Shown: positions 1 through 64,000 of the stretch, in pieces
Numbering within the stretch: position 1 is the stretch's first letter
How the letters are laid out: each line of letters opens with the position of its first letter
Source of the DNA: Echinicola strongylocentroti
Lineage (GTDB): Bacteria; Bacteroidota; Bacteroidia; Cytophagales; Cyclobacteriaceae
Assembly (NCBI RefSeq): GCF_003260975.1
Contig: NZ_CP030041.1
Coordinates: forward strand, 4,591,501 to 4,655,500
Direction: 5' to 3'
Length of the DNA: 64,000 nucleotides
Position numbers and translations under genes: made by a program
Notes under the pieces: generated by a model
What the model saw: the letters and a program-made list of their open reading frames with translations, nothing else
What the model was told of the DNA's origin: nothing
Databases searched by the model: none

Positions 1-358
1 AATAAACCACCGCATCTTCCCATGGCTGGCGGTCTCGCGTGCTTATAGCTCCAGATTTTGCTGATTTGATTAAATTATGCCAGTCGAATTTGTCTTTGAA
101 TGACTTTTGCTCCGGCCATGGGCTTTCCATAGCCAGGGTGATTTCTTTATTGGCTTTCTTTTCTTCCTCTATCGACCGTTCTAGATCACATTCCATTTCC
201 CATAATACATCCCTGATGCCTTTTATTTCTGTTAGGGAGATGGTAGTCAGGACAAGGGTTTCATGCTTTTTGTTGGTGATCAGGATCTCGGCCTTGTCTT
301 TGGTTTTTTTTGCCAATTCTATCTTGAAGTCTGGCGAAGTCCAGGCAAATGATTTCAT
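1..358 (-). CDS. Hypothetical prophage protein, C-terminus beyond window
   Basis: Leftward reading frame open from an ATG at 358 to the window edge, so at least 119 residues are encoded and the stop lies outside. The protein begins MKSFAWTSPDFKIELAKKTK and is highly charged, with a helical central part rich in Glu and Lys. The ATG follows the TAA of the upstream gene by one base (TAACATG), so the two are probably translationally coupled. I do not recognise a family. Position in a run of small phage-type genes suggests an early-region accessory protein, but no function can be claimed. Confidence 0.65.
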   Translation of the reverse strand, partial: MKSFAWTSPDFKIELAKKTKDKAEILITNKKHETLVLTTISLTEIKGIRDVLWEMECDLERSIEEEKKANKEITLAMESPWPEQKSFKDKFDWHNLIKSAKSGAISTRDRQPWEDAVVY

Positions 359-359
359 G

Positions 360-497
360 TTACGATTGGTTTTTGAGTTGTTTTAATTCCTGCGTTTTTC
401 TCATGATCCTTAGCCATAGTTCTGCCCTTTGCTTTTCGGTTAGGCTGCGGTCATAGTCTATTCTGTTATGATATCGCTGGATATCATCCTCCAGCAT
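360..497 (-). CDS. Small hypothetical prophage protein (45 aa)
   Basis: The frame stays open upstream to 605, but the ATG at 497 is the better start: it has AAGGA seven bases upstream and overlaps the end of the preceding gene by only 14 bp. The product (MLEDDIQRYHNRIDYDRS...) is a short charged helical peptide with no recognisable domain. It ends immediately before the next ATG at 358, consistent with coupled translation in one leftward operon. The longer start at 605 would add 36 Pro/Thr/Ser-rich residues and overlap the upstream gene heavily. Confidence 0.5.
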   Translation of the reverse strand: MLEDDIQRYHNRIDYDRSLTEKQRAELWLRIMRKTQELKQLKNQS

Positions 498-726
498 CAG
501 GATGTCCTTGGGCAGTTGGGGATTTTGGGAAGTCTGCGTTTCGGGTTCGTTTGATTTTCCTGTCGATTTCCCGGATGGCTTCTCTGTACCGGCTGGTAAG
601 TTCATAGCGTTTCTTCTTTAAGGCGTGTATTCGGTTTTGTTTTCGGTAATGGGTGTTTTGGGCCACACGGATGATGCTGGTGACAGATAATCGCATGTCG
701 CGCAGCCTATCGATCAGTAAATTCAA
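484..726 (-). CDS. Small basic coiled-coil-like prophage protein, TTG start
   Basis: About 80 residues, strongly basic, with a long predicted helix (HYRKQNRIHALKKKRYELTS...). The start is set by the ribosome site: AGGAGGT lies five bases before a TTG at 726, and that TTG overlaps the upstream stop (TTGA). An ATG at 774 in the same frame would run through the upstream gene and has no such site. No family was recognised. A nucleic-acid-binding role is possible from the charge alone, but this is only inference. Confidence 0.55.
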   Translation of the reverse strand: MNLLIDRLRDMRLSVTSIIRVAQNTHYRKQNRIHALKKKRYELTSRYREAIREIDRKIKRTRNADFPKSPTAQGHPDAGG

Positions 727-863
727 GATCCACCTCCTTCCTGGGATAGGATCATGAGTAGGCTGATCAGCCATCCAGTGCCGGCCATCAGTAAAGTGAT
801 GAAGAGTGCAAGAATGAATTTTGGCAATAGGTCAATCGGCTCTCTATCTGGATGATTACCCAT
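723..863 (-). CDS. Small single-pass membrane protein (46 aa)
   Basis: Read directly from the complement: ATG at 863, stop TGA at 723-725. The product starts MGNHPDREPIDLLPK and then has one hydrophobic span of about 24 residues (FILALFITLLMAGTGWLISL...) before a short glycine-rich tail. A strong AAAGGAGG lies seven bases before the ATG, and the ATG overlaps the upstream stop by 8 bp. The gene's own last codons contain the AGGAGGT that serves the next gene. Function unknown; small inner-membrane proteins in phage early regions can act in lysis control or superinfection exclusion, but nothing here decides that. Confidence 0.6.
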   Translation of the reverse strand: MGNHPDREPIDLLPKFILALFITLLMAGTGWLISLLMILSQEGGGS

Positions 864-1113
864 GGCTGGCCTCCTTTCCCTGATCAATGACGCATTTGAT
901 TTTGATGTCGTGATTGACCTCGATCCTATATTCCATTGCCTGTACTTCGTAGATGCTCAGCTTCCAGACCAGCAGCCCCGTTTCGGCTGCGGCATCCATG
1001 ATTGTATGGATAATGTTTTGGTTCATGGTCGGCCTGGTGATCTTGGGGAGGTACAGGCCGGAAAGTCGTTCGCTGAATTTTTCCCTAAAGCGATTTTCAA
1101 ATAGTTCTTTCAT
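856..1113 (-). CDS. Hypothetical prophage protein (85 aa)
   Basis: Complete frame from ATG at 1113, seven bases after the stop of the upstream gene. The N-terminal half is basic (MKELFENRFREKFSERLSG) and the middle (NQNIIHTIMDAAAETGLLVW) is amphipathic. No signal peptide, membrane span or motif is evident. It ends with an 8-bp overlap into the following gene. Not recognised; the call rests on its position in a continuous overlapping operon. Confidence 0.5.
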   Translation of the reverse strand: MKELFENRFREKFSERLSGLYLPKITRPTMNQNIIHTIMDAAAETGLLVWKLSIYEVQAMEYRIEVNHDIKIKCVIDQGKEASHG

Positions 1114-1119
1114 GGCGTT

Positions 1120-1362
1120 TTACTTGATTATAAATCCGATGAACATTCCCAGTGCCATTGCTACTATCATCCCGAGGGCGAAGCCTTTTCCATTGTCATC
1201 CTCTTTTTGGATCCCTGCTTCGAATCCCTCTTCATATTTGGCACTGGCGAAGGTTTCGCATACCTGAGTGTAGATGGACATTCTCTCGGCTGGATACAGG
1301 TTTTTCCAAGGTTGCCCGTAGCGTTGCTCTGCGACCAGGTCTTTGGCTTTATCGAGTGTCAC
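1120..1362 (-). CDS. Prophage protein with C-terminal membrane anchor, GTG start
   Basis: The start is the GTG at 1362, which has AAAGGAGG seven bases upstream and overlaps the upstream stop as GTGA. The frame is open to 1575 but the extra N-terminus is shadow sequence of the neighbouring lipoprotein gene. The 80-residue product has a soluble N-terminal part (TLDKAKDLVAEQRYGQPWKN), a charged EDDNGKG linker and a terminal hydrophobic segment (FALGMIVAMALGMFIGFIIK), giving a tail-anchored topology. Family not recognised. Confidence 0.55.
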   Translation of the reverse strand: MTLDKAKDLVAEQRYGQPWKNLYPAERMSIYTQVCETFASAKYEEGFEAGIQKEDDNGKGFALGMIVAMALGMFIGFIIK

Positions 1363-1628
1363 GGCTGTACCTCCTTTCTTAGCTTGAATTGCTCGCCTAC
1401 TTGGATGGTGTCGGCACGCTCGAAGAAAAACCAGTTGTAGGTGAAGGTGTGCGGCTCTCCGGAGATGTCCTGAAAGATGATCAGCACACGGGATCCGTCC
1501 TTGTCGATGACGGTACCTTCTGGCCGGACGGTGTATTTCCGTGGGGCACATCCGCCCATCAGCATAAGCAGCCACATGATCAGGGATAGCAGCGTGGCGT
1601 AAAGAGCTCCTTTTCCATGTCTAGGCAT
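1359..1628 (-). CDS. Small prophage lipoprotein
   Basis: 89 residues from ATG at 1628, chosen because AAAGGAGG lies just upstream and the ATG overlaps the upstream stop by 8 bp. The N-terminus is a basic stretch followed by a hydrophobic core and a lipobox (LMLMGGC), so the mature protein should be lipidated at that Cys. The rest (YTVRPEGTVIDKDGSRV...) is predicted beta-rich and about 60 residues long. Phage-encoded lipoproteins in early operons are often immunity or exclusion factors; that role here is inference. Its stop overlaps the next GTG start. Confidence 0.6.
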   Translation of the reverse strand: MPRHGKGALYATLLSLIMWLLMLMGGCAPRKYTVRPEGTVIDKDGSRVLIIFQDISGEPHTFTYNWFFFERADTIQVGEQFKLRKEVQP

Positions 1629-2349
1629 TGGTGGCCTCCTTTCCTTTTTGAGTCGTGAGAATTGAGTCGTGAGATTTGAGAATAACCTCGTTCGATGGCC
1701 GGCCATTGGTGGAGAGGACTCTGAATTTTATTACCCAAACCAGAGGGTTTGAATTCCACATTTTGTCATTGTGGATGCTAAACCAGATACTTAGAAATCC
1801 ATTCATGTAGGAATGGGTGGTTTTATAGATCCCTTTCCAGGTTTCAAATTCGGCTCCCTCGGCTTTTGCGCCCTCTTCCGTAATATCCTGGATCCTTTCC
1901 ATGCGAATATCTTCCACCATCAGCCATATTCGAGCAATTGATTTTGGCATGTGAATGGATGGTTTCCATTTGATTCCTTTTTCTCGCATGGTTTGTTTCC
2001 ATCCATCAGGATCACATAGGGATTCTGTTTTAAACCGGGTTACTTTTTCCGGCCATACGCTAAACCCTTCTCTCACCCAAATAATGTCTCCCGGTTTTCC
2101 GTAAGGGCATTTCAGGTTATCCCAGAAAATCCATTGGGTGCTCAGCGTGCTCTTGAATACTTGCCAACCAGTTTCACTTTCTCTTTTTACAATCCAGAAT
2201 TTGCCTGGAGTCTTGTTATATTCCTCTAGACCGGTTAGCCTTCGGGTTTCGCTTTTGGAACCATTTAAGGTAGCAATGACCATATCGGTCTGCATCAGCA
2301 TAGGGATCTCCTTAATGGTGATATCTGGTGTAAGGTGTAGATCAGCCAT
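1621..2349 (-). CDS. ASCH-like phage protein (often annotated morphogenetic protein)
   Basis: 242 residues from ATG at 2349 (AAAGGAGG upstream, 8-bp overlap with the preceding gene). Visible landmarks are an N-terminal MVIATLNGSKSETRRLTG segment, CPYGKPGDIIWVREGF, and SIHMPKSIARIWLMVEDIR followed by RIQDITEEGAKAEGAEF. This order is typical of a widespread phage family related to ASCH domains, which are thought to bind RNA. Many databases call it morphogenetic protein without direct evidence. It is the largest gene visible in the operon. The family match is from memory of these motifs; the precise role is unknown. Confidence 0.65.
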   Translation of the reverse strand: MADLHLTPDITIKEIPMLMQTDMVIATLNGSKSETRRLTGLEEYNKTPGKFWIVKRESETGWQVFKSTLSTQWIFWDNLKCPYGKPGDIIWVREGFSVWPEKVTRFKTESLCDPDGWKQTMREKGIKWKPSIHMPKSIARIWLMVEDIRMERIQDITEEGAKAEGAEFETWKGIYKTTHSYMNGFLSIWFSIHNDKMWNSNPLVWVIKFRVLSTNGRPSNEVILKSHDSILTTQKGKEATNA

Positions 2350-2764
2350 GGGCGACCTCCTTTTTCTGGGCGTTTGATTTGTGCCCATTGTTAACCCTAT
2401 TCAGCACAATGGTTTGTACATTCCTTTTAGGTCTGTCCTCGGAAGGATCTACCTCAGCACTAAAAGCTATGATCAATTCAGGCCTTGGGATGATAAGCTG
2501 TTTTTCCGCTTTTCTATCAATCACCAATTCACTTTCTGCAATGAGCGCGTTCAACTGGCCTTCGTCAAAGTCAAAAGCTTCATCAATAAGGATACACTCC
2601 GTTTCTTTAGTTACTTGACTGAACCCAAAAGTCGCCCTGTTATCAGTCAAAGCCATTCGGTCTTGCAGACGTACCGTTTTCTTACCCTCTGCCAGTTTAT
2701 TGGCTAGTCTTGATTTACCTGATCCCTTAGGACCATATATCAGAATGGTGTTTGAATCAGCCAT
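2342..2764 (-). CDS. Small P-loop NTPase
   Basis: 140 residues with a clear Walker A (GPKGSGKS, residues 11-18) and a Walker B-like strand ending in acidic residues (ECILIDEAFDFDEG, about residue 60). The ATG at 2764 has AAAGGAGG upstream and overlaps the preceding gene by 8 bp. The protein is short for an AAA+ ATPase and lacks room for a lid domain, so it may be a stand-alone nucleotide switch or a partner of another phage protein. It is far shorter than a MuB-type transposition ATPase. Substrate unknown. Confidence 0.65.
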   Translation of the reverse strand: MADSNTILIYGPKGSGKSRLANKLAEGKKTVRLQDRMALTDNRATFGFSQVTKETECILIDEAFDFDEGQLNALIAESELVIDRKAEKQLIIPRPELIIAFSAEVDPSEDRPKRNVQTIVLNRVNNGHKSNAQKKEVAHG

Positions 2765-3008
2765 TGGATTCCTCCTTTCTCTTGCCGTTTGACTTATATT
2801 CTGTTTTTATCCTTTCACCATGATTGGTGAGCCAATTGCCAAATGCTATTAGTTCATTTGGCGTGAATCGAGTGGAGAAGGAAACGGACAGGGAAATGAT
2901 TTCCCAATGGCGGGAATGCTCCCATTTTTCCTTCTCCAAAACCATAAGGTTTATGTCCTCGTCCAATCTTTCTTTATTAAAAAAGTGCTCTTCTATAATA
3001 TGTGCCAT
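2757..3008 (-). CDS. Hypothetical prophage protein (83 aa)
   Basis: ATG at 3008, eight bases after the stop of the small lipoprotein gene. The product is mixed acidic and basic (MAHIIEEHFFNKERLDEDIN) with no signal, membrane span or catalytic motif that I recognise. Its C-terminal codons contain the AAAGGAGG site used by the P-loop gene, a compact arrangement seen repeatedly in this operon. No function can be assigned. Confidence 0.5.
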   Translation of the reverse strand: MAHIIEEHFFNKERLDEDINLMVLEKEKWEHSRHWEIISLSVSFSTRFTPNELIAFGNWLTNHGERIKTEYKSNGKRKEESNG

Positions 3009-3016
3009 GGCTTGAA

Positions 3017-3157
3017 TTATTTATCCCAGCCTTTAAAGGCCCGTTCCTTTTGTTGTTTTTTGACGGTCTGTTTCCCGGTGAGGGTCTTGTTAGAATAGCA
3101 GGATTGCATGGCCGTCATAAGCATTAGTCCCACTAGCATTTTGATAAGGTATTTCAT
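3017..3157 (-). CDS. Very small lipoprotein (46 aa)
   Basis: Read from the complement: ATG at 3157, TAA at 3017-3019. The N-terminus (MKYLIKMLVGLMLMTAMQSC) is a lipoprotein signal with the lipobox Cys at residue 20, leaving a mature peptide of only about 26 mostly basic residues (SNKTLTGKQTVKKQQKERAF). It lies in a gap otherwise without a gene and in the same direction as its neighbours. Basic mini-lipoproteins resemble lysis-type or envelope-perturbing peptides in size, but that is only analogy. Confidence 0.55.
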   Translation of the reverse strand: MKYLIKMLVGLMLMTAMQSCYSNKTLTGKQTVKKQQKERAFKGWDK

Positions 3158-3181
3158 CGTTTTATAGGATTTGGTTGTACA

Positions 3182-3481
3182 TTATCCGGTATGGGTAACC
3201 CGTGAGGGTTGTCGGTATGGTGTCCGGATCTCTTCACCATACTTATGGGGGAGCTTGTCAAAGTCACCTCTCCGAAACCGGGTTTTATTATTTACCCGGA
3301 TAACAAAGTCCAGGTAGGAATCCATGCAGTCGTATAATCTGGTTTTGGTGATGTTTAGACTTTCTCCCCGATAGCTTAGATCGAGTTGGTAGATGCCTCC
3401 GGTAAATACCACTGGCGGCATTTGGTAAGGTGGTGTGTTGAGGATTTGCGCGATCAGCGTATCCATATTACGGGTTGACAT
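3182..3481 (-). CDS. Hypothetical prophage protein
   Basis: The start is uncertain: ATG at 3481 overlaps the upstream gene by 14 bp, and a second ATG at 3466 lies just past the upstream stop. The frame reaches 3526 but that extension is shadow sequence. The product (DTLIAQILNTPPYQMPPVVF...) looks beta-rich in the middle and basic at the end. No motif was recognised. Membership of the operon and clean abutment support it being real. Confidence 0.5.
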   Translation of the reverse strand: MSTRNMDTLIAQILNTPPYQMPPVVFTGGIYQLDLSYRGESLNITKTRLYDCMDSYLDFVIRVNNKTRFRRGDFDKLPHKYGEEIRTPYRQPSRVTHTG

Positions 3482-3758
3482 GTTCAGGTACTTTTGTGAT
3501 TTGAATAAATTCTCCTTTATGTTCATCTGCCATCATGATGATCTGATCACCATAGGTGGTGATTCTGACATCCTTGGCGTCTTTTACCGATACATTCCGG
3601 TCATATTCCGTTCGCCACCATTCGAATTGCTTTCCCATCTCCTCCATGTTTTTGAAGGGGCTGTCCGTGGTGATGGTCTCTTCACACATTTCCACCCACC
3701 CTAGCAGGTGTTTGAGGGTGGTATTGGTGAGCGATGATTTTTCGTGACGTATTTTCAT
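3468..3758 (-). CDS. Hypothetical prophage protein (96 aa)
   Basis: ATG at 3758 overlaps the upstream stop as ATGA, so translation is probably coupled. The protein is soluble, with an N-terminal helical part containing TLKHLLGWVEMCEETI and a C-terminal beta-rich part (DVRITTYGDQIIMMADEHKG). No signal or domain was recognised. It is a typical small early-region phage protein of unknown function. Confidence 0.5.
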   Translation of the reverse strand: MKIRHEKSSLTNTTLKHLLGWVEMCEETITTDSPFKNMEEMGKQFEWWRTEYDRNVSVKDAKDVRITTYGDQIIMMADEHKGEFIQITKVPEHVNP

Positions 3759-3982
3759 AGTTCGAAAAGGCTTTTGGTTCTTCTTGCTGCTTTTCTGGCA
3801 CGCTTGGCATGATGTGACACGCGTTGTCCCAGTTTGTAAATGGTGCGGGTTTCTTCCGTGAACATTACAATGGTCGCCAGTGAGATGATGATGAGGCTGA
3901 CCATGGCGCGGATATAAAACTTCCTGTCTCCATTAGGGTCGAATGGCAACCCTAGATAGTCCTGTCTTTCTTCTATTGTCAT
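3755..3982 (-). CDS. Small membrane protein with basic tail
   Basis: ATG at 3982 gives 75 residues: a short soluble part (MTIEERQDYLGLPFDPNGD), one hydrophobic span (AMVSLIIISLATIVMF) and a strongly basic C-terminus (HHAKRARKAARRTKSLFEL). An alternative ATG at 4060 has AAAGGAG twelve bases upstream but would overlap the neighbouring gene by 128 bp. The start is therefore open. Function unknown; it is one of several small membrane proteins encoded in this operon. Confidence 0.5.
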   Translation of the reverse strand: MTIEERQDYLGLPFDPNGDRKFYIRAMVSLIIISLATIVMFTEETRTIYKLGQRVSHHAKRARKAARRTKSLFEL

Positions 3983-4214
3983 TTTTGAAAAGTGTTGCTT
4001 TTGAAAAAGGTATTTTACCGTTAGGAAAGCCGATCCGTAGATTAAGCTCAAGCTCTTCATTGATAGACTTGAGCTCCTTTTTGGTCAGCCAAATCAGCTG
4101 AATGGTCGAAAAGGGATTTCCCTTTAGTGTCCTGAGTTCAGTCCATAGCCGCTTAAGGTCTTTTTTAAGGATCCGCTGATCCCGCATTAGTAGGCCAATG
4201 TTTGATTGGTACAT
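3933..4214 (-). CDS. Hypothetical helical prophage protein (93 aa)
   Basis: ATG at 4214, overlapping the upstream gene by 28 bp. The N-terminal two thirds is a charged helix (DQRILKKDLKRLWTELRTL...), likely coiled coil; the last 30 residues are basic and low in pattern and overlap the next gene in another frame. Either this gene or the extended version of its neighbour may be over-called in the overlap. No family was recognised. Confidence 0.4.
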   Translation of the reverse strand: MYQSNIGLLMRDQRILKKDLKRLWTELRTLKGNPFSTIQLIWLTKKELKSINEELELNLRIGFPNGKIPFSKATLFKNDNRRKTGLSRVAIRP

Positions 4215-4486
4215 TTTTGTAGGGATTTGGCTTGATCGATCAGGTTCAGCATTTCCGCGCGTTGGTTTTTGAAATTGCTTTCTGCTGTTGGCAGCAATTC
4301 CATGATGTAGCCCTGCACTTGATTGACAGCCCTTAGCTGTACCATATCGCTTTCCCGAGCGTAGTGTCCTGCGATCAGCTTGATCTTGGTGATTGCTTTC
4401 GCTCGCTTACCGTTCATTTTGCCAACAGCCTGATAGGCTTTTTCCCTGGCATTGGCGAATTTTTTTAATTGAATACATGCTTTCAT
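4187..4486 (-). CDS. Hypothetical basic prophage protein (99 aa)
   Basis: ATG at 4486, nine bases after the stop of the first operon gene. The protein is basic and almost all helical (ANAREKAYQAVGKMNGKRAK), with leucine and glutamine spacing suggesting an oligomeric coiled coil. It has no membrane span or enzyme motif. Second gene of the leftward early operon; a DNA- or RNA-binding helper is possible but unproven. Confidence 0.5.
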   Translation of the reverse strand: MKACIQLKKFANAREKAYQAVGKMNGKRAKAITKIKLIAGHYARESDMVQLRAVNQVQGYIMELLPTAESNFKNQRAEMLNLIDQAKSLQKCTNQTLAY

Positions 4487-4495
4487 ACGTGAAAA

Positions 4496-4762
4496 TTACT
4501 TGGTTAAACCAAAGCGGTTTTTGATTTCGGAAGTCACGGTAGATTGCCCAATAATTTCGTCTGGTTCGATTTCTCTTAATTGCGCAATCCATTCCTTAAT
4601 GGCTTCGAGTTCTGGCACGGAAATAGGTGTTTTGTTTACATTATCAGTCAGTTGAGTAAATCTCCTGCGTGACATACCCATTTTCCTAAGTGCCTCCTCG
4701 GTGGGCCTTACTTCCTCGATCCCCGCCTCTTCAAATAGTTCCTTTACTCTAATAGCTATCAT
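4496..4762 (-). CDS. Small HTH-like regulator, first gene of the leftward operon
   Basis: 88 residues starting MIAIRVKELFEEAGIEEVRP. The segment TEEALRKMGMSRRRFTQLTD resembles the two helices of an HTH (MerR- or Cro-like) and is followed by a short helix. It is the promoter-proximal gene facing the XRE repressor, the position held by Cro or Ner in temperate phages, so it is probably the second regulator of the switch. The HTH call is by eye. There is no RBS of AGGAGG type at this first gene, unlike those downstream. Confidence 0.5.
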   Translation of the reverse strand: MIAIRVKELFEEAGIEEVRPTEEALRKMGMSRRRFTQLTDNVNKTPISVPELEAIKEWIAQLREIEPDEIIGQSTVTSEIKNRFGLTK

Positions 4763-4923
4763 GTATTTTTAATTTGTTGTACAACAAATACATATTTGTT
4801 ACGTATCAAAATACGTGAATAATGCGTATAAATACAAGTGATATTTATGTAAAACACATATTTTTAGCGTATCTAATTGATTTACAACACGTTATTTTTG
4901 CGTATAGCATGTAATAAAAATGT
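4763..4923. promoter_or_regulatory. Divergent operator/promoter region of the prophage switch
   Basis: 161 AT-rich bases separate the leftward operon from the rightward repressor. An 18-bp perfect palindrome built on TTGTTGTACAACAA occupies 4772-4789, right at the leftward start. The pentamer CGTAT occurs five times: 4802-4806, 4811-4815 (inverted; with the first it makes ACGTAT-CAAA-ATACGT), 4825-4829, 4868-4872 and 4901-4905. Two symmetry classes in one control region fit two regulators acting on both promoters, as in lambdoid or Mu switches. Sites are seen; binding partners are inferred. Confidence 0.65.
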
Positions 4924-5304
4924 ATGGACGAATTCAGAAGTAAAGTAGCAGAGGGGCTAAGGAAGCTCCGACTGGAACGTGATTACAGTCAGGAGTTTGT
5001 AGCCGAAAAGCTCGGAAAGAATGACTATACGGGATATCAGCGCATAGAACTTGGGCGTACGGAGCTGAAGTTTGAAGATGCCTATAAGCTGGCGAAGCTG
5101 TATGACGTGACCATGGAGCACATCTTCCATCCTGATAAAAATGAGGGGGGCTTATCTAAGGCCCAAGATGCCGCATTGCCCGGGTACACCAAAAAGAATA
5201 TGGTGCAGATGATGGTTGCCCTAGATGGCTCAGAAGAGCAGCTAAAGCGGCAATTTGACTTTTTAAAAGGAGTCAATGAGGTCATCAAGGCTCAGATATT
5301 TTGA
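4924..5304 (+). CDS. XRE-family prophage repressor
   Basis: 126 residues with an N-terminal XRE/Cro-type helix-turn-helix: GLRKLRLERDYSQEFVAEKL, then TGYQRIELGRTELKFEDAYK, then LAKLYDVTMEHIF, the usual five-helix pattern across residues 8-68. The C-terminal half is helical and lacks a LexA-type peptidase motif, so induction by self-cleavage is not expected. It faces the leftward operon across a shared operator region and should be the lysogeny repressor. It is the last element gene before a bidirectional terminator. Confidence 0.8.
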   Translation: MDEFRSKVAEGLRKLRLERDYSQEFVAEKLGKNDYTGYQRIELGRTELKFEDAYKLAKLYDVTMEHIFHPDKNEGGLSKAQDAALPGYTKKNMVQMMVALDGSEEQLKRQFDFLKGVNEVIKAQIF

Positions 5305-5349
5305 AACCAGTTTTGAAACCAGATCACCCTTTTTGAAGCTGAAACCAAG
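5299..5349 (+). repeat. Short direct repeats at probable prophage end
   Basis: TTTTGAAACCAG occurs twice in tandem (5299-5310 and 5311-5322), the first copy including the repressor stop codon, and the core TGAAACCA occurs again at 5340-5347. Clusters of short direct repeats just inside an element end are typical of integrase arm-type sites or of transposase-binding sites in Mu-like phages. Which applies cannot be decided because no recombinase gene is in view. Confidence 0.45.
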
Positions 5350-5418
5350 ACACAAAACAGCATTTAACTAATTTACAAGCACTTACATGGGTAAATCGGA
5401 AAATCCTCTCGTGCGCAC

Positions 5419-5454
5419 AAAAAGGCCTTTCGGTATTTTCCGGAAGGCCTTTCG
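5419..5454. terminator. Bidirectional intrinsic terminator
   Basis: Stem AAAGGCCTTTCGG (5421-5433) pairs with CCGGAAGGCCTTT (5440-5452) around a 6-base loop; a T-run follows on the minus strand and a shorter one on the plus strand. It closes the repressor transcript and could also insulate the element from the chromosome. The palindrome GTGCGCAC at 5411-5418 lies directly before it. Confidence 0.65.
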
Positions 5455-5516
5455 TGTTTTAAGAGGATTGGAGCTTGGTTTTAGGGATTAAGGATCAAGC
5501 GGAAAAGTTGGGGCTG

Positions 5517-5743
5517 ATAGAACGCTGATGACACAGGCTCAAAAAATGTACGCTGATCTTTTTATATTGGAGGACACATTTCTATTGCTTAATAGAAGAG
5601 AAATCCGAATTCTCTATTTGATTCTGGGTGTGCTGTGTATTCCATGAGAAATAAAATCTACTGGCAAAAAAGCGTATAATCAAATTCCAGTTTAAGGAAA
5701 AAATCAACGCAAATCTTAATCATCTGCGTCATCAGTGTTCTAT
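5517..5743. repeat. Family C inverted-repeat unit containing a truncated family B copy
   Basis: The ends ATAGAACGCTGATGAC (5517-5532) and GTCATCAGTGTTCTAT (5728-5743) are inverted repeats matching at 15 of 16 positions, with weaker inverted similarity continuing inward (ACGCTGATC versus ATCAACGC). Inside, 5612-5686 read on the minus strand matches the first half of family B (GATTATACGCTTT...TTGCCAGTAG). The gap 5305-5929 otherwise holds only the short repeats and terminator listed above; no gene was seen in it. Confidence 0.6.
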
Positions 5744-5946
5744 AAAAAAAAATCGATTTAGCATATAGTGCAATTGCCTTATTGTTAAAATTGCTTCTTT
5801 TGATTGCTTTTGAGTTATTGAATGTTTTTCCGTTTGGTTTTCTTTTTGAGCTTGTTTTAGAAGTTGTGTTAATATTTTTAGTTTTATGGTTTTACTTTTT
5901 TAAAAAATTAACTAAATAGAGCTCTCGTTATGTTGTTCGCTTCCCC

Positions 5947-5958
5947 GCAAACGATTAA
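5947..5958 (+). promoter_or_regulatory. Possible LacI-type half operator before the GH3 gene
   Basis: GCAAACGATTAA here shares its first ten bases with GCAAACGATTGC in the susC upstream region. It sits 14 bases before the ATG at 5972, which supports that ATG over the in-frame ATG at 5930. A common operator would let one LacI-family regulator control enzymes and transporter together. No such regulator lies in the window, so this is inference from the shared motif. Confidence 0.4.
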
Positions 5959-5971
5959 ATCACCATTACTT

Positions 5972-8365
5972 ATGTTTAGATCCTTTGGCATATCGTCATT
6001 TATAAAGTCCCCACTCTTGTTGGTTTTATGGCTGGGTGCAGCCTGTAGTGTTTTTGGGCAGGATAGAGTATTGTACAAGCAGGCAAATGTCCCAACGGCA
6101 CAGCGGGTGGAGGACTTGCTGGCTAGAATGACACTGGAGGAAAAAGTAGGGCAGCTTTCTACTTTACTCGGGTGGAAGATGTACCAAAAGGACGGAGAAG
6201 AGGTGACGGTCAGCAAGGCCTTCGAAGAAGCAGTACAGCAGCGGCATATCGGTATGCTGTGGGCTACTTTGCGTGCAGACCCATGGACGCAAAAGACCCT
6301 GACGACCGGATTAAATCCCAGACAGGCTGCCGAGGCGACCAATGCGATGCAAAAATATGCCCTTGAAAATACCCGTTTGGGCATTCCCATGATGATGGCC
6401 GAGGAATGTCCCCATGGGCATATGGCCATCGGTACCACTGTTTTTCCGACGTCCATCGGACAGGCAAGTACGTGGAACCCAGCGTTGATCAAGGAAATGG
6501 CTGCGGCAATTGCCTTGGAAGCAAGGCTGCAAGGAGGGCATATTGGCTATGGGCCGGTGCTGGACCTTGCCCGGGAGCCTAGATGGTCAAGGGTAGAAGA
6601 AACCTATGGCGAAGATCCCTATATCAATAGCCAAATGGGGGTGGCCATGGTGAGTGGGTTTCAAGGAGAGGATGTTGCATCCGGAAAAAATGTGATTTCG
6701 ACCTTAAAGCATTTTACCGCTTATGGTGTTCCCGAAGGAGGACACAACGGTACCAGTGTGAGTATCGGCCAGCGTGAACTGCACGAGAGTTATTTGCCAC
6801 CCTTCAAGGCCGCGGTAGAGGCCGGGGCACTTTCGGTGATGACCGCGTATAATTCCATCGATGGAGTCCCATGTACTTCCAACGGTTACCTGTTGAACAA
6901 TGTGCTGCGGGATGATTGGGGATTTGACGGTTTTGTGGTCTCTGATCTGGGCAGTATCAGTGGCCTTAAGGGCAGCCACCATGTCGCGGCCACCTCGGAG
7001 GATGCCGCCAAACTGGCGATCAATGCTGGTGTGGACTCGGATTTGGGAGGGTATGGTTTTGATAAGTATTTATTAGAAGCGATAAAATCCCGGAAAGTTT
7101 CCCAAGCAGTGCTGGACCAAGCGGTAAGTAGAGTGCTAAAGGTGAAATTTGAGATGGGGCTATTTGAAAACCCCTATGTGGATCCCGAAAAAGCAGCCAA
7201 AGAAGTTCGTTCCACAAGTCACGTTGCATTGGCCAGGAAGGTGGCTCGGGAAGGAATAGTACTCTTAAAGAATGAGGACAATGTTTTGCCGTTAAGTAAA
7301 ACGTTGAAGAGCATAGCCGTGATCGGTCCCAATGCAGATAATACTTACAACCAACTGGGCGACTATACTGCCCCCCAAGCAGAGGAAAATGTGGTGACCG
7401 TGCTGGAAGGCATTCAGGCCAAAGTAGGTAATGATGTTCAGGTCAATTATATCAAAGGCTGCGCTATTCGCGACACCACTCAAAGCCAAATTGCTGAAGC
7501 GGCAGCTCTGGCTGCTAAATCTGATGTGGCCGTGGTGGTGTTGGGTGGGTCGAGTGCGAGGGACTTTGATACGGAGTATGAAGAGACCGCTGCGGCTAAG
7601 GTCAGTGACACTGAAGAAGGCGAAGTGATCAGTGATATGGAGAGTGGAGAAGGCTTTGACCGGATGACCTTGGAGCTGCTCGGTGACCAACTCCAACTCG
7701 TCAAGGCAGTGCAGCAAACCGGGACTCCCGTTGTGGTGGTCTTGATAAAGGGTCGTCCGTTAAACCTGAACTGGATCGATGCAAACGTGCCGGCCATTGT
7801 AGATGCCTGGTATCCTGGCCAGGAGGGAGGAAATGCCATAGCAGATGTCCTGTTCGGGGATTATAACCCTTCAGGAAGATTGACCATCTCTGTCCCTAGG
7901 TCAGTTGGGCAATTGCCGGTATTTTATAATTATAGAAATCCCCAAAGGCATGATTATGTGGAGGGAAGTGCTGCGCCACTCTATGCATTTGGACATGGCT
8001 TGAGCTATGCGGATTTTACTTACACTGACCTGGAAATCACTACATCTGGAAATGCCCGATCCCCTAAGGTGACGGTGCAATTTGAGGTGAAAAATAGCAG
8101 CAATGTTGATGGCGAAGAAGTGGTCCAGTTGTATGTGAAGGACATGGTCAGCAGTACGGTGAGGCCTCTCATGTCGCTGAAGCGGTTTGAAAAGGTAATG
8201 GTTCCTGCCGGGGGATCCAGAAAGATTTCGTTTACATTAGGAGCGGAAGACTTGCAGGTTCTAGGGCAGGATTTGGAATGGCTGGTAGAACCGGGGAACT
8301 TTCAGGTTATGGTGGGACGCTCATCGAGGGATATCCGGTTGGAAGGAGAATTTGTCTTGGAGTGA
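5972..8365 (+). CDS. GH3 beta-glucosidase, secreted
   Basis: About 797 residues from ATG 5972 (an in-frame ATG at 5930 adds 14 residues). A signal peptide (IKSPLLLVLWLGAACSVFG) precedes the GH3 N-terminal barrel (VEDLLARMTLEEKVGQL). The nucleophile Asp lies in GFVVSDLGSI, about residue 325, where many relatives have SDW. The GH3 alpha/beta sandwich follows, then a C-terminal fibronectin III-like domain (EEVVQLYVKDMVSSTVRPLM). This domain order and length match BglX-type exo-acting periplasmic enzymes that release beta-linked terminal glucose or related sugars. It lies beside GH92 and SusC/D genes and probably acts on the same imported glycan. Exact substrate unknown. Confidence 0.9.
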   Translation: MFRSFGISSFIKSPLLLVLWLGAACSVFGQDRVLYKQANVPTAQRVEDLLARMTLEEKVGQLSTLLGWKMYQKDGEEVTVSKAFEEAVQQRHIGMLWATLRADPWTQKTLTTGLNPRQAAEATNAMQKYALENTRLGIPMMMAEECPHGHMAIGTTVFPTSIGQASTWNPALIKEMAAAIALEARLQGGHIGYGPVLDLAREPRWSRVEETYGEDPYINSQMGVAMVSGFQGEDVASGKNVISTLKHFTAYGVPEGGHNGTSVSIGQRELHESYLPPFKAAVEAGALSVMTAYNSIDGVPCTSNGYLLNNVLRDDWGFDGFVVSDLGSISGLKGSHHVAATSEDAAKLAINAGVDSDLGGYGFDKYLLEAIKSRKVSQAVLDQAVSRVLKVKFEMGLFENPYVDPEKAAKEVRSTSHVALARKVAREGIVLLKNEDNVLPLSKTLKSIAVIGPNADNTYNQLGDYTAPQAEENVVTVLEGIQAKVGNDVQVNYIKGCAIRDTTQSQIAEAAALAAKSDVAVVVLGGSSARDFDTEYEETAAAKVSDTEEGEVISDMESGEGFDRMTLELLGDQLQLVKAVQQTGTPVVVVLIKGRPLNLNWIDANVPAIVDAWYPGQEGGNAIADVLFGDYNPSGRLTISVPRSVGQLPVFYNYRNPQRHDYVEGSAAPLYAFGHGLSYADFTYTDLEITTSGNARSPKVTVQFEVKNSSNVDGEEVVQLYVKDMVSSTVRPLMSLKRFEKVMVPAGGSRKISFTLGAEDLQVLGQDLEWLVEPGNFQVMVGRSSRDIRLEGEFVLE

Positions 8366-8370
8366 TTATG

Positions 8371-8545
8371 TTAAACCCGGATTATGCGTCAGGAATCGTA
8401 GTGAGAGCTGAAATTGCAAGAAAATCAGTTAGTTTGGAGGTATTAGCGTAGCATCGCTACGGTTATGCCGAAAACTAAAGTGAAACGGCTGATTTTGAAG
8501 CAGTTTCAGGTCGTAACAGATAGGCTAATGCATATTCCGGGTTAA
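8371..8545. repeat. Family A palindromic element, copy 1 (175 bp)
   Basis: The outer ends TTAAACCCGGATTATGC and GCATATTCCGGGTTAA form terminal inverted repeats, and a central hairpin (CGTAGC/GCTACG around 8446-8461) folds the whole unit into a long imperfect stem. It matches the copy at 33421-33595 over its full length with only a few substitutions. It begins six bases after the GH3 stop and fills most of the space before the GH92 gene. No coding frame; no target duplication was seen at its borders. Confidence 0.75.
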
Positions 8546-8602
8546 ACGATGAGGATAGCAAAGGGAGCGTGGGAATTGGTTTGTTAGGAAAATAATTAAA
8601 AG

Positions 8603-10843
8603 ATGAATATGAAGAAATGGACAGGGGTAGTGATGGTGTTTGCCATGACTTGCGCAGTATTGGGCTGTGTCAAAAAAGAAAGAGGGAATGCAGCGAAAAC
8701 CATAGCTGAAGCCAATCTTGTGCAGTACGTGAATCCCTATATCGGCTCGGGAGGTCATGGCCATGTTTTTGTCGGGGCCAATGTGCCTTTTGGCGGTGTA
8801 CAGCTGGGACCGGTAAACCTTACGGAAGGCTGGGATTGGTGTTCTGGGTACCATTATTCTGATTCGACCATCATTGGGTTTGCCCACACCCACCTCAGTG
8901 GAACGGGCATAGGAGATCTGGGTGATGTTTTGGTGATGCCCATCGTGGGAGAGGTAGCAGTGGCCAAAGGTAAGCCAGAGCAGCCTGATACAGGATACTT
9001 CTCCTATTTTGATCATGAAAACGAAACGGTGGAGGCGGGTTACTACCGTGTCCACTTGGACCGTTATGATGTTAATGCTGAATTGACCGCCACTGAGCGG
9101 GCGGGCTTCCATCGGTATACATTTCCCGAAAGTGAAGATTCAAAATTACTGTTTAACCTGAAACAGGGGATTGGCTGGGATGTGTCCACCAAGACTCATA
9201 TTGAACTGGTGAACGATACCACATTGACAGGGTACCGTTATTCCAAAGGTTGGGCAAAGGATCAAAAGCTGTATTTCGCCGCCAAGCTATCCAAACCAGT
9301 GGCTTCTTTTGAGGTCTTTGATGAGAATAAACCTAAAGAGGGGACTTCATATACAGGGAAACAAATAAAAGCGCTGCTGGGATTCTCTACCACTGCTGAT
9401 GAGGGCATCCTGCTGAAAGTAGGGGTATCCCCTGTAAGCACAAAAAATGCACTGGAAAACCTGAAGCAGGAAATTCCCCATTGGGATTTTGATAAGACTG
9501 TCGCGGATGCCAAGGACAAATGGAACCATGAGCTGAACAAGATTCAGGTAGCAATGGGCGATGAGGTAGCGTTGACCAAATTTTACACAGGACTTTACCA
9601 CACCATGATTGCTCCATCAGTCTTTAATGATATCAATGGCGATTATGCTGGTGACGATGGCAAAATACGAAACGACACCTCATTTACTAACCTTACCACA
9701 TTTTCCCTTTGGGATATTTATCGGGGTTGCAGCCCACTGTACACGATTTTTCAGCAGGACAGAATGGAAGATATGGTGCAGTCCATGCTGAAGATTTATG
9801 AGCAACAGGGCAAGCTGCCCGTTTGGCACTTGGTGGGCAATGAAACCAATACCATGCCCGGTTATAGTGCGGTTCCTATCGTGGTGGATGCCTATCTCAA
9901 AGGGATTCCAATGGATCCAGAACTGGCCTATAAAGCGGTGACAACCTCAGCCATGCGCGATGACCTGGGGCTGGACAAGGTCAAAGAGCTAGGATACATT
10001 TCTGCGGACGGGGAGGTAGAGAGTGTCTCCAAAGGCTTGGAGTACGCCTTGGCAGATTGGTGTATCGCGCAGATGGCCAAGGAACTTGGGAAGCAAGAGG
10101 ACTATGAGTATTACGCCAAAAGAGGGCAGAATTACCGTAATTACTTTGATCCCGAAGTGGGATTTATGAGGGGAAGAATTTCTGAAAAGAAATGGAGGGA
10201 ACCTTTTAGTCCGTTTACTTCCGTCCATATGAAAGGGGATTTTACAGAAGGCAATGCTTGGCAATATACCTGGTTGGTACCGCAGGATGTCGATGGTTTG
10301 GTCGGCCTCCTAGGTGGCAAAGAGGCTTTTGCTGCCAAACTGGATTCGCTCTTCATGGTGGAAGGTGATATGGGTGAAGAAGCTTCCAATGACATCACAG
10401 GGCTGATAGGGCAGTATGCCCAAGGGAATGAGCCTAGCCATCATGTGACCTATATGTACGCTTATGTGGACCAATCGTATAAAACCGCCGAAAAGGTACG
10501 CTATATCCTCAAAAACCTCTATGCCAATGATCCCGATGGACTGAGCGGCAATGAAGATGTCGGTCAAATGTCCGCTTGGTTGGTGCTTTCTTCATTGGGA
10601 TTCTACCCCGTGGAGCCTGCAGGAGGAAAATATGTCTGGGGCAGCCCAACGGTAAACGACGCAGTCATTAGAATGGATAATGGAAAAACGCTCGAGCTTA
10701 CCGTAAACAACAATTCACCAGAGAACATCTATATCCAGGAAGTGACCTTTAATGGTAAGCCGTACAGTAAGCAGTTTCTTATGCATGAGGATATTATAAA
10801 GGGAGGAAAATTGGTAGTCGAGATGGGGAACTCCAAGGAATGA
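8603..10843 (+). CDS. GH92 alpha-mannosidase, lipoprotein
   Basis: 746 residues. The N-terminus has a lipobox (TCAVLGC), so the enzyme is probably anchored in a membrane facing the periplasm or the surface. The GH92 signature YVNPYIGSGGHGHVFVGANV follows directly, then FAHTHLSGTG. Conserved catalytic-region motifs are FTEGNAWQY (Glu about 549, by analogy the general acid), GNEPSHH (about 608-614) and GNEDVGQMSAW (acidic pair about 651-652). GH92 enzymes are calcium-dependent, inverting exo-alpha-mannosidases acting on N-glycans or yeast mannan; linkage preference cannot be read here. It sits between the GH3 gene and susC in a four-gene locus. Confidence 0.92.
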   Translation: MNMKKWTGVVMVFAMTCAVLGCVKKERGNAAKTIAEANLVQYVNPYIGSGGHGHVFVGANVPFGGVQLGPVNLTEGWDWCSGYHYSDSTIIGFAHTHLSGTGIGDLGDVLVMPIVGEVAVAKGKPEQPDTGYFSYFDHENETVEAGYYRVHLDRYDVNAELTATERAGFHRYTFPESEDSKLLFNLKQGIGWDVSTKTHIELVNDTTLTGYRYSKGWAKDQKLYFAAKLSKPVASFEVFDENKPKEGTSYTGKQIKALLGFSTTADEGILLKVGVSPVSTKNALENLKQEIPHWDFDKTVADAKDKWNHELNKIQVAMGDEVALTKFYTGLYHTMIAPSVFNDINGDYAGDDGKIRNDTSFTNLTTFSLWDIYRGCSPLYTIFQQDRMEDMVQSMLKIYEQQGKLPVWHLVGNETNTMPGYSAVPIVVDAYLKGIPMDPELAYKAVTTSAMRDDLGLDKVKELGYISADGEVESVSKGLEYALADWCIAQMAKELGKQEDYEYYAKRGQNYRNYFDPEVGFMRGRISEKKWREPFSPFTSVHMKGDFTEGNAWQYTWLVPQDVDGLVGLLGGKEAFAAKLDSLFMVEGDMGEEASNDITGLIGQYAQGNEPSHHVTYMYAYVDQSYKTAEKVRYILKNLYANDPDGLSGNEDVGQMSAWLVLSSLGFYPVEPAGGKYVWGSPTVNDAVIRMDNGKTLELTVNNNSPENIYIQEVTFNGKPYSKQFLMHEDIIKGGKLVVEMGNSKE

Positions 10844-11280
10844 GAATCTTACTTTATTGAATAAAAATAGAATTGCTATCGATTGCTCATAATTATGCGT
10901 TCATAGGATAGCAGATCCCTTATTGAAGAGAGGCCTATATAGGGGGTGTTCTCTGTATAGTATATATTGTTTTTATAATATATTGAAAACAAGCTATTTA
11001 TTGTTTTTTTCTGGTAAAGAGATGGCTTAATAATGATATTTGAAGGTCGTGAAATATGGGAAGTAGTTGGGTAAAGGATTTGGATTTTTTTGTATGGATT
11101 AATACTGTGTAACTGGTAAAGTATGTGCATATAATTTTATAAAGGAAGAAAAATAATACTTTTTCAAGTAAAAAACACTGATTAATTTTGGATAGCTGAT
11201 TTTTACTCCCTATAATGCAAACGATTGCGCATGCAATCGATTGCACTTAGCCTTTTTTATAACAATAAACCTCTAAAACA
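10844..11280. promoter_or_regulatory. susC upstream region with LacI-type operators
   Basis: This 437-bp AT-rich gap has no gene. Two adjacent motifs lie near its end: GCAAACGATTGC (11217-11228) and the perfect 14-bp palindrome TGCAATCGATTGCA (11232-11245), 36 bases before the susC ATG. A near match, GCTATCGATTGC, lies at 10875-10886. The central CG and GCAA/TTGC arms resemble LacI/GalR-family operators. No SusR-like or sigma/anti-sigma regulator is encoded nearby, so a distant LacI-type regulator is inferred. Confidence 0.55.
11183..11190 (+). promoter_or_regulatory. Possible susC promoter -7 box
   Basis: TAATTTTG fits the Bacteroidota -7 consensus TAnnTTTG and lies about 26 bases before the paired operator motifs, so a bound repressor would sit in the early transcribed region. 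No convincing -33 TTTG is seen at the usual distance, so the call is weak. Confidence 0.3.
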
Positions 11281-14200
11281 ATGGCACAAAATGTACCGAA
11301 AAAGCCACTTCCCAAGTGGCTGGTCGAAAAGACCGTTTGTTCAATGAAATGGGGGCTGCTATTTCTATTGGGAATAGGGCTTTCCGTTTCGAGTTTTGCA
11401 CAAGAAGTGATCACAGGTACTGTGATTGCATCCGATGAAGGAGAGCCCATACCGGGTGCTTCTGTCCTTCTAAAAGGAACCACCACCGGAACTACCACTG
11501 ACTTTGATGGTAATTACAGCATTGCTGTTCCTGATGGGGAAGCTGTTTTGGTCTTTTCATTTATAGGGTATGAAAAGCAGGAAGTATCAGTGGGCAATCG
11601 ATCCAAAATCGACATTGAATTAGTATCCAGCTTGACAGATTTGGAGTCGGTGGTCGTGGTCGGATATGGCACCATGAAAAAATCCGATGTGACGGGAGCC
11701 ATTGCCGGCGTAGACAGTGACCTGATTACAGAGCGAGGGACTACCAGCCCCGTACAGTCTCTCCAAGGAAGTGTGGCCGGTGTCCAGGTGAGCAATAGCA
11801 CAGGACGATTAGGAGATGGCTTCAATATGACCATTCGTGGTAATAACTCCCTTGCTGGATCTAGTCCTTTATATGTAGTCGATGGAGTGGTCACTAATAA
11901 TATCGACTTTTTGAATCCTAATGACATAGCTAAAATAGAAGTGCTGAAAGATGCTTCTTCTGCGGCCATCTACGGTTCACGGGCCGCTGGTGGCGTAGTG
12001 ATCGTAGAGACCAAAGGTGGGACGGATATTCCCGATGCGACTACCTTTTCATTTGATACTTTCTATGGGGTAAAAACCCCCGCTAGGCTACCTGAGATGA
12101 TGAGCCTGGAGCAATGGAGGGATTATCATATGTCCGCTTATTTGGGTACTGAGAATAATGGCGAAGGAAAGACACCCCAACAATATGAAGATGTCGTATT
12201 AGGCCCAAATAACCCCGTATTGGCTGAGCGGTTTAATAACCTGGATGGATTTGACTGGTATGATGCCGTCCTCAGAAATGGTATGCAGACCAATAACCAC
12301 CTGACCATTTCCCATAGAAGTGGGGCGTCTACCTATAATATTGGTGTTGGTTATCAAAAAGAAACGGGTACCCTGGAGCAAGAAAGCTTGGATAAGTACA
12401 CGTTTAATATGAACATCAACCAGCACATTAATGACAAATTCATGGCTGGTGCAAATATGGCCTTGTCCCATGGAAACAATCAGCGAGGAAGTGGCAATGC
12501 CATGCAGGAAGCTTTCAGGCTAAATCCATTTTTGAGTCCTTATGCCATTGATGAAAATGGTGATGAGATAGTGGGTGAATTATTTCCCCAACCGGGTAAG
12601 TTGACGTACCCCAACGGAGACTGGGCAGCGAACAAGACGAGTACCTATAACCCCCTATTGGAGATCGCCAATTCCAGTGATGAGACAAGGAGCTTAAGAG
12701 GCGTCGGTAATGCTTATTTGCAATATGATCCACTGGATTGGTTGAGCCTGAAATCCACCTTCTCTGTGGGCTTCAATAACAATAGAAGAGGACGTTCTTG
12801 GGGAGCACAGACCAATACGGGAATCAACAATGGTAACTTGCCTTCCTCTGAGGTCAGTTATTATAATAATATGAACACTACCTGGGATAATCAGCTGAAC
12901 ATTAGCAAGTCCATCAACGACCATACGTTTAACTTCTTGGCGCTTCAAAGTATCTTTGTGGACCGGACAGAAACGGCCAATATGTCATCTACCCAGCAGC
13001 CTTTCGAAACCGAATTCTATAACGTAGAGTCTGGTTTACAAGAGACGTATAACCTTGGGAATTATTTTAGCAAAAGCCAATTGGCCTCATTTGCACTTAG
13101 GTTAAATTATTCCTATCTGGATAAGTACTTGGTGACGGTTTCCAATAGATGGGATGGATCTTCCCTCCTTTCTGAAGGAAATAAATGGCAGGCGTTTCCT
13201 TCTGTAGCCCTTGGTTGGAGATTGAACAAAGAAGCCTTTTTGGCCAATTCATCCACTGTTTCTGACCTGAAACTAAGGTTGGGTTATGGTACTGTAGGGA
13301 ACAACAATGTAGCACCCTACAGAACGGTGAATGCCTTGACCAACCAAACGTATTATGATTTTAATGGAACGGCAGCCAATGGTTGGACGCAAAACTCACT
13401 TGCCAATAAAGCGCTGACCTGGGAGAAGACTAAGGAAATCAACGTGGGGGTGGATTTCGGATTTATGATGAACCGCATTACGGGTAGTGTGGATTATTAT
13501 AACCGGCTTTCTGACAACCTGTTGGTTACTCAAAAGCTTCCTTTGGAGATAGGTTTTAGCGATATTGCTTCCAATGCCGCTTCTGTCCGGAACAAAGGGG
13601 TGGAAGTGATGTTGAATACCATCAATGTGGAAAACAGCAACGTGACCTGGTCCACTACCTTTACATTTACCAAAAACACCAATTCCATTGAGTCCCTCTA
13701 CGGACAATCAGAAGTGGATGATGTAGGAAATGGCTGGTTTATCGGAGAGTCCATAGATGCCCATTACAATTTTATCTATGATGGCGTATGGCAAGCAGGA
13801 GAAGATGCCGCAGCCTACAACCAAACAGAAGGTCAGGCTAAAGCCAAAGATGTAAACAACGACGGAGCTATCCATCCCAATGATGACCGGGTGATCCTAG
13901 GTTCATCCAATCCTTCCTGGACGGGAGGAATCATTTCCAATCTTCAGGTAGGTAATTTTGATATGAATTTTTCAGTGGCCACCCAGCAAGGAGTATTGGC
14001 CTATAGTGATTTCCATAGCAATTTCACCAATGTTACCGATAGAGGACGTCAAAAGCTCGCTTTGCCAGGATGGTATGTTCCCGAAAACGAGGTAGGGATC
14101 CCTAGCCAGGTATCCAATGAATATCCTCAGCCCAGAAATGAAGGGCAACACTGGGGCAGTGGAATGGCTTACTATAAAGATGCTTCCTTCGTGAAGATCA

Positions 14201-14403
14201 ATAATATCGGTGTGGGCTATACTCTTCCTGAGACACTGCTCAGCCGGGCCAACCTTAAGAAGGTGCGGGTTTATGTCAATGTGCTGAATCCATTTACATT
14301 TACGGATTATGATGGATGGGATCCTGAGTGGGCTGAGGCCAGCTTAGGAGTTGGACGTGTGAGTACGATCACTACCCAGTTTGGCTTGAGTGTTAAATTT
14401 TAA
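11281..14403 (+). CDS. susC: SusC/RagA-family TonB-dependent outer-membrane transporter
   Basis: 1040 residues. A signal peptide (KWGLLFLLGIGLSVSSFAQ) is followed by a carboxypeptidase-regulatory-like domain (ITGTVIASDEGEPIPGASVL, about residues 43-125). The TonB box/plug region with VVVVGYGTMKKSDVTGAI follows at about 122-140, then plug (SPVQSLQGSVAGVQV) and a 22-strand barrel ending in the aromatic FGLSVKF. It imports large oligosaccharides with its SusD partner, encoded 19 bp downstream. ATG 11281 was kept, although ATG 11344 (MKWGLL) would give a more standard signal peptide. Confidence 0.95.
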   Translation: MAQNVPKKPLPKWLVEKTVCSMKWGLLFLLGIGLSVSSFAQEVITGTVIASDEGEPIPGASVLLKGTTTGTTTDFDGNYSIAVPDGEAVLVFSFIGYEKQEVSVGNRSKIDIELVSSLTDLESVVVVGYGTMKKSDVTGAIAGVDSDLITERGTTSPVQSLQGSVAGVQVSNSTGRLGDGFNMTIRGNNSLAGSSPLYVVDGVVTNNIDFLNPNDIAKIEVLKDASSAAIYGSRAAGGVVIVETKGGTDIPDATTFSFDTFYGVKTPARLPEMMSLEQWRDYHMSAYLGTENNGEGKTPQQYEDVVLGPNNPVLAERFNNLDGFDWYDAVLRNGMQTNNHLTISHRSGASTYNIGVGYQKETGTLEQESLDKYTFNMNINQHINDKFMAGANMALSHGNNQRGSGNAMQEAFRLNPFLSPYAIDENGDEIVGELFPQPGKLTYPNGDWAANKTSTYNPLLEIANSSDETRSLRGVGNAYLQYDPLDWLSLKSTFSVGFNNNRRGRSWGAQTNTGINNGNLPSSEVSYYNNMNTTWDNQLNISKSINDHTFNFLALQSIFVDRTETANMSSTQQPFETEFYNVESGLQETYNLGNYFSKSQLASFALRLNYSYLDKYLVTVSNRWDGSSLLSEGNKWQAFPSVALGWRLNKEAFLANSSTVSDLKLRLGYGTVGNNNVAPYRTVNALTNQTYYDFNGTAANGWTQNSLANKALTWEKTKEINVGVDFGFMMNRITGSVDYYNRLSDNLLVTQKLPLEIGFSDIASNAASVRNKGVEVMLNTINVENSNVTWSTTFTFTKNTNSIESLYGQSEVDDVGNGWFIGESIDAHYNFIYDGVWQAGEDAAAYNQTEGQAKAKDVNNDGAIHPNDDRVILGSSNPSWTGGIISNLQVGNFDMNFSVATQQGVLAYSDFHSNFTNVTDRGRQKLALPGWYVPENEVGIPSQVSNEYPQPRNEGQHWGSGMAYYKDASFVKINNIGVGYTLPETLLSRANLKKVRVYVNVLNPFTFTDYDGWDPEWAEASLGVGRVSTITTQFGLSVKF

Positions 14404-14422
14404 TCTGAAGAATTGAAAAACA

Positions 14423-16039
14423 ATGAAGAAGATAAATTCAATTTTCGCAATGATCTTTCTGCTAGCCGCTACAGGCTGTGCGGAATTTCTGGAAGAAGAT
14501 AATAAGTCCAATGTGATCGCAGAGGAGTTTTATGAAACTGCGGAGGGCTACGAGGCTTTGATCAACGCCAATTATTCGGCACTTCGTAATATTTATGGTG
14601 ATGATCCATGGATGTTTGTATGTGGCACAGACCTTTACCAAGAAGGAAGGGACCGCCCTCCACAAGGACTCAGCAAGTATTTTGAGCTAAACAGCTCTTC
14701 ATCTGGAGTAGATTTCCTCTATGTAAATTGCTACAAAGCCATTCAGTTGGCCAATTCTGCAGTTTATTATGCGGATATCACCGAGCAGACGGGTGTTACT
14801 ACTCAGTATTTGGGAGAAGCCCGGTTTTTAAGGGCCAATGCCTATTTTCTGTTGGTTCAGTCATATGGCGGTGTTGGTATGATCACTGAGTATGTGGAGG
14901 AACCTATTTTGCAGTTTGACCGATCCAGTGCTGAAGAGGTTTATGCCTTTATCATTTCAGAGCTGGAAGGCGCTATGGGGCAAGTGTCCTCAGGAGCTTA
15001 TGATGGACATGTAAACCAACGAGCCGTAGAAAACCTTCTGGCCAAAGTACACCTGACCAGAGGGTATGAGGAGTTTGGGACTGCCGATGATTTCTCCAAG
15101 GCAGCAGCCTATGCCGATAATGTCATCAACGGTCAAGGACTGAACCTTACTTCCGAAGAATTATGGCTACCGGATAATGATATGAACGAAGAAGTGATTT
15201 TCTCGGTACAATGGAGTGCCGGGTCGATCAGTTCTGATCCTACAGGGATAGGGAATAAGCAGCAGAGCTATTTCGGCCCCTATATGGGAGGCTCTGAAGT
15301 AGCTGGTGATGCACCGTACAAGACCTACACTACGTTGCCAAATCGATTTGCACTCGATCTTTATGAAGAAGGGGATGAGCGTTGGTATGCTACTTTTATG
15401 ACGGAAGTGTTTGCTAGGTATTATGATTACTTCGATGTAGATGATCACAGTGGCTTGATGGTAGAGGATTTCTACGAGCCAAGGTGGTTTACGGCACAGG
15501 ACAGTATCGATTATGTCAGTGCCCATCCGGACGTCGAATACCATTCTTACGGCACGACCGATCCTGATGGAGGGGCTGTTTCCCTTGACCGGGCGACCAT
15601 GATCGTGAAGAAGTTTGATGATCCTAATTCCCTGTTTGGTGGGGCGAGCAGTACACGGGATTTCATCGTGTCCAGATTGGCAGAGACCTATTTGGTGGCG
15701 GCTGAGGCTTATCTGCAAGTGGGAGATCCGTCTACAGGCTTGGACCGACTAAATGTGGTCAGGGAAAGAGCTGGTGTGGCTGATGCTAGCCTTGGAGAGT
15801 TTGATATTGACTATATTTTAGACGAAAGAGCGAGAGAGCTTTTGGGTGAGTATCACAGGTGGTTTGACCTAAAGAGAACCGGTACTTTGGTAGAAAGAGC
15901 TTCTGCTCACAATAGCTGGATTACTCCTTCTAATTTTGAAGGAGCAAATGGTAATCAGAAGATTCTCAGACCAATCCCTCAAAATGCCATTGACCTTAAC
16001 CAAAACAAGGATTTTCCTCAAAATCCTGCGTATGAGTAA
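14423..16039 (+). CDS. susD: SusD/RagB-family glycan-binding lipoprotein
   Basis: 538 residues with a lipoprotein signal (FLLAATGC). It has the typical SusD N-terminal pattern (EDNKSNVIAEEFYETAEGYE), TPR-like helices including LGEARFLRANAYFLLVQSYG, and the conserved C-terminal half with LNVVRERAGV and DERARELLGEYHRWFDLKRT. The end (ILRPIPQNAIDLNQNKDFPQ) is the usual SusD terminus. It caps SusC at the outer membrane and binds the target glycan. It is cotranscribed with susC and followed by a strong terminator. Confidence 0.95.
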   Translation: MKKINSIFAMIFLLAATGCAEFLEEDNKSNVIAEEFYETAEGYEALINANYSALRNIYGDDPWMFVCGTDLYQEGRDRPPQGLSKYFELNSSSSGVDFLYVNCYKAIQLANSAVYYADITEQTGVTTQYLGEARFLRANAYFLLVQSYGGVGMITEYVEEPILQFDRSSAEEVYAFIISELEGAMGQVSSGAYDGHVNQRAVENLLAKVHLTRGYEEFGTADDFSKAAAYADNVINGQGLNLTSEELWLPDNDMNEEVIFSVQWSAGSISSDPTGIGNKQQSYFGPYMGGSEVAGDAPYKTYTTLPNRFALDLYEEGDERWYATFMTEVFARYYDYFDVDDHSGLMVEDFYEPRWFTAQDSIDYVSAHPDVEYHSYGTTDPDGGAVSLDRATMIVKKFDDPNSLFGGASSTRDFIVSRLAETYLVAAEAYLQVGDPSTGLDRLNVVRERAGVADASLGEFDIDYILDERARELLGEYHRWFDLKRTGTLVERASAHNSWITPSNFEGANGNQKILRPIPQNAIDLNQNKDFPQNPAYE

Positions 16040-16086
16040 GGTGACGAAAAGTACTTACCTATAAAAGACGGTAAAACGGGTATACG

Positions 16087-16119
16087 AAAAGAGGTCGGCC
16101 ATTATTGGTCGACCTCTTT
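16087..16119 (+). terminator. Terminator of the susCD operon
   Basis: AAAAGAGGTCG (16087-16097) pairs with CGACCTCTTT (16110-16119), with further GCC/GGT pairing toward the loop, followed by a T-rich run. It lies 48 bp after the susD stop and before the convergent vapC gene, for which it could also act. Confidence 0.7.
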
Positions 16120-16193
16120 CTTTATCGTCCTCCTAACGATACCTAATTCCAAAACCTTTGTGCTTTGGTGGCTAGAAAAATGACGCCAATTGG

Positions 16194-16592
16194 TTACCGA
16201 AAATAGTGCTCGGCACTAAAAATCATATCATACCCAACAAACCTTCTGATTTTTTTATCCAAGGTCCATATTTTTAGATCATATGTTTTGGCGCATAGGA
16301 TGATGATCGAATCGATGAGCACTACCCCATGGTGGACCAATTTGTTTTCTTGGGAATAAATACCCGCACCGAAGGCCAACCCTGGATAATCCAGAAGTTT
16401 CATATGGCTAAAAAACTCCATGATGAAAGCGACTTCCTTTTTATGCTTGGCTCCTTGCGCCAGTTCCGCAAAAATAACCTCAAGGCTAAAGGCATTGCCC
16501 TCTTGGATGAGCTGGAGCCCTGGCTGGATAAAATCCGGGTTGCCCCTGAAGTACTCGATCCAAACCGATGTGTCTACCAGGACTCCGTTCAT
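16194..16592 (-). CDS. vapC: VapC-type PIN-domain toxin
   Basis: 132 residues with the PIN RNase pattern: Asp7 in VLVDTSVWIEYFRG, Glu43 in EVIFAELAQG, Asp94 in VVLIDSIIILCAKTYDL and Asp112 in IWTLDKKIRRF. These four acidic residues form the Mg-binding site of VapC toxins, which cut specific tRNAs or rRNA and stop translation. The gene overlaps the upstream antitoxin by 4 bp (ATGA), the standard type II arrangement. All catalytic acids are present, so the toxin looks intact. Confidence 0.88.
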   Translation of the reverse strand: MNGVLVDTSVWIEYFRGNPDFIQPGLQLIQEGNAFSLEVIFAELAQGAKHKKEVAFIMEFFSHMKLLDYPGLAFGAGIYSQENKLVHHGVVLIDSIIILCAKTYDLKIWTLDKKIRRFVGYDMIFSAEHYFR

Positions 16593-16795
16593 TTGCGGTT
16601 TTGTTCACGTAGATGATCTGCACCGTAGGAAAATTCCAAAGGCTCATTCACAAGTTGCGATGAGAGATGTTGGATCTTACGCTTGGACAGGTAATCCTTG
16701 ATCGCTACCTTGAGTCCCTCGGTGATGGTCTTGGCGCCGCTTTCTTTGATCAATTCCTCGATCATTCCATCTTCAATAATGGCTGTAATTTTCAT
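16589..16795 (-). CDS. vapB: VapB-type antitoxin
   Basis: 68 residues. It begins with a short beta strand (MKITAIIEDGMIEELIKES) and a ribbon-helix-helix-like core containing TITEGLKVAIKDYLSKRK, as in the VapB family whose members often read TxTEAVxxALxxYL. The C-terminus (EPLEFSYGADHLREQ) is the likely toxin-wrapping segment. It precedes vapC and overlaps it by 4 bp. It should repress its own promoter alone or with VapC; a suitable operator lies just upstream. Confidence 0.82.
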   Translation of the reverse strand: MKITAIIEDGMIEELIKESGAKTITEGLKVAIKDYLSKRKIQHLSSQLVNEPLEFSYGADHLREQNRK

Positions 16796-16821
16796 AATCG
16801 TGCTTTTTAATTCATGAAAAT

Positions 16822-16840
16822 ATACGATCCATTATCGTAT
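16822..16840 (-). promoter_or_regulatory. Candidate vapBC operator
   Basis: ATACGAT and ATCGTAT form a perfect 7-bp inverted repeat with a 5-bp spacer, 27 bases before the vapB start. Ribbon-helix-helix antitoxins bind such spaced palindromes in autoregulation, so this is a good candidate site. Confidence 0.5.
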
Positions 16841-16920
16841 GATCCAATTTTTTGACTCCTTTTATTTTGTTAACTGGTTCTTTTTTAGGTGTTTATGGTT
16901 TTTTTAGAGTGTGTTTGGTG

Positions 16921-17526
16921 TTATTTAAACCCGATTTCCAGTTGGTCAGGTAGCAGTTTGAAGGATTTGCGATGCAGTGGGGTGGGGCCTAACTTTTGTA
17001 TACCTGAACGATGTTGTTTGGTGGGGTAGCCCACGTTTTTCTCCCATCCATATCCAGGGAATTCTTTGGCAAAGCCTGTCATCAGGTTATCTCGATGCAC
17101 TTTGGCCAATATGGATGCGGCAGCGATACTTGCGTATTTTCCGTCACCTTTTACGATGCAGTCAAATGGGGTGTTGAGCTCGGTCTTGAAGCGGTTGCCA
17201 TCTATCAATAAATGCTCAGGCTTGACAGCAAGTGCCTGTATGGACCTGGTCATGGCCAAAAAAGAAGCGTTGAGAATGTTGATTTCATCGATTTCTTGTA
17301 CGGATGATTCGGCCACCGCCCATGCGATGGCCTTTTCTTTGATTTCGTCCACGAGACTTTCCCTATTGGCTTTGCTGAGCTTTTTGGAATCATTAATGAG
17401 AGCGTGGGCAAAGTCATTGGGCAGAATCACTGCAGCAGCCACTACAGGGCCGCATAAGCAGCCCCTACCCACTTCGTCGCACCCGGCCTCCAGTCGGTCA
17501 GCTTCTAAATAAGGTAATAGCTTCAT
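16921..17526 (-). CDS. rnhB: Ribonuclease HII
   Basis: 201 residues. It contains the RNase HII signature GCDEVGRGCLCGPVVAAAVI with the catalytic DE and GRG, a second Asp in HLLIDGNRF, and SIAAASILAKVHRDNLM followed by GYGWEKNVGYPTKQH. It removes ribonucleotides from DNA and RNA primers in the cytoplasm. The gene overlaps the end of the upstream GH63 gene by 29 bp, so the two are probably cotranscribed although their functions are unrelated. Confidence 0.95.
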   Translation of the reverse strand: MKLLPYLEADRLEAGCDEVGRGCLCGPVVAAAVILPNDFAHALINDSKKLSKANRESLVDEIKEKAIAWAVAESSVQEIDEINILNASFLAMTRSIQALAVKPEHLLIDGNRFKTELNTPFDCIVKGDGKYASIAAASILAKVHRDNLMTGFAKEFPGYGWEKNVGYPTKQHRSGIQKLGPTPLHRKSFKLLPDQLEIGFK

Positions 17527-20170
17527 CGATAACTTTTTCTTCTCTTGGGTAATATTTATGGATCATTTCCGCGATTAGGCCAGTCCATCCCGTTTGATGG
17601 GAAGCGCCAAGGCCTTTACCGTTGTCGCCATGGAAATACTCATAGAAAAGCAGATAATCCCTGAAATGAGGATCATTTTGCATCTTTTCATTATCTCCAA
17701 AAACCGGTCTCTTGCCATCTTTGTTGCGCATGAAGATTTCAATGTTTCTCAGGGAAAGCTCTTTGGCGATGATATCCAGTGTCACAAACCTACCTGATCC
17801 AGTGGGGTATTCGATAGGGAAATCCCCGCCATAGTAATAGTTGAATTTCTTCAGGGATTCCATGATCAGCCAGTTGATAGGAAACCAGATCGGCCCCCTC
17901 CAATTGGAATTTCCGCCAAACATCCGTGTATTGGATTCTCCAGGAGTGTATTCCACGGTATGTTTTTCACCATTTAGCTTCATGGAATAGGGATGATCCT
18001 TATGGTATTTGGATACAGAACGAATCCCATAATCAGAGAGGAATTCTTCTGAATCCAATAACTTCTTGAGCAGGCTCTTCATTCGATGACCTCTCAACAG
18101 GGAGAAAAGGTGACGTTTGTCTTTTCCTGGCTCGATCCAGTTGGAGACGAGTGAGGCTAATTTTGGCTTTTCCTTAAGGAAAAAATCCAGTCGTTTTTTG
18201 AACTCGGTGAGGTTTTCATACATTTCCTCTTTGATAGGCTCTACCGCAAAGAGCGGAATGATCCCAACGATGGACCGTACCTTCATCCGCATAGGAGCCG
18301 AATCATCGATGTGCAGCACATCATAGAAGAAATTGTCTTCATCATCCCAAAGACTGATATTATCACCGGAGATGTTGTTCATGGCTCCTGCGATATACAG
18401 AAAATGTTCCAGGAACTTGGTGGCTGTATATTGATAGACTTTGTTAAATTCACATAAGTCCAGCGAAATTCTCAATAAATTGAGGGAGAACATAGCCATC
18501 CATGACGTGGCATCTGCTTGCTCCAGTCTACCGCCAAATTTATCCACATGGCTTCGGTCAAAAAGGCTGACATTATCCAGTCCCAAGAAGCCGCCTTCAA
18601 AGATATTCTGTCCATCGCTGTCTTTTTGGTTTACCCACCAGGTGAAGTTGAGCATGAGCTTGTGCATGGCCCGTTCCAGGAATTCCTGGTCACCTTTACC
18701 GCCGTTCATTTTCTTGTCCATTTGATAGACCCTGTGTACGGCATAAGCGTGAATCGGCGGATTCACATCGTTAAAATTCCACTCGTATGCGGGGACTTGG
18801 CCATTGGGGTGCATGTACCATTCACTTAGCAACAATAGGAGCTGCTCCTTGGCAAACTCCGCATCAAGCCGGGCTAATGGGACACAGTGAAATGCCAAAT
18901 CCCAAGCAGCATACCACGGGTATTCCCACTTGTCTGGCATGGAAATAATATCGTAGTTCTGAAGGTGTCGCCAGTTATGGTTTCTGCCTTTTTTACGTTC
19001 TGGAGGAGGCGAATAGCGGCCAGGGTCTCCTTCCAGCCAGCGTTCTACATTATAGTAGTAAAACTGCTTGCCCCACATCATACCAGCATAGGCCTGCCGC
19101 TGAATACTGCGAAGCTCCTCATCCGTAACATGCCCTTGCATATCAAGGTAAAATTCATCCGCTTCATGCAGCCGTTTATCAATAATGTTGTCACCGTCCT
19201 TGGTGTCGACAGCCGCATTTTTATGGGCCATCCTGAACGTTACGGTGCTTGATCCGCCCGCAGGAATGGTGATTTTATAGACTGCAGCGGCCTTCGTGCC
19301 AAATTGCGCTGGGTTAAGGTGTTGGTCGTTACCTTCCACAATGTAGTCGTTGATGGCGTCTTTTAAAAATTGTTTTTGATTGCCAATGTTATAGAGCTTT
19401 TCACGGTTGGTTTCATTGTCACAGAACAGCAGCTCGGGTTCTCCATCGAAGTGAAAGTGATAATTGCCCAATTTGGGGTTGGAGGCTAGGATCCTATTGC
19501 TGGCATTCTTACTGAGTTTGGGCAGAAAAGGCTCATGCCCTGTAAACCAGGTTTTTCTAAACCAAATGGTGGGCATTGCCCATATTTCGGCAGCTTCTTT
19601 GCCTCTATTGTGGATGGTGGCCCTGGCGACAATGTCCTCATGGTCTTCCTTGGCATATTCGATGAATATGTCAAAATAGGAGTCATCATCAAATATACCC
19701 GTGTCGATCAGCTCATATTCAGCATCGTGTTTGCCCCTTTTGGCATTTACATCCACCAATTCCTGATAGGGGAATTCACTTTGAGGATACTTATAAAGCA
19801 TCTTCATATAGCTATGGGTAGGCGTAGCATCGAGGTAATAGTACAGCTCTTTTACATCTTCTCCATGATTACCTTGATTGCCCGTTAGGCCAAATAGTCT
19901 TTCCTTAAGCATGGGGTCCTTGCCATTCCAGAATGCCCAGGCCATGCACAGTTTTTGTTTGTGATCACTGAATCCACCGATACCTTCCTCGCCCCAGCGA
20001 TAGGCCTTGCTTCGGGCGTCATCATGGGTGACGTTTTCCCAAGCGGCTCCATCTAGGCTGTAGTCTTCCCTAACGGTGCCCCATTGCCTTTCGGTGAGGT
20101 AGGGACCCCATTTTTTCCAGTGCTTTATTTTGTCGCTATCTTCTTTAAGTCTTGCTCTTTCTATATTCAT
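17498..20170 (-). CDS. GH63-family glucosidase
   Basis: 890 residues, no signal peptide, so cytoplasmic. The N-terminal half is a beta-rich supersandwich; the C-terminal half is an (alpha/alpha)6 barrel. Recognisable GH63 segments are ERWLEGDPGRYSPPPERKKG, WEYPWYAAWDLAFHCVP (Asp of AWD is the likely acid) and SNTRMFGGNSNWRGPIWFP near the base. Bacterial GH63 enzymes hydrolyse alpha-glucosides, including glucosylglycerate- or nigerose-type substrates; which one is not readable. It is often annotated as glucosidase or MGH1-like. Start is ATG at 20170. Confidence 0.85.
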   Translation of the reverse strand: MNIERARLKEDSDKIKHWKKWGPYLTERQWGTVREDYSLDGAAWENVTHDDARSKAYRWGEEGIGGFSDHKQKLCMAWAFWNGKDPMLKERLFGLTGNQGNHGEDVKELYYYLDATPTHSYMKMLYKYPQSEFPYQELVDVNAKRGKHDAEYELIDTGIFDDDSYFDIFIEYAKEDHEDIVARATIHNRGKEAAEIWAMPTIWFRKTWFTGHEPFLPKLSKNASNRILASNPKLGNYHFHFDGEPELLFCDNETNREKLYNIGNQKQFLKDAINDYIVEGNDQHLNPAQFGTKAAAVYKITIPAGGSSTVTFRMAHKNAAVDTKDGDNIIDKRLHEADEFYLDMQGHVTDEELRSIQRQAYAGMMWGKQFYYYNVERWLEGDPGRYSPPPERKKGRNHNWRHLQNYDIISMPDKWEYPWYAAWDLAFHCVPLARLDAEFAKEQLLLLLSEWYMHPNGQVPAYEWNFNDVNPPIHAYAVHRVYQMDKKMNGGKGDQEFLERAMHKLMLNFTWWVNQKDSDGQNIFEGGFLGLDNVSLFDRSHVDKFGGRLEQADATSWMAMFSLNLLRISLDLCEFNKVYQYTATKFLEHFLYIAGAMNNISGDNISLWDDEDNFFYDVLHIDDSAPMRMKVRSIVGIIPLFAVEPIKEEMYENLTEFKKRLDFFLKEKPKLASLVSNWIEPGKDKRHLFSLLRGHRMKSLLKKLLDSEEFLSDYGIRSVSKYHKDHPYSMKLNGEKHTVEYTPGESNTRMFGGNSNWRGPIWFPINWLIMESLKKFNYYYGGDFPIEYPTGSGRFVTLDIIAKELSLRNIEIFMRNKDGKRPVFGDNEKMQNDPHFRDYLLFYEYFHGDNGKGLGASHQTGWTGLIAEMIHKYYPREEKVIDEAITLFRS

Positions 20171-20262
20171 GGAATTATCATCAAACCCAAAACCCGAATT
20201 TACGAGTTTTGTACAAAAACAAAGTGGCAGAATTGGTTAAGCTTTTACGAAAAAAATGTTTT

Positions 20263-20410
20263 TTTGATTATACGCTTTCTAGTAAGTAGATTCTATTCCT
20301 CTCGGAACGCACAGAGCACCCATAATGAACTAAGACTTTTCTGATATTTCCGTGGTTTCTGTGAGAACTAATTTAATATCTCTGTGATTACTGGTGCCAT
20401 TGCGGATAAA
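20263..20410 (+). repeat. Family B element, diverged copy
   Basis: Starts TTTGATTATACGCTTTCT and ends near GCATTGCGGATAAAC-like sequence (CATTGCGGATAAA at the 3' end), matching the copies at 51251 and 61490 along its length but with many substitutions. No clear flanking direct repeat remains, so it looks like an older insertion. It occupies about half of the 314-bp gap between the GH63 and glycosyltransferase genes; nothing else was seen in that gap. Confidence 0.65.
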
Positions 20411-20484
20411 CAAAAGTTTGTTATTGAGAATCAATTTTCCCAGTATTTCCCAAATGCCTTAGCACTTAATAGTGGCAAATTGGC

Positions 20485-21618
20485 TCAATGTTCTGTGCTT
20501 AATTTTGGATAGGTGACAGGAGGATCTTCCTGCCAGTTATTTTGGGATGATAAAATTTTCGTAAGCTTATTTCCCAACTGCTCTTGCCAATTTACAAAAT
20601 TGGAAGGGGTAATGTTACGTGATTTTAAAAAAAGATCAAACTTTTTGAAATCAAATTCATAATGTGCCATGCCAGCGTTGGCTGCTAGGGCATCCAATGC
20701 ATTGCATGCTTGTTCATACTGGCCGGCTACAGGTACCATCATGACGGGCTTGTTGTAGTACATCGCTTCGCATATGGACTCAAACCCTGCTGTGCTAAGC
20801 AAACCTTTACAACTGGCCATTTTTTCCAAAAATAGTTGTTCATTGATATGGTGAAAAGTAAGGTTTGGACTGGCGTGATAGGGTGAGGGCATGTGCTGTT
20901 TGTCCCAGAAGGCTTCGATTTTTATCTCAGGATGTTTTTTGCTGAACGAAATGACTTCGTCTGCATAGCCAGAATTGACCATGTAAGTTAGTATGAAGTC
21001 TCCTTGAGTTGTTTTGTGTTGTTTTACCTGAGGCCTTAGGAGAGGGGGAATGACAGAGAGTTTTGTTCCGGGGATATCCGGAAGTGGCCTAAAGGATAGG
21101 GCCAATAACTTTTGGGCCCCCAAAGCGGTGATGGCAGTATTGAGCTTGAAGAGTGATTTTTGTAAGGGGGATCCAGTGGCAAAAGGAAAAGAAGGATGGT
21201 GGATCAAATACTGGTGTCCAATGGCCCAGAATGCTGCTTTTGGGCGATAGATAAAATTATAAATGCCAGCAAGTAAGTCATAAAAATTGATGATATAGTC
21301 GGGCTCATGATGTGTGATCACCCGGTCTATTGTTCGGAGACTGTCGATAAACCGATTGCTCCTAAGAAGATTGTGTTGGATCGTTTTCCGGATATTGATA
21401 GACTTTTCGTTCTTATCCGCCACAAAGTTAGGGCTGTCAAACTGCGTGATCGCCGTTTTTAATCCCTTCTGTACAAAATCAGGAAGGGTTCTGCGGTGGC
21501 TTTTTCCGATCAATACTTCCGGTATGGAGTGTCCTTGACTGGTCAGTAGCTCAAATAGTGCCAGTGCTTGGGTCATGTGCCCGCGACCCTCACCTTGTAC
21601 AATAAACACAAATTTCAT
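20485..21618 (-). CDS. Glycosyltransferase, MurG/GT-B-like
   Basis: 377 residues from ATG 21618, placed two bases after the stop of the upstream gene; a TTG six bases earlier is less likely. The N-terminus MKFVFIVQGEGRGHMTQALA has the glycine-rich loop of GT-B enzymes such as MurG. The C-terminal half has CKGLLSTAGFESICEAMYYN followed by KPVMMVPVAGQYEQACNA, the usual nucleotide-sugar-binding region. No membrane span is obvious. Its acceptor is unknown, but pairing with a phosphoesterase of LpxH type suggests a lipid or envelope glycan pathway. Confidence 0.75.
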   Translation of the reverse strand: MKFVFIVQGEGRGHMTQALALFELLTSQGHSIPEVLIGKSHRRTLPDFVQKGLKTAITQFDSPNFVADKNEKSINIRKTIQHNLLRSNRFIDSLRTIDRVITHHEPDYIINFYDLLAGIYNFIYRPKAAFWAIGHQYLIHHPSFPFATGSPLQKSLFKLNTAITALGAQKLLALSFRPLPDIPGTKLSVIPPLLRPQVKQHKTTQGDFILTYMVNSGYADEVISFSKKHPEIKIEAFWDKQHMPSPYHASPNLTFHHINEQLFLEKMASCKGLLSTAGFESICEAMYYNKPVMMVPVAGQYEQACNALDALAANAGMAHYEFDFKKFDLFLKSRNITPSNFVNWQEQLGNKLTKILSSQNNWQEDPPVTYPKLSTEH

Positions 21619-21620
21619 GA

Positions 21621-22475
21621 TCAAAACCGAAAAGGTGGGATTTCTAAGTCGTCACTTGGTTTTTGATAGGATACTGCCGAATAGGAGTCCCTTTCTTGGA
21701 TCGGAATGATTTTGTCATCTTCAGTGGGCTTGGCAAAATCGATTTCATTGTAATAAATCAGTTGCCAGTTGCCATCATAGTCCTCCGCTAGTGCACTCAT
21801 GGTCTCTACCCAGTCCCCAGAGTTGAGGTACTCTACACCATCGATTATCCTTGATTCGGCTTTATGGATATGTCCACAGATAATACCATCACAGCCTTTG
21901 GTTTTGGCCATGATCGCCAGCTCTTTTTCATATTTGTCAATGTAGGATACAGCCGATTTTACTTTTCCCTTTACATATTGGGAAAGAGAATAATAAGGAA
22001 GCCCTTTTTTTCTTCTGTAATAATTGATCTGGCGATTGAGCCACAGTAAGAAGGTATAGCCGATATCTCCTAAGTAGGCTACCCAGCGGAGATTGGTGGT
22101 GATACTATCAAAAACATCTCCATGAAGGATATAATAGGTCTTTCCACAGGATTCGTACATCATGTCCTTTTGGATGGATAGATTGCCGATTTTCAGTGGT
22201 AGCACCTGATCGAGAAAGTCATCATGGTTTCCCCTAAGGTAATATACCTTGGTGTTGTCATTGTCGATCATCTTCAGGATACGATTAAAAAATCGCGTAT
22301 GCTTGCGTTTCCATGTGCCTGATTTTTTGAGTTGCCAACCGTCAATGATGTCCCCATTTAAAATCAGGTTGTCGCAGCGATATTTTTTGAGAAACCGTAC
22401 GACTTCTTTAGCTTTGGATCCCTTTGTTCCCAAGTGGATATCCGAGATAACGATAGTTTTGAATTGTGTCTTCAA
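21621..22475 (-). CDS. LpxH-like metallophosphoesterase, TTG start
   Basis: 284 residues with all calcineurin-type motifs: SDIHLG (Asp12, His14), NGDIIDGW, RGNHDDF, HGDVFD and CGHIHKAES. It resembles UDP-2,3-diacylglucosamine hydrolase but carries a central insertion (RWVAYLGDIGYTFLLWLNRQ) suited to membrane association. The canonical lpxH is at 27649-28413, so this is a paralogue with another phosphorylated substrate. No ATG exists near the start; TTG at 22475 gives the expected N-terminus. It forms a two-gene operon with the glycosyltransferase. Confidence 0.78.
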   Translation of the reverse strand: MKTQFKTIVISDIHLGTKGSKAKEVVRFLKKYRCDNLILNGDIIDGWQLKKSGTWKRKHTRFFNRILKMIDNDNTKVYYLRGNHDDFLDQVLPLKIGNLSIQKDMMYESCGKTYYILHGDVFDSITTNLRWVAYLGDIGYTFLLWLNRQINYYRRKKGLPYYSLSQYVKGKVKSAVSYIDKYEKELAIMAKTKGCDGIICGHIHKAESRIIDGVEYLNSGDWVETMSALAEDYDGNWQLIYYNEIDFAKPTEDDKIIPIQERDSYSAVSYQKPSDDLEIPPFRF

Positions 22476-22710
22476 TATCTTGCCTGTTTTGCTAGCAAGA
22501 TATAGAACTGGAATTAATTGATGATGAATGACTTATTATCAAAAAGAGATGTTTTTAGATTAAATTGTATTTTCTTGTGAAACAAATGTTATCCAAATGT
22601 TAAAAACCTCGTTTACAGCATGTTTTGTGCTTTTGTAGGGCTTGGGTTTTTGTAGGGATATGGTTTTGTGGAGGGAAGAAGGGGACAGAAGCACAGTAAC
22701 CGTCTGGCGG

Positions 22711-24054
22711 TTAGGCATTGAAAATGAGCTTAAACGTGGTTCCTTTTCCCGATACGGATTTTACTTGGATATTGCCCTTATGTCTTCTCATGATTTGTTT
22801 TGAAAGGCTAAGGCCGATCCCTGACCCTTTCTTCTTAGTAGTAAAGAATGGGATAAAGATTTTATTGAGAGCTTCCTCTTCGATGCCTTTGCCTGTATCG
22901 GTGATTTCTATGATGATTTTTCCTGCTTCGTCGATGAAGGCATGTAGGCGGATGCTTTTGTCTTCCGCTTCTTGAACAGCGTGGATGGCATTTTGGATGA
23001 TATTGATCAGGACTTGTTCGATGAGTGAGCTGTCAGCAAAGAGAAGGAGGTCCCTGGGTTCTATTTTTTTCTCACAGAGAATGTGGTGCTGATCGATTTG
23101 ATGCTGGAAGAGAACTGCCAATTGATCAAATAGCTCTTCCAATCTGATGGCTGAAAATTTTGGCACCGGGATATGGGCGAGACTTCTGAAGTCACTTACA
23201 AAATCTATCAGCCCTTCACTTCGCTTTTCAATAGTGGATATCCCCATCAAGTAGTCTTCAATGTCAGCTACTGGGACAGCTTGGTCTTTTTCTATCTGTG
23301 ACTGGATGTCCCCTCTGATGGTAGAGGCCAGTGAAGAGATAGGGGCGATGCTGTTCATGATTTCGTGGGTAAGTACCCTGACCAAGTTTTGCCAGGCTTC
23401 CATTTCTTTCTCTTCCAATTCACTTTGGATGTTTTGCAAGGATACCAGCTTGAATTTCACTCCGCGTAGTACCAGTTCGATGACATAGACAGAAAGCTGC
23501 ATGATGCCATCCTGATGGGCGATTTTGACCAGTTCACTTCCTCCTGTTTTGAGCGTTTGAATGGCATTGTGGAGTTCTTTGTTGACTTGTTCGATTTCCT
23601 TGATATTGCCAAGTTGCTCGATGTCGAGCATACGCTTGGCGGCTGTATTGAGGATCTGGATCCGACCATCCTCCTCAAAGGTGATCAGTCCGATACTGAG
23701 GTGCTGGAACACCGACCTGAAGTACTGGTAATTGGCCTCTTTTTCGGCCTGGTCTTCCTTTAGCTTGGCCAGAATGGCGTTGAATTCTATGTGGAGATCG
23801 TCGGTTTCCGTACCGTCAAATTTTACTGGATAGACCGTCGAATAATTGTTCTGCTTGATATTGTCCAAAAATTGACGCACTTTTTTGAAGCTACCTTCAG
23901 CATAATTGATCAAAAATATCAATTGTGCAATGACCAGGATGATAAACAGGGACGTGATGAATACCCCAGAGCCATTGAGGATAGCATACGAAAGAATGAA
24001 AAGGGTCAGGGTGAGCAATACCACCCTACCGAGTAAGCCAATTTTATAGTCCAT
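22711..24054 (-). CDS. Sensor histidine kinase, NtrB/NtrY-like
   Basis: 447 residues. Two N-terminal membrane helices (residues about 8-29 and 31-50) are separated by almost no loop, so sensing is likely cytoplasmic or intramembrane. A PAS-like domain (SIGLITFEEDGRIQILNTAA, about 110-210) precedes the H-box VLTHEIMNSIAPISS with His230. The ATPase domain has NIIQNAIHAVQEAE (N box), DTGKGI and GSGIGLSLSKQIMRRHKG. The protein overlaps its response regulator by 11 bp and should phosphorylate it. The signal is unknown. Confidence 0.9.
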   Translation of the reverse strand: MDYKIGLLGRVVLLTLTLFILSYAILNGSGVFITSLFIILVIAQLIFLINYAEGSFKKVRQFLDNIKQNNYSTVYPVKFDGTETDDLHIEFNAILAKLKEDQAEKEANYQYFRSVFQHLSIGLITFEEDGRIQILNTAAKRMLDIEQLGNIKEIEQVNKELHNAIQTLKTGGSELVKIAHQDGIMQLSVYVIELVLRGVKFKLVSLQNIQSELEEKEMEAWQNLVRVLTHEIMNSIAPISSLASTIRGDIQSQIEKDQAVPVADIEDYLMGISTIEKRSEGLIDFVSDFRSLAHIPVPKFSAIRLEELFDQLAVLFQHQIDQHHILCEKKIEPRDLLLFADSSLIEQVLINIIQNAIHAVQEAEDKSIRLHAFIDEAGKIIIEITDTGKGIEEEALNKIFIPFFTTKKKGSGIGLSLSKQIMRRHKGNIQVKSVSGKGTTFKLIFNA

Positions 24055-25426
24055 ATTTTTCCAGTCTTCTGTATAGGGATGCCCTTGTCAGCCCCAGCTC
24101 TTTTGCTGCTTTGGAGATATTTCCCCCATTTTTGTCAATAGCTTTTTGAATGACGTTTCTTTCTACTTCATCCAAATTCAGCGTTCCATTATTACTGACT
24201 TTTTCGGTGGTGGGTTTAGAAGAAAGGAAAAAGAAATCCCGGCTGTCCAGTTCGTTGCCCTCTGCCATGATAATGGCCCTTTCTATGGCGTGTTGGAGTT
24301 CGCGGATATTTCCGGGCCATGCATAGTGTTGCAGCAGTTGTATGGCGGCAGGTTTGAATCCAGAGAAGTCTTTACGGTACTTTTTTGAATATATTTTCAG
24401 GAAATGATTGGCAAGGAGTGGGATGTCATCTTGGCGCTCGCGCAAAGGAGGCAAGAAAATCTCCACGGTATTGACCCTGTATAGCAAATCCTGTCGGAAA
24501 GTATTGTCCATCACCATATCGTGCACCTTCATATTGGTCGCACTTATCAGCCGGATATCTACAGGAATGGACTTATTGGTGCCGATACGTGTAACCTCAC
24601 GTTTTTGTAGAACGGTAAGGAGCTTGGATTGGAGGGGCATGCTTAGGTTGCCGATTTCATCAAGAAACAAAGTGCCCTTGTCGGCCACCTCAAACCGGCC
24701 GGCCCGGTCTTCCTTGGCGTCAGTAAAGGCGCCCCGTTTGTGCCCAAACAATTCACTTTCAAAAAGGGACTCCGTGATTGCCCCCATGTCTACGCCTACG
24801 AAGATCTCATCTTTGCGAAGGGAACGGTCATGGATGGCACGGGCTATAAGTTCTTTGCCTGTCCCATTTTCGCCAAGGATCAGTATATTGGCATCAGTTT
24901 GGGCTACTTTGTCTATGATAGAAAAGATGTTTTTCATTGAAGAGCTCTGTCCGATGATTTCAGAAAAGGGCTTCTTCATGTCCGCTTGCAGCTGCCGGGA
25001 CTTTTGGGAGATATTATCTACTTGGTCATAGCTTTCTTTCAACTTACATGCAGCACTGAGTGTGGCCAGAAGCTTTTCGTTTTGCCATGGTTTGAGGATA
25101 AAGTCAGTGGCGCCTTCTTTCAGTGCTTGAACGGCCATTTCCACATCCCCAAAGGCAGTGATCAGGATTACTACAGCTTTGGGATCGATCTCTTTGATCT
25201 GCCGGAGCCAATGGAAGCCTTCTTTACCAGAGGTGGTGTCTTCCGTAAAGTTCATGTCCAATAAGATCACATCGTAGTTGTGGTTATTGACCAAAAACGG
25301 AATGCGTCTGGGGTCTTTTTCTATGGTGACCTCTTTTGCATATTTCTTTAAAAGCATCTTTGCCGCAAAGAGCAGGTCTTCGTTGTCGTCTACGATCAGG
25401 ATTTTGCCTAAGCTGGTGTCTTCCAT
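24044..25426 (-). CDS. NtrC-family sigma-54-dependent response regulator
   Basis: 460 residues in three parts. The receiver domain has the phospho-Asp57 in VILLDMNF and a conserved Lys (ILKPW). The AAA+ domain has Walker A GENGTGKE (185-192), the sigma-54 contact loop GAFTDA (232-237) and LFLDEIGN. The C-terminal Fis-type HTH is GGNISKAAKELGLTRASLYRRL. GAFTDA in place of GAFTGA is common in Bacteroidota. Cotranscribed with the kinase. Targets cannot be named from this window. Confidence 0.93.
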   Translation of the reverse strand: MEDTSLGKILIVDDNEDLLFAAKMLLKKYAKEVTIEKDPRRIPFLVNNHNYDVILLDMNFTEDTTSGKEGFHWLRQIKEIDPKAVVILITAFGDVEMAVQALKEGATDFILKPWQNEKLLATLSAACKLKESYDQVDNISQKSRQLQADMKKPFSEIIGQSSSMKNIFSIIDKVAQTDANILILGENGTGKELIARAIHDRSLRKDEIFVGVDMGAITESLFESELFGHKRGAFTDAKEDRAGRFEVADKGTLFLDEIGNLSMPLQSKLLTVLQKREVTRIGTNKSIPVDIRLISATNMKVHDMVMDNTFRQDLLYRVNTVEIFLPPLRERQDDIPLLANHFLKIYSKKYRKDFSGFKPAAIQLLQHYAWPGNIRELQHAIERAIIMAEGNELDSRDFFFLSSKPTTEKVSNNGTLNLDEVERNVIQKAIDKNGGNISKAAKELGLTRASLYRRLEKYGL

Positions 25427-25654
25427 GGGTGTTTGAGTTTTGTTATGTAGTATAACCTTGGCTTTTGCTGAAATGATGCCATCTTTTATTATTGCCTAAT
25501 TTAGTGAATTAAAACAGGTTTTGTTGTATTTTGTGTTCAAAAATGAACAAAAATAGGTCGATTTTGAACGGTTTATAAATCTACCTTTGGATTCTTTTTA
25601 ATCCCTTCCAAAATGTATTACCTTTAGCTTTATTCACAAAAAAGAAATAATTAA

Positions 25655-26083
25655 ATGTCTGTAGCAACTAAAGGAAGTACCGTAAAAGTACATTACACAG
25701 GTAAGTTAAAAGACGGAACAGTATTCGATTCTTCTGAAAACAGAGAGCCACTACAATTTACTTTGGGAGATGGTAATATGATCCAAGGTTTTGATACTGC
25801 TGTAAACGGAATGGAAGTAGGACAGGACAAGAGCATCACCGTCCCTTGCGCAGAAGCGTATGGTGATAAGAGAGATGATATGATGATCGATGTACCTGTA
25901 GAGCAAGTGCCTGCAGACATTAAACCTGAGGTGGGCATGGATCTTTCCATTCAGAACCAACAGGGACAACCAGTGCCTGTAAAGGTAGTGGGGGTTGATG
26001 AACAAAAAATCACCTTAGATGCCAATCATCCATTGGCAGGTGAGGATTTGGTATTTGATATCAAATTGGTAGAAGTAGAATAA
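25655..26083 (+). CDS. FKBP-type peptidyl-prolyl isomerase, SlyD-like
   Basis: 142 residues. FKBP half-sites VKVHYTGKLKDGTVFDSS and FDIKLVEVE flank an insert-in-flap domain (AYGDKRDDMMIDVPVEQVPA), the architecture of SlyD chaperone-isomerases. The metal-binding His/Cys-rich tail of E. coli SlyD is absent. It is cytoplasmic and helps fold proline-limited proteins. Monocistronic, with its own terminator. A TACCTTTG box at 25582-25589 may be its -7 element. Confidence 0.9.
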   Translation: MSVATKGSTVKVHYTGKLKDGTVFDSSENREPLQFTLGDGNMIQGFDTAVNGMEVGQDKSITVPCAEAYGDKRDDMMIDVPVEQVPADIKPEVGMDLSIQNQQGQPVPVKVVGVDEQKITLDANHPLAGEDLVFDIKLVEVE

Positions 26084-26112
26084 GAAAGTGATTTCTTAGG
26101 ATTAAAAAACTA

Positions 26113-26135
26113 AAAGCCCGGTTTAGCCGGGCTTT
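26113..26135 (+). terminator. Terminator of the FKBP gene
   Basis: AAAGCCCGG and CCGGGCTTT pair around a 5-base loop and are followed by six T residues; it starts 30 bp after the stop. The T-rich end reaches the stop codon of the convergent gene, which it may also serve. Confidence 0.8.
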
Positions 26136-26136
26136 T

Positions 26137-26613
26137 TTATTTTTCCAGTGTGCTGTCCCCTTTGTGATCAGAAGTTACCTTGGTGCTGGCCGTGTCTTGC
26201 TTTTTGACACCCTGTGGGTTGGCGTAGATGCTCTTGGTTTTATTGTACTTGGAATTGCCTACTTCCACCACAAATAACTCACTGTTGATATGGGAAAAAT
26301 CATACGATTTCTGTTTCCCGTCTTTGGGAACGATTGTGTCTTCCATGATCAAATTCCCGATAATGTCAAATATTTTTACCGAAGTGTTATTCTGGATATT
26401 GTCCTCTAGGATGATCTTGAATTTTTTGGCGCCTGTGGATTTTAAGTTAAAATCTACATCGGGCTTATTCAGGTTTTTCGGGAATGTGATATTGTTTTCC
26501 GATTTTTTGAGGAAATTCTGGGCATAGAATTTTCCATAAGTACCGGGAAGTACCCATAGGCCAATGGCCAGAAAAACAATATGTAAAAGCTTACTTGGTA
26601 AATGTTTTCTCAT
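26137..26613 (-). CDS. Secreted protein with T9SS sorting-domain-like fold
   Basis: About 158 residues from ATG 26613 (a TTG at 26631 is less likely). A signal peptide (LLHIVFLAIGLWVLPGTYG) is followed by a region with the rhythm of a type A Por-secretion sorting domain: FKIILEDNIQNNTSVKIFDI, then IGNLIMED, YDFSHINSELFVVEVGNS and a final TKSIYANP. Unlike cargo proteins it has almost nothing before this module, and a Lys/Asp-rich tail follows it. It may be a stand-alone domain or an adhesin remnant. No function assigned. Confidence 0.6.
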   Translation of the reverse strand: MRKHLPSKLLHIVFLAIGLWVLPGTYGKFYAQNFLKKSENNITFPKNLNKPDVDFNLKSTGAKKFKIILEDNIQNNTSVKIFDIIGNLIMEDTIVPKDGKQKSYDFSHINSELFVVEVGNSKYNKTKSIYANPQGVKKQDTASTKVTSDHKGDSTLEK

Positions 26614-26824
26614 CGGGTCGCAAAATTGCAAAAATCAAACCAGATTTCGAATCAATTTCCTGTTTTTATTGGAAATATTCTAAAAAATCTAGCAATTCTT
26701 CTGATTAATATTCGTTAAGGGAGGAATATGGGGGTAAAAGTGCTGAAAATAATTCTTTTTATGCCGATAGTAACCTTTTTGTCCATTGTTAAATATGGTT
26801 AAAATTGTGGACGAGGTGTAGAGT

Positions 26825-27652
26825 CTATTCTATGGTGAACAGATTGTCAGGTAAGTCGTAAGAGCTTACATGGTCTATTGTGTAAAAAGCCACCGTTTCC
26901 TTTCCTATTGCCACGGCAGTAGCAGGCTGGGGAAGAGGGGTCTTTTTACTGGCTCCACTGAGGTAATTGGTGATGATGAGCATGTTTTCTTCGATATGTA
27001 GGAGATGGTTCCCATGCACAGCTAATTTTTGATCCGTGACAATGGGCAGGTTTCCCAGGTAGTTGCTTTGGTTGTCTAGTAAAAAGATGCCTTTTTCTCC
27101 TGCATTGATGAAAACCATATTTTTGGATTCCAAGATTTCCCTTACGGTCCAGCTTCCTCCTGGGATGATCAGGTTGAGTGGCTGATCCTGAAGGACCGTA
27201 TTTCGCTGGTAGTCCCATTGGAGCAAGTGGTAGTTGGATTCATCAAAAAGCCAAATTTTAAGGTTGTTGCCCAGTGAGGCAGCGCGGATATTGCCAAAAT
27301 TACTGGATGTCAATCTGGCCGAATAAAGTGGCTTTAAGAACCTGTCCAGTATTTCGATTTGCTGAAGATCCCGGGAAAAGGTGAAAATATTCAATGTCTT
27401 CGAGGCTTCAAGCTGCTGGAGCATACCTTGGAAGGATGGAGAATAGAGATTGGTAGAGTCAGGGGATGTGTGGTAGAATACCGTTATATTTCCTTCGTTG
27501 TCGGCAGTAAAGAGATTGTCCTCATTGTCGAAGTCTACTAATGAAATGGTGAGGGAATCACAGGTCAATCGATGGCTCCACCGTATCTCTTGGGCTAGAA
27601 TGACCTTTATGGACAATAGTGTCACAAGCAGTGTAAAGCAGGGCCGTTTCAT
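26825..27652 (-). CDS. Exported beta-propeller-like hypothetical protein
   Basis: 275 residues with a signal peptide (FTLLVTLLSIKVILAQ). The rest is repeated short beta segments (EDNLFTADNEGNITVFYHTS; NIRAASLGNNLKIWLFDESN; LDNQSNYLGNLPIV), suggesting a small propeller. Its ATG overlaps the lpxH stop by 4 bp, so it is the downstream partner of an LPS biosynthesis gene. I believe this gene order recurs in Bacteroidota. It might serve outer-membrane assembly, but only context supports that. Confidence 0.7.
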   Translation of the reverse strand: MKRPCFTLLVTLLSIKVILAQEIRWSHRLTCDSLTISLVDFDNEDNLFTADNEGNITVFYHTSPDSTNLYSPSFQGMLQQLEASKTLNIFTFSRDLQQIEILDRFLKPLYSARLTSSNFGNIRAASLGNNLKIWLFDESNYHLLQWDYQRNTVLQDQPLNLIIPGGSWTVREILESKNMVFINAGEKGIFLLDNQSNYLGNLPIVTDQKLAVHGNHLLHIEENMLIITNYLSGASKKTPLPQPATAVAIGKETVAFYTIDHVSSYDLPDNLFTIE

Positions 27653-28413
27653 TCTTCAAAAACTGAAAGTTCAAATTTTTCCCCATCAAAAACACCAAAT
27701 GTGTATTGGCTTACCCATTCACCAAGATTATAATACATGGAGTTTTTTCCGACTTCCAGTGCCAATGGCAAATGGCGGTGGCCAAAAATGTAATAGTCAA
27801 AATGCATCTTTTGCTCCACGTCCTTACAATATTGCCAGAGCCATTCATCGCTACCTTTAAAGGTGTCTTCATTTTTGGCCTGATTGCTGATACGGCTACT
27901 TCCTGACCATTTTTGAGCTATCCAGATACCGATATCAGGATGCAGCCATCTGAAAAGGCCTTGGCAAAATTTATTGGTGAAGATTTTTTTTAGCAATTTA
28001 TAGTTGTTGTCCCCAGGTCCGAGTCCATCCCCATGGCCTATTAAGAATTTTTTTTCGCCTATTTCCAAGGTGATAGGATGATGAAAAACGGGTATGTCCA
28101 GCTCTTGGGTGAAGTAATCATTCATCCACAAGTCATGGTTGCCTGTAAAGAAAATAACAGGAATGCCTTTGTCTTTTAGTTGGGAAATTTTGCTGATAAA
28201 TTTGATATAGCCCTTGGGAATGACCTTGTCATACTCAAACCAAAAATCAAAAATGTCTCCGACCAAGAAAATAGCTTCTGCAGTGTCTTCTATATGGTCC
28301 AGCCAGCGGATGATTTTATCTTCTCGCTTTTTACTGGTAAGGTGATCTGGAGCCCCAAGATGAAAGTCGGAAGCGAAATAGACCTTTTTGCCGGATGTAA
28401 GTTGGATGTTCAT
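27649..28413 (-). CDS. lpxH: UDP-2,3-diacylglucosamine pyrophosphohydrolase LpxH
   Basis: 254 residues from ATG 28413; the frame continues to a TTG at 28434 but the ATG is preferred. Metallophosphoesterase motifs are in order: SDFHLG (Asp16, His18), VGDIFDFW, TGNHDLWM, GHGDGLGPGDNNYK and FGHRHLP. The GDNNYK segment and length match the Bacteroidota LpxH group, which makes lipid X in lipid A synthesis at the inner membrane. Overlaps the downstream exported protein gene by 4 bp. Confidence 0.88.
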   Translation of the reverse strand: MNIQLTSGKKVYFASDFHLGAPDHLTSKKREDKIIRWLDHIEDTAEAIFLVGDIFDFWFEYDKVIPKGYIKFISKISQLKDKGIPVIFFTGNHDLWMNDYFTQELDIPVFHHPITLEIGEKKFLIGHGDGLGPGDNNYKLLKKIFTNKFCQGLFRWLHPDIGIWIAQKWSGSSRISNQAKNEDTFKGSDEWLWQYCKDVEQKMHFDYYIFGHRHLPLALEVGKNSMYYNLGEWVSQYTFGVFDGEKFELSVFEE

Positions 28414-28596
28414 GGAGCTCTTGAAGTGTTCCAAAGGAATGGTGTTGAGTTTAACTGGCCGATGTAGACATGTTTGTCGGTACCAGGCCTGTTTTAGTTC
28501 GATTTATATAGCAAATGATTAGCCAAAAATAACAATCTTTTGAGATTAGAAAAACGTAGTCTGGGAGATGCAGGAGGTTAGGCTCCCGAATATAAA

Positions 28597-28632
28597 AAAA
28601 GGCCTTCCATTAGGAAAATGGAAGGCCTTTTT
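28597..28632 (-). terminator. Terminator of ftsH
   Basis: AAAAGGCCTTCCATT (28597-28611) pairs with AATGGAAGGCCTTTTT (28617-28632) with a 5-base loop; on the minus strand the stem is followed by a T-run. It lies 22 bp after the ftsH stop, separating ftsH from lpxH. Confidence 0.8.
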
Positions 28633-28654
28633 GACTAGTTGATATCATTTACTG

Positions 28655-30709
28655 TTATTCTTTTTTCTCACTAAGGCTTTCTTCGATATCTGAAGGTCCG
28701 CTCTTGGAGTTGGAATTACCAGTGGTGTCTTCATTTTTACTGTCTTTCTTGTCGTCCACTTTTTTGGTGAAGGCCTCATAGGTGGTTTCCTTATCAAAAG
28801 GACGCTTGCCAATCAGCTTTTCCAAATCGGACTGGAAGATGATTTCTTTTTCCAATAACTCTTGGGCCAATTTCTCCAGTTCAGGTTTTCGTTGATTGAG
28901 GAGTTGCTTAGTCCTGTCATAGGCGAAGCTGATCAGCTTCCTCACCTCTTCATCGATTGTCTCTGCGGTAGCTTCTGAGTAGGGCTTGTCGAATTTATAC
29001 TCGCTGCCTTTGCTGTCATAGAAAGACACGTTACCGATTTTATCATTCATCCCATAAATAGAAACGATGCTATAGGCCATTTTGGTGACCCTTTCCAGGT
29101 CACTAAGTGCACCAGTGGATATTTTGCTAAAGATGATTTCTTCAGCCGCACGGCCTCCTAGGGTCATGCACATCTCATCGATAAGCTGCTCTGTTTGATA
29201 GAGGAATTGCTCCTTTGGAAGGTATTGGGCATAACCCAAGGCTGCAATCCCGCGTGGTACGATACTTACTTTTACCAGCGGATCTGCATGCTCCAAGAAC
29301 CACCCTGCTACGGCGTGGCCTGCTTCGTGATAAGCCACGATTTGTTTTTCCTCCGGAGAAATTATCTTGTTCTTTTTCTCCAGTCCTCCGATGACACGGT
29401 CCACGGCATCTTGGAAGTCTTCCATGTCCACAGCTGTTTTGTTTTTACGGGCAGCGATCAGGGCCGCTTCGTTACATACATTGGCTATTTCAGCTCCTGC
29501 AAAGCCTGGTGTTTGCGCAGCCAGCTTTTTGGGGTCTATGTCTGAATTGGTCTTGATAGGTGCTAAGTGAACCTTGAAAATAGCTTCTCGTCCTACTATA
29601 TCCGGCTTGTCAATACTGATCTGACGGTCAAATCGTCCAGGTCTTAGCAATGCACTGTCCAATACATCAGGACGGTTGGTTGCTGCCAATACAATGACGC
29701 CTGTGTCGGTGCCAAAGCCATCCATCTCTACCAAAAGCGAGTTTAGCGTGTTTTCGCGCTCGTCATTGGAGCCGGGCATTTGGCCTTTTCCACGTGATCT
29801 ACCGATGGCATCTATTTCATCAATAAAGATGATACAAGGAGCTTTTTCTTTGGCTTGCTTAAAGAGGTCACGGACCCTTGCTGCACCTACACCGACGAAC
29901 ATTTCCACGAAATCAGAACCTGATAACGTAAAGAATGGTACGCCTGCTTCACCTGCTACGGCTTTTGCCAAGAGGGTTTTACCGGTACCGGGAGGGCCTA
30001 CCAATAGAGCTCCTTTAGGAATCTTACCACCCAATTTGGTGAATTTGGATGGGTTTTTTAGAAATTCTACGATTTCCTGTACTTCTTCTTTTGCCTCATC
30101 TAAGCCTGCCACATTGCCAAAAGTGATCTTCACCTTGTTTTCAGCGTCAAACAACTGGGCTTTGGACTTTCCGACATTGAAGATTTGTCCGCCCGGTCCA
30201 CTTGGGCCTGCCATTCTTCTCATCATGATCCAGAATAGGAAGAATACCAACAACAAGAATCCAAAACTTCCAAACCAGTTGCCCCAGCTTTCTTCCGCCC
30301 TTGTCTTGTAACCGATCTGGTCTTCTTCGGGAAGCTTGGCTTCCAGGGTTTCAAAATCTTCGATAAACTTGTCAACCGATGCTACAGTGACTTTGTAATG
30401 CGGCCCTGTAGGGTTGAAGAAGGGGTTTTGGGACTCCAGTTCGTCCTTGTATCGTTGGTTTTGTAATGCTCCTTCTTTGAGGGTGACTTCTACATAGTTT
30501 TGATTGTAGATCACCTCTACATTTTTGACATCGTTACTCAGTACCATTTCCTCAAACCGCTTCATGGTGACATCGATCATGGCACTGCGTTGGTTAAACC
30601 ATGTGATGCCTATCAGCACAATCACCGCAGTGACAATCAGCCACAGCTGGAAATTGGGCTTTTGGGGAGGTTTGGGAATGAACTTTTTATTTTTGTTTTT
30701 ATCACTCAT
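28655..30709 (-). CDS. ftsH: ATP-dependent zinc metalloprotease FtsH
   Basis: 684 residues. Membrane helices lie near residues 17-37 and 145-165 with a periplasmic domain between. The AAA+ module has Walker A GPPGTGKT (238-245), [17 protein letters not shown] (pore loop and second region of homology context), Walker B IIFIDEID and the arginine-finger stretch RPGRFDRQI. The protease has HEAGH (461-465) binding zinc and a downstream Asp. A charged Ser/Lys/Asp-rich tail ends the protein. It degrades membrane and regulatory proteins, including LPS enzymes in other bacteria. Placed after rsfS. Confidence 0.97.
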
Positions 30710-30772
30710 CGTTTAATAATTAATTCAATGACTTTAGGTACAACGAACTGAAAAAATGAAAGTTTACGATAC

Positions 30773-31120
30773 TTAACTTATTTCGGTGATTTTGGCATCA
30801 CCCCATAATTCTTCAAGTCCGTAAAAATTTCTTTTATCTTTTAAGAAAATATGCGCCACCACATCAATAAAGTCCACCAAGACCCATTGATTGGTGCTTT
30901 TTCCTTCATTTCTCCAAGGTTTTTCTTTATGGGATTTGTAAACTTCTTCTTCTACGGCATCAGATATCGCCTCGATTTGTTTGTCAGATGAGCCAGAACA
31001 AATCACAAAAAAATCAGAAACAGAATTGTTAATTTCCCGCAAATCCATCACCACTATATCGGAAGCTTTTTTATCTTCCATTCCTTTTACGATTATTTTA
31101 CTCAGCTCTTCTGCTGTCAT
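30773..31120 (-). CDS. rsfS: Ribosome silencing factor RsfS
   Basis: 115 residues with the RsfS/Iojap pattern: KASDIVVMDLREINNSVSDF followed by FVICSGSSDKQIEAISDAVE, and near the end WVLVDFIDVVAHIFLKDKRN and FYGLEELWGDA. It binds ribosomal protein uL14 and blocks subunit joining when nutrients fall. It is upstream of ftsH on the same strand with a 63-bp gap, and divergent from birA. Confidence 0.93.
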   Translation of the reverse strand: MTAEELSKIIVKGMEDKKASDIVVMDLREINNSVSDFFVICSGSSDKQIEAISDAVEEEVYKSHKEKPWRNEGKSTNQWVLVDFIDVVAHIFLKDKRNFYGLEELWGDAKITEIS

Positions 31121-31214
31121 ACTTTTTGTTTGTAATTTTACTTTTACTTTTACTTTAGGCGTTACAATAAAAGGTTAAATATCCTTATTGTAAGACAAAA
31201 TAACTAATTATTTT

Positions 31215-31973
31215 ATGCATAAAATCCTTGCCAATACTGTTTTTCTGGGTAAAGATATCATTTACATGACAGAGTGTCACTCTACTAATGATATAGCCTC
31301 TGCCAAAATCAAAGATGGTACCGTAAAGGAAGGCAGTATTGTCCTTACGGATAAGCAAACGAAAGGTCGAGGACAGCGGGGGAACAGGTGGTACAGTGAG
31401 CCTGGTAAAAACCTTACTTTTTCACTGGTATTGGCGCCCGTTTTCCTTTCTCCTGGGGCTCAGTTTGATTTGAACAGGATGATCTCAAAGGCGGTGAAAG
31501 ATGCTCTGAACCGGTATGCAGACGGGATAATGGTAAAATGGCCCAATGACATTGTCCATACCACCCAGGGCAAACTTGGTGGTATCCTGATAGAAAACAG
31601 CCTGACACAATCGCGCATAGAAACATCGGTGGTGGGAATAGGTCTAAACCTCAACCAAGTGGATTTTGCCCTTCCTGGCCCTGTCTCCTTAGCCGTTTTG
31701 TCAGGTCGTCAGGTGGATAAATGGGAATTGCTGAATGAGATCCTCGTGGAAATCGAAAAACGCTATATCCAAGTAAAGAAAGGGAGAGTGGATAAATTGA
31801 GAGAAGAGTATTGGCAGGATCTCTATCTCCGTGAAGAATGGGCCACTTATGAAGATGCCAGCGGAATTTACGAAGGAATGATCACCGGAATTACCCCGGA
31901 GGGGAGGTTGATCATCAAGAAAAAGGACGGAAAAGTAAACCAATATGCATTTAAGGAGGTTAAATTTCTGTGA
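31215..31973 (+). CDS. birA: Biotin--[acetyl-CoA-carboxylase] ligase
   Basis: 252 residues. The catalytic loop GRGQRGNRWYSEPGKNLTFS and VKWPNDIV with its active-site Lys are plain, as is the C-terminal SH3-like domain (EWATYEDASGIYEGMITGIT). The N-terminal DNA-binding domain of E. coli BirA is missing, so this is a class I ligase that only attaches biotin to carboxylase subunits and does not repress transcription. Divergent from rsfS, as is usual in the phylum. Confidence 0.92.
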   Translation: MHKILANTVFLGKDIIYMTECHSTNDIASAKIKDGTVKEGSIVLTDKQTKGRGQRGNRWYSEPGKNLTFSLVLAPVFLSPGAQFDLNRMISKAVKDALNRYADGIMVKWPNDIVHTTQGKLGGILIENSLTQSRIETSVVGIGLNLNQVDFALPGPVSLAVLSGRQVDKWELLNEILVEIEKRYIQVKKGRVDKLREEYWQDLYLREEWATYEDASGIYEGMITGITPEGRLIIKKKDGKVNQYAFKEVKFL

Positions 31974-32008
31974 GCGAGGTAATATTTCATAATGTCTTCA
32001 GGATTGAG

Positions 32009-32016
32009 TAAATTTG
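32009..32016 (+). promoter_or_regulatory. Probable ahcY promoter -7 box
   Basis: TAAATTTG matches the Bacteroidota -7 consensus TAnnTTTG exactly and lies 33 bases before the ahcY ATG in the 76-bp gap after birA. A -33 element is only weakly suggested by TTTCA about 20 bases upstream. No SAH riboswitch fold was evident. Confidence 0.4.
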
Positions 32017-32049
32017 TAAGCTGAAAATTTTGATAAAAATCATAACTAC

Positions 32050-33366
32050 ATGTCAGAAACTAAATCAAAGTACGTCAAGTATAAAGTAAAAGATATTTCT
32101 TTGGCCGATTGGGGGCGCAAGGAAATCAGATTGGCTGAAGCAGAGATGCCAGGTTTGATGGCATTGAGAGCCGAGTATGGAGCATCCAAGCCGCTGCAAG
32201 GTGCCAGAATAGCAGGTTGTCTCCACATGACCATCCAGACTGCCGTGTTGATCGAGACATTGGTGGAGCTTGGGGCTGAGGTGACTTGGTCTTCTTGTAA
32301 TATCTTTTCCACGCAGGACCATGCTGCCGCAGCCATTGCTGCTGCTGGCATTCCGGTTTATGCATGGAAAGGAATGAATGAAGAAGAGTTTGACTGGTGT
32401 ATTGAGCAGACCTTGTTTTTTGGTGAAGATAAGGAGCCTTTGAACATGATCCTGGATGATGGTGGAGATTTGACCAATATGGTATTGGACAGATTCCCTG
32501 AGTTGGTCAAGGATATCAAAGGTGTTTCGGAAGAAACCACCACTGGTGTGCATAGGCTTTACGAACGGATGAAAAATGGTACCCTTCCTATGCCGGCCAT
32601 CAACGTCAACGATTCGGTGACCAAGTCAAAATTTGACAATAAATATGGCTGTAAGGAGTCATTGGTAGATGCCATCAGAAGAGCTACTGATGTGATGCTT
32701 GCAGGAAAAGTAGCAGTGGTAGCCGGATATGGGGATGTAGGAAAAGGTTCTGCAGCTTCCTTAAGAGGTGCTGGCGCTAGGGTGATCGTGACCGAAATCG
32801 ATCCTATCTGTGCCCTTCAGGCGTCCATGGATGGTTTTGAAGTCAAGAAAATGATCAACGCTGCTGCTGAAGCAGATATCGTGGTGACCGCTACCGGTAA
32901 TAAGGACATTATCACTGGCGAGCATTTCAAAGTGATGAAGGACAAAGCCATCGTTTGTAACATCGGACACTTCGATAACGAAATCGATGTGGCTTGGCTA
33001 AACGAAAACTTCGGTGACACCAAAGACGAAATCAAACCCCAGGTGGACATCTATAATGTCAATGGCAATGATATCATCCTATTGGCAGAAGGAAGATTGG
33101 TGAACTTGGGCTGTGCCACTGGGCACCCATCATTCGTCATGTCCAACTCATTTACCAATCAGACATTGGCACAAATGGAGCTTTGGGGGAATACCGATCA
33201 GTACGAAAACAAAGTGTATGTGCTTCCTAAGCACCTTGATGAAAAGGTAGCCGCATTGCACCTAGGCAAACTAAGTGTGGAGCTGGATGAGCTTACCGAA
33301 GACCAAGCCAACTACATTGGTGTGGAAGTAGCTGGTCCATTCAAGCCTGATTATTACAGGTATTAA
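32050..33366 (+). CDS. ahcY: Adenosylhomocysteinase
   Basis: 438 residues. Substrate-site motifs are [33 protein letters not shown] and DDGGDLTN. The NAD-binding signature is [20 protein letters not shown], and the C-terminal dimer-swap tail ends PFKPDYYRY with the expected Lys and Tyr. It splits S-adenosylhomocysteine into adenosine and homocysteine, relieving inhibition of methyltransferases. Followed by its own terminator. Confidence 0.98.
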
Positions 33367-33396
33367 GCTGACAAATACATATAATGTTTAAAAAAG

Positions 33397-33420
33397 AAGG
33401 CCACTTTCGAGTGGCCTTTT
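33397..33420 (+). terminator. Terminator of ahcY
   Basis: AAGGCCACT (33397-33405) and AGTGGCCTT (33410-33418) pair around TTCG and run into six T residues. The family A repeat begins within the T-run, so this repeat landed or recombined exactly at the terminator. Beyond the repeat, 33596-33802 has no gene, only a small hairpin (AACTTGGG/CCCAAGTT, 33696-33720). Confidence 0.75.
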
Positions 33421-33595
33421 TTAACCCGGATTATGCATTAGGAATCGTAGTGAGAGCTGAAATTGCAAGAAAATCAGTTAGTTTGGAGGCATTAGCGTAG
33501 CACCGCTACGGTTATGCCGAAAACTAAAGTGAAACGGCTGATTTTGAAGCAGTTTAAGGTCGCAACAGATAGGCTAATGCATATTCCGGGTTTAA
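33421..33595. repeat. Family A palindromic element, copy 2 (175 bp)
   Basis: Ends TTAACCCGGATTATGCATTA and GCATATTCCGGGTTTAA are inverted. The centre folds on CGTAGC-ACC-GCTACG (33496-33510), flanked by GGCAT/ATGCC, TTAGTTT/AAACTAA and AAAATCAG/CTGATTTT pairs. The full unit is therefore one long interrupted stem. Nearly identical to the copy after the GH3 gene. Confidence 0.75.
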
Positions 33596-33802
33596 TGTAG
33601 TACCGATTCTTTTTCTTGGGGTAAGATTGTTGGGACCCTCCGGTAGCGGCCGGGGTAGATATCCTGAGGATGGAGCCACAGAAACGTTTGGTAATAACTT
33701 GGGAGAGGTAACCCCAAGTTTGAGGGAGCAATTGATCAGAATGAACCTACAATTTTTTATATTGAGCCTATCACTGCTAATCACTGCTAAAATATAAACG
33801 CT

Positions 33803-34675
33803 ATGTCATATCTAAACGGAATGCTCAAACCGGATGCCCTGGAAGGAAAAAATATCCTGATCACCGGTGGCGGGACAGGGTTGGGAAGGTCCATGGGGAA
33901 ATACTTCCTAGAGCTTGGTGCCAACTTGATCATTACCAGCAGAAAGCTGGATGTCCTCCAGGAAGCAGCCAAGGAACTGGAATCAGAAGTCGGAAGAGGA
34001 AAGGTCATTCCGTTGGCCTGTGATATAAGAGCGGTGGAGCAGGTGGAGGCCATGTTTGAAAGCGCCGTGGAGCAGCTGGGGCATATCGATGTGGTAGTAA
34101 ACAATGCCGCTGGAAACTTTATCAGTCCTACCGAGCGGCTTTCAGCCAATGCCTTCCATACGGTCATCGACATCGTGCTCAAGGGTTCGGTAAATGTAAC
34201 CATGACAGCGGGTAAGCATTGGATCGACAGGAAGCAACCCGGGACTTTTTTGAACATCGTGACCACCTATGCTTGGACAGGCTCTGGATACGTGGTGCCC
34301 AGTGCCACGGCCAAAGCTGGTGTACTTGCGATGACCCGTTCGCTGGCGGTGGAATGGGCCAAATACGACCTCCGCTTCAATGCGATCGCTCCCGGGCCGT
34401 TTCCTACAGAGGGAGCCTGGAGTCGTTTGCTGCCGGGGGAGTTGGCTGAGAAATTTGATCCTGCCAAAAGAATTCCGCTGAAAAGGGTCGGAGAGCACCA
34501 GGAGCTAGCCAATTTGGCGGCTTATTTGGTGTCCGATTTTTCTGCATATGTGAATGGAGAGGTGATCACCATTGATGGTGGTGAGTGGTTAAACGGCGCA
34601 GGACAGTTCAGCCATCTGGATCAGATACCAGAAAAGTTATGGGACCAAATGGAGGCCATGCGTAAAAAGAAGTAA
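33803..34675 (+). CDS. SDR oxidoreductase, 2,4-dienoyl-CoA reductase-like
   Basis: 290 residues with the NADP-binding TGGGTGLGRSMGKYF, NNAAGNF and the late VNGEVITIDGGEWLNGAGQF. The usual YxxxK is replaced by SATAK (YVVPSATAKAGVLAMTRSLA), as in the dienoyl-CoA reductase branch, where Ser replaces Tyr. That suggests reduction of unsaturated fatty acyl-CoA esters in beta-oxidation. A perfect tandem 10-bp duplication (TCACTGCTAA at 33771-33790) lies just before the gene. Monocistronic. Confidence 0.82.
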   Translation: MSYLNGMLKPDALEGKNILITGGGTGLGRSMGKYFLELGANLIITSRKLDVLQEAAKELESEVGRGKVIPLACDIRAVEQVEAMFESAVEQLGHIDVVVNNAAGNFISPTERLSANAFHTVIDIVLKGSVNVTMTAGKHWIDRKQPGTFLNIVTTYAWTGSGYVVPSATAKAGVLAMTRSLAVEWAKYDLRFNAIAPGPFPTEGAWSRLLPGELAEKFDPAKRIPLKRVGEHQELANLAAYLVSDFSAYVNGEVITIDGGEWLNGAGQFSHLDQIPEKLWDQMEAMRKKK

Positions 34676-34676
34676 T

Positions 34677-34698
34677 AGATAGGCTAATGCATATTCCA
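34677..34698. repeat. Family A fragment (right end only)
   Basis: AGATAGGCTAATGCATATTCC follows the SDR stop and matches the right end of family A up to the final CCGGGTT. AATCCGGGTT at 34914-34923 may be another detached end. The gap 34676-34927 holds nothing else that I can name. Confidence 0.55.
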
Positions 34699-34927
34699 TC
34701 TAACTTCGGAAGGCTTTTGTACAGCGGAATTTGATATGGCCAGAGGGAGGTGTTGAATTTGTCTTTTAGCCTGAGTGGGGGCAATGTTTTTTGGACACAT
34801 TCCGCAAGGACTTGCCTCGGGTAAATTGATTACCGAATTTTCCCTATTGTGCCCTATGTGTTTATTGTGGTTATCAAATAAGTAGACTACTTTACTCTTT
34901 TTCGATGTCTTGGAATCCGGGTTGAAT

Positions 34928-35457
34928 TTACTCGGAAGATTTACTGGCTACAAACTCCTTGGAGCTGTCAAAGTGAAGACCCAACGTATAATCCCAAGTG
35001 GGAAGGTAGTTGTGAATGGTTTTGGGATCTAATCCTGACGTTTCGATAAAATACCATTTTCCACTGGCATCATCAGATACCGCAATCAAAATAACTTGAC
35101 TGATGATCTCTCCTTTTGGAACGTGGATTTTAGATGTTACAGGAACCAAAGCATGTATTTCCCCAGAGGTATGGGTGACCTTTAACGGTTTGCCGACCTC
35201 GAAACTCGTCATTTTCATCCCTCTCATCTTTAGAAGGTCATAAGCATCCGTCAAAGCCTTTTTTAGCCCTTCCTTTCCTCCGGATTTTTTGAGCACCAGG
35301 GGTAGGTGTATTCAATAAGCGTTTCATAATCCTCCTCCATATTCGCCTGTGCAAACTCCTCAGCGGCTTTTTGAATCCCGACAGGGGGACTTTGTTGGGC
35401 TAATAAAGAAGCCGAGAAATAAAGAAAAACAATGGAAAGGGTTAATAATCTGATCAT
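34928..35457 (-). pseudogene. Secreted small-protein gene broken by one frameshift
   Basis: The 5' part (ATG 35457) encodes a signal peptide (LLTLSIVFLYFSASLLAQ) and KAAEEFAQANMEEDYETLIE ending in YTYPW before a stop at 35263. The 3' part continues in another frame as LVLKKSGGKEGLKKALTDAY and on to 34928. Joined at a run of four C residues near 35298, the two would read EYTYP-LVLKKSGGKEG, a smooth continuation. One missing C explains the break. It could be a real mutation or a sequencing error. The intact product would be about 175 residues, possibly NTF2-like; function unknown. Confidence 0.7.
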
Positions 35458-35546
35458 AAGAGTTTTAGCTTAGGTAAAACAAATGTATAACCAGAAAACC
35501 TAAAATGCAAAATTGTTAAAAGTAAGTTGTTTTTAGTTGTGAATTT

Positions 35547-35735
35547 TTATTGTTCTACAGGGTTTGCTAAAAAATAGGTAATTATATCACCCTCCGCTTC
35601 AAAATGTACGTCAATAGGCCTACAACATACTTCGCAATCTTCTATGTACTGTTGTGGACTTACACTCAGGTCCAAAACCATCGAAATAGGAGCAAGACAA
35701 TGGGGGCAACTAAAATGATGTTCTTTGGTCAGCAT
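35547..35735 (-). CDS. CPXCG-motif cysteine-rich protein
   Basis: 62 residues with two Cys pairs, FSCPHCLAPISM and IEDCEVCCRPIDVHF, typical of the CPXCG small zinc-ribbon-like family. It is cytoplasmic and probably binds zinc. The family is widespread in Bacteroidota and Proteobacteria without a known role. Stands alone, divergent from the downstream copper cluster. Confidence 0.8.
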   Translation of the reverse strand: MLTKEHHFSCPHCLAPISMVLDLSVSPQQYIEDCEVCCRPIDVHFEAEGDIITYFLANPVEQ

Positions 35736-35794
35736 AGAAGGTGGATAATTTTGTTTGAAGCGGATCAGGTCGCCATACCTGTGCGCCGTGGTCT

Positions 35795-35810
35795 TGATAG
35801 GCTAATGCAT
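35795..35810. repeat. Family A fragment
   Basis: TGATAGGCTAATGCAT matches the right arm of family A, then diverges. It lies 118 bp before the HYC_CC_PP gene. Too short to date, but it shows the family repeatedly decays to its right end. Confidence 0.4.
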
Positions 35811-35899
35811 GTTTGGGGTAAAGCACAATTGTGATTTGGTATCACTTTATATGTTTAAAATTTACAAAAATTATATAACTTTATAGCAATAAGGTTATT

Positions 35900-35907
35900 T
35901 ATCTTTG
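35900..35907 (+). promoter_or_regulatory. Probable promoter of the HYC_CC_PP gene
   Basis: TATCTTTG matches the -7 consensus TAnnTTTG exactly, 21 bases before the ATG. A TTTA at 35880-35883 could be the -33 element at 16-bp spacing. It may head the whole copper cluster. Confidence 0.4.
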
Positions 35908-35928
35908 TGGTGAGCTTATAAAGCAATT

Positions 35929-36315
35929 ATGCGAAAACTTGTCCAAATAGTGCTGTTGATAATTTATTTCTGCTTCAATGCGGGGATGAGTTATTCCATG
36001 CATTATTGTGGAGAAGAGCTGGCAAGGATCAATTTTTTTGCAGAAGAAAAAAACTGCTGCCCGGATGGGGATGAAATGCCTGGTTGTTGTGACGATGTCC
36101 CGAAAACAGAGCTCCAGAATTCAGATCAAAGCCTGGCCAAATTGGTGGATATGCATTTTTACAATGCCTCCTTATTGCCATTACCTGACTTGATGTCAGA
36201 GATTTTGGTGTGTTTGGCCCAGCAAACTGAAAAATATCCCACCATCCGCCTCCAGAGTGAAGCGCCACCGTCGCTGGTTCCCATACATATCAAGCACCAA
36301 ACTTTTTTGATTTAG
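35929..36315 (+). CDS. HYC_CC_PP-type secreted cysteine-rich protein
   Basis: 128 residues. An N-terminal hydrophobic signal (VQIVLLIIYFCFNAGMSYS) is followed by MHYCGEELARINFF (the HYC motif), then KNCCPDGDEMPGCCDD with CC pairs, and near the end an SLVPIHI segment. This matches the HYC_CC_PP family of Bacteroidota, which is often found beside RND metal-efflux operons. The His, Met and Cys-rich mature part could bind copper or silver in the periplasm; that is inference from residues and position. Confidence 0.75.
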   Translation: MRKLVQIVLLIIYFCFNAGMSYSMHYCGEELARINFFAEEKNCCPDGDEMPGCCDDVPKTELQNSDQSLAKLVDMHFYNASLLPLPDLMSEILVCLAQQTEKYPTIRLQSEAPPSLVPIHIKHQTFLI

Positions 36316-36431
36316 TCATTTTTACTGGCCGTTTTATGGCCCAGCCGGAAAGGTAATGCGTGTCCATTGCCTGTTCTGTGATACGCTTCCTATTTTATCC
36401 TAATTATCTTTTAGCATTTAAGTTTTAAGCT

Positions 36432-39400
36432 ATGCTCAATGCTGTTATTAAATTCTTCTTGGAGAATAAGCTGGTTACTGTGCTCTTGCTGGTCGTTTTG
36501 GTGGCTTGGGGATTGGTTGTAGTCCCTTTTCAGTGGAATACATCCTTCCTTCCCAGTGACCCAGTGCCAGTGGATGCCATTCCGGATCTGGGAGAAAACC
36601 AACAAATCGTATTTACCGAGTGGATGGGGCAATCACCACAAGACATCGAAGACCAGGTCACTTATCCATTGACGACATCACTACTTGGTTTGCCCGGCGT
36701 GAAATCCATCCGGTCTACCTCCATGTTTGGGCTGTCGAGTATCTATATCATCTTTGATGACGATATCGAATATTACTGGAGCCGCTCCAGGATATTGGAA
36801 AAGTTGAATTCCTTATCATCCAATTTGTTGCCAAGCGGTGTGCAGCCAAAGCTTGGGCCTGATGCGACAGCTTTGGGGCAGGTGTATTGGTACACGCTGG
36901 AAGGGCGGGACCAAGAAGGCAAACCTGCTGGAGGATGGGACCTGCATGAACTAAGGTCCATTCAGGATTATTATGTGCGCTACGGATTGGCCGGTGTGGA
37001 AGGTGTGGCCGAGGTGGCTTCTGTGGGCGGTATGGAAAAGGAATACCAGGTCGACTTGGACCCTGAGGCCATGAAAGTCAACGGGGTCTCGATGATGGAA
37101 GTGCGGGAGGCACTCCAATCGACCAATCAAGCCATTGGAGCCAACACCCTTGAAATCAACCAAGTCGAATATTATGTGCGGGCACTTGGCTTTGTAGAAA
37201 ACGTTCAGGAGATAGAAGAGACGGTGGTAAAAGCCCCCGATAACGTGCCCCTCCGTATCAAAGATATTGCAAAGGTAAGCATCGGTCCTGCAGATCGGGC
37301 GATGAAGGGAATCCTGGACAAGAGTGGTGCAGAGGCTGTAGGAGGAGTAGTGGTCGCCAGATATGGCGATAATCCGATGGAGGTCATCAAGAATGTCAAA
37401 GCTAAAATTGAGGCCATTAGTGCAGGGTTGCCTGAGAAAGAACTAGCGGACGGCCGTATCTCGAAAGTAACCATCGTACCTTTTTATGATAGGTCTAACC
37501 TTATTCTGGAGACATTGGCCACGCTAAATGATGCCATTTTCCTGCAGATTTTGATGACCATAGTGGTGGTCATGGTGATGGTGTATAATCTACGCGCTTC
37601 GCTGTTGATTTCGGCCATTTTGCCCTTGGCGGTACTCACCTGTTTTATTTTTATGAAATACACTGGTGTTGATGCCAATATTGTAGCTCTTTCTGGAATT
37701 GCCATTGCCATAGGGACCATGGTGGATCTTGGGATCATCCTCAATGAAAATATCCTTCGGCACATGGATGAGGCACAGGGTGACCGACCCCTGATGATCA
37801 CTGTTTATAATGCGACCAAGGAAGTGGCGACAGCTATTTTGACAGCAGTCACCACCACGATCGTAAGCTTTTTACCGGTATTTACCTTACAAGCAGCCGA
37901 AGGAAAGCTTTTTGGACCGCTGGCGTATACCAAAACCTTTGCCTTGATTTCAGCCTTGCTGTTCACCCTTTTGGTCATGCCGGCATTTGCCCATTGGATA
38001 TTCGGTATTCAGGGAAAAGGTCATTTCTGGAAAAAATGGGGCAACATGGCTTTGGTGGTTTTGGGTGTTTTAGGCCTGTTCTGGTTGCCGCTGGCGGGAA
38101 TGGTTTTGATGGGTATCGGTATCAATAACCTTTTGTTGTTTTATAAATCCAATACCTATAAAAAATACCATACCCCGGTATTGATAGCGATCGCGGTACT
38201 AGCCGTGTCGTGGTTGCTCGCTACTGCTTGGGCACCATTGGGAGCGAGTGTGGCCCGCTTTACGAATTTTCTTTTTGTTCTACTTGTAGTGGGGATTATT
38301 CTGGGGATATTCAGCTTGTTTATCTGGTATTACGATCGCCTCTTGGACTGGTGCTTGGCCCATAAAGGCAAGTTCCTGCTATTACCTGCACTGATGATTT
38401 TTATTGGGCTCAATAGTTGGATAGGTTTTGCAGGATTATTTGGATGGGTGGCTGATGGATTTGACCGGGTTGGGTGGAATATCCGGACTACAGCGGTATA
38501 CAGCAGTTTGGTGCATACATTCCCCGGTATGGGGGAAGAATTTATGCCTGCGCTAGATGAAGGGTCGTTTTTGCTGATGCCGACATCCATGCCTTATTCT
38601 GGTGTGGAAGCCAATAAAAAAATCCTACAGCAGTTGGACATGCTAGTGACCAGCATTCCAGAAGTCTCCTCTGTAGTGGGGAAAGCGGGCAGGGCTGAGA
38701 CGCCGTTGGATCCCGCTCCCATGTCCATGTTTGAGAATGTGATCCTTTACAAACCGGAATTTAAGGTTGATGAAAATGGCCGAAAACGTAGGTTTGCTGT
38801 GAATGAGCAAGGTGAATTCCTGAAGGATGAGAAGGGGCAATTGATCCCTGATGATCGTGGGGAATATTACAGACAATGGAGGGACCATATCAAAAGTCCC
38901 GATGACATCTGGAGCGAAATAGCCAAGGCGACCAATCTTCCGGGCGTCACATCAGCACCTAAGTTACAGCCCATCGAAACCCGCTTGCTGATGCTTCAGA
39001 CCGGAATGCGGGCACCCATTGGCTTAAAAGTGTACGGGCCTGACTTGGAGACGATCGCTGACTTCAGTGTCCAGCTCGAAAAATACCTCAAGGAAGTGCC
39101 GGGTGTCAAGCCAGCAGCGGTCTTCGCAGACCGCTCTTTGGGCAAGCCTTATCTGGAGATCGATCTGGATAGGCAGGCCATAGCTCGGTATGGCCTGCAG
39201 GTGAAAGATGTGCAGGAAACCATTTCGGCAGCATTGGGAGGTGAGAAATTGACTACCACGGTGGAAGGAAGGGAGCGCTATGCGATCCGCGCCAGGTATG
39301 CACGGGATTTTAGGCAAAGCCCAGAAGCGATCGAAAGCTTGCTGGTCAATGCTTCTTCGGGCGCTCAGGTTCCATTGGGGGAAATGGCCAGCATCCAATA

Positions 39401-40217
39401 CAGGCAAGGGCCAATGATGGTTCGTAGTGAAGATTCATTTTTGGTGGGGTATGTATTATTGGATAAGCAACCGAATGTAGCAGAGGTTACTGTGGTGGAA
39501 AATGCCCAAGATTACCTTCAGGGAAAGATTGATAATGGAGAATTGAAAGTGCCTGGCGGGGTGAGCTATCAGTTTTCAGGATCCTATGAAAATCAAGTCA
39601 GGGCTGAAGAAAGGCTGTCTATCGTGATTCCGCTGTGCCTGATGGTGATCTTTTTGATCCTTTATTTTCAGTTTAGGTCGGTGCCGGTTACGCTGTTTAT
39701 ATTTTCGGCCATTTCCATGGCTTTTGCAGGGGCTTTTATCATGCTTTGGTTATATGCACAGCCGTGGTTTATGGATGTGGAGGTGATGGGCAATTCCATG
39801 CGGTCGCTCTTCCAAATGAAAACCTATAATTTGAGTGTGGCAGTTTGGGTAGGGTTCATTGCCCTATTCGGGATTGCCACGGATGATGGCGTGGTGATGG
39901 CCACTTACCTGCAGCAGCGATTTGCGGCCAACCGTACCAAAACGGTGCAGGAAGTCAGGCATGCGGTAAAAGAAGCAGGTATGAGAAGGATAAGGCCTTG
40001 CCTGATGACTTCCGCGACCACCTTGCTGGCCCTCCTGCCAGTGCTGACCTCTAGCGGCAAAGGTTCGGACATCATGATTCCGATGGCCATTCCTTCTTTT
40101 GGTGGTATGGCGGTGGCTTTGGTTTCGCTGTTCATTGTTCCAGTTTTATACAGCTGGTGGGAGGAGAGAAAGTTGGTGCCAAATAGTACAATTCAGCAGG
40201 ATAATCCGGTAAAATAA
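36432..40217 (+). CDS. cusA: Heavy-metal RND efflux pump, CusA-like
   Basis: 1261 residues with the RND fold: an N-terminal helix, the porter domains, a block of helices, and a second half ending in ATDDGVVMATYL and IRPCLMTSATTLLALLPVLT. The HME-type signature is ITVYNATKEVATAILTAVTT and GTMVDLGIILNENI. It is longer than the roughly 1050 residues of E. coli CusA because of an extended membrane region around 530-690 and a charged insert near 780-820. It pumps Cu(I) or Ag(I) out with its CusB and CusC partners, encoded directly downstream (5-bp gap). Confidence 0.93.
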   Translation: MLNAVIKFFLENKLVTVLLLVVLVAWGLVVVPFQWNTSFLPSDPVPVDAIPDLGENQQIVFTEWMGQSPQDIEDQVTYPLTTSLLGLPGVKSIRSTSMFGLSSIYIIFDDDIEYYWSRSRILEKLNSLSSNLLPSGVQPKLGPDATALGQVYWYTLEGRDQEGKPAGGWDLHELRSIQDYYVRYGLAGVEGVAEVASVGGMEKEYQVDLDPEAMKVNGVSMMEVREALQSTNQAIGANTLEINQVEYYVRALGFVENVQEIEETVVKAPDNVPLRIKDIAKVSIGPADRAMKGILDKSGAEAVGGVVVARYGDNPMEVIKNVKAKIEAISAGLPEKELADGRISKVTIVPFYDRSNLILETLATLNDAIFLQILMTIVVVMVMVYNLRASLLISAILPLAVLTCFIFMKYTGVDANIVALSGIAIAIGTMVDLGIILNENILRHMDEAQGDRPLMITVYNATKEVATAILTAVTTTIVSFLPVFTLQAAEGKLFGPLAYTKTFALISALLFTLLVMPAFAHWIFGIQGKGHFWKKWGNMALVVLGVLGLFWLPLAGMVLMGIGINNLLLFYKSNTYKKYHTPVLIAIAVLAVSWLLATAWAPLGASVARFTNFLFVLLVVGIILGIFSLFIWYYDRLLDWCLAHKGKFLLLPALMIFIGLNSWIGFAGLFGWVADGFDRVGWNIRTTAVYSSLVHTFPGMGEEFMPALDEGSFLLMPTSMPYSGVEANKKILQQLDMLVTSIPEVSSVVGKAGRAETPLDPAPMSMFENVILYKPEFKVDENGRKRRFAVNEQGEFLKDEKGQLIPDDRGEYYRQWRDHIKSPDDIWSEIAKATNLPGVTSAPKLQPIETRLLMLQTGMRAPIGLKVYGPDLETIADFSVQLEKYLKEVPGVKPAAVFADRSLGKPYLEIDLDRQAIARYGLQVKDVQETISAALGGEKLTTTVEGRERYAIRARYARDFRQSPEAIESLLVNASSGAQVPLGEMASIQYRQGPMMVRSEDSFLVGYVLLDKQPNVAEVTVVENAQDYLQGKIDNGELKVPGGVSYQFSGSYENQVRAEERLSIVIPLCLMVIFLILYFQFRSVPVTLFIFSAISMAFAGAFIMLWLYAQPWFMDVEVMGNSMRSLFQMKTYNLSVAVWVGFIALFGIATDDGVVMATYLQQRFAANRTKTVQEVRHAVKEAGMRRIRPCLMTSATTLLALLPVLTSSGKGSDIMIPMAIPSFGGMAVALVSLFIVPVLYSWWEERKLVPNSTIQQDNPVK

Positions 40218-40222
40218 TTCAT

Positions 40223-41551
40223 ATGAAAAGGGTAAAGAAAAAAGGTTTCGATAGTAGTAACGTAAGGAAGCTACCTCTTGTGATAGTGGTGTCAGCCATG
40301 ATAGGCTTGTCATCCTTGGCTCATGGTCAAAGTTTAACGGACTATTTACAGATAGCAGCGGAAAACCATCCAGGCCTCCAGGCAGCATATAGCCGATATA
40401 CGGCTAGTTTGGAGCGAATTCCCCAAGTGGGGAGTTTGCCGGATCCTGAATTGAGTTTTGGTATTTACTTAAAGGACATGGCTACGCTGATGGGTGACCA
40501 AAAGCTCAATGCCTCCTTGATGCAGCGGTTTCCTTGGTTTGGCACGCTCCAAGCTGGAAAGGATGAGGCCAGTTTAATGGCCAAAGCCAATTTTCAGGAA
40601 TTTGAAGCGGAAAAACATGCGTTGTTTTATGAAGTAAAAACAGGCTATTATCAACTCTATTTACTTCACCATCACGAGATGGTCGCCAATAAGAACCTCA
40701 AGCTGCTGCAGCGAATGGAGGAATTGGCGCTGAACAAGTTTAAAGGAGGTACTCCGGGCAAGGCTGGGAAAATGACCGATGTGCTCCGCATACAAAGTGA
40801 GCTAAAAGCGTTGGAAGCGCGTATTGCGGAGCTGGAGGACGCTCATGCGGTGGCCCAGGTACAGTTTAACCTATTGCTGAACAGACCTAAAGATGCGCCG
40901 ATCCATATGGACGCATCTTTTTGGAAACAGGAGTTATTGCTGGATAAGGAGGTGGTGTTGGACAGTATTTTGGCGGCAAACCCCCAAGTAAAGAAACTGG
41001 AATGGGAAGGGCAGGCCTACCAGAAAAAGGGAGAAGCGGCTAAGCTAAAGGGGCTTCCCAGTTTTGGGTTGGGGCTAAACTACATGATCAACAGCCCTCG
41101 TCAGCCAGCAGGAGCCATAGACAGTCCCGTGGGATATACTCCCGGAGGAATGGGCCACAATATGATCATGCCGATGGTTTCGGTTTCGGTGCCGATTTTT
41201 CGTGGAAAATATAAAAGTGCACAGCGAGAGTCGGCCTATTACCGGGAAGCTTCAGCATTGGCAAAGGAAAATCTGGGCAATGCGCTGAGATCTTCTTGGG
41301 AAGAACAATATCGGCTGATCCGGGAAGCAAAAAGGAATGTAAAGCTATATGAAGATCAAGTGGTTTTGCTACAAAAAACATTGGATCTGATGATTGCAGA
41401 TTATAGCAGTGCCACGGGGAGCTTTGAGGAGCTGCTCTCTGTACAGCGACAACTGTTGGATTTTGAAATGAAGACAGCAGAGGAAACGTATAAGAAGCTC
41501 CAGGCTTTTGCACAACTAGAATCATTAATGGCCAAAGGAATATCACTATGA
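40223..41551 (+). CDS. cusC: TolC/CusC-family outer-membrane efflux protein
   Basis: 442 residues. A signal peptide (VIVVSAMIGLSSLAHG) leads into two long helical repeats with the usual ENHPGLQAAYSRYTAS, GSLPDPELSFG and later AAKLKGLPSFGLGLNY. The pattern of helices and short strands fits a TolC-type trimeric channel. It forms the outer-membrane exit of the CusABC pump. It overlaps cusB by 4 bp (ATGA) and follows cusA. Confidence 0.88.
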   Translation: MKRVKKKGFDSSNVRKLPLVIVVSAMIGLSSLAHGQSLTDYLQIAAENHPGLQAAYSRYTASLERIPQVGSLPDPELSFGIYLKDMATLMGDQKLNASLMQRFPWFGTLQAGKDEASLMAKANFQEFEAEKHALFYEVKTGYYQLYLLHHHEMVANKNLKLLQRMEELALNKFKGGTPGKAGKMTDVLRIQSELKALEARIAELEDAHAVAQVQFNLLLNRPKDAPIHMDASFWKQELLLDKEVVLDSILAANPQVKKLEWEGQAYQKKGEAAKLKGLPSFGLGLNYMINSPRQPAGAIDSPVGYTPGGMGHNMIMPMVSVSVPIFRGKYKSAQRESAYYREASALAKENLGNALRSSWEEQYRLIREAKRNVKLYEDQVVLLQKTLDLMIADYSSATGSFEELLSVQRQLLDFEMKTAEETYKKLQAFAQLESLMAKGISL

Positions 41552-43251
41552 AATTTATGAGAGTAAGAAAACAACTTATATTTATTGTCCTTGGTGCCTT
41601 TGTGTCAGGTGGGATTATTGGCTGGGCATTGACATCAAATGAGCCTAAGGCCGAAGGGTCCATTGAGCATGATCATAGCGGTGAATCCATTTATACCTGT
41701 TCTATGCATCCCCAGATCAAGCAGGAGGAACCAGGGAGCTGCCCTATTTGTGGTATGGATTTAGTGCCGCTTTCTACCCTATCGGACAGCGATAGTGCCG
41801 ATCCCTATGTGATGACCATGAGTCCTGAAGCGGTGGCCTTGGCCAATATTGCGACTTCTACCTTGAAGACAGGAGGAGCGGCAGGAGGTGGGTTGTCACT
41901 CAGTGGAGCCATAGAAGCAGATGAACGGAAGGTAACGACTGTTTCTGCCAATTTTGGTGGTCGAGTGGATGCGTTGTTCGTGGCTTTTACAGGCCAGGAA
42001 GTGAAGCAAGGCCAGCGATTGGCCCGTATTTACTCCCCAGATCTGATCACTGCCCATCGAGAGCTGGTGGAAGCCAAAAAGGCAAAGGAAATCAGTCCCA
42101 AGCTCTATGAGGCCGCTAAGCAAAAGCTGAAACAGTGGCAATTGACGGATGCCCAAATCAGCAAAATGGAACAAGAGGTAGATTATCAGCCGCATTTTGA
42201 CATTTATGCCACGACTGCTGGGGTGGTGACCGAAAGGAAAGTAGCGTCTGGGGATTATGTGAGCCGTGGGCAGGTGCTTTTTGAAATTACCAACTTGAGC
42301 AAAGTGTGGGTCATGCTGGATGCTTATGAGCACAATGTAAGCCAGGTCGATACCGGAGATGAAATCAGGTTCACGGTAAATGCACTTCCGAGTGAAGAAT
42401 TTACCGCCAAAGTAACCTTTGTCGATCCGGTCATTTCGCAGGACAGCAGAAGCGCAAAGGTAAGGGCAGAGGTGCGCAATGTGACAGGAAAGCTCAAACC
42501 TGGTATGTTTGTCACGGCGACCGTGAAAGCAGACCGGGAGGAAAAGACGGGGATGTTTGTGCCGAGGTCATCGATCCTGTGGACTGGAAAACGCTCCGTC
42601 GTCTATCGGCAGGTCGGGGATGAGGAGAAGCCTGCTTTTGAAATGGTGGAGGTAGTACTTGGCTCGACTGTTGGGGATATGCAAGAGGTGCTGTCAGGAC
42701 TTTCAGAGGGAGATCGTGTGGTGAGCAATGGGGTGTTTGCAGTGGACGGGGCGGCACAGCTGAGCGGAAAATACAGCATGATGTCGCATCCTGAGCAACA
42801 ACAGGTGGAAGTTTCTTCACATTTTGGAGGTGTTATAGACGAGGTAGTGGCCGCTTACTTGGAGATCAAAAACCAACTCGTAGAAGATCAATCAGCAAAA
42901 GGCCCAGCAGGTGATCTGTTTCGGCAGTTAAAAGCAGCAAAAACAGCTCTTCAAGGCTCGGCTTTGGAAACTTGGGAAGAAAGCAGGCGTTCTTTGATGG
43001 ATGTATCCTCTGCGATCAACCAAACTGCCGATATCCAAGAACAACGTGATTTGTTCATGCGGCTTTCCAATGACATGATCAACCTGCTGGATGTTTTTGG
43101 GGCGCCGGGAAAATTACTCTATAAAGATTATTGCCCCATGGCCCAAAGTGATCAGGGAGCTTATTGGCTCAGTGAATTTAAGGAAATCAAAAACCCCTAT
43201 TTCGGAGCCTCCATGCTTTCCTGTGGAGAAGTCAAAAGAAAATATGAATAG
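41548..43251 (+). CDS. cusB: CusB-like membrane-fusion protein with metal-binding and DUF3347 domains
   Basis: 567 residues. After a signal anchor (FIVLGAFVSGGIIGWALTS) comes a heavy-metal-binding domain (YTCSMHPQIKQEEPGSCPIC, about residues 50-70, ending GMDLVP). The adaptor core follows: a barrel-sandwich (GRVDALFVAFTGQEVKQGQR), hairpin, lipoyl-like half (ATTAGVVTERKVASGDYVSR) and beta-barrel. The last 140 residues are a DUF3347 domain ending in YKDYCPMAQSDQGAYWLS and SMLSCGEVKRKYE. Both ends should hold Cu or Ag. It links CusA and CusC in the periplasm. Confidence 0.9.
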   Translation: MKFMRVRKQLIFIVLGAFVSGGIIGWALTSNEPKAEGSIEHDHSGESIYTCSMHPQIKQEEPGSCPICGMDLVPLSTLSDSDSADPYVMTMSPEAVALANIATSTLKTGGAAGGGLSLSGAIEADERKVTTVSANFGGRVDALFVAFTGQEVKQGQRLARIYSPDLITAHRELVEAKKAKEISPKLYEAAKQKLKQWQLTDAQISKMEQEVDYQPHFDIYATTAGVVTERKVASGDYVSRGQVLFEITNLSKVWVMLDAYEHNVSQVDTGDEIRFTVNALPSEEFTAKVTFVDPVISQDSRSAKVRAEVRNVTGKLKPGMFVTATVKADREEKTGMFVPRSSILWTGKRSVVYRQVGDEEKPAFEMVEVVLGSTVGDMQEVLSGLSEGDRVVSNGVFAVDGAAQLSGKYSMMSHPEQQQVEVSSHFGGVIDEVVAAYLEIKNQLVEDQSAKGPAGDLFRQLKAAKTALQGSALETWEESRRSLMDVSSAINQTADIQEQRDLFMRLSNDMINLLDVFGAPGKLLYKDYCPMAQSDQGAYWLSEFKEIKNPYFGASMLSCGEVKRKYE

Positions 43252-43314
43252 ACAATAGAGGTTCTATTGTCACATTAAGCATTATTAATTAAACAACTTA
43301 TAAATATTACCATT

Positions 43315-43854
43315 ATGAAAAAGTTCAAAGTAGTAGGTTCATTACTGGTGCTGACCATGATTTTGGCAGCCAGCTGCAATTCAAAAAAGCAAGAAGAAAC
43401 CCATCAGCATGGCATGGAAGCTTCAGAACAAACGCCAGCGACCACCGAGAGTGGAAAGGCATTGGCCTTTAAGGAAGAGAAAAGTGATAAGGTCTTCCAT
43501 CATTATCTTACCGTAAAAAATGCGTTGGTAGAAGGAGATGCCGCTGCTGCTAGCGAAGGTGCCAAGAAGTTATTGGCCGTAGATGGATTCCAAGGGCAGG
43601 AAGCGGCCAAGAAGATAGAAGCAGCTTCTGATATTGCCGTTCAGCGAGACGCTTTTGTGGCCTTAAGCGCATCAGTAGAGCAGTTGGTCGCTTCACAAGT
43701 GTCCTCGGGAGCTGTGTATAAACAGTATTGCCCTATGGCCTTTGAAGGAAAAGGAGGGTATTGGCTGTCCGATCAGGAAGCGATCAGGAACCCCTACTAT
43801 GGGGATAAAATGCTGACCTGCGGTCGCGTGGACAAAGTAATGGGAGAGCTTTAA
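43315..43854 (+). CDS. DUF3347 periplasmic lipoprotein
   Basis: 179 residues with a lipobox (MILAASC, Cys at about 22) and a His-containing linker (EETHQHGMEASEQ). The rest is a DUF3347 domain: helical DKVFHHYLTVKNALVEGDAA, then YKQYCPMAFEGKGGYWLSDQ and KMLTCGRVD. The same module forms the C-terminus of the preceding CusB, with the YCPMA...C pattern kept. It probably acts as a free periplasmic copper chaperone for the pump. Cotranscribed with cusB (63-bp gap). Confidence 0.82.
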   Translation: MKKFKVVGSLLVLTMILAASCNSKKQEETHQHGMEASEQTPATTESGKALAFKEEKSDKVFHHYLTVKNALVEGDAAAASEGAKKLLAVDGFQGQEAAKKIEAASDIAVQRDAFVALSASVEQLVASQVSSGAVYKQYCPMAFEGKGGYWLSDQEAIRNPYYGDKMLTCGRVDKVMGEL

Positions 43855-43910
43855 GCTCCCAGGCGAATCGCTTTTAACCCCATGAAGTTATTTAATTCTG
43901 GCAAAAAGAG

Positions 43911-43965
43911 TCAGGCCGAGCGGAGTCGAGGTCCAACGTCTAGCCTTCGACTCCGCTCAGGCTGA
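43911..43965. repeat. REP-like palindrome
   Basis: TCAGGCCGAGCGGAGTCGAGG (first 20 bases from 43911) and CCTTCGACTCCGCTCAGGCT (43944 on) form an imperfect 20-bp stem around a 12-base loop. Such GACTCCGCTCAG palindromes are common in Bacteroidota intergenic regions. It may end the cus transcript; no T-run follows. Confidence 0.6.
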
Positions 43966-44020
43966 CATCACTTTACTAATAGTTTAAAAGCGATTTCCCT
44001 GTTTAAGCTCCCTTTTTTTC

Positions 44021-44139
44021 TTAAACACGGTTTATGCATCGTGGCACCGCTACGGTTACAGTAAAAACTAAAGCGAAGCGACTGATTTTATAGCAATTTC
44101 AGGTCGCAAGAGATAGGCTAATGCATATTCCGGATTAAA
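44021..44139. repeat. Family A element, copy 3 with internal deletion (119 bp)
   Basis: Keeps the inverted ends (TTAAACACGG..., ...CCGGATTAA) and the right arm, but lacks about 56 bases of the left arm and so the full hairpin. It ends 12 bp before the copB start. More diverged than copies 1 and 2. Confidence 0.65.
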
Positions 44140-44151
44140 CATCAACTGACC

Positions 44152-46152
44152 ATGGAACATCAAGACCATAATTCTCATAAACAAGAGGAACATCATGATC
44201 ATGGAGGCCATCACGGGCATATGCTCCAGGATTTTAAAAGGAGGTTCTGGGTATCGATGATTCTAACCGTGCCTGTGCTGCTTCTTTCGAAGATGATACA
44301 GGAGTGGGTTGGAATGGAGATTTCATTCTCTGGTGATAAATATGTGCTTTTTGGCTTGGCTTCAGCGATATATTTTTATGGAGGATGGCCATTTTTAAAA
44401 GGGCTAAAGGAAGAAGTTCAGCAAAGGAAGCCCGCCATGATGACCTTGATTGCTTTGGCGATTACGGTGGCTTATGGTTATAGCACCGCTGTTACTTTCG
44501 GTTTAGAGGGTAAGGGCTTTTTTTGGGAGTTGGCCACCTTGATCGACTTGATGCTGCTGGGGCACTGGATAGAAATGAAGTCCGTGATGAACGCCTCGGG
44601 CGCACTGGACGAGTTGGCCAGGCTGATGCCTTCCACGGCGCATAAACTTGGCGAAGGGGGAGAAACAAAAGAAGTGAAGATAGCTGACCTGAAAGCCGGA
44701 GACCGTGTGCTGATCAAGCCAGGAGAGAAGATCCCGGCAGACGGGAAGGTGGTAGATGGCAGTAGCTATGTCAATGAAGCCATGCTCACAGGGGAGTCCA
44801 AGCCTGTCAAAAAGGAAAAGAATGATGAGGTAGTGGGCGGAGCTGTCAATGAGCAAGGCTCTTTACAAATCGAGGTAAAAAAAGTAGGAGAAGAAGCTTA
44901 TTTGTCGCGGGTGATTGACATGGTAAAGGGCGCACAGGAAACCAAGTCAAAAACCCAAAATCTGGCAGATAAAGCAGCAGGATGGTTGTTTTATATATCT
45001 CTTGGAGCAGGAGTGATCACGTTGGTGGTTTGGTTGGTGTTGGGCAAGGAGTTTGATTTTGCACTGGAGCGGATGGTGACCGTGATGATCATCGCCTGCC
45101 CACATGCGCTTGGATTGGCCATGCCGTTGGTGACCGCTATTTCCACTTCGTTAGCTGCCAAAAACGGCTTGTTGATCCGTAATAGGACGGCTTTTGAGCG
45201 GGCCAGAAAAGTGACCATGGTGATCTTTGATAAGACAGGGACATTGACTGCGGGGGATTTCGGGGTGAAGACCTATAAGAGTCTCTTGGAGGAGTTTACT
45301 GATGAGGATGTCCTCAAGCTCACGGCGGCTGTGGAGCAGAAGTCTGAGCACCCCATTGCCACTGGTATCATGAAAAAAGCGAAGGAGGAAGAACTGGATT
45401 TCTCTGAGGCCAATGATTACGAAAATATTACCGGTGAAGGAGTCAAGGCTTCTGTGGATGGGCGACAGGTGATGGTCGTGAGTCCGGGGTACCTAAAAAA
45501 ACACAAGCTGGAAGTTTCCTCGGAAATCAAAGAGGAGGGCGTAGAAACCTTGGTGTTCTTGTTGGTAGACGACAGTGTGGCGGGCTACTTAAAATTAGCG
45601 GATGAAGTCCGGGATTCCTCCCAAACAGCCGTGTCCGCCTTACAAAAAGCAAGTATCAAGGTCCTCATGGCCACTGGTGACAATGAAGCGGCAGCCAAAG
45701 CCGTCAGTGGTGAACTGGGGCTGGATGGCTATCATGCAGAGGTGCTGCCAGAGGATAAGCAAGCTATCATCAAGGCTGCCCAAGAAAAAGGAGAAGTCGT
45801 CGTGATGACCGGTGATGGTGTGAATGACGCTCCGGCACTGGCACAGGCAGACATAGGCGTGGCCATAGGCTCGGGAACCGATGTGGCGGCTGAGACAGCT
45901 GATATTGTTTTGGTAAACAGTGACCCGACAGACCTTTCCGCTATGATCGCCTTTGGCAAGGCCACCTATCAGAAGATGATCCAAAACCTATTTTGGGCCA
46001 CTGCCTATAATGCCATCGCCCTCCCGCTGGCCACAGGTTTTATACCCAAGCTGATGGTCAGCCCGGCATTAGGAGCTGTCCTTATGAGTCTGAGCACCAT
46101 AGTGGTGGCGATCAATGCCCAATTGCTGAAGAAGAAGTTTAAGCAGGACTGA
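44152..46152 (+). CDS. copB: Copper-translocating P1B-type ATPase, CopB-like
   Basis: 666 residues. The N-terminus is His-rich (HHDHGGHHGHMLQDF) with no CxxC domain. Membrane helices include the CPH motif IIACPHALGLAMPLV (Cys316-Pro-His318) instead of CPC, which marks the CopB group that exports Cu(I)/Cu(II) or Ag(I). The actuator has the TGE in MLTGESKPVKKEK, the phosphorylation site is Asp360 in IFDKTGTLTAG, and the hinge is MTGDGVNDAPALAQADIG. It moves metal from cytoplasm to periplasm, where the CusABC system can take over. It is separated from cusB's operon by repeats and may have its own promoter. Confidence 0.93.
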   Translation: MEHQDHNSHKQEEHHDHGGHHGHMLQDFKRRFWVSMILTVPVLLLSKMIQEWVGMEISFSGDKYVLFGLASAIYFYGGWPFLKGLKEEVQQRKPAMMTLIALAITVAYGYSTAVTFGLEGKGFFWELATLIDLMLLGHWIEMKSVMNASGALDELARLMPSTAHKLGEGGETKEVKIADLKAGDRVLIKPGEKIPADGKVVDGSSYVNEAMLTGESKPVKKEKNDEVVGGAVNEQGSLQIEVKKVGEEAYLSRVIDMVKGAQETKSKTQNLADKAAGWLFYISLGAGVITLVVWLVLGKEFDFALERMVTVMIIACPHALGLAMPLVTAISTSLAAKNGLLIRNRTAFERARKVTMVIFDKTGTLTAGDFGVKTYKSLLEEFTDEDVLKLTAAVEQKSEHPIATGIMKKAKEEELDFSEANDYENITGEGVKASVDGRQVMVVSPGYLKKHKLEVSSEIKEEGVETLVFLLVDDSVAGYLKLADEVRDSSQTAVSALQKASIKVLMATGDNEAAAKAVSGELGLDGYHAEVLPEDKQAIIKAAQEKGEVVVMTGDGVNDAPALAQADIGVAIGSGTDVAAETADIVLVNSDPTDLSAMIAFGKATYQKMIQNLFWATAYNAIALPLATGFIPKLMVSPALGAVLMSLSTIVVAINAQLLKKKFKQD

Positions 46153-47448
46153 TCACGAAGTGGGATGGTTTACTGACCCAAAGCGCTCAATGATCGATTT
46201 TTCGATTACTTCCCGGTGTTCAGGAGCAGCGATATCCATCAGGGCTACGGCTCTCTGGCGAAGGTTTTTGCCATACAGGTAAGCCACGCCATATTCGGTC
46301 ACTACATAGTGCATGTGCGCTCTGGTGGTGACCACTCCTGCGCCTTCACGAAGGAAGGGGACGATTTTGGAGGCTCCTTTTTTGGTGGTGGCAGAAAGTG
46401 CCATGATCGGTTTTCCGCCCACAGAAAGTGCCGCTCCGCGCATAAAATCCATTTGGCCACCTACACCGGAATAGTGATAGGTGCCGATCGAGTCAGCGCA
46501 TACTTGGCCGGTAAGGTCCATTTCCAGACAGGAGTTGATGGAAATCACCTTGGGGTTTCTTCTGATTACTGCCGTATCATTGACATAGGCAGTTTCATGA
46601 AAAGAAAGGATAGGGTTGTCATTGATCCTGTCATATAGGGCTCTGTTGCCTACGGCAAACGAAGTGACTACTTTTCCGGGATGCTTGTCTTTGTATTTAT
46701 TGGTGAGCGCGCCACTGTCCATCAGTCCCATGATGCCATTGGAAAACATCTCGGTATGGACACCTAGGTCTTTGTGGTGGTGCAGTGCATCTAAAACAGC
46801 ATCAGGGATAGCTCCTATTCCCATCTGCAGGGTAGAGCCATCTTCAATGAGTTCGGCAATATGATTGCCTATTTTCAGTTCGTTTTCTCCAATCTTACTG
46901 GAATAGTCCACTTCAGGTAGCGGGTCATTGGATTCCACTACATGATCAAATTTGCTCAAATGGATCATGCCATCGCCGTGGGTTCTGGGCATATGAGGGT
47001 TGATCTGGGCAATGGTTATTTTTGCTGTTTCTACCGCAGGTTTGGCTACATCTACAGATGTGCCCAAGGTGCAATATCCATGAATATCAGGAGGAGATAC
47101 ATTGACAATGGCCACGTCGATGGGGAGGATATTCCGCCTGAACAGAATGCCTATCTCGCTTAGAAAAATAGGAACGTAGCCGCCATGACTGGAATTGACA
47201 GCATTCCGTACATTGGCCGAGACAAAGAGCGAGTTAATATAGAAGCTCTTTTGATAAGGTTCTTCGGTCAATGGCATCTCTCCTAAGGTGGTGATGGAGA
47301 CGATTTCCACGTTTTTTAGTTCTTGATGGCGTTGGGCAAGTGCATTGAGTAATGTGGATGGTGTGGCAGCACTTCCATGGACAAACACCCTGTCGTTGCT
47401 TTTGACTACTTTTACGGCTTCTTCTGCAGTGGAAAATGAAACATTCAT
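46153..47448 (-). CDS. Acetyl-CoA hydrolase/CoA-transferase family protein
   Basis: 431 residues. The first half has VFVHGSAATPSTLLNALAQR and VSPPDIHGYCTLGTSVDV; the second half has LQMGIGAIPDAVLDAL and the catalytic Glu233 in GVHTEMFSNGIMGL, then GGQMDFMRGAALSVGGKPIM. This matches 4-hydroxybutyrate or acetate CoA-transferases (cat1/cat2 type). It probably swaps CoA between acetate and short acyl acids. It converges on copB with no gap and may be linked by function to the nearby CoA mutase. Confidence 0.88.
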   Translation of the reverse strand: MNVSFSTAEEAVKVVKSNDRVFVHGSAATPSTLLNALAQRHQELKNVEIVSITTLGEMPLTEEPYQKSFYINSLFVSANVRNAVNSSHGGYVPIFLSEIGILFRRNILPIDVAIVNVSPPDIHGYCTLGTSVDVAKPAVETAKITIAQINPHMPRTHGDGMIHLSKFDHVVESNDPLPEVDYSSKIGENELKIGNHIAELIEDGSTLQMGIGAIPDAVLDALHHHKDLGVHTEMFSNGIMGLMDSGALTNKYKDKHPGKVVTSFAVGNRALYDRINDNPILSFHETAYVNDTAVIRRNPKVISINSCLEMDLTGQVCADSIGTYHYSGVGGQMDFMRGAALSVGGKPIMALSATTKKGASKIVPFLREGAGVVTTRAHMHYVVTEYGVAYLYGKNLRQRAVALMDIAAPEHREVIEKSIIERFGSVNHPTS

Positions 47449-47842
47449 ATATGTTGGGATTTTGCTAAAAATGGATTTCTATTAAAGTTACTAATTGACT
47501 TGTCTTTTACCCAAGATTAATATAATAATATGTTTGTTTTTTTGATTTTTATCATGTGAAAAGATGATGTTAAACATATTTTAATGTATATACATCAATT
47601 TTACTATTGTTGAAAACAACTTATACGTCTAAAGCCATTTTCATAGTGCGATCTACTTTTAGGGTGGTGGTTTATAATTGCGGTGGAAAGTGATGTTCGA
47701 CTAGTCAATTTGTCCTAAAATAAGTTGGGTAAAATTACTATATTCGCATGTGCATTAAAGCGGTAAATTTCCCGAAAGAGGGTTCTTTATGTAGCGATAA
47801 AAAGTAAAATGACACCCTAATAAAGTAAATTGGATTATTTTT
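47449..47842. other. Intergenic region before icmF
   Basis: 394 AT-rich bases between divergent genes. TATATTCG at about 47738-47745, with TTGG some 17 bases upstream, is a weak promoter-like pair pointing to icmF. I looked for a cobalamin riboswitch (a B12 box) because icmF needs B12, and saw none. No gene or repeat was found. Confidence 0.35.
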
Positions 47843-50800
47843 ATGACCCAAAAGGCAAAAGCATATAAGCCCAAACATCACGTCAGAATTGTAACGGCAG
47901 CTTCTCTCTTTGATGGCCACGATGCTGCCATCAATATTATGAGAAGGATAATTCAGTCAGCAGGCTGTGAGGTAATCCATTTGGGACATAATCGATCTGT
48001 CCAGGAAATTGTTTCCTGTGCTATCCAAGAAGATGCCCAAGCGATAGCGATCACGTCCTATCAAGGAGGCCACACGGAATTTTTTAAATACATGTACGAC
48101 CTTCTCCATGAAAAGGGAGCAGGACATATCAAGGTTTTTGGCGGTGGGGGAGGAACCATACTTCCAGAAGAAATCAGTGAACTCCAAGAATACGGTATCT
48201 CTAGGATTTATTCCCCAGATGATGGACGATCTATGGGGCTACAGGGCATGATCAATGACCTCGTGGAGCAAGCAGATTTCCCATTAGGGAATGATTTAAA
48301 TGAAGCCATATTACCGGATAGAAACCGCCCAGAAGTAATAGCCCGTTGGATTTCTGCAGCCGAGAATTTCCCTGATGCCTACCAGGAGATGCTTAAAAAG
48401 CAAGGTGTTGGAGATAGGGGCAAGTCCGTGCCAGTATTGGGAATAACGGGTACAGGTGGTGCGGGAAAGTCATCCTTGGTGGATGAGTTGGCCAGGAGGT
48501 TTTTGGTGGATTTTGAGGATAAGCATTTGGCGATTATTTCAGTAGATCCCTCCAAGCGGAAGACAGGAGGAGCACTGTTAGGGGATCGGATTAGAATGAA
48601 TGCGATCAATGACCCCCGTATTTATATGCGTTCACTGGCTACACGTCAGGCCAATCTGTCCCTGTCAAAACACGTGAAAGATGCGGTGGATATCGTGAAA
48701 ATGGCCGGGTACGATCTGGTGATCTTGGAAACATCAGGTATCGGCCAATCCGACACAGAGGTGGCCGATCATGCGGACCTTTCCCTGTATGTGATGACAC
48801 CCGAATATGGAGCCGCTTCCCAGTTGGAAAAGATTGATATGCTGGATTTTGCGGATGTGGTCGCATTGAACAAATTTGACAAAAGAGGTGCGTATGATGC
48901 GCTGAGAGATGTGAAAAAGCAGTTTGTGCGCAATCACGGATTATGGGATGCGAAGGACGATGAACTACCGGTAATCGGTACCATTGCGTCGCAGTTTAAC
49001 GATCCAGGCATGAATAAGCTTTATCGGGAGCTGATGAACAGGGTGGCTACACTTGGCTCCAATGAATTCACCCCATCAGAAGTCCTGTCAACGGAAGAGT
49101 CAGAGAAGCTATTTATTATTCCGCCTTCCAGGACGAGGTACCTGTCCGAAATATTAGAAGAAAACCAACGCTTCGAAAAGTGGGCCAGAGAACAGAAGGA
49201 AGTTGCCAATCGTCTCTATGGTATCAAAAAGACACTGCAAACGCTGGAAGAGGAGGGGGCTGATGCCGCATTGGTAGAAAAGTTGGAAACCACTTATGCT
49301 GCTGTGTCCGCAAAATTGGATCCTGCAAATCAGCAGTGGCTTGAAGCTTGGGCGGATCAAGTGGAAAGTTACCAAAAAGACCATTTTACATTCTCGGTGC
49401 GAGGAAAAGAAATCCGCATACAGACCCATTCCAATTCTCTTTCAGGAACCAGAATCCCAAAAGTAGCCCTTCCCAAGTATGAGGCTTGGGGAGACTTGCT
49501 TCAGTGGAAATTCAAGGAGAATGTTCCCGGTAAGTTTCCTTTTACGGCAGGGGTTTTTCCCTTCAAGCGTGAGGGGGAGGATCCTACTCGGATGTTTGCC
49601 GGCGAAGGTGGCCCAGAGCGCACCAACAAACGCTTTCATTATGTCTCAAGGGACATGCCTGCCAAGCGGCTGTCGACGGCATTTGATTCGGTGACCCTTT
49701 ACGGTGAGGATCCAGGCTACCGGCCAGACATATACGGTAAAATCGGCAATTCCGGAGTGAATATATGCTGTTTGGATGATATGAAAAAACTGTATTCAGG
49801 CTTTGACTTGGCAGATCCCCGCACGTCAGTTTCCATGACCATCAATGGTCCAGCGGCAACGATGACGGCTTTTTTTATGAATACAGCGATCGATCAGCAA
49901 TGTGAGCGATACATCCATCAAAATGGGCTATTGGAGAAAGTGGATGCCCAGATTGAAGCGATATATAATGAAAGAGGCGTGGAGCGCCCCACTTACCAAG
50001 GTGATATTCCAGCAGGACATGATGGGCTTGGATTGTTGCTATTGGGCGTGACAGGGGATCAAGTCCTGCCAGCAGAAGTATACGAGTCCATAAAAACAGC
50101 CACCCTGACCAAAGTCAGGGGTACTGTCCAAGCGGATATTTTGAAAGAAGACCAAGCCCAGAACACGTGCATCTTTTCCACAGAGTTTTCGCTACGTTTG
50201 ATGGGAGATGTGCAGCAGTATTTTATCGATAAGGGAGTTCGGAATTTTTATTCCGTTTCTATCTCCGGCTATCACATCGCTGAGGCAGGTGCCAATCCCA
50301 TTACCCAGCTGGCACTCACCCTTTCCAATGGATTTACCTATGTGGAGTATTATGTGTCCAGGGGAATGGATGTAAATGCATTTGCACCGAATCTGTCCTT
50401 TTTCTTTTCCAATGGAATTGATCCGGAATATGCGGTGATCGGAAGGGTGGCACGCAGGATATGGGCAAAGGCCATGAAGCTGACGTATGGTGCCGATGAG
50501 CGCTCGCAGATGCTGAAGTACCACATCCAGACGTCCGGAAGGTCGTTGCACGCTCAGGAAATAGACTTTAATGACATCCGCACCACCCTCCAGGCCCTGT
50601 ATGCCATTTATGATAATTGTAATTCCTTGCATACCAATGCTTACGATGAGGCCATTACGACCCCTACCGAGGCTTCGGTGAGAAGGGCCATGGCCATACA
50701 GCTGATTATTAATAAAGAGCTAGGTTTGGCAAAGAATGAGAACCCTCTTCAGGGGGCATTTATAATTGAAGAACTTACCGACTTGGTGGAGGAAGCCGTT

Positions 50801-51217
50801 TATGCTGAATTTGAACGGATCACCGAACGTGGAGGGGTGCTTGGAGCCATGGAGACCATGTATCAAAGAGGAAAAATCCAGGAAGAAAGCCTCCATTATG
50901 AGACATTAAAGCACGCCGGTACGTATCCTATTATAGGGGTGAATACATTTCTCTCTTCTGCAGGATCTCCCACGGTGACGCCAGGAGAGGTGATCCGTGC
51001 CACTAGAGAAGAAAAAGAAGAACAGATCAAGGCAATTGACAATTTACATAAGAAATATAAAACCCAATCGACAGCACTACTGAATGATTTGAAGGAGGCT
51101 GCTGTTGATAATGAAAACCTATTTTCGCAGCTGATGGAGGCAGCGAAGCATTGTTCACTGGGACAGATTACGCATGCCCTCTATGAGGTAGGTGGGCAAT
51201 ATCGCAGAAATATGTGA
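47843..51217 (+). CDS. icmF: Fused isobutyryl-CoA mutase IcmF
   Basis: 1124 residues in the fused order of IcmF. An N-terminal B12-binding domain has [14 protein letters not shown] (His ligand), ITSYQGG and GGGGTI. A MeaB-type G-protein chaperone follows, with Walker [10 protein letters not shown] at about 203-211 and [12 protein letters not shown] linker leads to the mutase barrel ([43 protein letters not shown]). It interconverts isobutyryl-CoA and n-butyryl-CoA, or related acyl-CoAs, using adenosylcobalamin; the G domain protects the cofactor. Monocistronic, divergent from a CoA-transferase. Confidence 0.92.
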
Positions 51218-51250
51218 GAAGGCTTCTTTTGGGAATTAACGATCAAAAAA

Positions 51251-51401
51251 TTTGATTATACGCTTTCTTGCCAGTAGTTTTTATTTCTCGCGGAACGCAC
51301 AGAAAACCCAGAATGAAACAACGCTTTTCTGAGATTTCCGTGGTTTCTGTGAGGACCTATTTCATATCTCTGTGATTACTGGTATCATTGCGGATATACA
51401 T
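51251..51401 (+). repeat. Family B element with 9-bp flanking duplication
   Basis: 151 bp from TTTGATTATACGCTTTCTTG to GCATTGCGGATATACAT-type end (CATTGCGGATATACAT). ATCAAAAAA flanks it on both sides (51242-51250 and 51402-51410). Imperfect terminal inverted repeats (TGATTATACGC versus TGTATATCCGC, 8 of 11) close the unit. Only about three bases differ from the copy at 61490. It fills most of the icmF-OsmC gap. Confidence 0.78.
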
Positions 51402-51446
51402 ATCAAAAAAATAAATTACAGTATAAAAGTTTAATTGAGTAAAGAA

Positions 51447-51860
51447 ATGGCAAAAAGAAATGTGACGGTTACGATGAAGGCGGATTATGAATACGAAGCA
51501 GTAAATCCGCAGGGAAATAAGGTGCAGATAGACATGTACGATCCTGAAAAGAAGCAACATCAGTCACCTATGGATTTGGTATTGTCAGCAGTGGCCAGCT
51601 GTGCTTCTGTGGATGCGGTGCTGATGATGAAGAAAAAAAGAAAGACAGTGGAAGATTTTAAAGTGGAAACAGAGGGTGACAGAAATGATGGTGTCCCTGC
51701 ATTTTATAAATCCATTCACATGAAGTTTGTCCTTACTTCTCCTGATGCTACCGAGGAAGAGTTTGCCAAGGTGGTGAAATTGTCAGTGGATAAGTACTGC
51801 TCGGTTTCGGCATCCCTTAGTGCGGAGATCAGTTACAGTTCGGAAGTGGTCAGGCCATGA
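51447..51860 (+). CDS. OsmC-family protein
   Basis: 137 residues from ATG 51447 (TTG at 51435 is in frame but less likely). OsmC features are DLVLSAVASCASVDAVLMMK with the first conserved Cys, and KLSVDKYCSVSASLSAEISY with the second Cys. These two cysteines reduce organic hydroperoxides. Cytoplasmic. It overlaps the next gene by 4 bp, so the two are coupled. Confidence 0.88.
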   Translation: MAKRNVTVTMKADYEYEAVNPQGNKVQIDMYDPEKKQHQSPMDLVLSAVASCASVDAVLMMKKKRKTVEDFKVETEGDRNDGVPAFYKSIHMKFVLTSPDATEEEFAKVVKLSVDKYCSVSASLSAEISYSSEVVRP

Positions 51861-52096
51861 GAGTAATCAAAGAGTTTACCAAAAAAGATATTCGGGTTTC
51901 CATCTTTTCATGGAACAATAAATACCTGATCAAATATGAACAAGGGATGATCGAGCAGACCTATAAGGTCAACGAAACGGATATCTTGGAAGAAGGGGAT
52001 TTGGAGGCTTTTTTTTCAGATAAGTTTTTGGCTGAAATCAATAAAAGATTTGAAGAGATGCACCAATCGCTTAGAAATCAAATTGAAAATATTTAA
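51857..52096 (+). CDS. Conserved small hypothetical protein
   Basis: 79 residues starting MRVIKEFTKKDIRVSIFSWN. It begins with beta strands (KYLIKYEQGMIEQTYKV) and ends in a charged helix (FLAEINKRFEEMHQSLRNQI). No signal peptide or membrane span. Its ATG overlaps the OsmC stop. I recall similar short proteins in Bacteroidota but know no function; a partner of the OsmC protein is possible. Confidence 0.65.
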   Translation: MRVIKEFTKKDIRVSIFSWNNKYLIKYEQGMIEQTYKVNETDILEEGDLEAFFSDKFLAEINKRFEEMHQSLRNQIENI

Positions 52097-52123
52097 ATTT
52101 ACTTTCTGTTTAAATATTCATAG

Positions 52124-53134
52124 ATGAAATGTGTTTATTTTGTTCTTGTTTCTTTGGTTTTGCTCTTTTCTAATGGCTGTAGAAATGAGGTGGGGAAAGT
52201 TCACCCTGATGGGTTTACTGAATTGGACTCCATTATTAATGTGATGGAAGTAGATTTGCGGCCTTTGGAAGGAGAGATTGAAGCACTAGCGTCAATTACC
52301 GAATACCTATTTAAGCACCAAGATGAATTTGTTACCAAGGCTTCAAGAGAAGATTACAAATTGTCGGATTCAGGGGTGATCTATAGAAAGGTGGACAATA
52401 AAGAGGAAAGTAGTGTGCACGTTTCGTCTATTTTTAAGAAAAAGAACGAGGTGTATGATCAAATTTATATTACCGAAGCCTTGGATTCAGCTTTCTGTGA
52501 GGTGTATTCCAAAATACCTGTAGTCTCTCAGGTGTACTTCAATACGAAACTGCAGATGTGCAGGATATACCCATCCTTGGATGTCTTGAATGTCTTTGAC
52601 GATGATATGGATCTCACTACATTTAACTTTTACTATATGGCGGATGAGGTAAGGAATCCAGAGAAGAAAAGTAAGTGGGTGGAAGATGTCTATGTGGATC
52701 CTGCAGGCCGTGGATGGATATTGTCTTTGATTCACCCGGTATATTATCAGGGGGAGTTGGAAGGTGTTATGGGGCTGGATATCACTGTAAATGATATTAT
52801 TCAGCGGTTTTTGAAGCATAACAATCGAAAGCTCTTGATCATAGACGCATCAGGTAATATCGTAGCAGGCACCAATGATGCGATAGAGGTGCTTAATTTG
52901 CCCCCTTTGAGAAACCATACCTATGTACAGACGATCAATTCGGACAATTTTAGAAAGGAGGATTACAATCTTTTTAAGTCCAAAAGCAAGGAGGTTCGTA
53001 AGATGGTAGCAAAATTTTTATTGGAGAAAGACAATGCTTATGAGATGAAGGATGATTACTCCCAGCAGGATTACATTGTTTACTGCAGGCAGATGAATTT
53101 GTTGAATTGGTATGTTTTGGAAGTGAAAAGCTGA
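52124..53134 (+). CDS. Cache-like sensory lipoprotein
   Basis: 336 residues with a lipobox (LLFSNGC, Cys19), so it is lipidated outside the cytoplasm. The rest looks like a dCache/PDC sensor: a long N-terminal helix, then VVSQVYFNTKLQMCRIYPSL, WVEDVYVDPAGRGWILSLIH, and YYQGELEGVMGLDITVNDII followed by LLIIDASGNIVAGTND, the usual strand order of Cache domains. Unlike ordinary Cache receptors it has no membrane-spanning signalling part. It precedes a hybrid kinase by 16 bp and is probably its detached sensory partner. Confidence 0.72.
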   Translation: MKCVYFVLVSLVLLFSNGCRNEVGKVHPDGFTELDSIINVMEVDLRPLEGEIEALASITEYLFKHQDEFVTKASREDYKLSDSGVIYRKVDNKEESSVHVSSIFKKKNEVYDQIYITEALDSAFCEVYSKIPVVSQVYFNTKLQMCRIYPSLDVLNVFDDDMDLTTFNFYYMADEVRNPEKKSKWVEDVYVDPAGRGWILSLIHPVYYQGELEGVMGLDITVNDIIQRFLKHNNRKLLIIDASGNIVAGTNDAIEVLNLPPLRNHTYVQTINSDNFRKEDYNLFKSKSKEVRKMVAKFLLEKDNAYEMKDDYSQQDYIVYCRQMNLLNWYVLEVKS

Positions 53135-53150
53135 TATAAAAAGAAAGCTC

Positions 53151-56021
53151 ATGAAGTATAAGGAAGGATTTAAGCGATTTCATGTATTGACATTAATCTC
53201 GGTAGCTTCATTTATCCTTATATTTTTTTTAGGGTATTTTTTCTATAATACTCTTTCAAATAACTTACTGGGAAGCAGTAGGCAGTTTTTGGGCAAACAA
53301 GTGGAAATTGCCTCGAATGAGGTCCAGCGGAGGTTCAACACACTGTATGAAGACCTGACCTACTATACCACTAGCCTAGAGGGGAATTCTCGTATTATGC
53401 CAGGTGAAAATTTTAAAATGCAATCCTCCCGTACCCGGCAATTGCTGAATTCATATGGTGCTTTGGTGGATACGCTTTATGTGAAGGTGGATGATGAAAT
53501 GTGGGCTTATTATTTGCGTGACAATAATTATTTCGAAAGAGTCAATGTTGATCCCCAGAGAAGCTTTTCCGATCCCAATAGGTTAATTGTAGTGAAGTCC
53601 CATAAGGAATCGATTACGGTGATGGCTTCAGTGAACCTGTTGGGGTTTATGAACTATTATACGTCCAATCATTACCTGGGAAAGGGAGGGTATAAGTTCT
53701 ATTTTCGAGGAAATGATGTGATCCCACTTGGGGAAACTGAAAAGGCTACAGGTGTTTCATTGTCCTCAAATACCAAAAGTGAGATAAAAAACGAATATTT
53801 GGGTGGGTTACGAGGCGTGTACGAAGGGACGATTGTGAAGAAAAACAGTGCAGGAGAAGAGCAGGAGCTAAAGGCCATCGTTGCGCAATATCCATTTAAT
53901 TTATTCCCTCTTGAAGGTAAATATGCCATTGTTTTTGCGCAAGATCAAAGTATCATCATCTCAAAGCTGTATAATACCTACTTTCTACTTTTTGCAGGAT
54001 TGTTTGCGCTGTTGATTTTAGTGATCTACTTGCTGATCAGGCATGGCATCAGTATTGATGACAAGCATGTGGAACTGGAGAAAAAATCACGCCAGATCAA
54101 TAGATTGTTTGACCAACAAACGATGCTTTTACAGGAAACCAACGGTTTTGTTTATTACCATGACTCCTCTGGGAAAGTTTCCCATGTCAGTGATAATGTC
54201 AGTAACGTATTAGGTTTTTCTGTGGAAGAATTTTTGGCAAATAATAAGAGCCAAATAGTAGAAAAGGATTTGAAGCGATTACAGGAAAAGGCCCAAAATG
54301 CTATCGGAAACCGAGAGGATTACTTGGGTTTTGAAGTGAGTTTTATCAAGAAGGATGGAACCATTATTAGGACAAAAAATTTTGAACGGCTTTTTTATAA
54401 TGAAGAGGGTAGTTTTGTCAACAGCGTAGGAATATGCACAGATATTACAGAAAAATATTTGGCAGAAAGAGAGCTGATAAAGAGTGAAAATAGGCTGAGA
54501 GCAGTGCTTAACAGTTTGCCAGATATTATTTTTATCTATAACAATCAAGGGGTTTATCTTGATTATTATGTCCAAGAAAACAGTATGTTGGTTGATCCAC
54601 CTGAGGATTCCCTTGGCAAGCAAATCAAGGATATTATCCCTTCTCCATATGGAGAGAAGATGGAAAACGCCTTGTACCGTGCGTCGAGATCCGGTAAGGT
54701 CCAAACAGAGCAGATGACGCTTGACTTGCCATCTGGGAAGAAATTTCTGGAAATCAGGTTCTTTAAGTTGGATGACGAAAGAATGATCTCTGTGGGGCGT
54801 GATGTTACTGAGCAGAGGCTTTGGGAAAAAGGGCTCAAAGAAGCCAAGGAAGTGGCTGAAGGAGCCAATAGGGCCAAGTCGGAATTTTTGGCAAGTATGA
54901 GCCATGAGATAAGGACGCCTATGAATGGCCTATTGGGGATGATAGGTTTATTGGAGTACACTACACTGGATGATGAGCAAGAAAGCATCGTTAAGGTGAT
55001 CAAGGATTCTGGTGAGTCCCTATTATCCATCATTAAGGATATTTTGGACTATTCCAAAATAGAGGAGGGGAAGCTGGAACTAGAACTTTCGAGTTCCAAA
55101 TTCCGGGAGGAACTAAGTAAGGTGATCAATATATTTTCTGGGATGGTAGTGGGCAAAGGACTGACGCTGAATTTGGATATCTCCCCAGCTATCCCACAAT
55201 GGCTGATCATGGACAATGAAAAACTCAGCCAGATCCTATTTAACATCATAGGAAATGCGGTGAAGTTTACACCAAAAGGAGGTGAGGTGAGTATAAAAGT
55301 GTCTGGTGAGCCGATCTTAGATAAGAATTTTATGCTCTATTTCATTGTAAAGGATACAGGGGTAGGTATTCCCCAGTCCAAAATTGATAAGCTGATCAAT
55401 CCATTTACCCAAACAGGACGGGGGATAGCAGAGGAGAAAAGTGGTAGTGGCTTAGGATTGGCTATTGCCAATAAGCTTATCGAACTCATGGGAGGGAGCC
55501 TGCAGATAGAGAGTGAGGTAGGGAAGGGCTCTGAGTTTTCTTTTACTATTTTTGCTCGGATATCCGATAGTGATGAGATAGTGGGACAGGATGAATATGA
55601 AAAATATGCGAGCGAAGAGCACAAGCTTTCGAATATTGCTGACCAGTATCCTATGAGTATCCTTTTGGCTGAGGATAATGATATCAACTTAAAATTCATG
55701 AAATTGTTGATGAAACAATTGGGGTATACAGTTGATACAGTGTCCACTGGAGAGGAGGCTGTCCGGGCGGTTAGGGTGAAGAAGTACGATATGGTATTTA
55801 TGGATTACCAGATGCCAGTAATGGATGGCTTGGAAGCGTCCAGAGAGATCAAAAAGATGAAGCAAGGAAAGGATGTCCGTATCATTGGCCTTTCTGCCAA
55901 TGTGTTTAAGGAGGATATAGATAAGGCGTTTGAGGCTGGCATGGACGATTATCTTACCAAGCCCATCAAAATTCAGGATGTGGTGATGAAAATAAAAGAA
56001 AGCTCAGGAATGAATGTATAG
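53151..56021 (+). CDS. Hybrid sensor histidine kinase (PAS-PAS-HisKA-HATPase-REC)
   Basis: 956 residues. One N-terminal helix and a second near 280-300 bracket a periplasmic region (about 35-275) containing NLLGFMNYYTSN. Two PAS domains follow (NGFVYYHDSSGKVSHVSDNV; NSLPDIIFIYNNQGVYLDYY). The H-box is FLASMSHEIRTPMNG with His585, the N box is FNIIGNAVKFTPKG, and the G boxes are KDTGVGI and SGSGLGLAIANKLIELMGGS. The C-terminal receiver has Asp885 in MVFMDYQMPVMDG. No output domain is fused, so phosphate must pass to an outside partner. Paired with the Cache lipoprotein upstream. Confidence 0.92.
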   Translation: MKYKEGFKRFHVLTLISVASFILIFFLGYFFYNTLSNNLLGSSRQFLGKQVEIASNEVQRRFNTLYEDLTYYTTSLEGNSRIMPGENFKMQSSRTRQLLNSYGALVDTLYVKVDDEMWAYYLRDNNYFERVNVDPQRSFSDPNRLIVVKSHKESITVMASVNLLGFMNYYTSNHYLGKGGYKFYFRGNDVIPLGETEKATGVSLSSNTKSEIKNEYLGGLRGVYEGTIVKKNSAGEEQELKAIVAQYPFNLFPLEGKYAIVFAQDQSIIISKLYNTYFLLFAGLFALLILVIYLLIRHGISIDDKHVELEKKSRQINRLFDQQTMLLQETNGFVYYHDSSGKVSHVSDNVSNVLGFSVEEFLANNKSQIVEKDLKRLQEKAQNAIGNREDYLGFEVSFIKKDGTIIRTKNFERLFYNEEGSFVNSVGICTDITEKYLAERELIKSENRLRAVLNSLPDIIFIYNNQGVYLDYYVQENSMLVDPPEDSLGKQIKDIIPSPYGEKMENALYRASRSGKVQTEQMTLDLPSGKKFLEIRFFKLDDERMISVGRDVTEQRLWEKGLKEAKEVAEGANRAKSEFLASMSHEIRTPMNGLLGMIGLLEYTTLDDEQESIVKVIKDSGESLLSIIKDILDYSKIEEGKLELELSSSKFREELSKVINIFSGMVVGKGLTLNLDISPAIPQWLIMDNEKLSQILFNIIGNAVKFTPKGGEVSIKVSGEPILDKNFMLYFIVKDTGVGIPQSKIDKLINPFTQTGRGIAEEKSGSGLGLAIANKLIELMGGSLQIESEVGKGSEFSFTIFARISDSDEIVGQDEYEKYASEEHKLSNIADQYPMSILLAEDNDINLKFMKLLMKQLGYTVDTVSTGEEAVRAVRVKKYDMVFMDYQMPVMDGLEASREIKKMKQGKDVRIIGLSANVFKEDIDKAFEAGMDDYLTKPIKIQDVVMKIKESSGMNV

Positions 56022-56045
56022 GCCTAATTGGCGAGGTAGTATATT

Positions 56046-56083
56046 AAAAGCAGCGGTCAATTATCTTAATGACCGCTGCTTTT
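56046..56083. terminator. Bidirectional terminator between kinase and E2 genes
   Basis: AAAAGCAGCGGTCA (56046-56059) pairs perfectly with TGACCGCTGCTTTT (56070-56083) around a 10-base loop. T-runs follow on both strands, so it serves both convergent genes. Confidence 0.82.
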
Positions 56084-56086
56084 TTA

Positions 56087-57367
56087 TTATAGCTTGGTGT
56101 TAATGTCGAATGCTTCGAGGTATTCAGCCACCCTTTTGACAAACATACCTCCCAAGGAGCCGTCGACCACACGGTGGTCGTAGGAGTGTGACAAGAACAT
56201 TTTATGGCGAATGGCAATGGCATCTCCAGTAGGAGTCTCCACTACCGCTGGCTTTTTGGTAATGGCACCTATCGCTAAAATGGCCACTTGAGGCTGCATG
56301 ATAATAGGCGTGCCCATTAGGTTGCCAAAGGAGCCTACGTTGGAGATGGTATAGGTGCCGCCAGAAAGTTCATCAGCCGAAAGTTTGTTGATACGCGCTC
56401 TTCCTGCCAAGTCGTTGATCTTTTTAGAAAGTCCTGTCAGGTTGAGCTCATTGGCCTTTTTGATGACAGGTACGATCAGATTGCCACTAGGAAGTGCTAC
56501 CGCCACTCCAATGTTAATGTTTTTCTTTTTGATGATTTTGTCCCCATCCACGGAGATATTGATCATTGGAAAATCCTGGATGGCTTTGGCCACTGCTTCA
56601 ATGAAAAATGGAGTGAACGTTAAGGGTTCGCCCATTTTCTTTTTGTACTCTTCTTTTACTTTGTTTCTCCACAGTACAATATTGGTCACATCTGCTTCTA
56701 CAAAAGAAGTCACATGAGGGGCGATGCGTTTTGATTCCAGCATTCTTTCTGCAATCATTTTGCGCATCCTGTCCATCTCAATGATCTCGTCACCGGCTGA
56801 TACGCTTGGAGTAGCTTGTGGGATGGGATTGGAAGAAACTGATGTACGGTTTTTCAAATAATTGAGCATGTCTTTTTTAGTGACTCTGCCCTCTTTTCCT
56901 GTACCTTTTATTTGGGCCAGTTCAGCTTTATTAATGCCTTCTTCTTTTGCAATGCTCAATACTAACGGAGAGTAGAATCTACTGTCTCCCTCCGCTTTTT
57001 CTGTAGTTGGACTCACGATAGAAGCTGTCTGTGCAGGTGCTGCGGCGAGCAGTTCTTCTTTTTCTTCTGGCGTATCTGTAGTTGGTGCTTGATTCGGTGT
57101 TACTGAAGTGCCTTCTTCTTCGTCTTCCTCAGTTTCTAATAGGGCTATCGGGGCTCCTACAGCCACTACATCGCCTTCATTTGCAAGGATTTTTTTCAGT
57201 ATACCTGCATGTGAGGAAGGAACTTCCGTATCTACTTTGTCAGTAGCTACCTCTAGGACAGATTCGTCCTGCTCGATAGTTTCTCCTTCTTTTTTTAACC
57301 ATGTCAAGATGGTGCCCTCAATTATACTTTCACCCATTTTGGGCATTACCATTTCTATAGTTGCCAT
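56087..57367 (-). CDS. 2-oxo acid dehydrogenase E2 (dihydrolipoamide acyltransferase)
   Basis: 426 residues: an N-terminal lipoyl domain with the lipoylated Lys44 in EVATDKVDTEVPS, an Ala/Pro/Thr linker, an E3-binding domain (FYSPLVLSIAKEEGINKAEL), and the catalytic domain ending with SHSYDHRVVDGSLGG (His398). It is the acyltransferase core of a pyruvate- or branched-chain-type complex. The single lipoyl domain suits the branched-chain type, but E1 is not in the window. Monocistronic. Confidence 0.9.
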   Translation of the reverse strand: MATIEMVMPKMGESIIEGTILTWLKKEGETIEQDESVLEVATDKVDTEVPSSHAGILKKILANEGDVVAVGAPIALLETEEDEEEGTSVTPNQAPTTDTPEEKEELLAAAPAQTASIVSPTTEKAEGDSRFYSPLVLSIAKEEGINKAELAQIKGTGKEGRVTKKDMLNYLKNRTSVSSNPIPQATPSVSAGDEIIEMDRMRKMIAERMLESKRIAPHVTSFVEADVTNIVLWRNKVKEEYKKKMGEPLTFTPFFIEAVAKAIQDFPMINISVDGDKIIKKKNINIGVAVALPSGNLIVPVIKKANELNLTGLSKKINDLAGRARINKLSADELSGGTYTISNVGSFGNLMGTPIIMQPQVAILAIGAITKKPAVVETPTGDAIAIRHKMFLSHSYDHRVVDGSLGGMFVKRVAEYLEAFDINTKL

Positions 57368-57452
57368 GTGATATCTATTTAATTGGGTCTATTTCTTGAT
57401 TTTAAAATTATATTTTAATTTGTTAATCGCAAAATAGGTAGCGCCAAATTAT

Positions 57453-58709
57453 TTAATCGTTTTGGTTTTTATTGACTTTTCGCAACAGGTTTAAGACCGC
57501 CAGTGCCGAATATTGGATGTTCAGTGAACGATCGTGTGCCAATTGCAGCTTTTTCGTTTTTACACCACTTTGATCTGCTACTGCTATCCACACTGTTCCG
57601 ACTGGTTTTTCGGGGCTGCCTCCCCCTGGACCAGCTATTCCACTGCTGGCAAGGCCAAAATCAGCTTTGAATTTTTCACGGACCATGCTTGCCATCTCGA
57701 TCACCGTGTTTTCGCTAACCGCACCATAGGTAGATAGTGTTTCTTCTTTTACCCCAAGCAGATCAGTTTTGAACTGATTATGATAAGGGATCATGGCACC
57801 ATTAAAATAATTGCTGCTGCCCGGTATAGCCGTGACCAGATGGGAAATATAACCGCCAGTGCAGCTTTCGGCAATGGCCACGGTCTTTCCAGTTACTTTC
57901 AGCATCTTGCCGATGGCTTCTGCTATGGATTCCTGATCATAGCCGTAAATATAGTTTTTTATAAGCGGTTTTACCTTTTCGATTTGGTCATTTACTTCAT
58001 CTTGGAGGTGAGTAATGTCATCACCAAAGGCAGTGAGCCGTAGTTTTACCTCTCCGAGTGAGGGAAGATAGGCTAGCTTGATGTGTTCGGGAAGTTGGTC
58101 TTCCCATTCAGCGATCATGTCTGCAAGCCAACTTTCACCGATTCCTGCCGTCTTGATCACCTTGTGATAGATGACCGGTAGCGTGTATATTGATTTGATT
58201 TTTGGGAGGACAAAATTCTCCATGAGGTATTGCATCTCATGGGGCACGCCGGGCATGGACATCCATACACAGTTGTTTTCTTCAAACCACATTCCAGGGG
58301 CTGTTCCCCTTTCATTTTTTACATAATGACATTTGGAAGGAAGATGGCCCTGAAGTTTGTTCAGGGGTGTCAGCTCACGTCCTCTTTTCTCAAAAAATGT
58401 TTTCACATCTGCTATGGCTTCCGAAAAAGGTGCTATAGTACAGTCAAAAAACTTGGCCATGAGCGGTTTGGTAAGGTCATCTTTTGTAGGTCCCAGCCCG
58501 CCAGTGATAAGAATGATATTGGCGCGGTTTTGTGCACTATTGAAGGCATGGAGAATGTCCTGTTCGTTATCACCCACAGTGGTTTTTCTGACTACCCTTA
58601 CACCGATTTGGTCAAGCTTTTTGCTGATCCAGTAGCTGTTGGTATCCATGATCTGCCCATATAGCAGCTCATCACCAATGGCAATTATCTCTGCAGTGAT
58701 TTGTTTCAT
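57453..58709 (-). CDS. cinA: CinA-family nicotinamide-nucleotide amidohydrolase
   Basis: 418 residues. The N-terminal MoaB-like half has EIIAIGDELLYGQIMDTNSY and ILITGGLGPTKDDLTKPLMA; the C-terminal PncC half has VAIAESCTGGYISHLVTAIP and SSGIAGPGGGSPEKPVGTVW. Together they give ADP-ribose pyrophosphatase and NMN deamidase activity in NAD salvage. The ATG overlaps the folA stop by 4 bp, so the genes are coupled. Confidence 0.93.
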   Translation of the reverse strand: MKQITAEIIAIGDELLYGQIMDTNSYWISKKLDQIGVRVVRKTTVGDNEQDILHAFNSAQNRANIILITGGLGPTKDDLTKPLMAKFFDCTIAPFSEAIADVKTFFEKRGRELTPLNKLQGHLPSKCHYVKNERGTAPGMWFEENNCVWMSMPGVPHEMQYLMENFVLPKIKSIYTLPVIYHKVIKTAGIGESWLADMIAEWEDQLPEHIKLAYLPSLGEVKLRLTAFGDDITHLQDEVNDQIEKVKPLIKNYIYGYDQESIAEAIGKMLKVTGKTVAIAESCTGGYISHLVTAIPGSSNYFNGAMIPYHNQFKTDLLGVKEETLSTYGAVSENTVIEMASMVREKFKADFGLASSGIAGPGGGSPEKPVGTVWIAVADQSGVKTKKLQLAHDRSLNIQYSALAVLNLLRKVNKNQND

Positions 58710-59215
58710 GCTTGTGGAGGATTGACTTTTTGATAAGTAACAAAGGTGTAGTCAAATTGGTTTTTTTCGTCCTTTGTATGGGGTTCTTCAGATATTTTCT
58801 TCCAGTTTTCTGGAGAAAATTCAGGAAAAAAAGCATCCCCCTCGGGAGTGCAGTTTACTTCGGTAATAATCATCTCATCTACATAGGGGAGGGATTGTTT
58901 ATAGATCTCCGCTCCCCCGATCACAAACACTTTTTCCTGGCCACTTTCTTTTGCTATGGCAATAGCCTTCTCTAAGCTATGTACCACAAAATGCCCATCG
59001 GGAACTTGATAATCGTTGTTTCTGGTGATCACCACAGAGGTCCTGTTAGGAAGAGGCTTCCCCATGGATTCATAGGTTTTTCTGCCCATGATGATGTAGT
59101 GGCCGGTGGTATGTTGCTTAAAATGACGGAGGTCAGCAGAAAGGCGCCAAATGAGTTGATTGTCCTTTCCGATTACATTATTGTTAGCTTTTGCTACGAT
59201 GATGGATAGTATCAA
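58706..59215 (-). CDS. folA: Dihydrofolate reductase, non-ATG start
   Basis: About 169 residues. DHFR motifs are SIIVAKANNNVIGKDNQLIW, HYIIMGRKTYESMGKPLPNR and VFVIGGAEIYKQSLPYVDEM. The reading frame has no ATG near the expected start. TTG at 59215 gives MILSIIVAKANNN, matching the family N-terminus, with AAAAGG just upstream; GTG at 59239 would add eight residues. It reduces dihydrofolate to tetrahydrofolate for thymidylate and purine synthesis. Precedes cinA with a 4-bp overlap. Confidence 0.9.
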   Translation of the reverse strand: MILSIIVAKANNNVIGKDNQLIWRLSADLRHFKQHTTGHYIIMGRKTYESMGKPLPNRTSVVITRNNDYQVPDGHFVVHSLEKAIAIAKESGQEKVFVIGGAEIYKQSLPYVDEMIITEVNCTPEGDAFFPEFSPENWKKISEEPHTKDEKNQFDYTFVTYQKVNPPQA

Positions 59216-59397
59216 TGCCTTTTGGTTTTTGGATGACACAAGATACCAAGGTTTTTTGAAGCATTAAAAAAGGAGGTTTAAAAAGTTTGCTCCAAAGACA
59301 AAGCTTGATTACCAAAAAAAAGCCATGTGTGGGATGATCAAAATTATTTAGAGAGAATTGGAGACCTATAACTTCCACATTGTCAAAATGGAGGAGG

Positions 59398-60330
59398 CTA
59401 TTGCCCCTCCATCGCGTTGGCGTATTCGGCCATTTCGAAGTCGAACTTTTCCTTGGTGTTTATTTCAGTGATTTTCATATCCGTGATGCTTTCATCTTCC
59501 TTGGATTCATAATGGATTTCGAGGATATCACCATCAGGAAGTTGGTCATAATAGCCTTGGTATTTTTGTTGTACTTTTTTGGAGAAGAGAAAATTGTTTT
59601 TTGACCAATAGGAAGCATAGCCTTCTATGGGCTGGGTGCTTACCCAGTAATTGGCGGCATATTCATCGTTTTCTGTTCGATATTCTTCACATGGATAGCC
59701 AAGGATAGTTTTGCTGTTGCCCGTTTTGACAATATCAAATTCGACTGAATCCGCATCCATTTTTTCCATTTCTTTATCGGCAGAACTCTCCACCATTTTG
59801 CTCCAGTCCATTCCGTAGGCCATGTAGTTTTTTTCGCCTTTTTCGTTTTCCATTAGCAGTACGGACGCATTGTTTTTATGGTCAAAAATCATCACGGTCT
59901 TCTCAGCCTCTTTTTCTTGGTTCTCCATTTCTATTCCCCAAAAATCAGCATCACCACTTAGAAATGACCTGAACGTAACCGGCTCGATGTCTTTTCCTTT
60001 TTCGTCAGTGCCGGTGATCTCCATGTCCGTGTAGCCAGTAAAATGATAGCTGTCCTCTGTGGCCGCATTCATGTCAATACTGCTGATCACTTTTCCGTAA
60101 TCGTAATCACCTCCTTCATAATCAGATGGTGGACCAAAAATTTGCTCTAGGTACTTGTCCGTCTGTTTCTGTGCAGCATTTTCCACTTCATTAGAAACGC
60201 GACGCTCCACGGCATTTTCCACTCCTTCTTGGGCGGCTTTTTTGAGTTTTTTTAAAAACTGCCCTTGGGAAGGCACTGGTAATAGAAAAATAGCTGAAAG
60301 TACAGCTAAAAATAATTTGTCAGTTCTCAT
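59398..60330 (-). CDS. DUF4412-type secreted protein
   Basis: 310 residues with a signal peptide (FLAVLSAIFLLPVPSQG). A charged helical part (LKKLKKAAQEGVENAVERRV) is followed by a beta-rich domain with MEITGTDEKGKDIEPVTFRS, MIFDHKNNASVLLM, GYPCEEYRTENDEYAANYWV. This resembles DUF4412, periplasmic proteins whose function is unknown and which look like LolA-type folds. Monocistronic. Confidence 0.7.
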   Translation of the reverse strand: MRTDKLFLAVLSAIFLLPVPSQGQFLKKLKKAAQEGVENAVERRVSNEVENAAQKQTDKYLEQIFGPPSDYEGGDYDYGKVISSIDMNAATEDSYHFTGYTDMEITGTDEKGKDIEPVTFRSFLSGDADFWGIEMENQEKEAEKTVMIFDHKNNASVLLMENEKGEKNYMAYGMDWSKMVESSADKEMEKMDADSVEFDIVKTGNSKTILGYPCEEYRTENDEYAANYWVSTQPIEGYASYWSKNNFLFSKKVQQKYQGYYDQLPDGDILEIHYESKEDESITDMKITEINTKEKFDFEMAEYANAMEGQ

Positions 60331-60449
60331 AGCTAAGTAGGTTATACAATCTTTTTAAATTACGTAAAAACGGTATAATTTACCAAGGCAAAACGGAGGA
60401 AGAGGGGTTAGAATTATTATCCCGTTCGTGGTAATGAGTAAACAAAAAA

Positions 60450-60472
60450 GGCAGGCTTTCATTAAGCCTGCC
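60450..60472 (-). terminator. Terminator of fmt
   Basis: GGCAGGCTT (60450-60458) and AAGCCTGCC (60464-60472) form a 9-bp stem with a 5-base loop; on the minus strand a T-run follows. It lies 38 bp after the fmt stop. Confidence 0.78.
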
Positions 60473-60509
60473 AGAACAATGTTAGGTGTCAAAATGTGAT
60501 CAAAGCTGA

Positions 60510-61430
60510 TCAAAGCTTATTGCCGCGCAAAAAATCTTCGATGTTCATCCTTTTTTTGCCTTGCATTTGTAATTCCTTGATCGCTATTGCTCCATCTCCT
60601 GTTTGGAAGTGGAGGTGACTTTTATTGTCTGATGAAAATTCTCCTGGAGATTTCCCCTTTAGGCCATCCACTATAGCTGTGGTGTAAATTTTGCAATTTT
60701 TGTCCTGGATGGTCGTCCAAGCAGCAGGATAGGGGGATAAGCCTCTGACCAAGTTATGGATTGACCGGGCACTTTTGCTCCAGTCTATCTCGCCAGTTTC
60801 TTTAAATATTTTGGGGGCATGGTGAAGGGCTTTCGTTTCATCTTGCACAAACGTGTCGACTTCACCATTGTCAATCTCTTCGATGGTCTTCAATACCAAT
60901 TTGGCCCCTCTTTTCATAAGTTTTTCGTAAAGTGTGCCAATATTATCTTCGGGTAGAATGGTTTCTTTTTCCTGAAAGATAATGCTCCCTGTATCTATTT
61001 CATGTTTGAGAAAAAATGTGGTGACGCCTGTCTCTTCTTCACCATTGATAATGGCCCAGTTGATGGGCGCCGCACCCCTGTAATTGGGGAGAAGTGAAGC
61101 GTGAAGGTTAAAAGTACCTCTGGGGGGCATGTCCCAGACCGCTTCTGGCAACATTCGAAAAGCAACCACTACTTGGATGTCGGCCTTGTACCCTGCCAGT
61201 TCTTCCAGAAAAGCTGGTGATTTAAGGTTGGTAGGCTGCAACACGGGGATGTTATGATTGGTAGCGGCTTCTTTTACGGGCGAGGGGATGAGTTTTTGAC
61301 CCCTTCCCTTGGGTTTGTCAGGAGCGGTGATGACGGCTACTACATTCCAGCCATTTTCCACCAAAATTTCTAAGGACGGCACTGCAAAATCAGGGGTGCC
61401 CATGTAAATAATGCGAAGGTCTTTATTCAT
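60510..61430 (-). CDS. fmt: Methionyl-tRNA formyltransferase
   Basis: 306 residues. It begins RIIYMGTPDFAVPSLEILVE; the folate-binding and catalytic part has FNLHASLLPNYRGAAPINWA with the Asn-His-Asp set (HDxE-like context in FFLKHEIDTGSIIFQ). The C-terminal domain has NLVRGLSPYPAAWTTIQDKN, which binds tRNA. It formylates initiator Met-tRNA. A family B repeat lies just upstream of its start, in the gap to namZ. Confidence 0.96.
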   Translation of the reverse strand: MNKDLRIIYMGTPDFAVPSLEILVENGWNVVAVITAPDKPKGRGQKLIPSPVKEAATNHNIPVLQPTNLKSPAFLEELAGYKADIQVVVAFRMLPEAVWDMPPRGTFNLHASLLPNYRGAAPINWAIINGEEETGVTTFFLKHEIDTGSIIFQEKETILPEDNIGTLYEKLMKRGAKLVLKTIEEIDNGEVDTFVQDETKALHHAPKIFKETGEIDWSKSARSIHNLVRGLSPYPAAWTTIQDKNCKIYTTAIVDGLKGKSPGEFSSDNKSHLHFQTGDGAIAIKELQMQGKKRMNIEDFLRGNKL

Positions 61431-61489
61431 GCTTGTGGTGTTGAATTGTCGAATGGTGATTTCGAAGTTAGTTTGGGGATATTGGCGTT

Positions 61490-61640
61490 TTTGATTATAC
61501 GCTTTCTTGCCAGTAGTTTTTATTTCTCGCGGAACGCACAGAAAACCCAGAATGAAACAACGCTTTTCTGAGTTTTTCGTGGTTTCTGTGAGGACCTATT
61601 TCATGTCTCTGTGATTACTGGTATCATTGCGGATATACAT
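61490..61640 (+). repeat. Family B element with 9-bp flanking duplication
   Basis: 151 bp, nearly identical to the copy at 51251. ATTGGCGTT flanks it at 61481-61489 and 61641-61649 (a tenth base, T, also matches). The flanks differ completely from those of the other copy, so the repeat is a duplicated target rather than part of the element. Confidence 0.78.
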
Positions 61641-61651
61641 ATTGGCGTTTA

Positions 61652-62860
61652 CTATTTATAAAGCAAGTATTGTTTTCTCATTATTTTGTAGGCATCCAAT
61701 TTGTTTTTCCATCCCGCCATGATTTCTTTTTCAGATTTTTCTGCGAGGATATCCTTTCGCAACTGGTCAGTTCCTGCAAGTTTGTCAAAGAAGTTGTTGA
61801 AAAACTGCTGGCCACCACCGGATTTTTGGTACATTTCCAACAGGTATTTTAGTGTAAACTGGTGTGAAAGGGGCGTTTCCCTCAAGTCAGTGCCGTAGCA
61901 GGTTTTGCCTTCATGGGGAGGATGCTTGCTCATGCCGTTGATGCTTTCAGGCGTAAAGGTAAATTCTCCATATTTCGGGTCTGGGGCGCCATAGACCTGA
62001 AAAGGGAAATACGTGCCTCTGCCCACGCTTATATTAGTGCCTTCAAAAAAGCACAAGGAAGGATAAAGTCTAATAGATACGTCATTTGGGAGGTTTGGTG
62101 AGGGTTTGATGGGAAGTGAATAATGCTGGCTATGATCCCAATTGGCCACTGGGATGACGGTGATGTCTGCTTTGACTTGGTTTTTTAACCAGCCTTCTCC
62201 ATTGATCATCTGCGCAAGCTCTCCCATGGTGAGGCCATGAACCACCGGGATGGGGTGCATGCCCACGAAACTTTTGAATGCAGGATCCAGGACAGGGCCG
62301 TCAATATAATCTCCGTTTGGATTTGGGCGATCCATGATGATCAGGGGCTTTTGCTGCTCTGCACAGGCTTCCATGACGTAGTGCATCGTGCTTATATAGG
62401 TGTAAAAACGCAGGCCTACATCTTGAAAATCAAATACCAAGATATCTATATCCATTAATGCTTCCTCAGATGGTTTTTTATTGGAGCCGTAGAGGGAGAT
62501 GATGGGTATTCCGGTCTCTTTATCGGTGTCGTTTTTTACCACTTCTCCGGCATCCGCATCTCCTCTAAAGCCATGTTCTGGGACAAATAACTTTTGGACG
62601 GTGACACCATTTTCAAGTAGGAAATCTACCAAGTGCTGGTTGCCCTTTTGGGTAAGGACACTGGTTTGGTTGGCGACCAATCCTACTTTCTTACCTTTCA
62701 GTAGGGGAAGGTATTTTTCAGGTTGATCTGCTCCTGGCAATATGACGGACTGGTGGGGGAGGGGGGCATTCCCGTTTGCGAAAAGTAGACCCGATTTATT
62801 CCATCCCATGAGAAAGGTGGGCAAAAATATCAGGAGAAGTATTAATTTTAGCTGCTTCAT
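61652..62860 (-). CDS. namZ: Exo-beta-N-acetylmuramidase NamZ (DUF1343)
   Basis: 402 residues from ATG 62860, chosen because it starts a clean signal peptide (KQLKLILLLIFLPTFLMGW). DUF1343 motifs follow: KGKKVGLVANQTSVL, LFVPEHGFRGDADAGE, VFDFQDVGLRFYTYISTMHY, DRPNPNG and the later RLYPSLCFFEGTNISVGRGT. Members cleave terminal MurNAc from peptidoglycan fragments for cell-wall recycling. Divergent from the permease gene, with starts only 40 bp apart. Confidence 0.9.
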   Translation of the reverse strand: MKQLKLILLLIFLPTFLMGWNKSGLLFANGNAPLPHQSVILPGADQPEKYLPLLKGKKVGLVANQTSVLTQKGNQHLVDFLLENGVTVQKLFVPEHGFRGDADAGEVVKNDTDKETGIPIISLYGSNKKPSEEALMDIDILVFDFQDVGLRFYTYISTMHYVMEACAEQQKPLIIMDRPNPNGDYIDGPVLDPAFKSFVGMHPIPVVHGLTMGELAQMINGEGWLKNQVKADITVIPVANWDHSQHYSLPIKPSPNLPNDVSIRLYPSLCFFEGTNISVGRGTYFPFQVYGAPDPKYGEFTFTPESINGMSKHPPHEGKTCYGTDLRETPLSHQFTLKYLLEMYQKSGGGQQFFNNFFDKLAGTDQLRKDILAEKSEKEIMAGWKNKLDAYKIMRKQYLLYK

Positions 62861-62900
62861 ATTAATTTGCATTTGAATCTTAACAAAATAAAACACTTCA

Positions 62901-64000
62901 TTGAACCTTTCCTACTTCATTGCCAAAAGAATTAGTTTTAAAAGGACTGGCGGTTTCACTGGAACCATACACCAAATTGCCGTTGCAAGTATCGCCATAG
63001 GCCTTTCCATTTTGATTATAGCATTTTTGATCTTAGGCGGCTTTCAGCAGGTGGTTTCTGATAAGGTGTTTTCGTTTACGGGGCATTACCAAGTACATAA
63101 GTTTACCTCGCATAATGCCTACGAGAATTTCCCGAGCAGTAAGAAAAGCCAATTTTATACCAATTATACTGAATACGACTATATTCGGCATATTCAGGAC
63201 TATGCGTATAAGCCGGGATTGCTGAAAGGAGACGAGGAAGTTCAGGGGGTTGTCCTAAAGGGGGTAAGCCATAGCTTTGACCAGAAGGCATTTTCCACTT
63301 CCATGGTAGAGGGACGTTTTATCCATTTTGAAGAAGAGGGAAGTGCTTCCAATGAGGTGGTATTGAGTAGGAATATCGCCAATAAGCTGATGCTTACGGT
63401 CGGGGATAAAGTGGTCATGTACTTTGTGCAGGATCCACCGCGGTATCGAAGGTTTGATATTGTGGGGATTTATGAAACCTATTTGGAGGATTTTGACGAT
63501 AAGATGATCATTGGCGATATCCAGACCATCCGAAACCTAAATGGCTGGGAAGATGACCAAGTCGGCGGTTTTGAGGTGTTTCTCAAAAACCCAAAGCAGA
63601 TTGATGAAAAAGAGGAGGCGCTTTACGAAGTCATCGACTATGATCTCAAAGTCGACAAGGTCACGACCATGTATATACAGATCTTTGACTGGCTGAAATT
63701 ATTGAACAATAACGTTTACGTTTTTTTAGGTCTGATCCTCTTTGTAGCAGCATTTAATATGATCGCGATTTTGTTTATACTCATCATGGAGAGAACTCAA
63801 ATGATCGGTTTGCTCAAAGCAATAGGAAGTACCAACAGGCAGATCAGGAGGATTTTTGTATGGAACGGGGTACGGATAATTGGTCGCGGGATGTTGATCG
63901 GTAATCTAATAGGTCTTGGTGTAGCTTGGTTACAAGATGCCACGCAATTGATCACATTGGATCCGGCAAACTATTATATGAGCTATGTGCCGATTTTGTG
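62901..64000 (+). CDS. ABC transporter permease, LolC/E (FtsX-like), truncated by window edge
   Basis: Read from TTG at 62901: NLSYFIAKRISFKRTGGFTG, then helix IAVASIAIGLSILIIAFLIL, a periplasmic MacB-type domain (about residues 45-265), and helices beginning VYVFLGLILFVAAFNMIAIL with the FtsX-typical ERTQMIGLLKAIGSTNRQIR. 366 codons are present and the C-terminus lies outside. This matches the LolC/LolE lipoprotein-release permease group. No ATG fits the conserved N-terminus, so TTG is the likely start. Confidence 0.87.
   Translation, partial: MNLSYFIAKRISFKRTGGFTGTIHQIAVASIAIGLSILIIAFLILGGFQQVVSDKVFSFTGHYQVHKFTSHNAYENFPSSKKSQFYTNYTEYDYIRHIQDYAYKPGLLKGDEEVQGVVLKGVSHSFDQKAFSTSMVEGRFIHFEEEGSASNEVVLSRNIANKLMLTVGDKVVMYFVQDPPRYRRFDIVGIYETYLEDFDDKMIIGDIQTIRNLNGWEDDQVGGFEVFLKNPKQIDEKEEALYEVIDYDLKVDKVTTMYIQIFDWLKLLNNNVYVFLGLILFVAAFNMIAILFILIMERTQMIGLLKAIGSTNRQIRRIFVWNGVRIIGRGMLIGNLIGLGVAWLQDATQLITLDPANYYMSYVPIL

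Follow-up and report, generated by a model that had tools for sequence, protein, structure and literature searches.

A 152-bp putative MITE with IS1595-type ends and 8-bp target duplications in the genome of Echinicola strongylocentroti

The window analysed here is a stretch of 64,000 nucleotides of Echinicola strongylocentroti DNA (G000:C1:4591501-4655500), lying within a single-contig genome of 6,252,144 bp, and it contains several copies of a short repeated element. Copy A (51251..51402, forward strand) is 152 bp long, reads T-TTGATTATACGC ... GCGGATATACA-TA, and has a fused methylmalonyl-CoA mutase gene and an OsmC-like gene as its neighbours; copy B (61490..61641, forward strand), also 152 bp, is found beside a formyltransferase gene and a NamZ-like gene. 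BLAST alignment of the two shows 150 identical positions out of 153 (98%), with three differences. Each is flanked by its own 8-bp direct repeat, TCAAAAAA at 51243..51250 and 51403..51410 for copy A, and TTGGCGTT at 61482..61489 and 61642..61649 for copy B. Copy C (20263..20414, forward strand) is diverged, matching copy A at 128 of 150 positions (85%), with a decayed right end and without a clean target duplication, and copy D (5609..5686, reverse strand) is truncated to the left half of the element, with 61 identical positions of 70 near 5617-5686. The ends are imperfect terminal inverted repeats, TGATTATACGC versus TGTATATCCGC in one subtype and TGATTATACGC versus TGATTATCCGC in another. 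A first-pass annotation of this DNA had already described the near identity of copies A and B, the imperfect inverted ends, the diverged third copy and the inverted, truncated fourth, and all of these are borne out. A six-frame listing contains no ORF of 80 or more amino acids overlapping 51251-51402 or 61490-61641.

The element is abundant elsewhere in the genome. A pattern for the left end (allowing up to two mismatches) has 131 matches in G000 compared with 14 for the same pattern read backwards, and the right-end pattern has 88 compared with 3. The first-pass annotation had proposed searching the whole genome; profiles run over stretches chosen from these pattern matches yielded at least 113 non-overlapping copies, 87 of them full length, and a profile rebuilt from 83 aligned copies (omitting four low-scoring full-length ones) found at least 112, again with 87 full length, and no matches in reversed sequence. 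These counts are lower bounds, as 354,097 of the 6,252,144 bases were scanned, drawn from the first 100 of the 131 left-end matches and all 88 right-end matches. Using simple ORF calling with a floor of 100 amino acids, 99 of the 113 copies are intergenic (66 with tandem neighbouring genes, 23 with divergent and 10 with convergent ones), two lie within ORFs of 103 and 137 amino acids, and 12 are undecided. Orientation relative to the tandem genes is not fixed, with 31 copies in the same direction and 35 in the opposite one.

To define the extent of the element we compared the left and right flanks of all 87 full-length copies at a fixed period. The flanks agree at exactly eight positions, with agreement of 0.62-0.74 over all 87 copies and 0.86-0.98 over the 42 best copies, for which the two neighbouring positions drop to 0.64 and 0.71. 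Seven or more of the eight bases match in 39 of the 87 copies, compared with a mean of 0.96 and a maximum of five when the right flanks were dealt among the copies in 1000 shuffles. Among these 39 the left neighbour is T in 38, and the right neighbour is A in 33 regardless of the left-flank base; among the 24 with a perfect 8-bp repeat the final two bases of the element are TA in 21. Because these outside bases are nearly constant they are part of the element, and the best reading is a 152-bp unit with target duplications of 8 bp in place of a 151-bp unit with duplications of 9 bp. The targets are AT-rich, with A favoured just before the duplication (0.59) and T just after it (0.64), and the apparent ninth repeated base arises because the terminal A of the element meets a flanking A that is common through this target preference. 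The remaining 48 full-length copies match at fewer than seven bases, which is most simply explained by age.

The first-pass annotation had bracketed copies A and B with perfect 9-bp direct repeats and had used that length as a guide to the transposase family. Both 9-base strings do recur on each side of their copies, but the ninth base belongs to the element, and the guide fails, the duplication being 8 bp as it is for the IS1595 copies of congeneric genomes. Duplications of 9 bp are made by IS1, IS4/IS10/IS50 and IS903, and it is very unlikely that a transposase of such another family moved these copies. The 9-base repeats of the two window copies and the coincidence of the ninth base in 16 of the 24 perfect copies on either side would fit that explanation, but the base fails to match in the other eight on either side while the element's own base is nearly constant, and the ends match insertion sequences of the IS1595 family. 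A 9-bp target duplication was rejected on these grounds, and the example illustrates that duplication length can be misjudged when two copies happen to match at a ninth base.

The interior of approximately 98 bp contains no gene and forms a long imperfect palindrome, the consensus scoring 3 against its own reverse complement compared with a mean of −28.5 and a maximum of −2 for 200 mononucleotide shuffles. This excess, together with the placement of 99 of 113 copies between ORFs, could suggest that copies are retained because the transcribed palindrome acts as an RNA or regulatory element, such as a terminator or stability hairpin. Against this, changes on both sides of predicted pairs in the 83 aligned copies are no commoner than in shuffles (7 versus 7.6 on the plus strand and 5 versus 6.0 on the minus strand), no Rfam family reaches its gathering score in the 64-kb window (the only match to copy A is weak, with an E value of 0.62), copy A folded as DNA is unremarkable (z −0.71), and the copies among tandem genes have no fixed orientation. 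RNAalifold energies are at or near zero for the alignment and the shuffles alike, and were set aside. Because there is neither a compensatory excess nor an Rfam match at gathering score, the data give no support for an RNA function; a structurally conserved RNA was rejected, and retention for a role as an RNA or regulatory element is improbable.

An insertion sequence with matching ends, which the first-pass annotation had suggested looking for, was found in congeneric genomes. Across the genus (11 genomes including that of the window) a search with the 151-bp unit recovered full-type copies from G005 (18 matches, some of them partial) and from G010 (one), and in G002, G006 and G007 only its last ∼25 bases match. 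A search with PF12762 identified ten copies of an IS1595-type transposase in G002. At 24 of 32 IS1595-type loci (L035, L037 and L039-L068, some of which share a site: L042, L043 and L044, and also L035, L040 and L048) both ends of the insertion sequence are recognizable 1035-1042 bp apart, and 20 of these 24 have a perfect 8-bp repeat, the other four matching at three to five of the eight bases. In the 20 perfect copies the outside bases coincide in 17 on each side, so that these copies alone would not settle a length of 8 versus 9 or 10; the copies of the window element do settle it at 8 bp, and the exceptions among the congeneric copies also keep to 8. One of the 32 loci, L035 (G002:C2, around 1093400), has its IS1595 copy just past an array of 46-47-base repeats with spacers that is CRISPR-like by eye.

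The similarity between the element and these insertion sequences is confined to the ends. Over 27 bases, the right end has 25 in common with a G002 insertion sequence end, and the left end has 23 in common with a G008 end and likewise with the remnant in its own genome described below; the second right-end subtype is identical to a G009 end at all 27. With the right-hand 37 and left-hand 27 terminal bases set aside, the consensus matches none of the seven insertion sequences compared, and derivation of the interior from an insertion sequence was rejected. An example of the congeneric elements at G002:C2:320005-321046 (L037) thus has in common with the window element its ∼27-bp ends, the 8-bp duplication and AT-rich targets, and differs in being ∼1.04 kb long with a transposase gene where the window element has 152 bp and a palindromic interior. 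NF033547 and PF12762 were each scanned against two congeneric proteins, one of which was common to both scans; NF033547 matches its two at 194 and 195 bits (cut-off 75), PF12762 matches both of its own, and PF12760 exceeds its cut-off in one of these and narrowly misses it in the second. By these profile matches the scanned proteins are classed as IS1595-family transposases of the ISXO2-like DDE type, a family that makes 8-bp target duplications.

Within G000 itself PF12762 has one match, of 306 bases with an internal stop, and a profile built from five transposases hits eight stretches, made up of pieces of the main remnant, another fragment that spans 52 profile positions, matches to the zinc-ribbon in two larger frames, and one weak match. 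The IS1595-type fragments lie at G000:C1:1016702-1017192 and 1100234-1100392. The main remnant lacks its 5' part and an inner piece; aligned with the insertion sequence of G008 it is 89% identical across 423 positions, and its terminal 76 positions reach 96%. Neither search found an intact IS1595-type transposase in G000. The supposition that the element was moved by a transposase encoded elsewhere is supported as to movement in trans, with intact insertion sequences found in other species, but its own genome supplied fragments only. Because no intact transposase was found there, a source is not located in that genome, and any claim of present-day mobility is limited accordingly; an autonomous partner in the same genome, of which only fragments were found, is not a defining feature of a MITE.

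The zinc-ribbon matches in larger frames are of separate interest. At L197:1423-3315 (G000:C1:4718683-4719015) a 631-residue protein has a 7TMR-DISM membrane sensor fused to the zinc-ribbon of IS1595 transposases (PF07696, PF07695 and PF12760), giving the appearance of a membrane regulator that has co-opted a transposase DNA-binding domain. At the other locus, G000:C1:6096354-6096692, there is a profile match only, within a 656-residue frame.

One IS1595 copy in each of G003, G005 and G010 (L042, L043 and L044) is situated within a 3.46-kb stretch that also bears genes for a resolvase-type recombinase (PF00239) and a RadC-like protein (PF04002). The stretch of G010 is 99% identical to that of G003 and 98% identical to that of G005, which suggests its recent horizontal transfer. 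Related stretches in G000 have 68-74% identity, with one 128-bp piece at 86%. A passing island of this type may have been the source of the transposase.

Several observations indicate that transposition was recent. The best pair of copies is 98.7% identical (∼1.3% difference), and the intactness of the duplications falls as copies diverge: for 83 of the 87 full-length copies, intact duplications are present in 24 of 32 with a nearest-copy identity of at least 0.95, in 9 of 26 at 0.90-0.95, in 4 of 20 at 0.85-0.90, and in 1 of 5 below this. We dropped the labels 'young' and 'old' for the two right-end subtypes, as both include close pairs and the median nearest-copy identity is 0.954 for each. 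Empty sites in a close relative, another of the checks first proposed, are provided by the congener G005, which lacks the element at both window sites. At the site orthologous to that of copy A (flanks 89% and 76% identical) G005 reads straight through with a single exact copy of the target TCAAAAAA, and at the site of copy B (flanks 83% and 85% identical) the target has diverged and retains five of its eight bases. The element is likewise missing from both positions in G008 and G010, where the immediate flanks are too diverged to show the target, and two further sites in G000 (L002 and L003) have flanks that are not conserved in G005, G008 or G010. The earlier proposal of a MITE moved in trans, with recent activity in more than one wave, is supported by the number of copies, their target duplications, the lack of the element at both G005 sites and the matching congeneric insertion sequence.

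These sites also bear on whether the copies could have spread by recombination or copying of larger stretches without transposition. The copies at 835506 and 2061894 have about 30 bases of common flank on each side (32 on the left), so that one of the two could have arisen by copying of a slightly larger segment. The other sites displayed have unrelated flanks and private duplications, however, and both window copies are absent from the orthologous G005 sites, such that we regard this explanation of the family as having a negligible chance of being correct. The two loci in question (L007 and L008, G000:C1:2061894 and 835506 respectively) have nearly the same duplication, with 117 and 145 of 300 bases the same in ungapped outer flanks, and each appears to lie within a copy of a short repeated segment.

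The element has the properties of a MITE, being short (152 bp, below ∼500 bp) with inverted ends, target duplications with corresponding empty sites, and a high copy number of near-identical units; it also has those expected of an IS1595 derivative, namely the 8-bp duplication and ends in common with insertion sequences encoding a zinc-ribbon and DDE ISXO2-like transposase. We are thus confident, on sequence comparisons, that it is very probably a recently mobile, non-autonomous IS1595-type MITE with ∼27-bp IS1595-type ends and a geneless interior, moved in trans. The IS1595 family presumably provided the transposase that did the moving. An IS1595-family DDE transposase from a full insertion sequence would bind both ends and move the element, either by cut-and-paste or by copying, and the 8-bp duplications would result when the staggered 8-bp cut was repaired, in target DNA that is AT-rich and mostly intergenic. 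Full IS1595-type insertion sequences persist in sister species, with decayed remnants only found in G000, and we infer that a helper arrived and was later lost, perhaps together with a mobile island, and that the MITE may now be stranded. The right-end subtypes resemble opposite ends of IS1595-type insertion sequences, one being like one end and the other like the opposite end. More speculatively, the element could be a pure parasite of a visiting insertion sequence that burst with a passing IS1595 island and then lost its helper, with the two right-end subtypes recording two helper lineages, although we consider this fuller account doubtful.

Bacterial MITEs such as Correia, RUP and ERIC are likewise small and geneless with inverted ends and many intergenic copies, but they are associated with other transposase families and with duplication lengths that differ from that of the window element. 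The element described here is a well-resolved MITE for which recent insertions, a probable helper family, and a host with only broken helper copies have been found, and it invites the question of how non-autonomous elements survive the death of their transposase. Its main interest is that the family is large and young and that its helper seems to be broken in this host; otherwise its biology is that of ordinary mobile elements.

Matches to the element extend beyond the genus. With at most four places scored per genome, 24 of 196 genomes of the family Cyclobacteriaceae match at E ≤0.001, and the matches outside the genus are short and, save in G020 and G030, in an end region. The exact right-end pattern is present in six stretches of named genomes, four from Algoriphagus and one each from Mongoliibacter and Cecembia, a set from which records very near the genome of the window may be left out. 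Of 11 loci examined, five (in G006, G007, G062 and Cecembia rubra) hold other short elements that have ends of this kind and 8-bp duplications, and the other six have none. They include elements of 171-173 bp in G007 (L034) and G006 (L033), one of 152 bp in G006 (L038), and one of 607 bp in Cecembia rubra (L162), whose ends and duplication are the same as those at L202 in G062. The ends of all these are like those of the window element and their duplications match at eight of eight bases in L034, L038 and L162/L202 and at seven of eight in L033; L033, L034, L162 and L202 differ from it in length, and the interiors of L033, L034 and L038 read differently.

A second palindromic repeat family, of ∼175 bp and with ends TTTAACCCGGAATATGCA and TGCATAATCCGGGTTAAA, is also represented in the window, at 8371-8546, 33421-33597 and, as a partial copy, 44038-44138. 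It occurs at 22 places in the stretches of G000 that were scanned, and no target duplication is evident in the flanks displayed. G005 has more than 30 matches, 13 of which are 97-99% identical to the G000 query even though the flanks compared between G000 and G005 are only 76-89% identical. At G000:C1:5291243-5291933 (L143) four units spaced 195-196 bp apart each begin with part of the 175-bp repeat, and this array ends near the MITE copy at 5291994.
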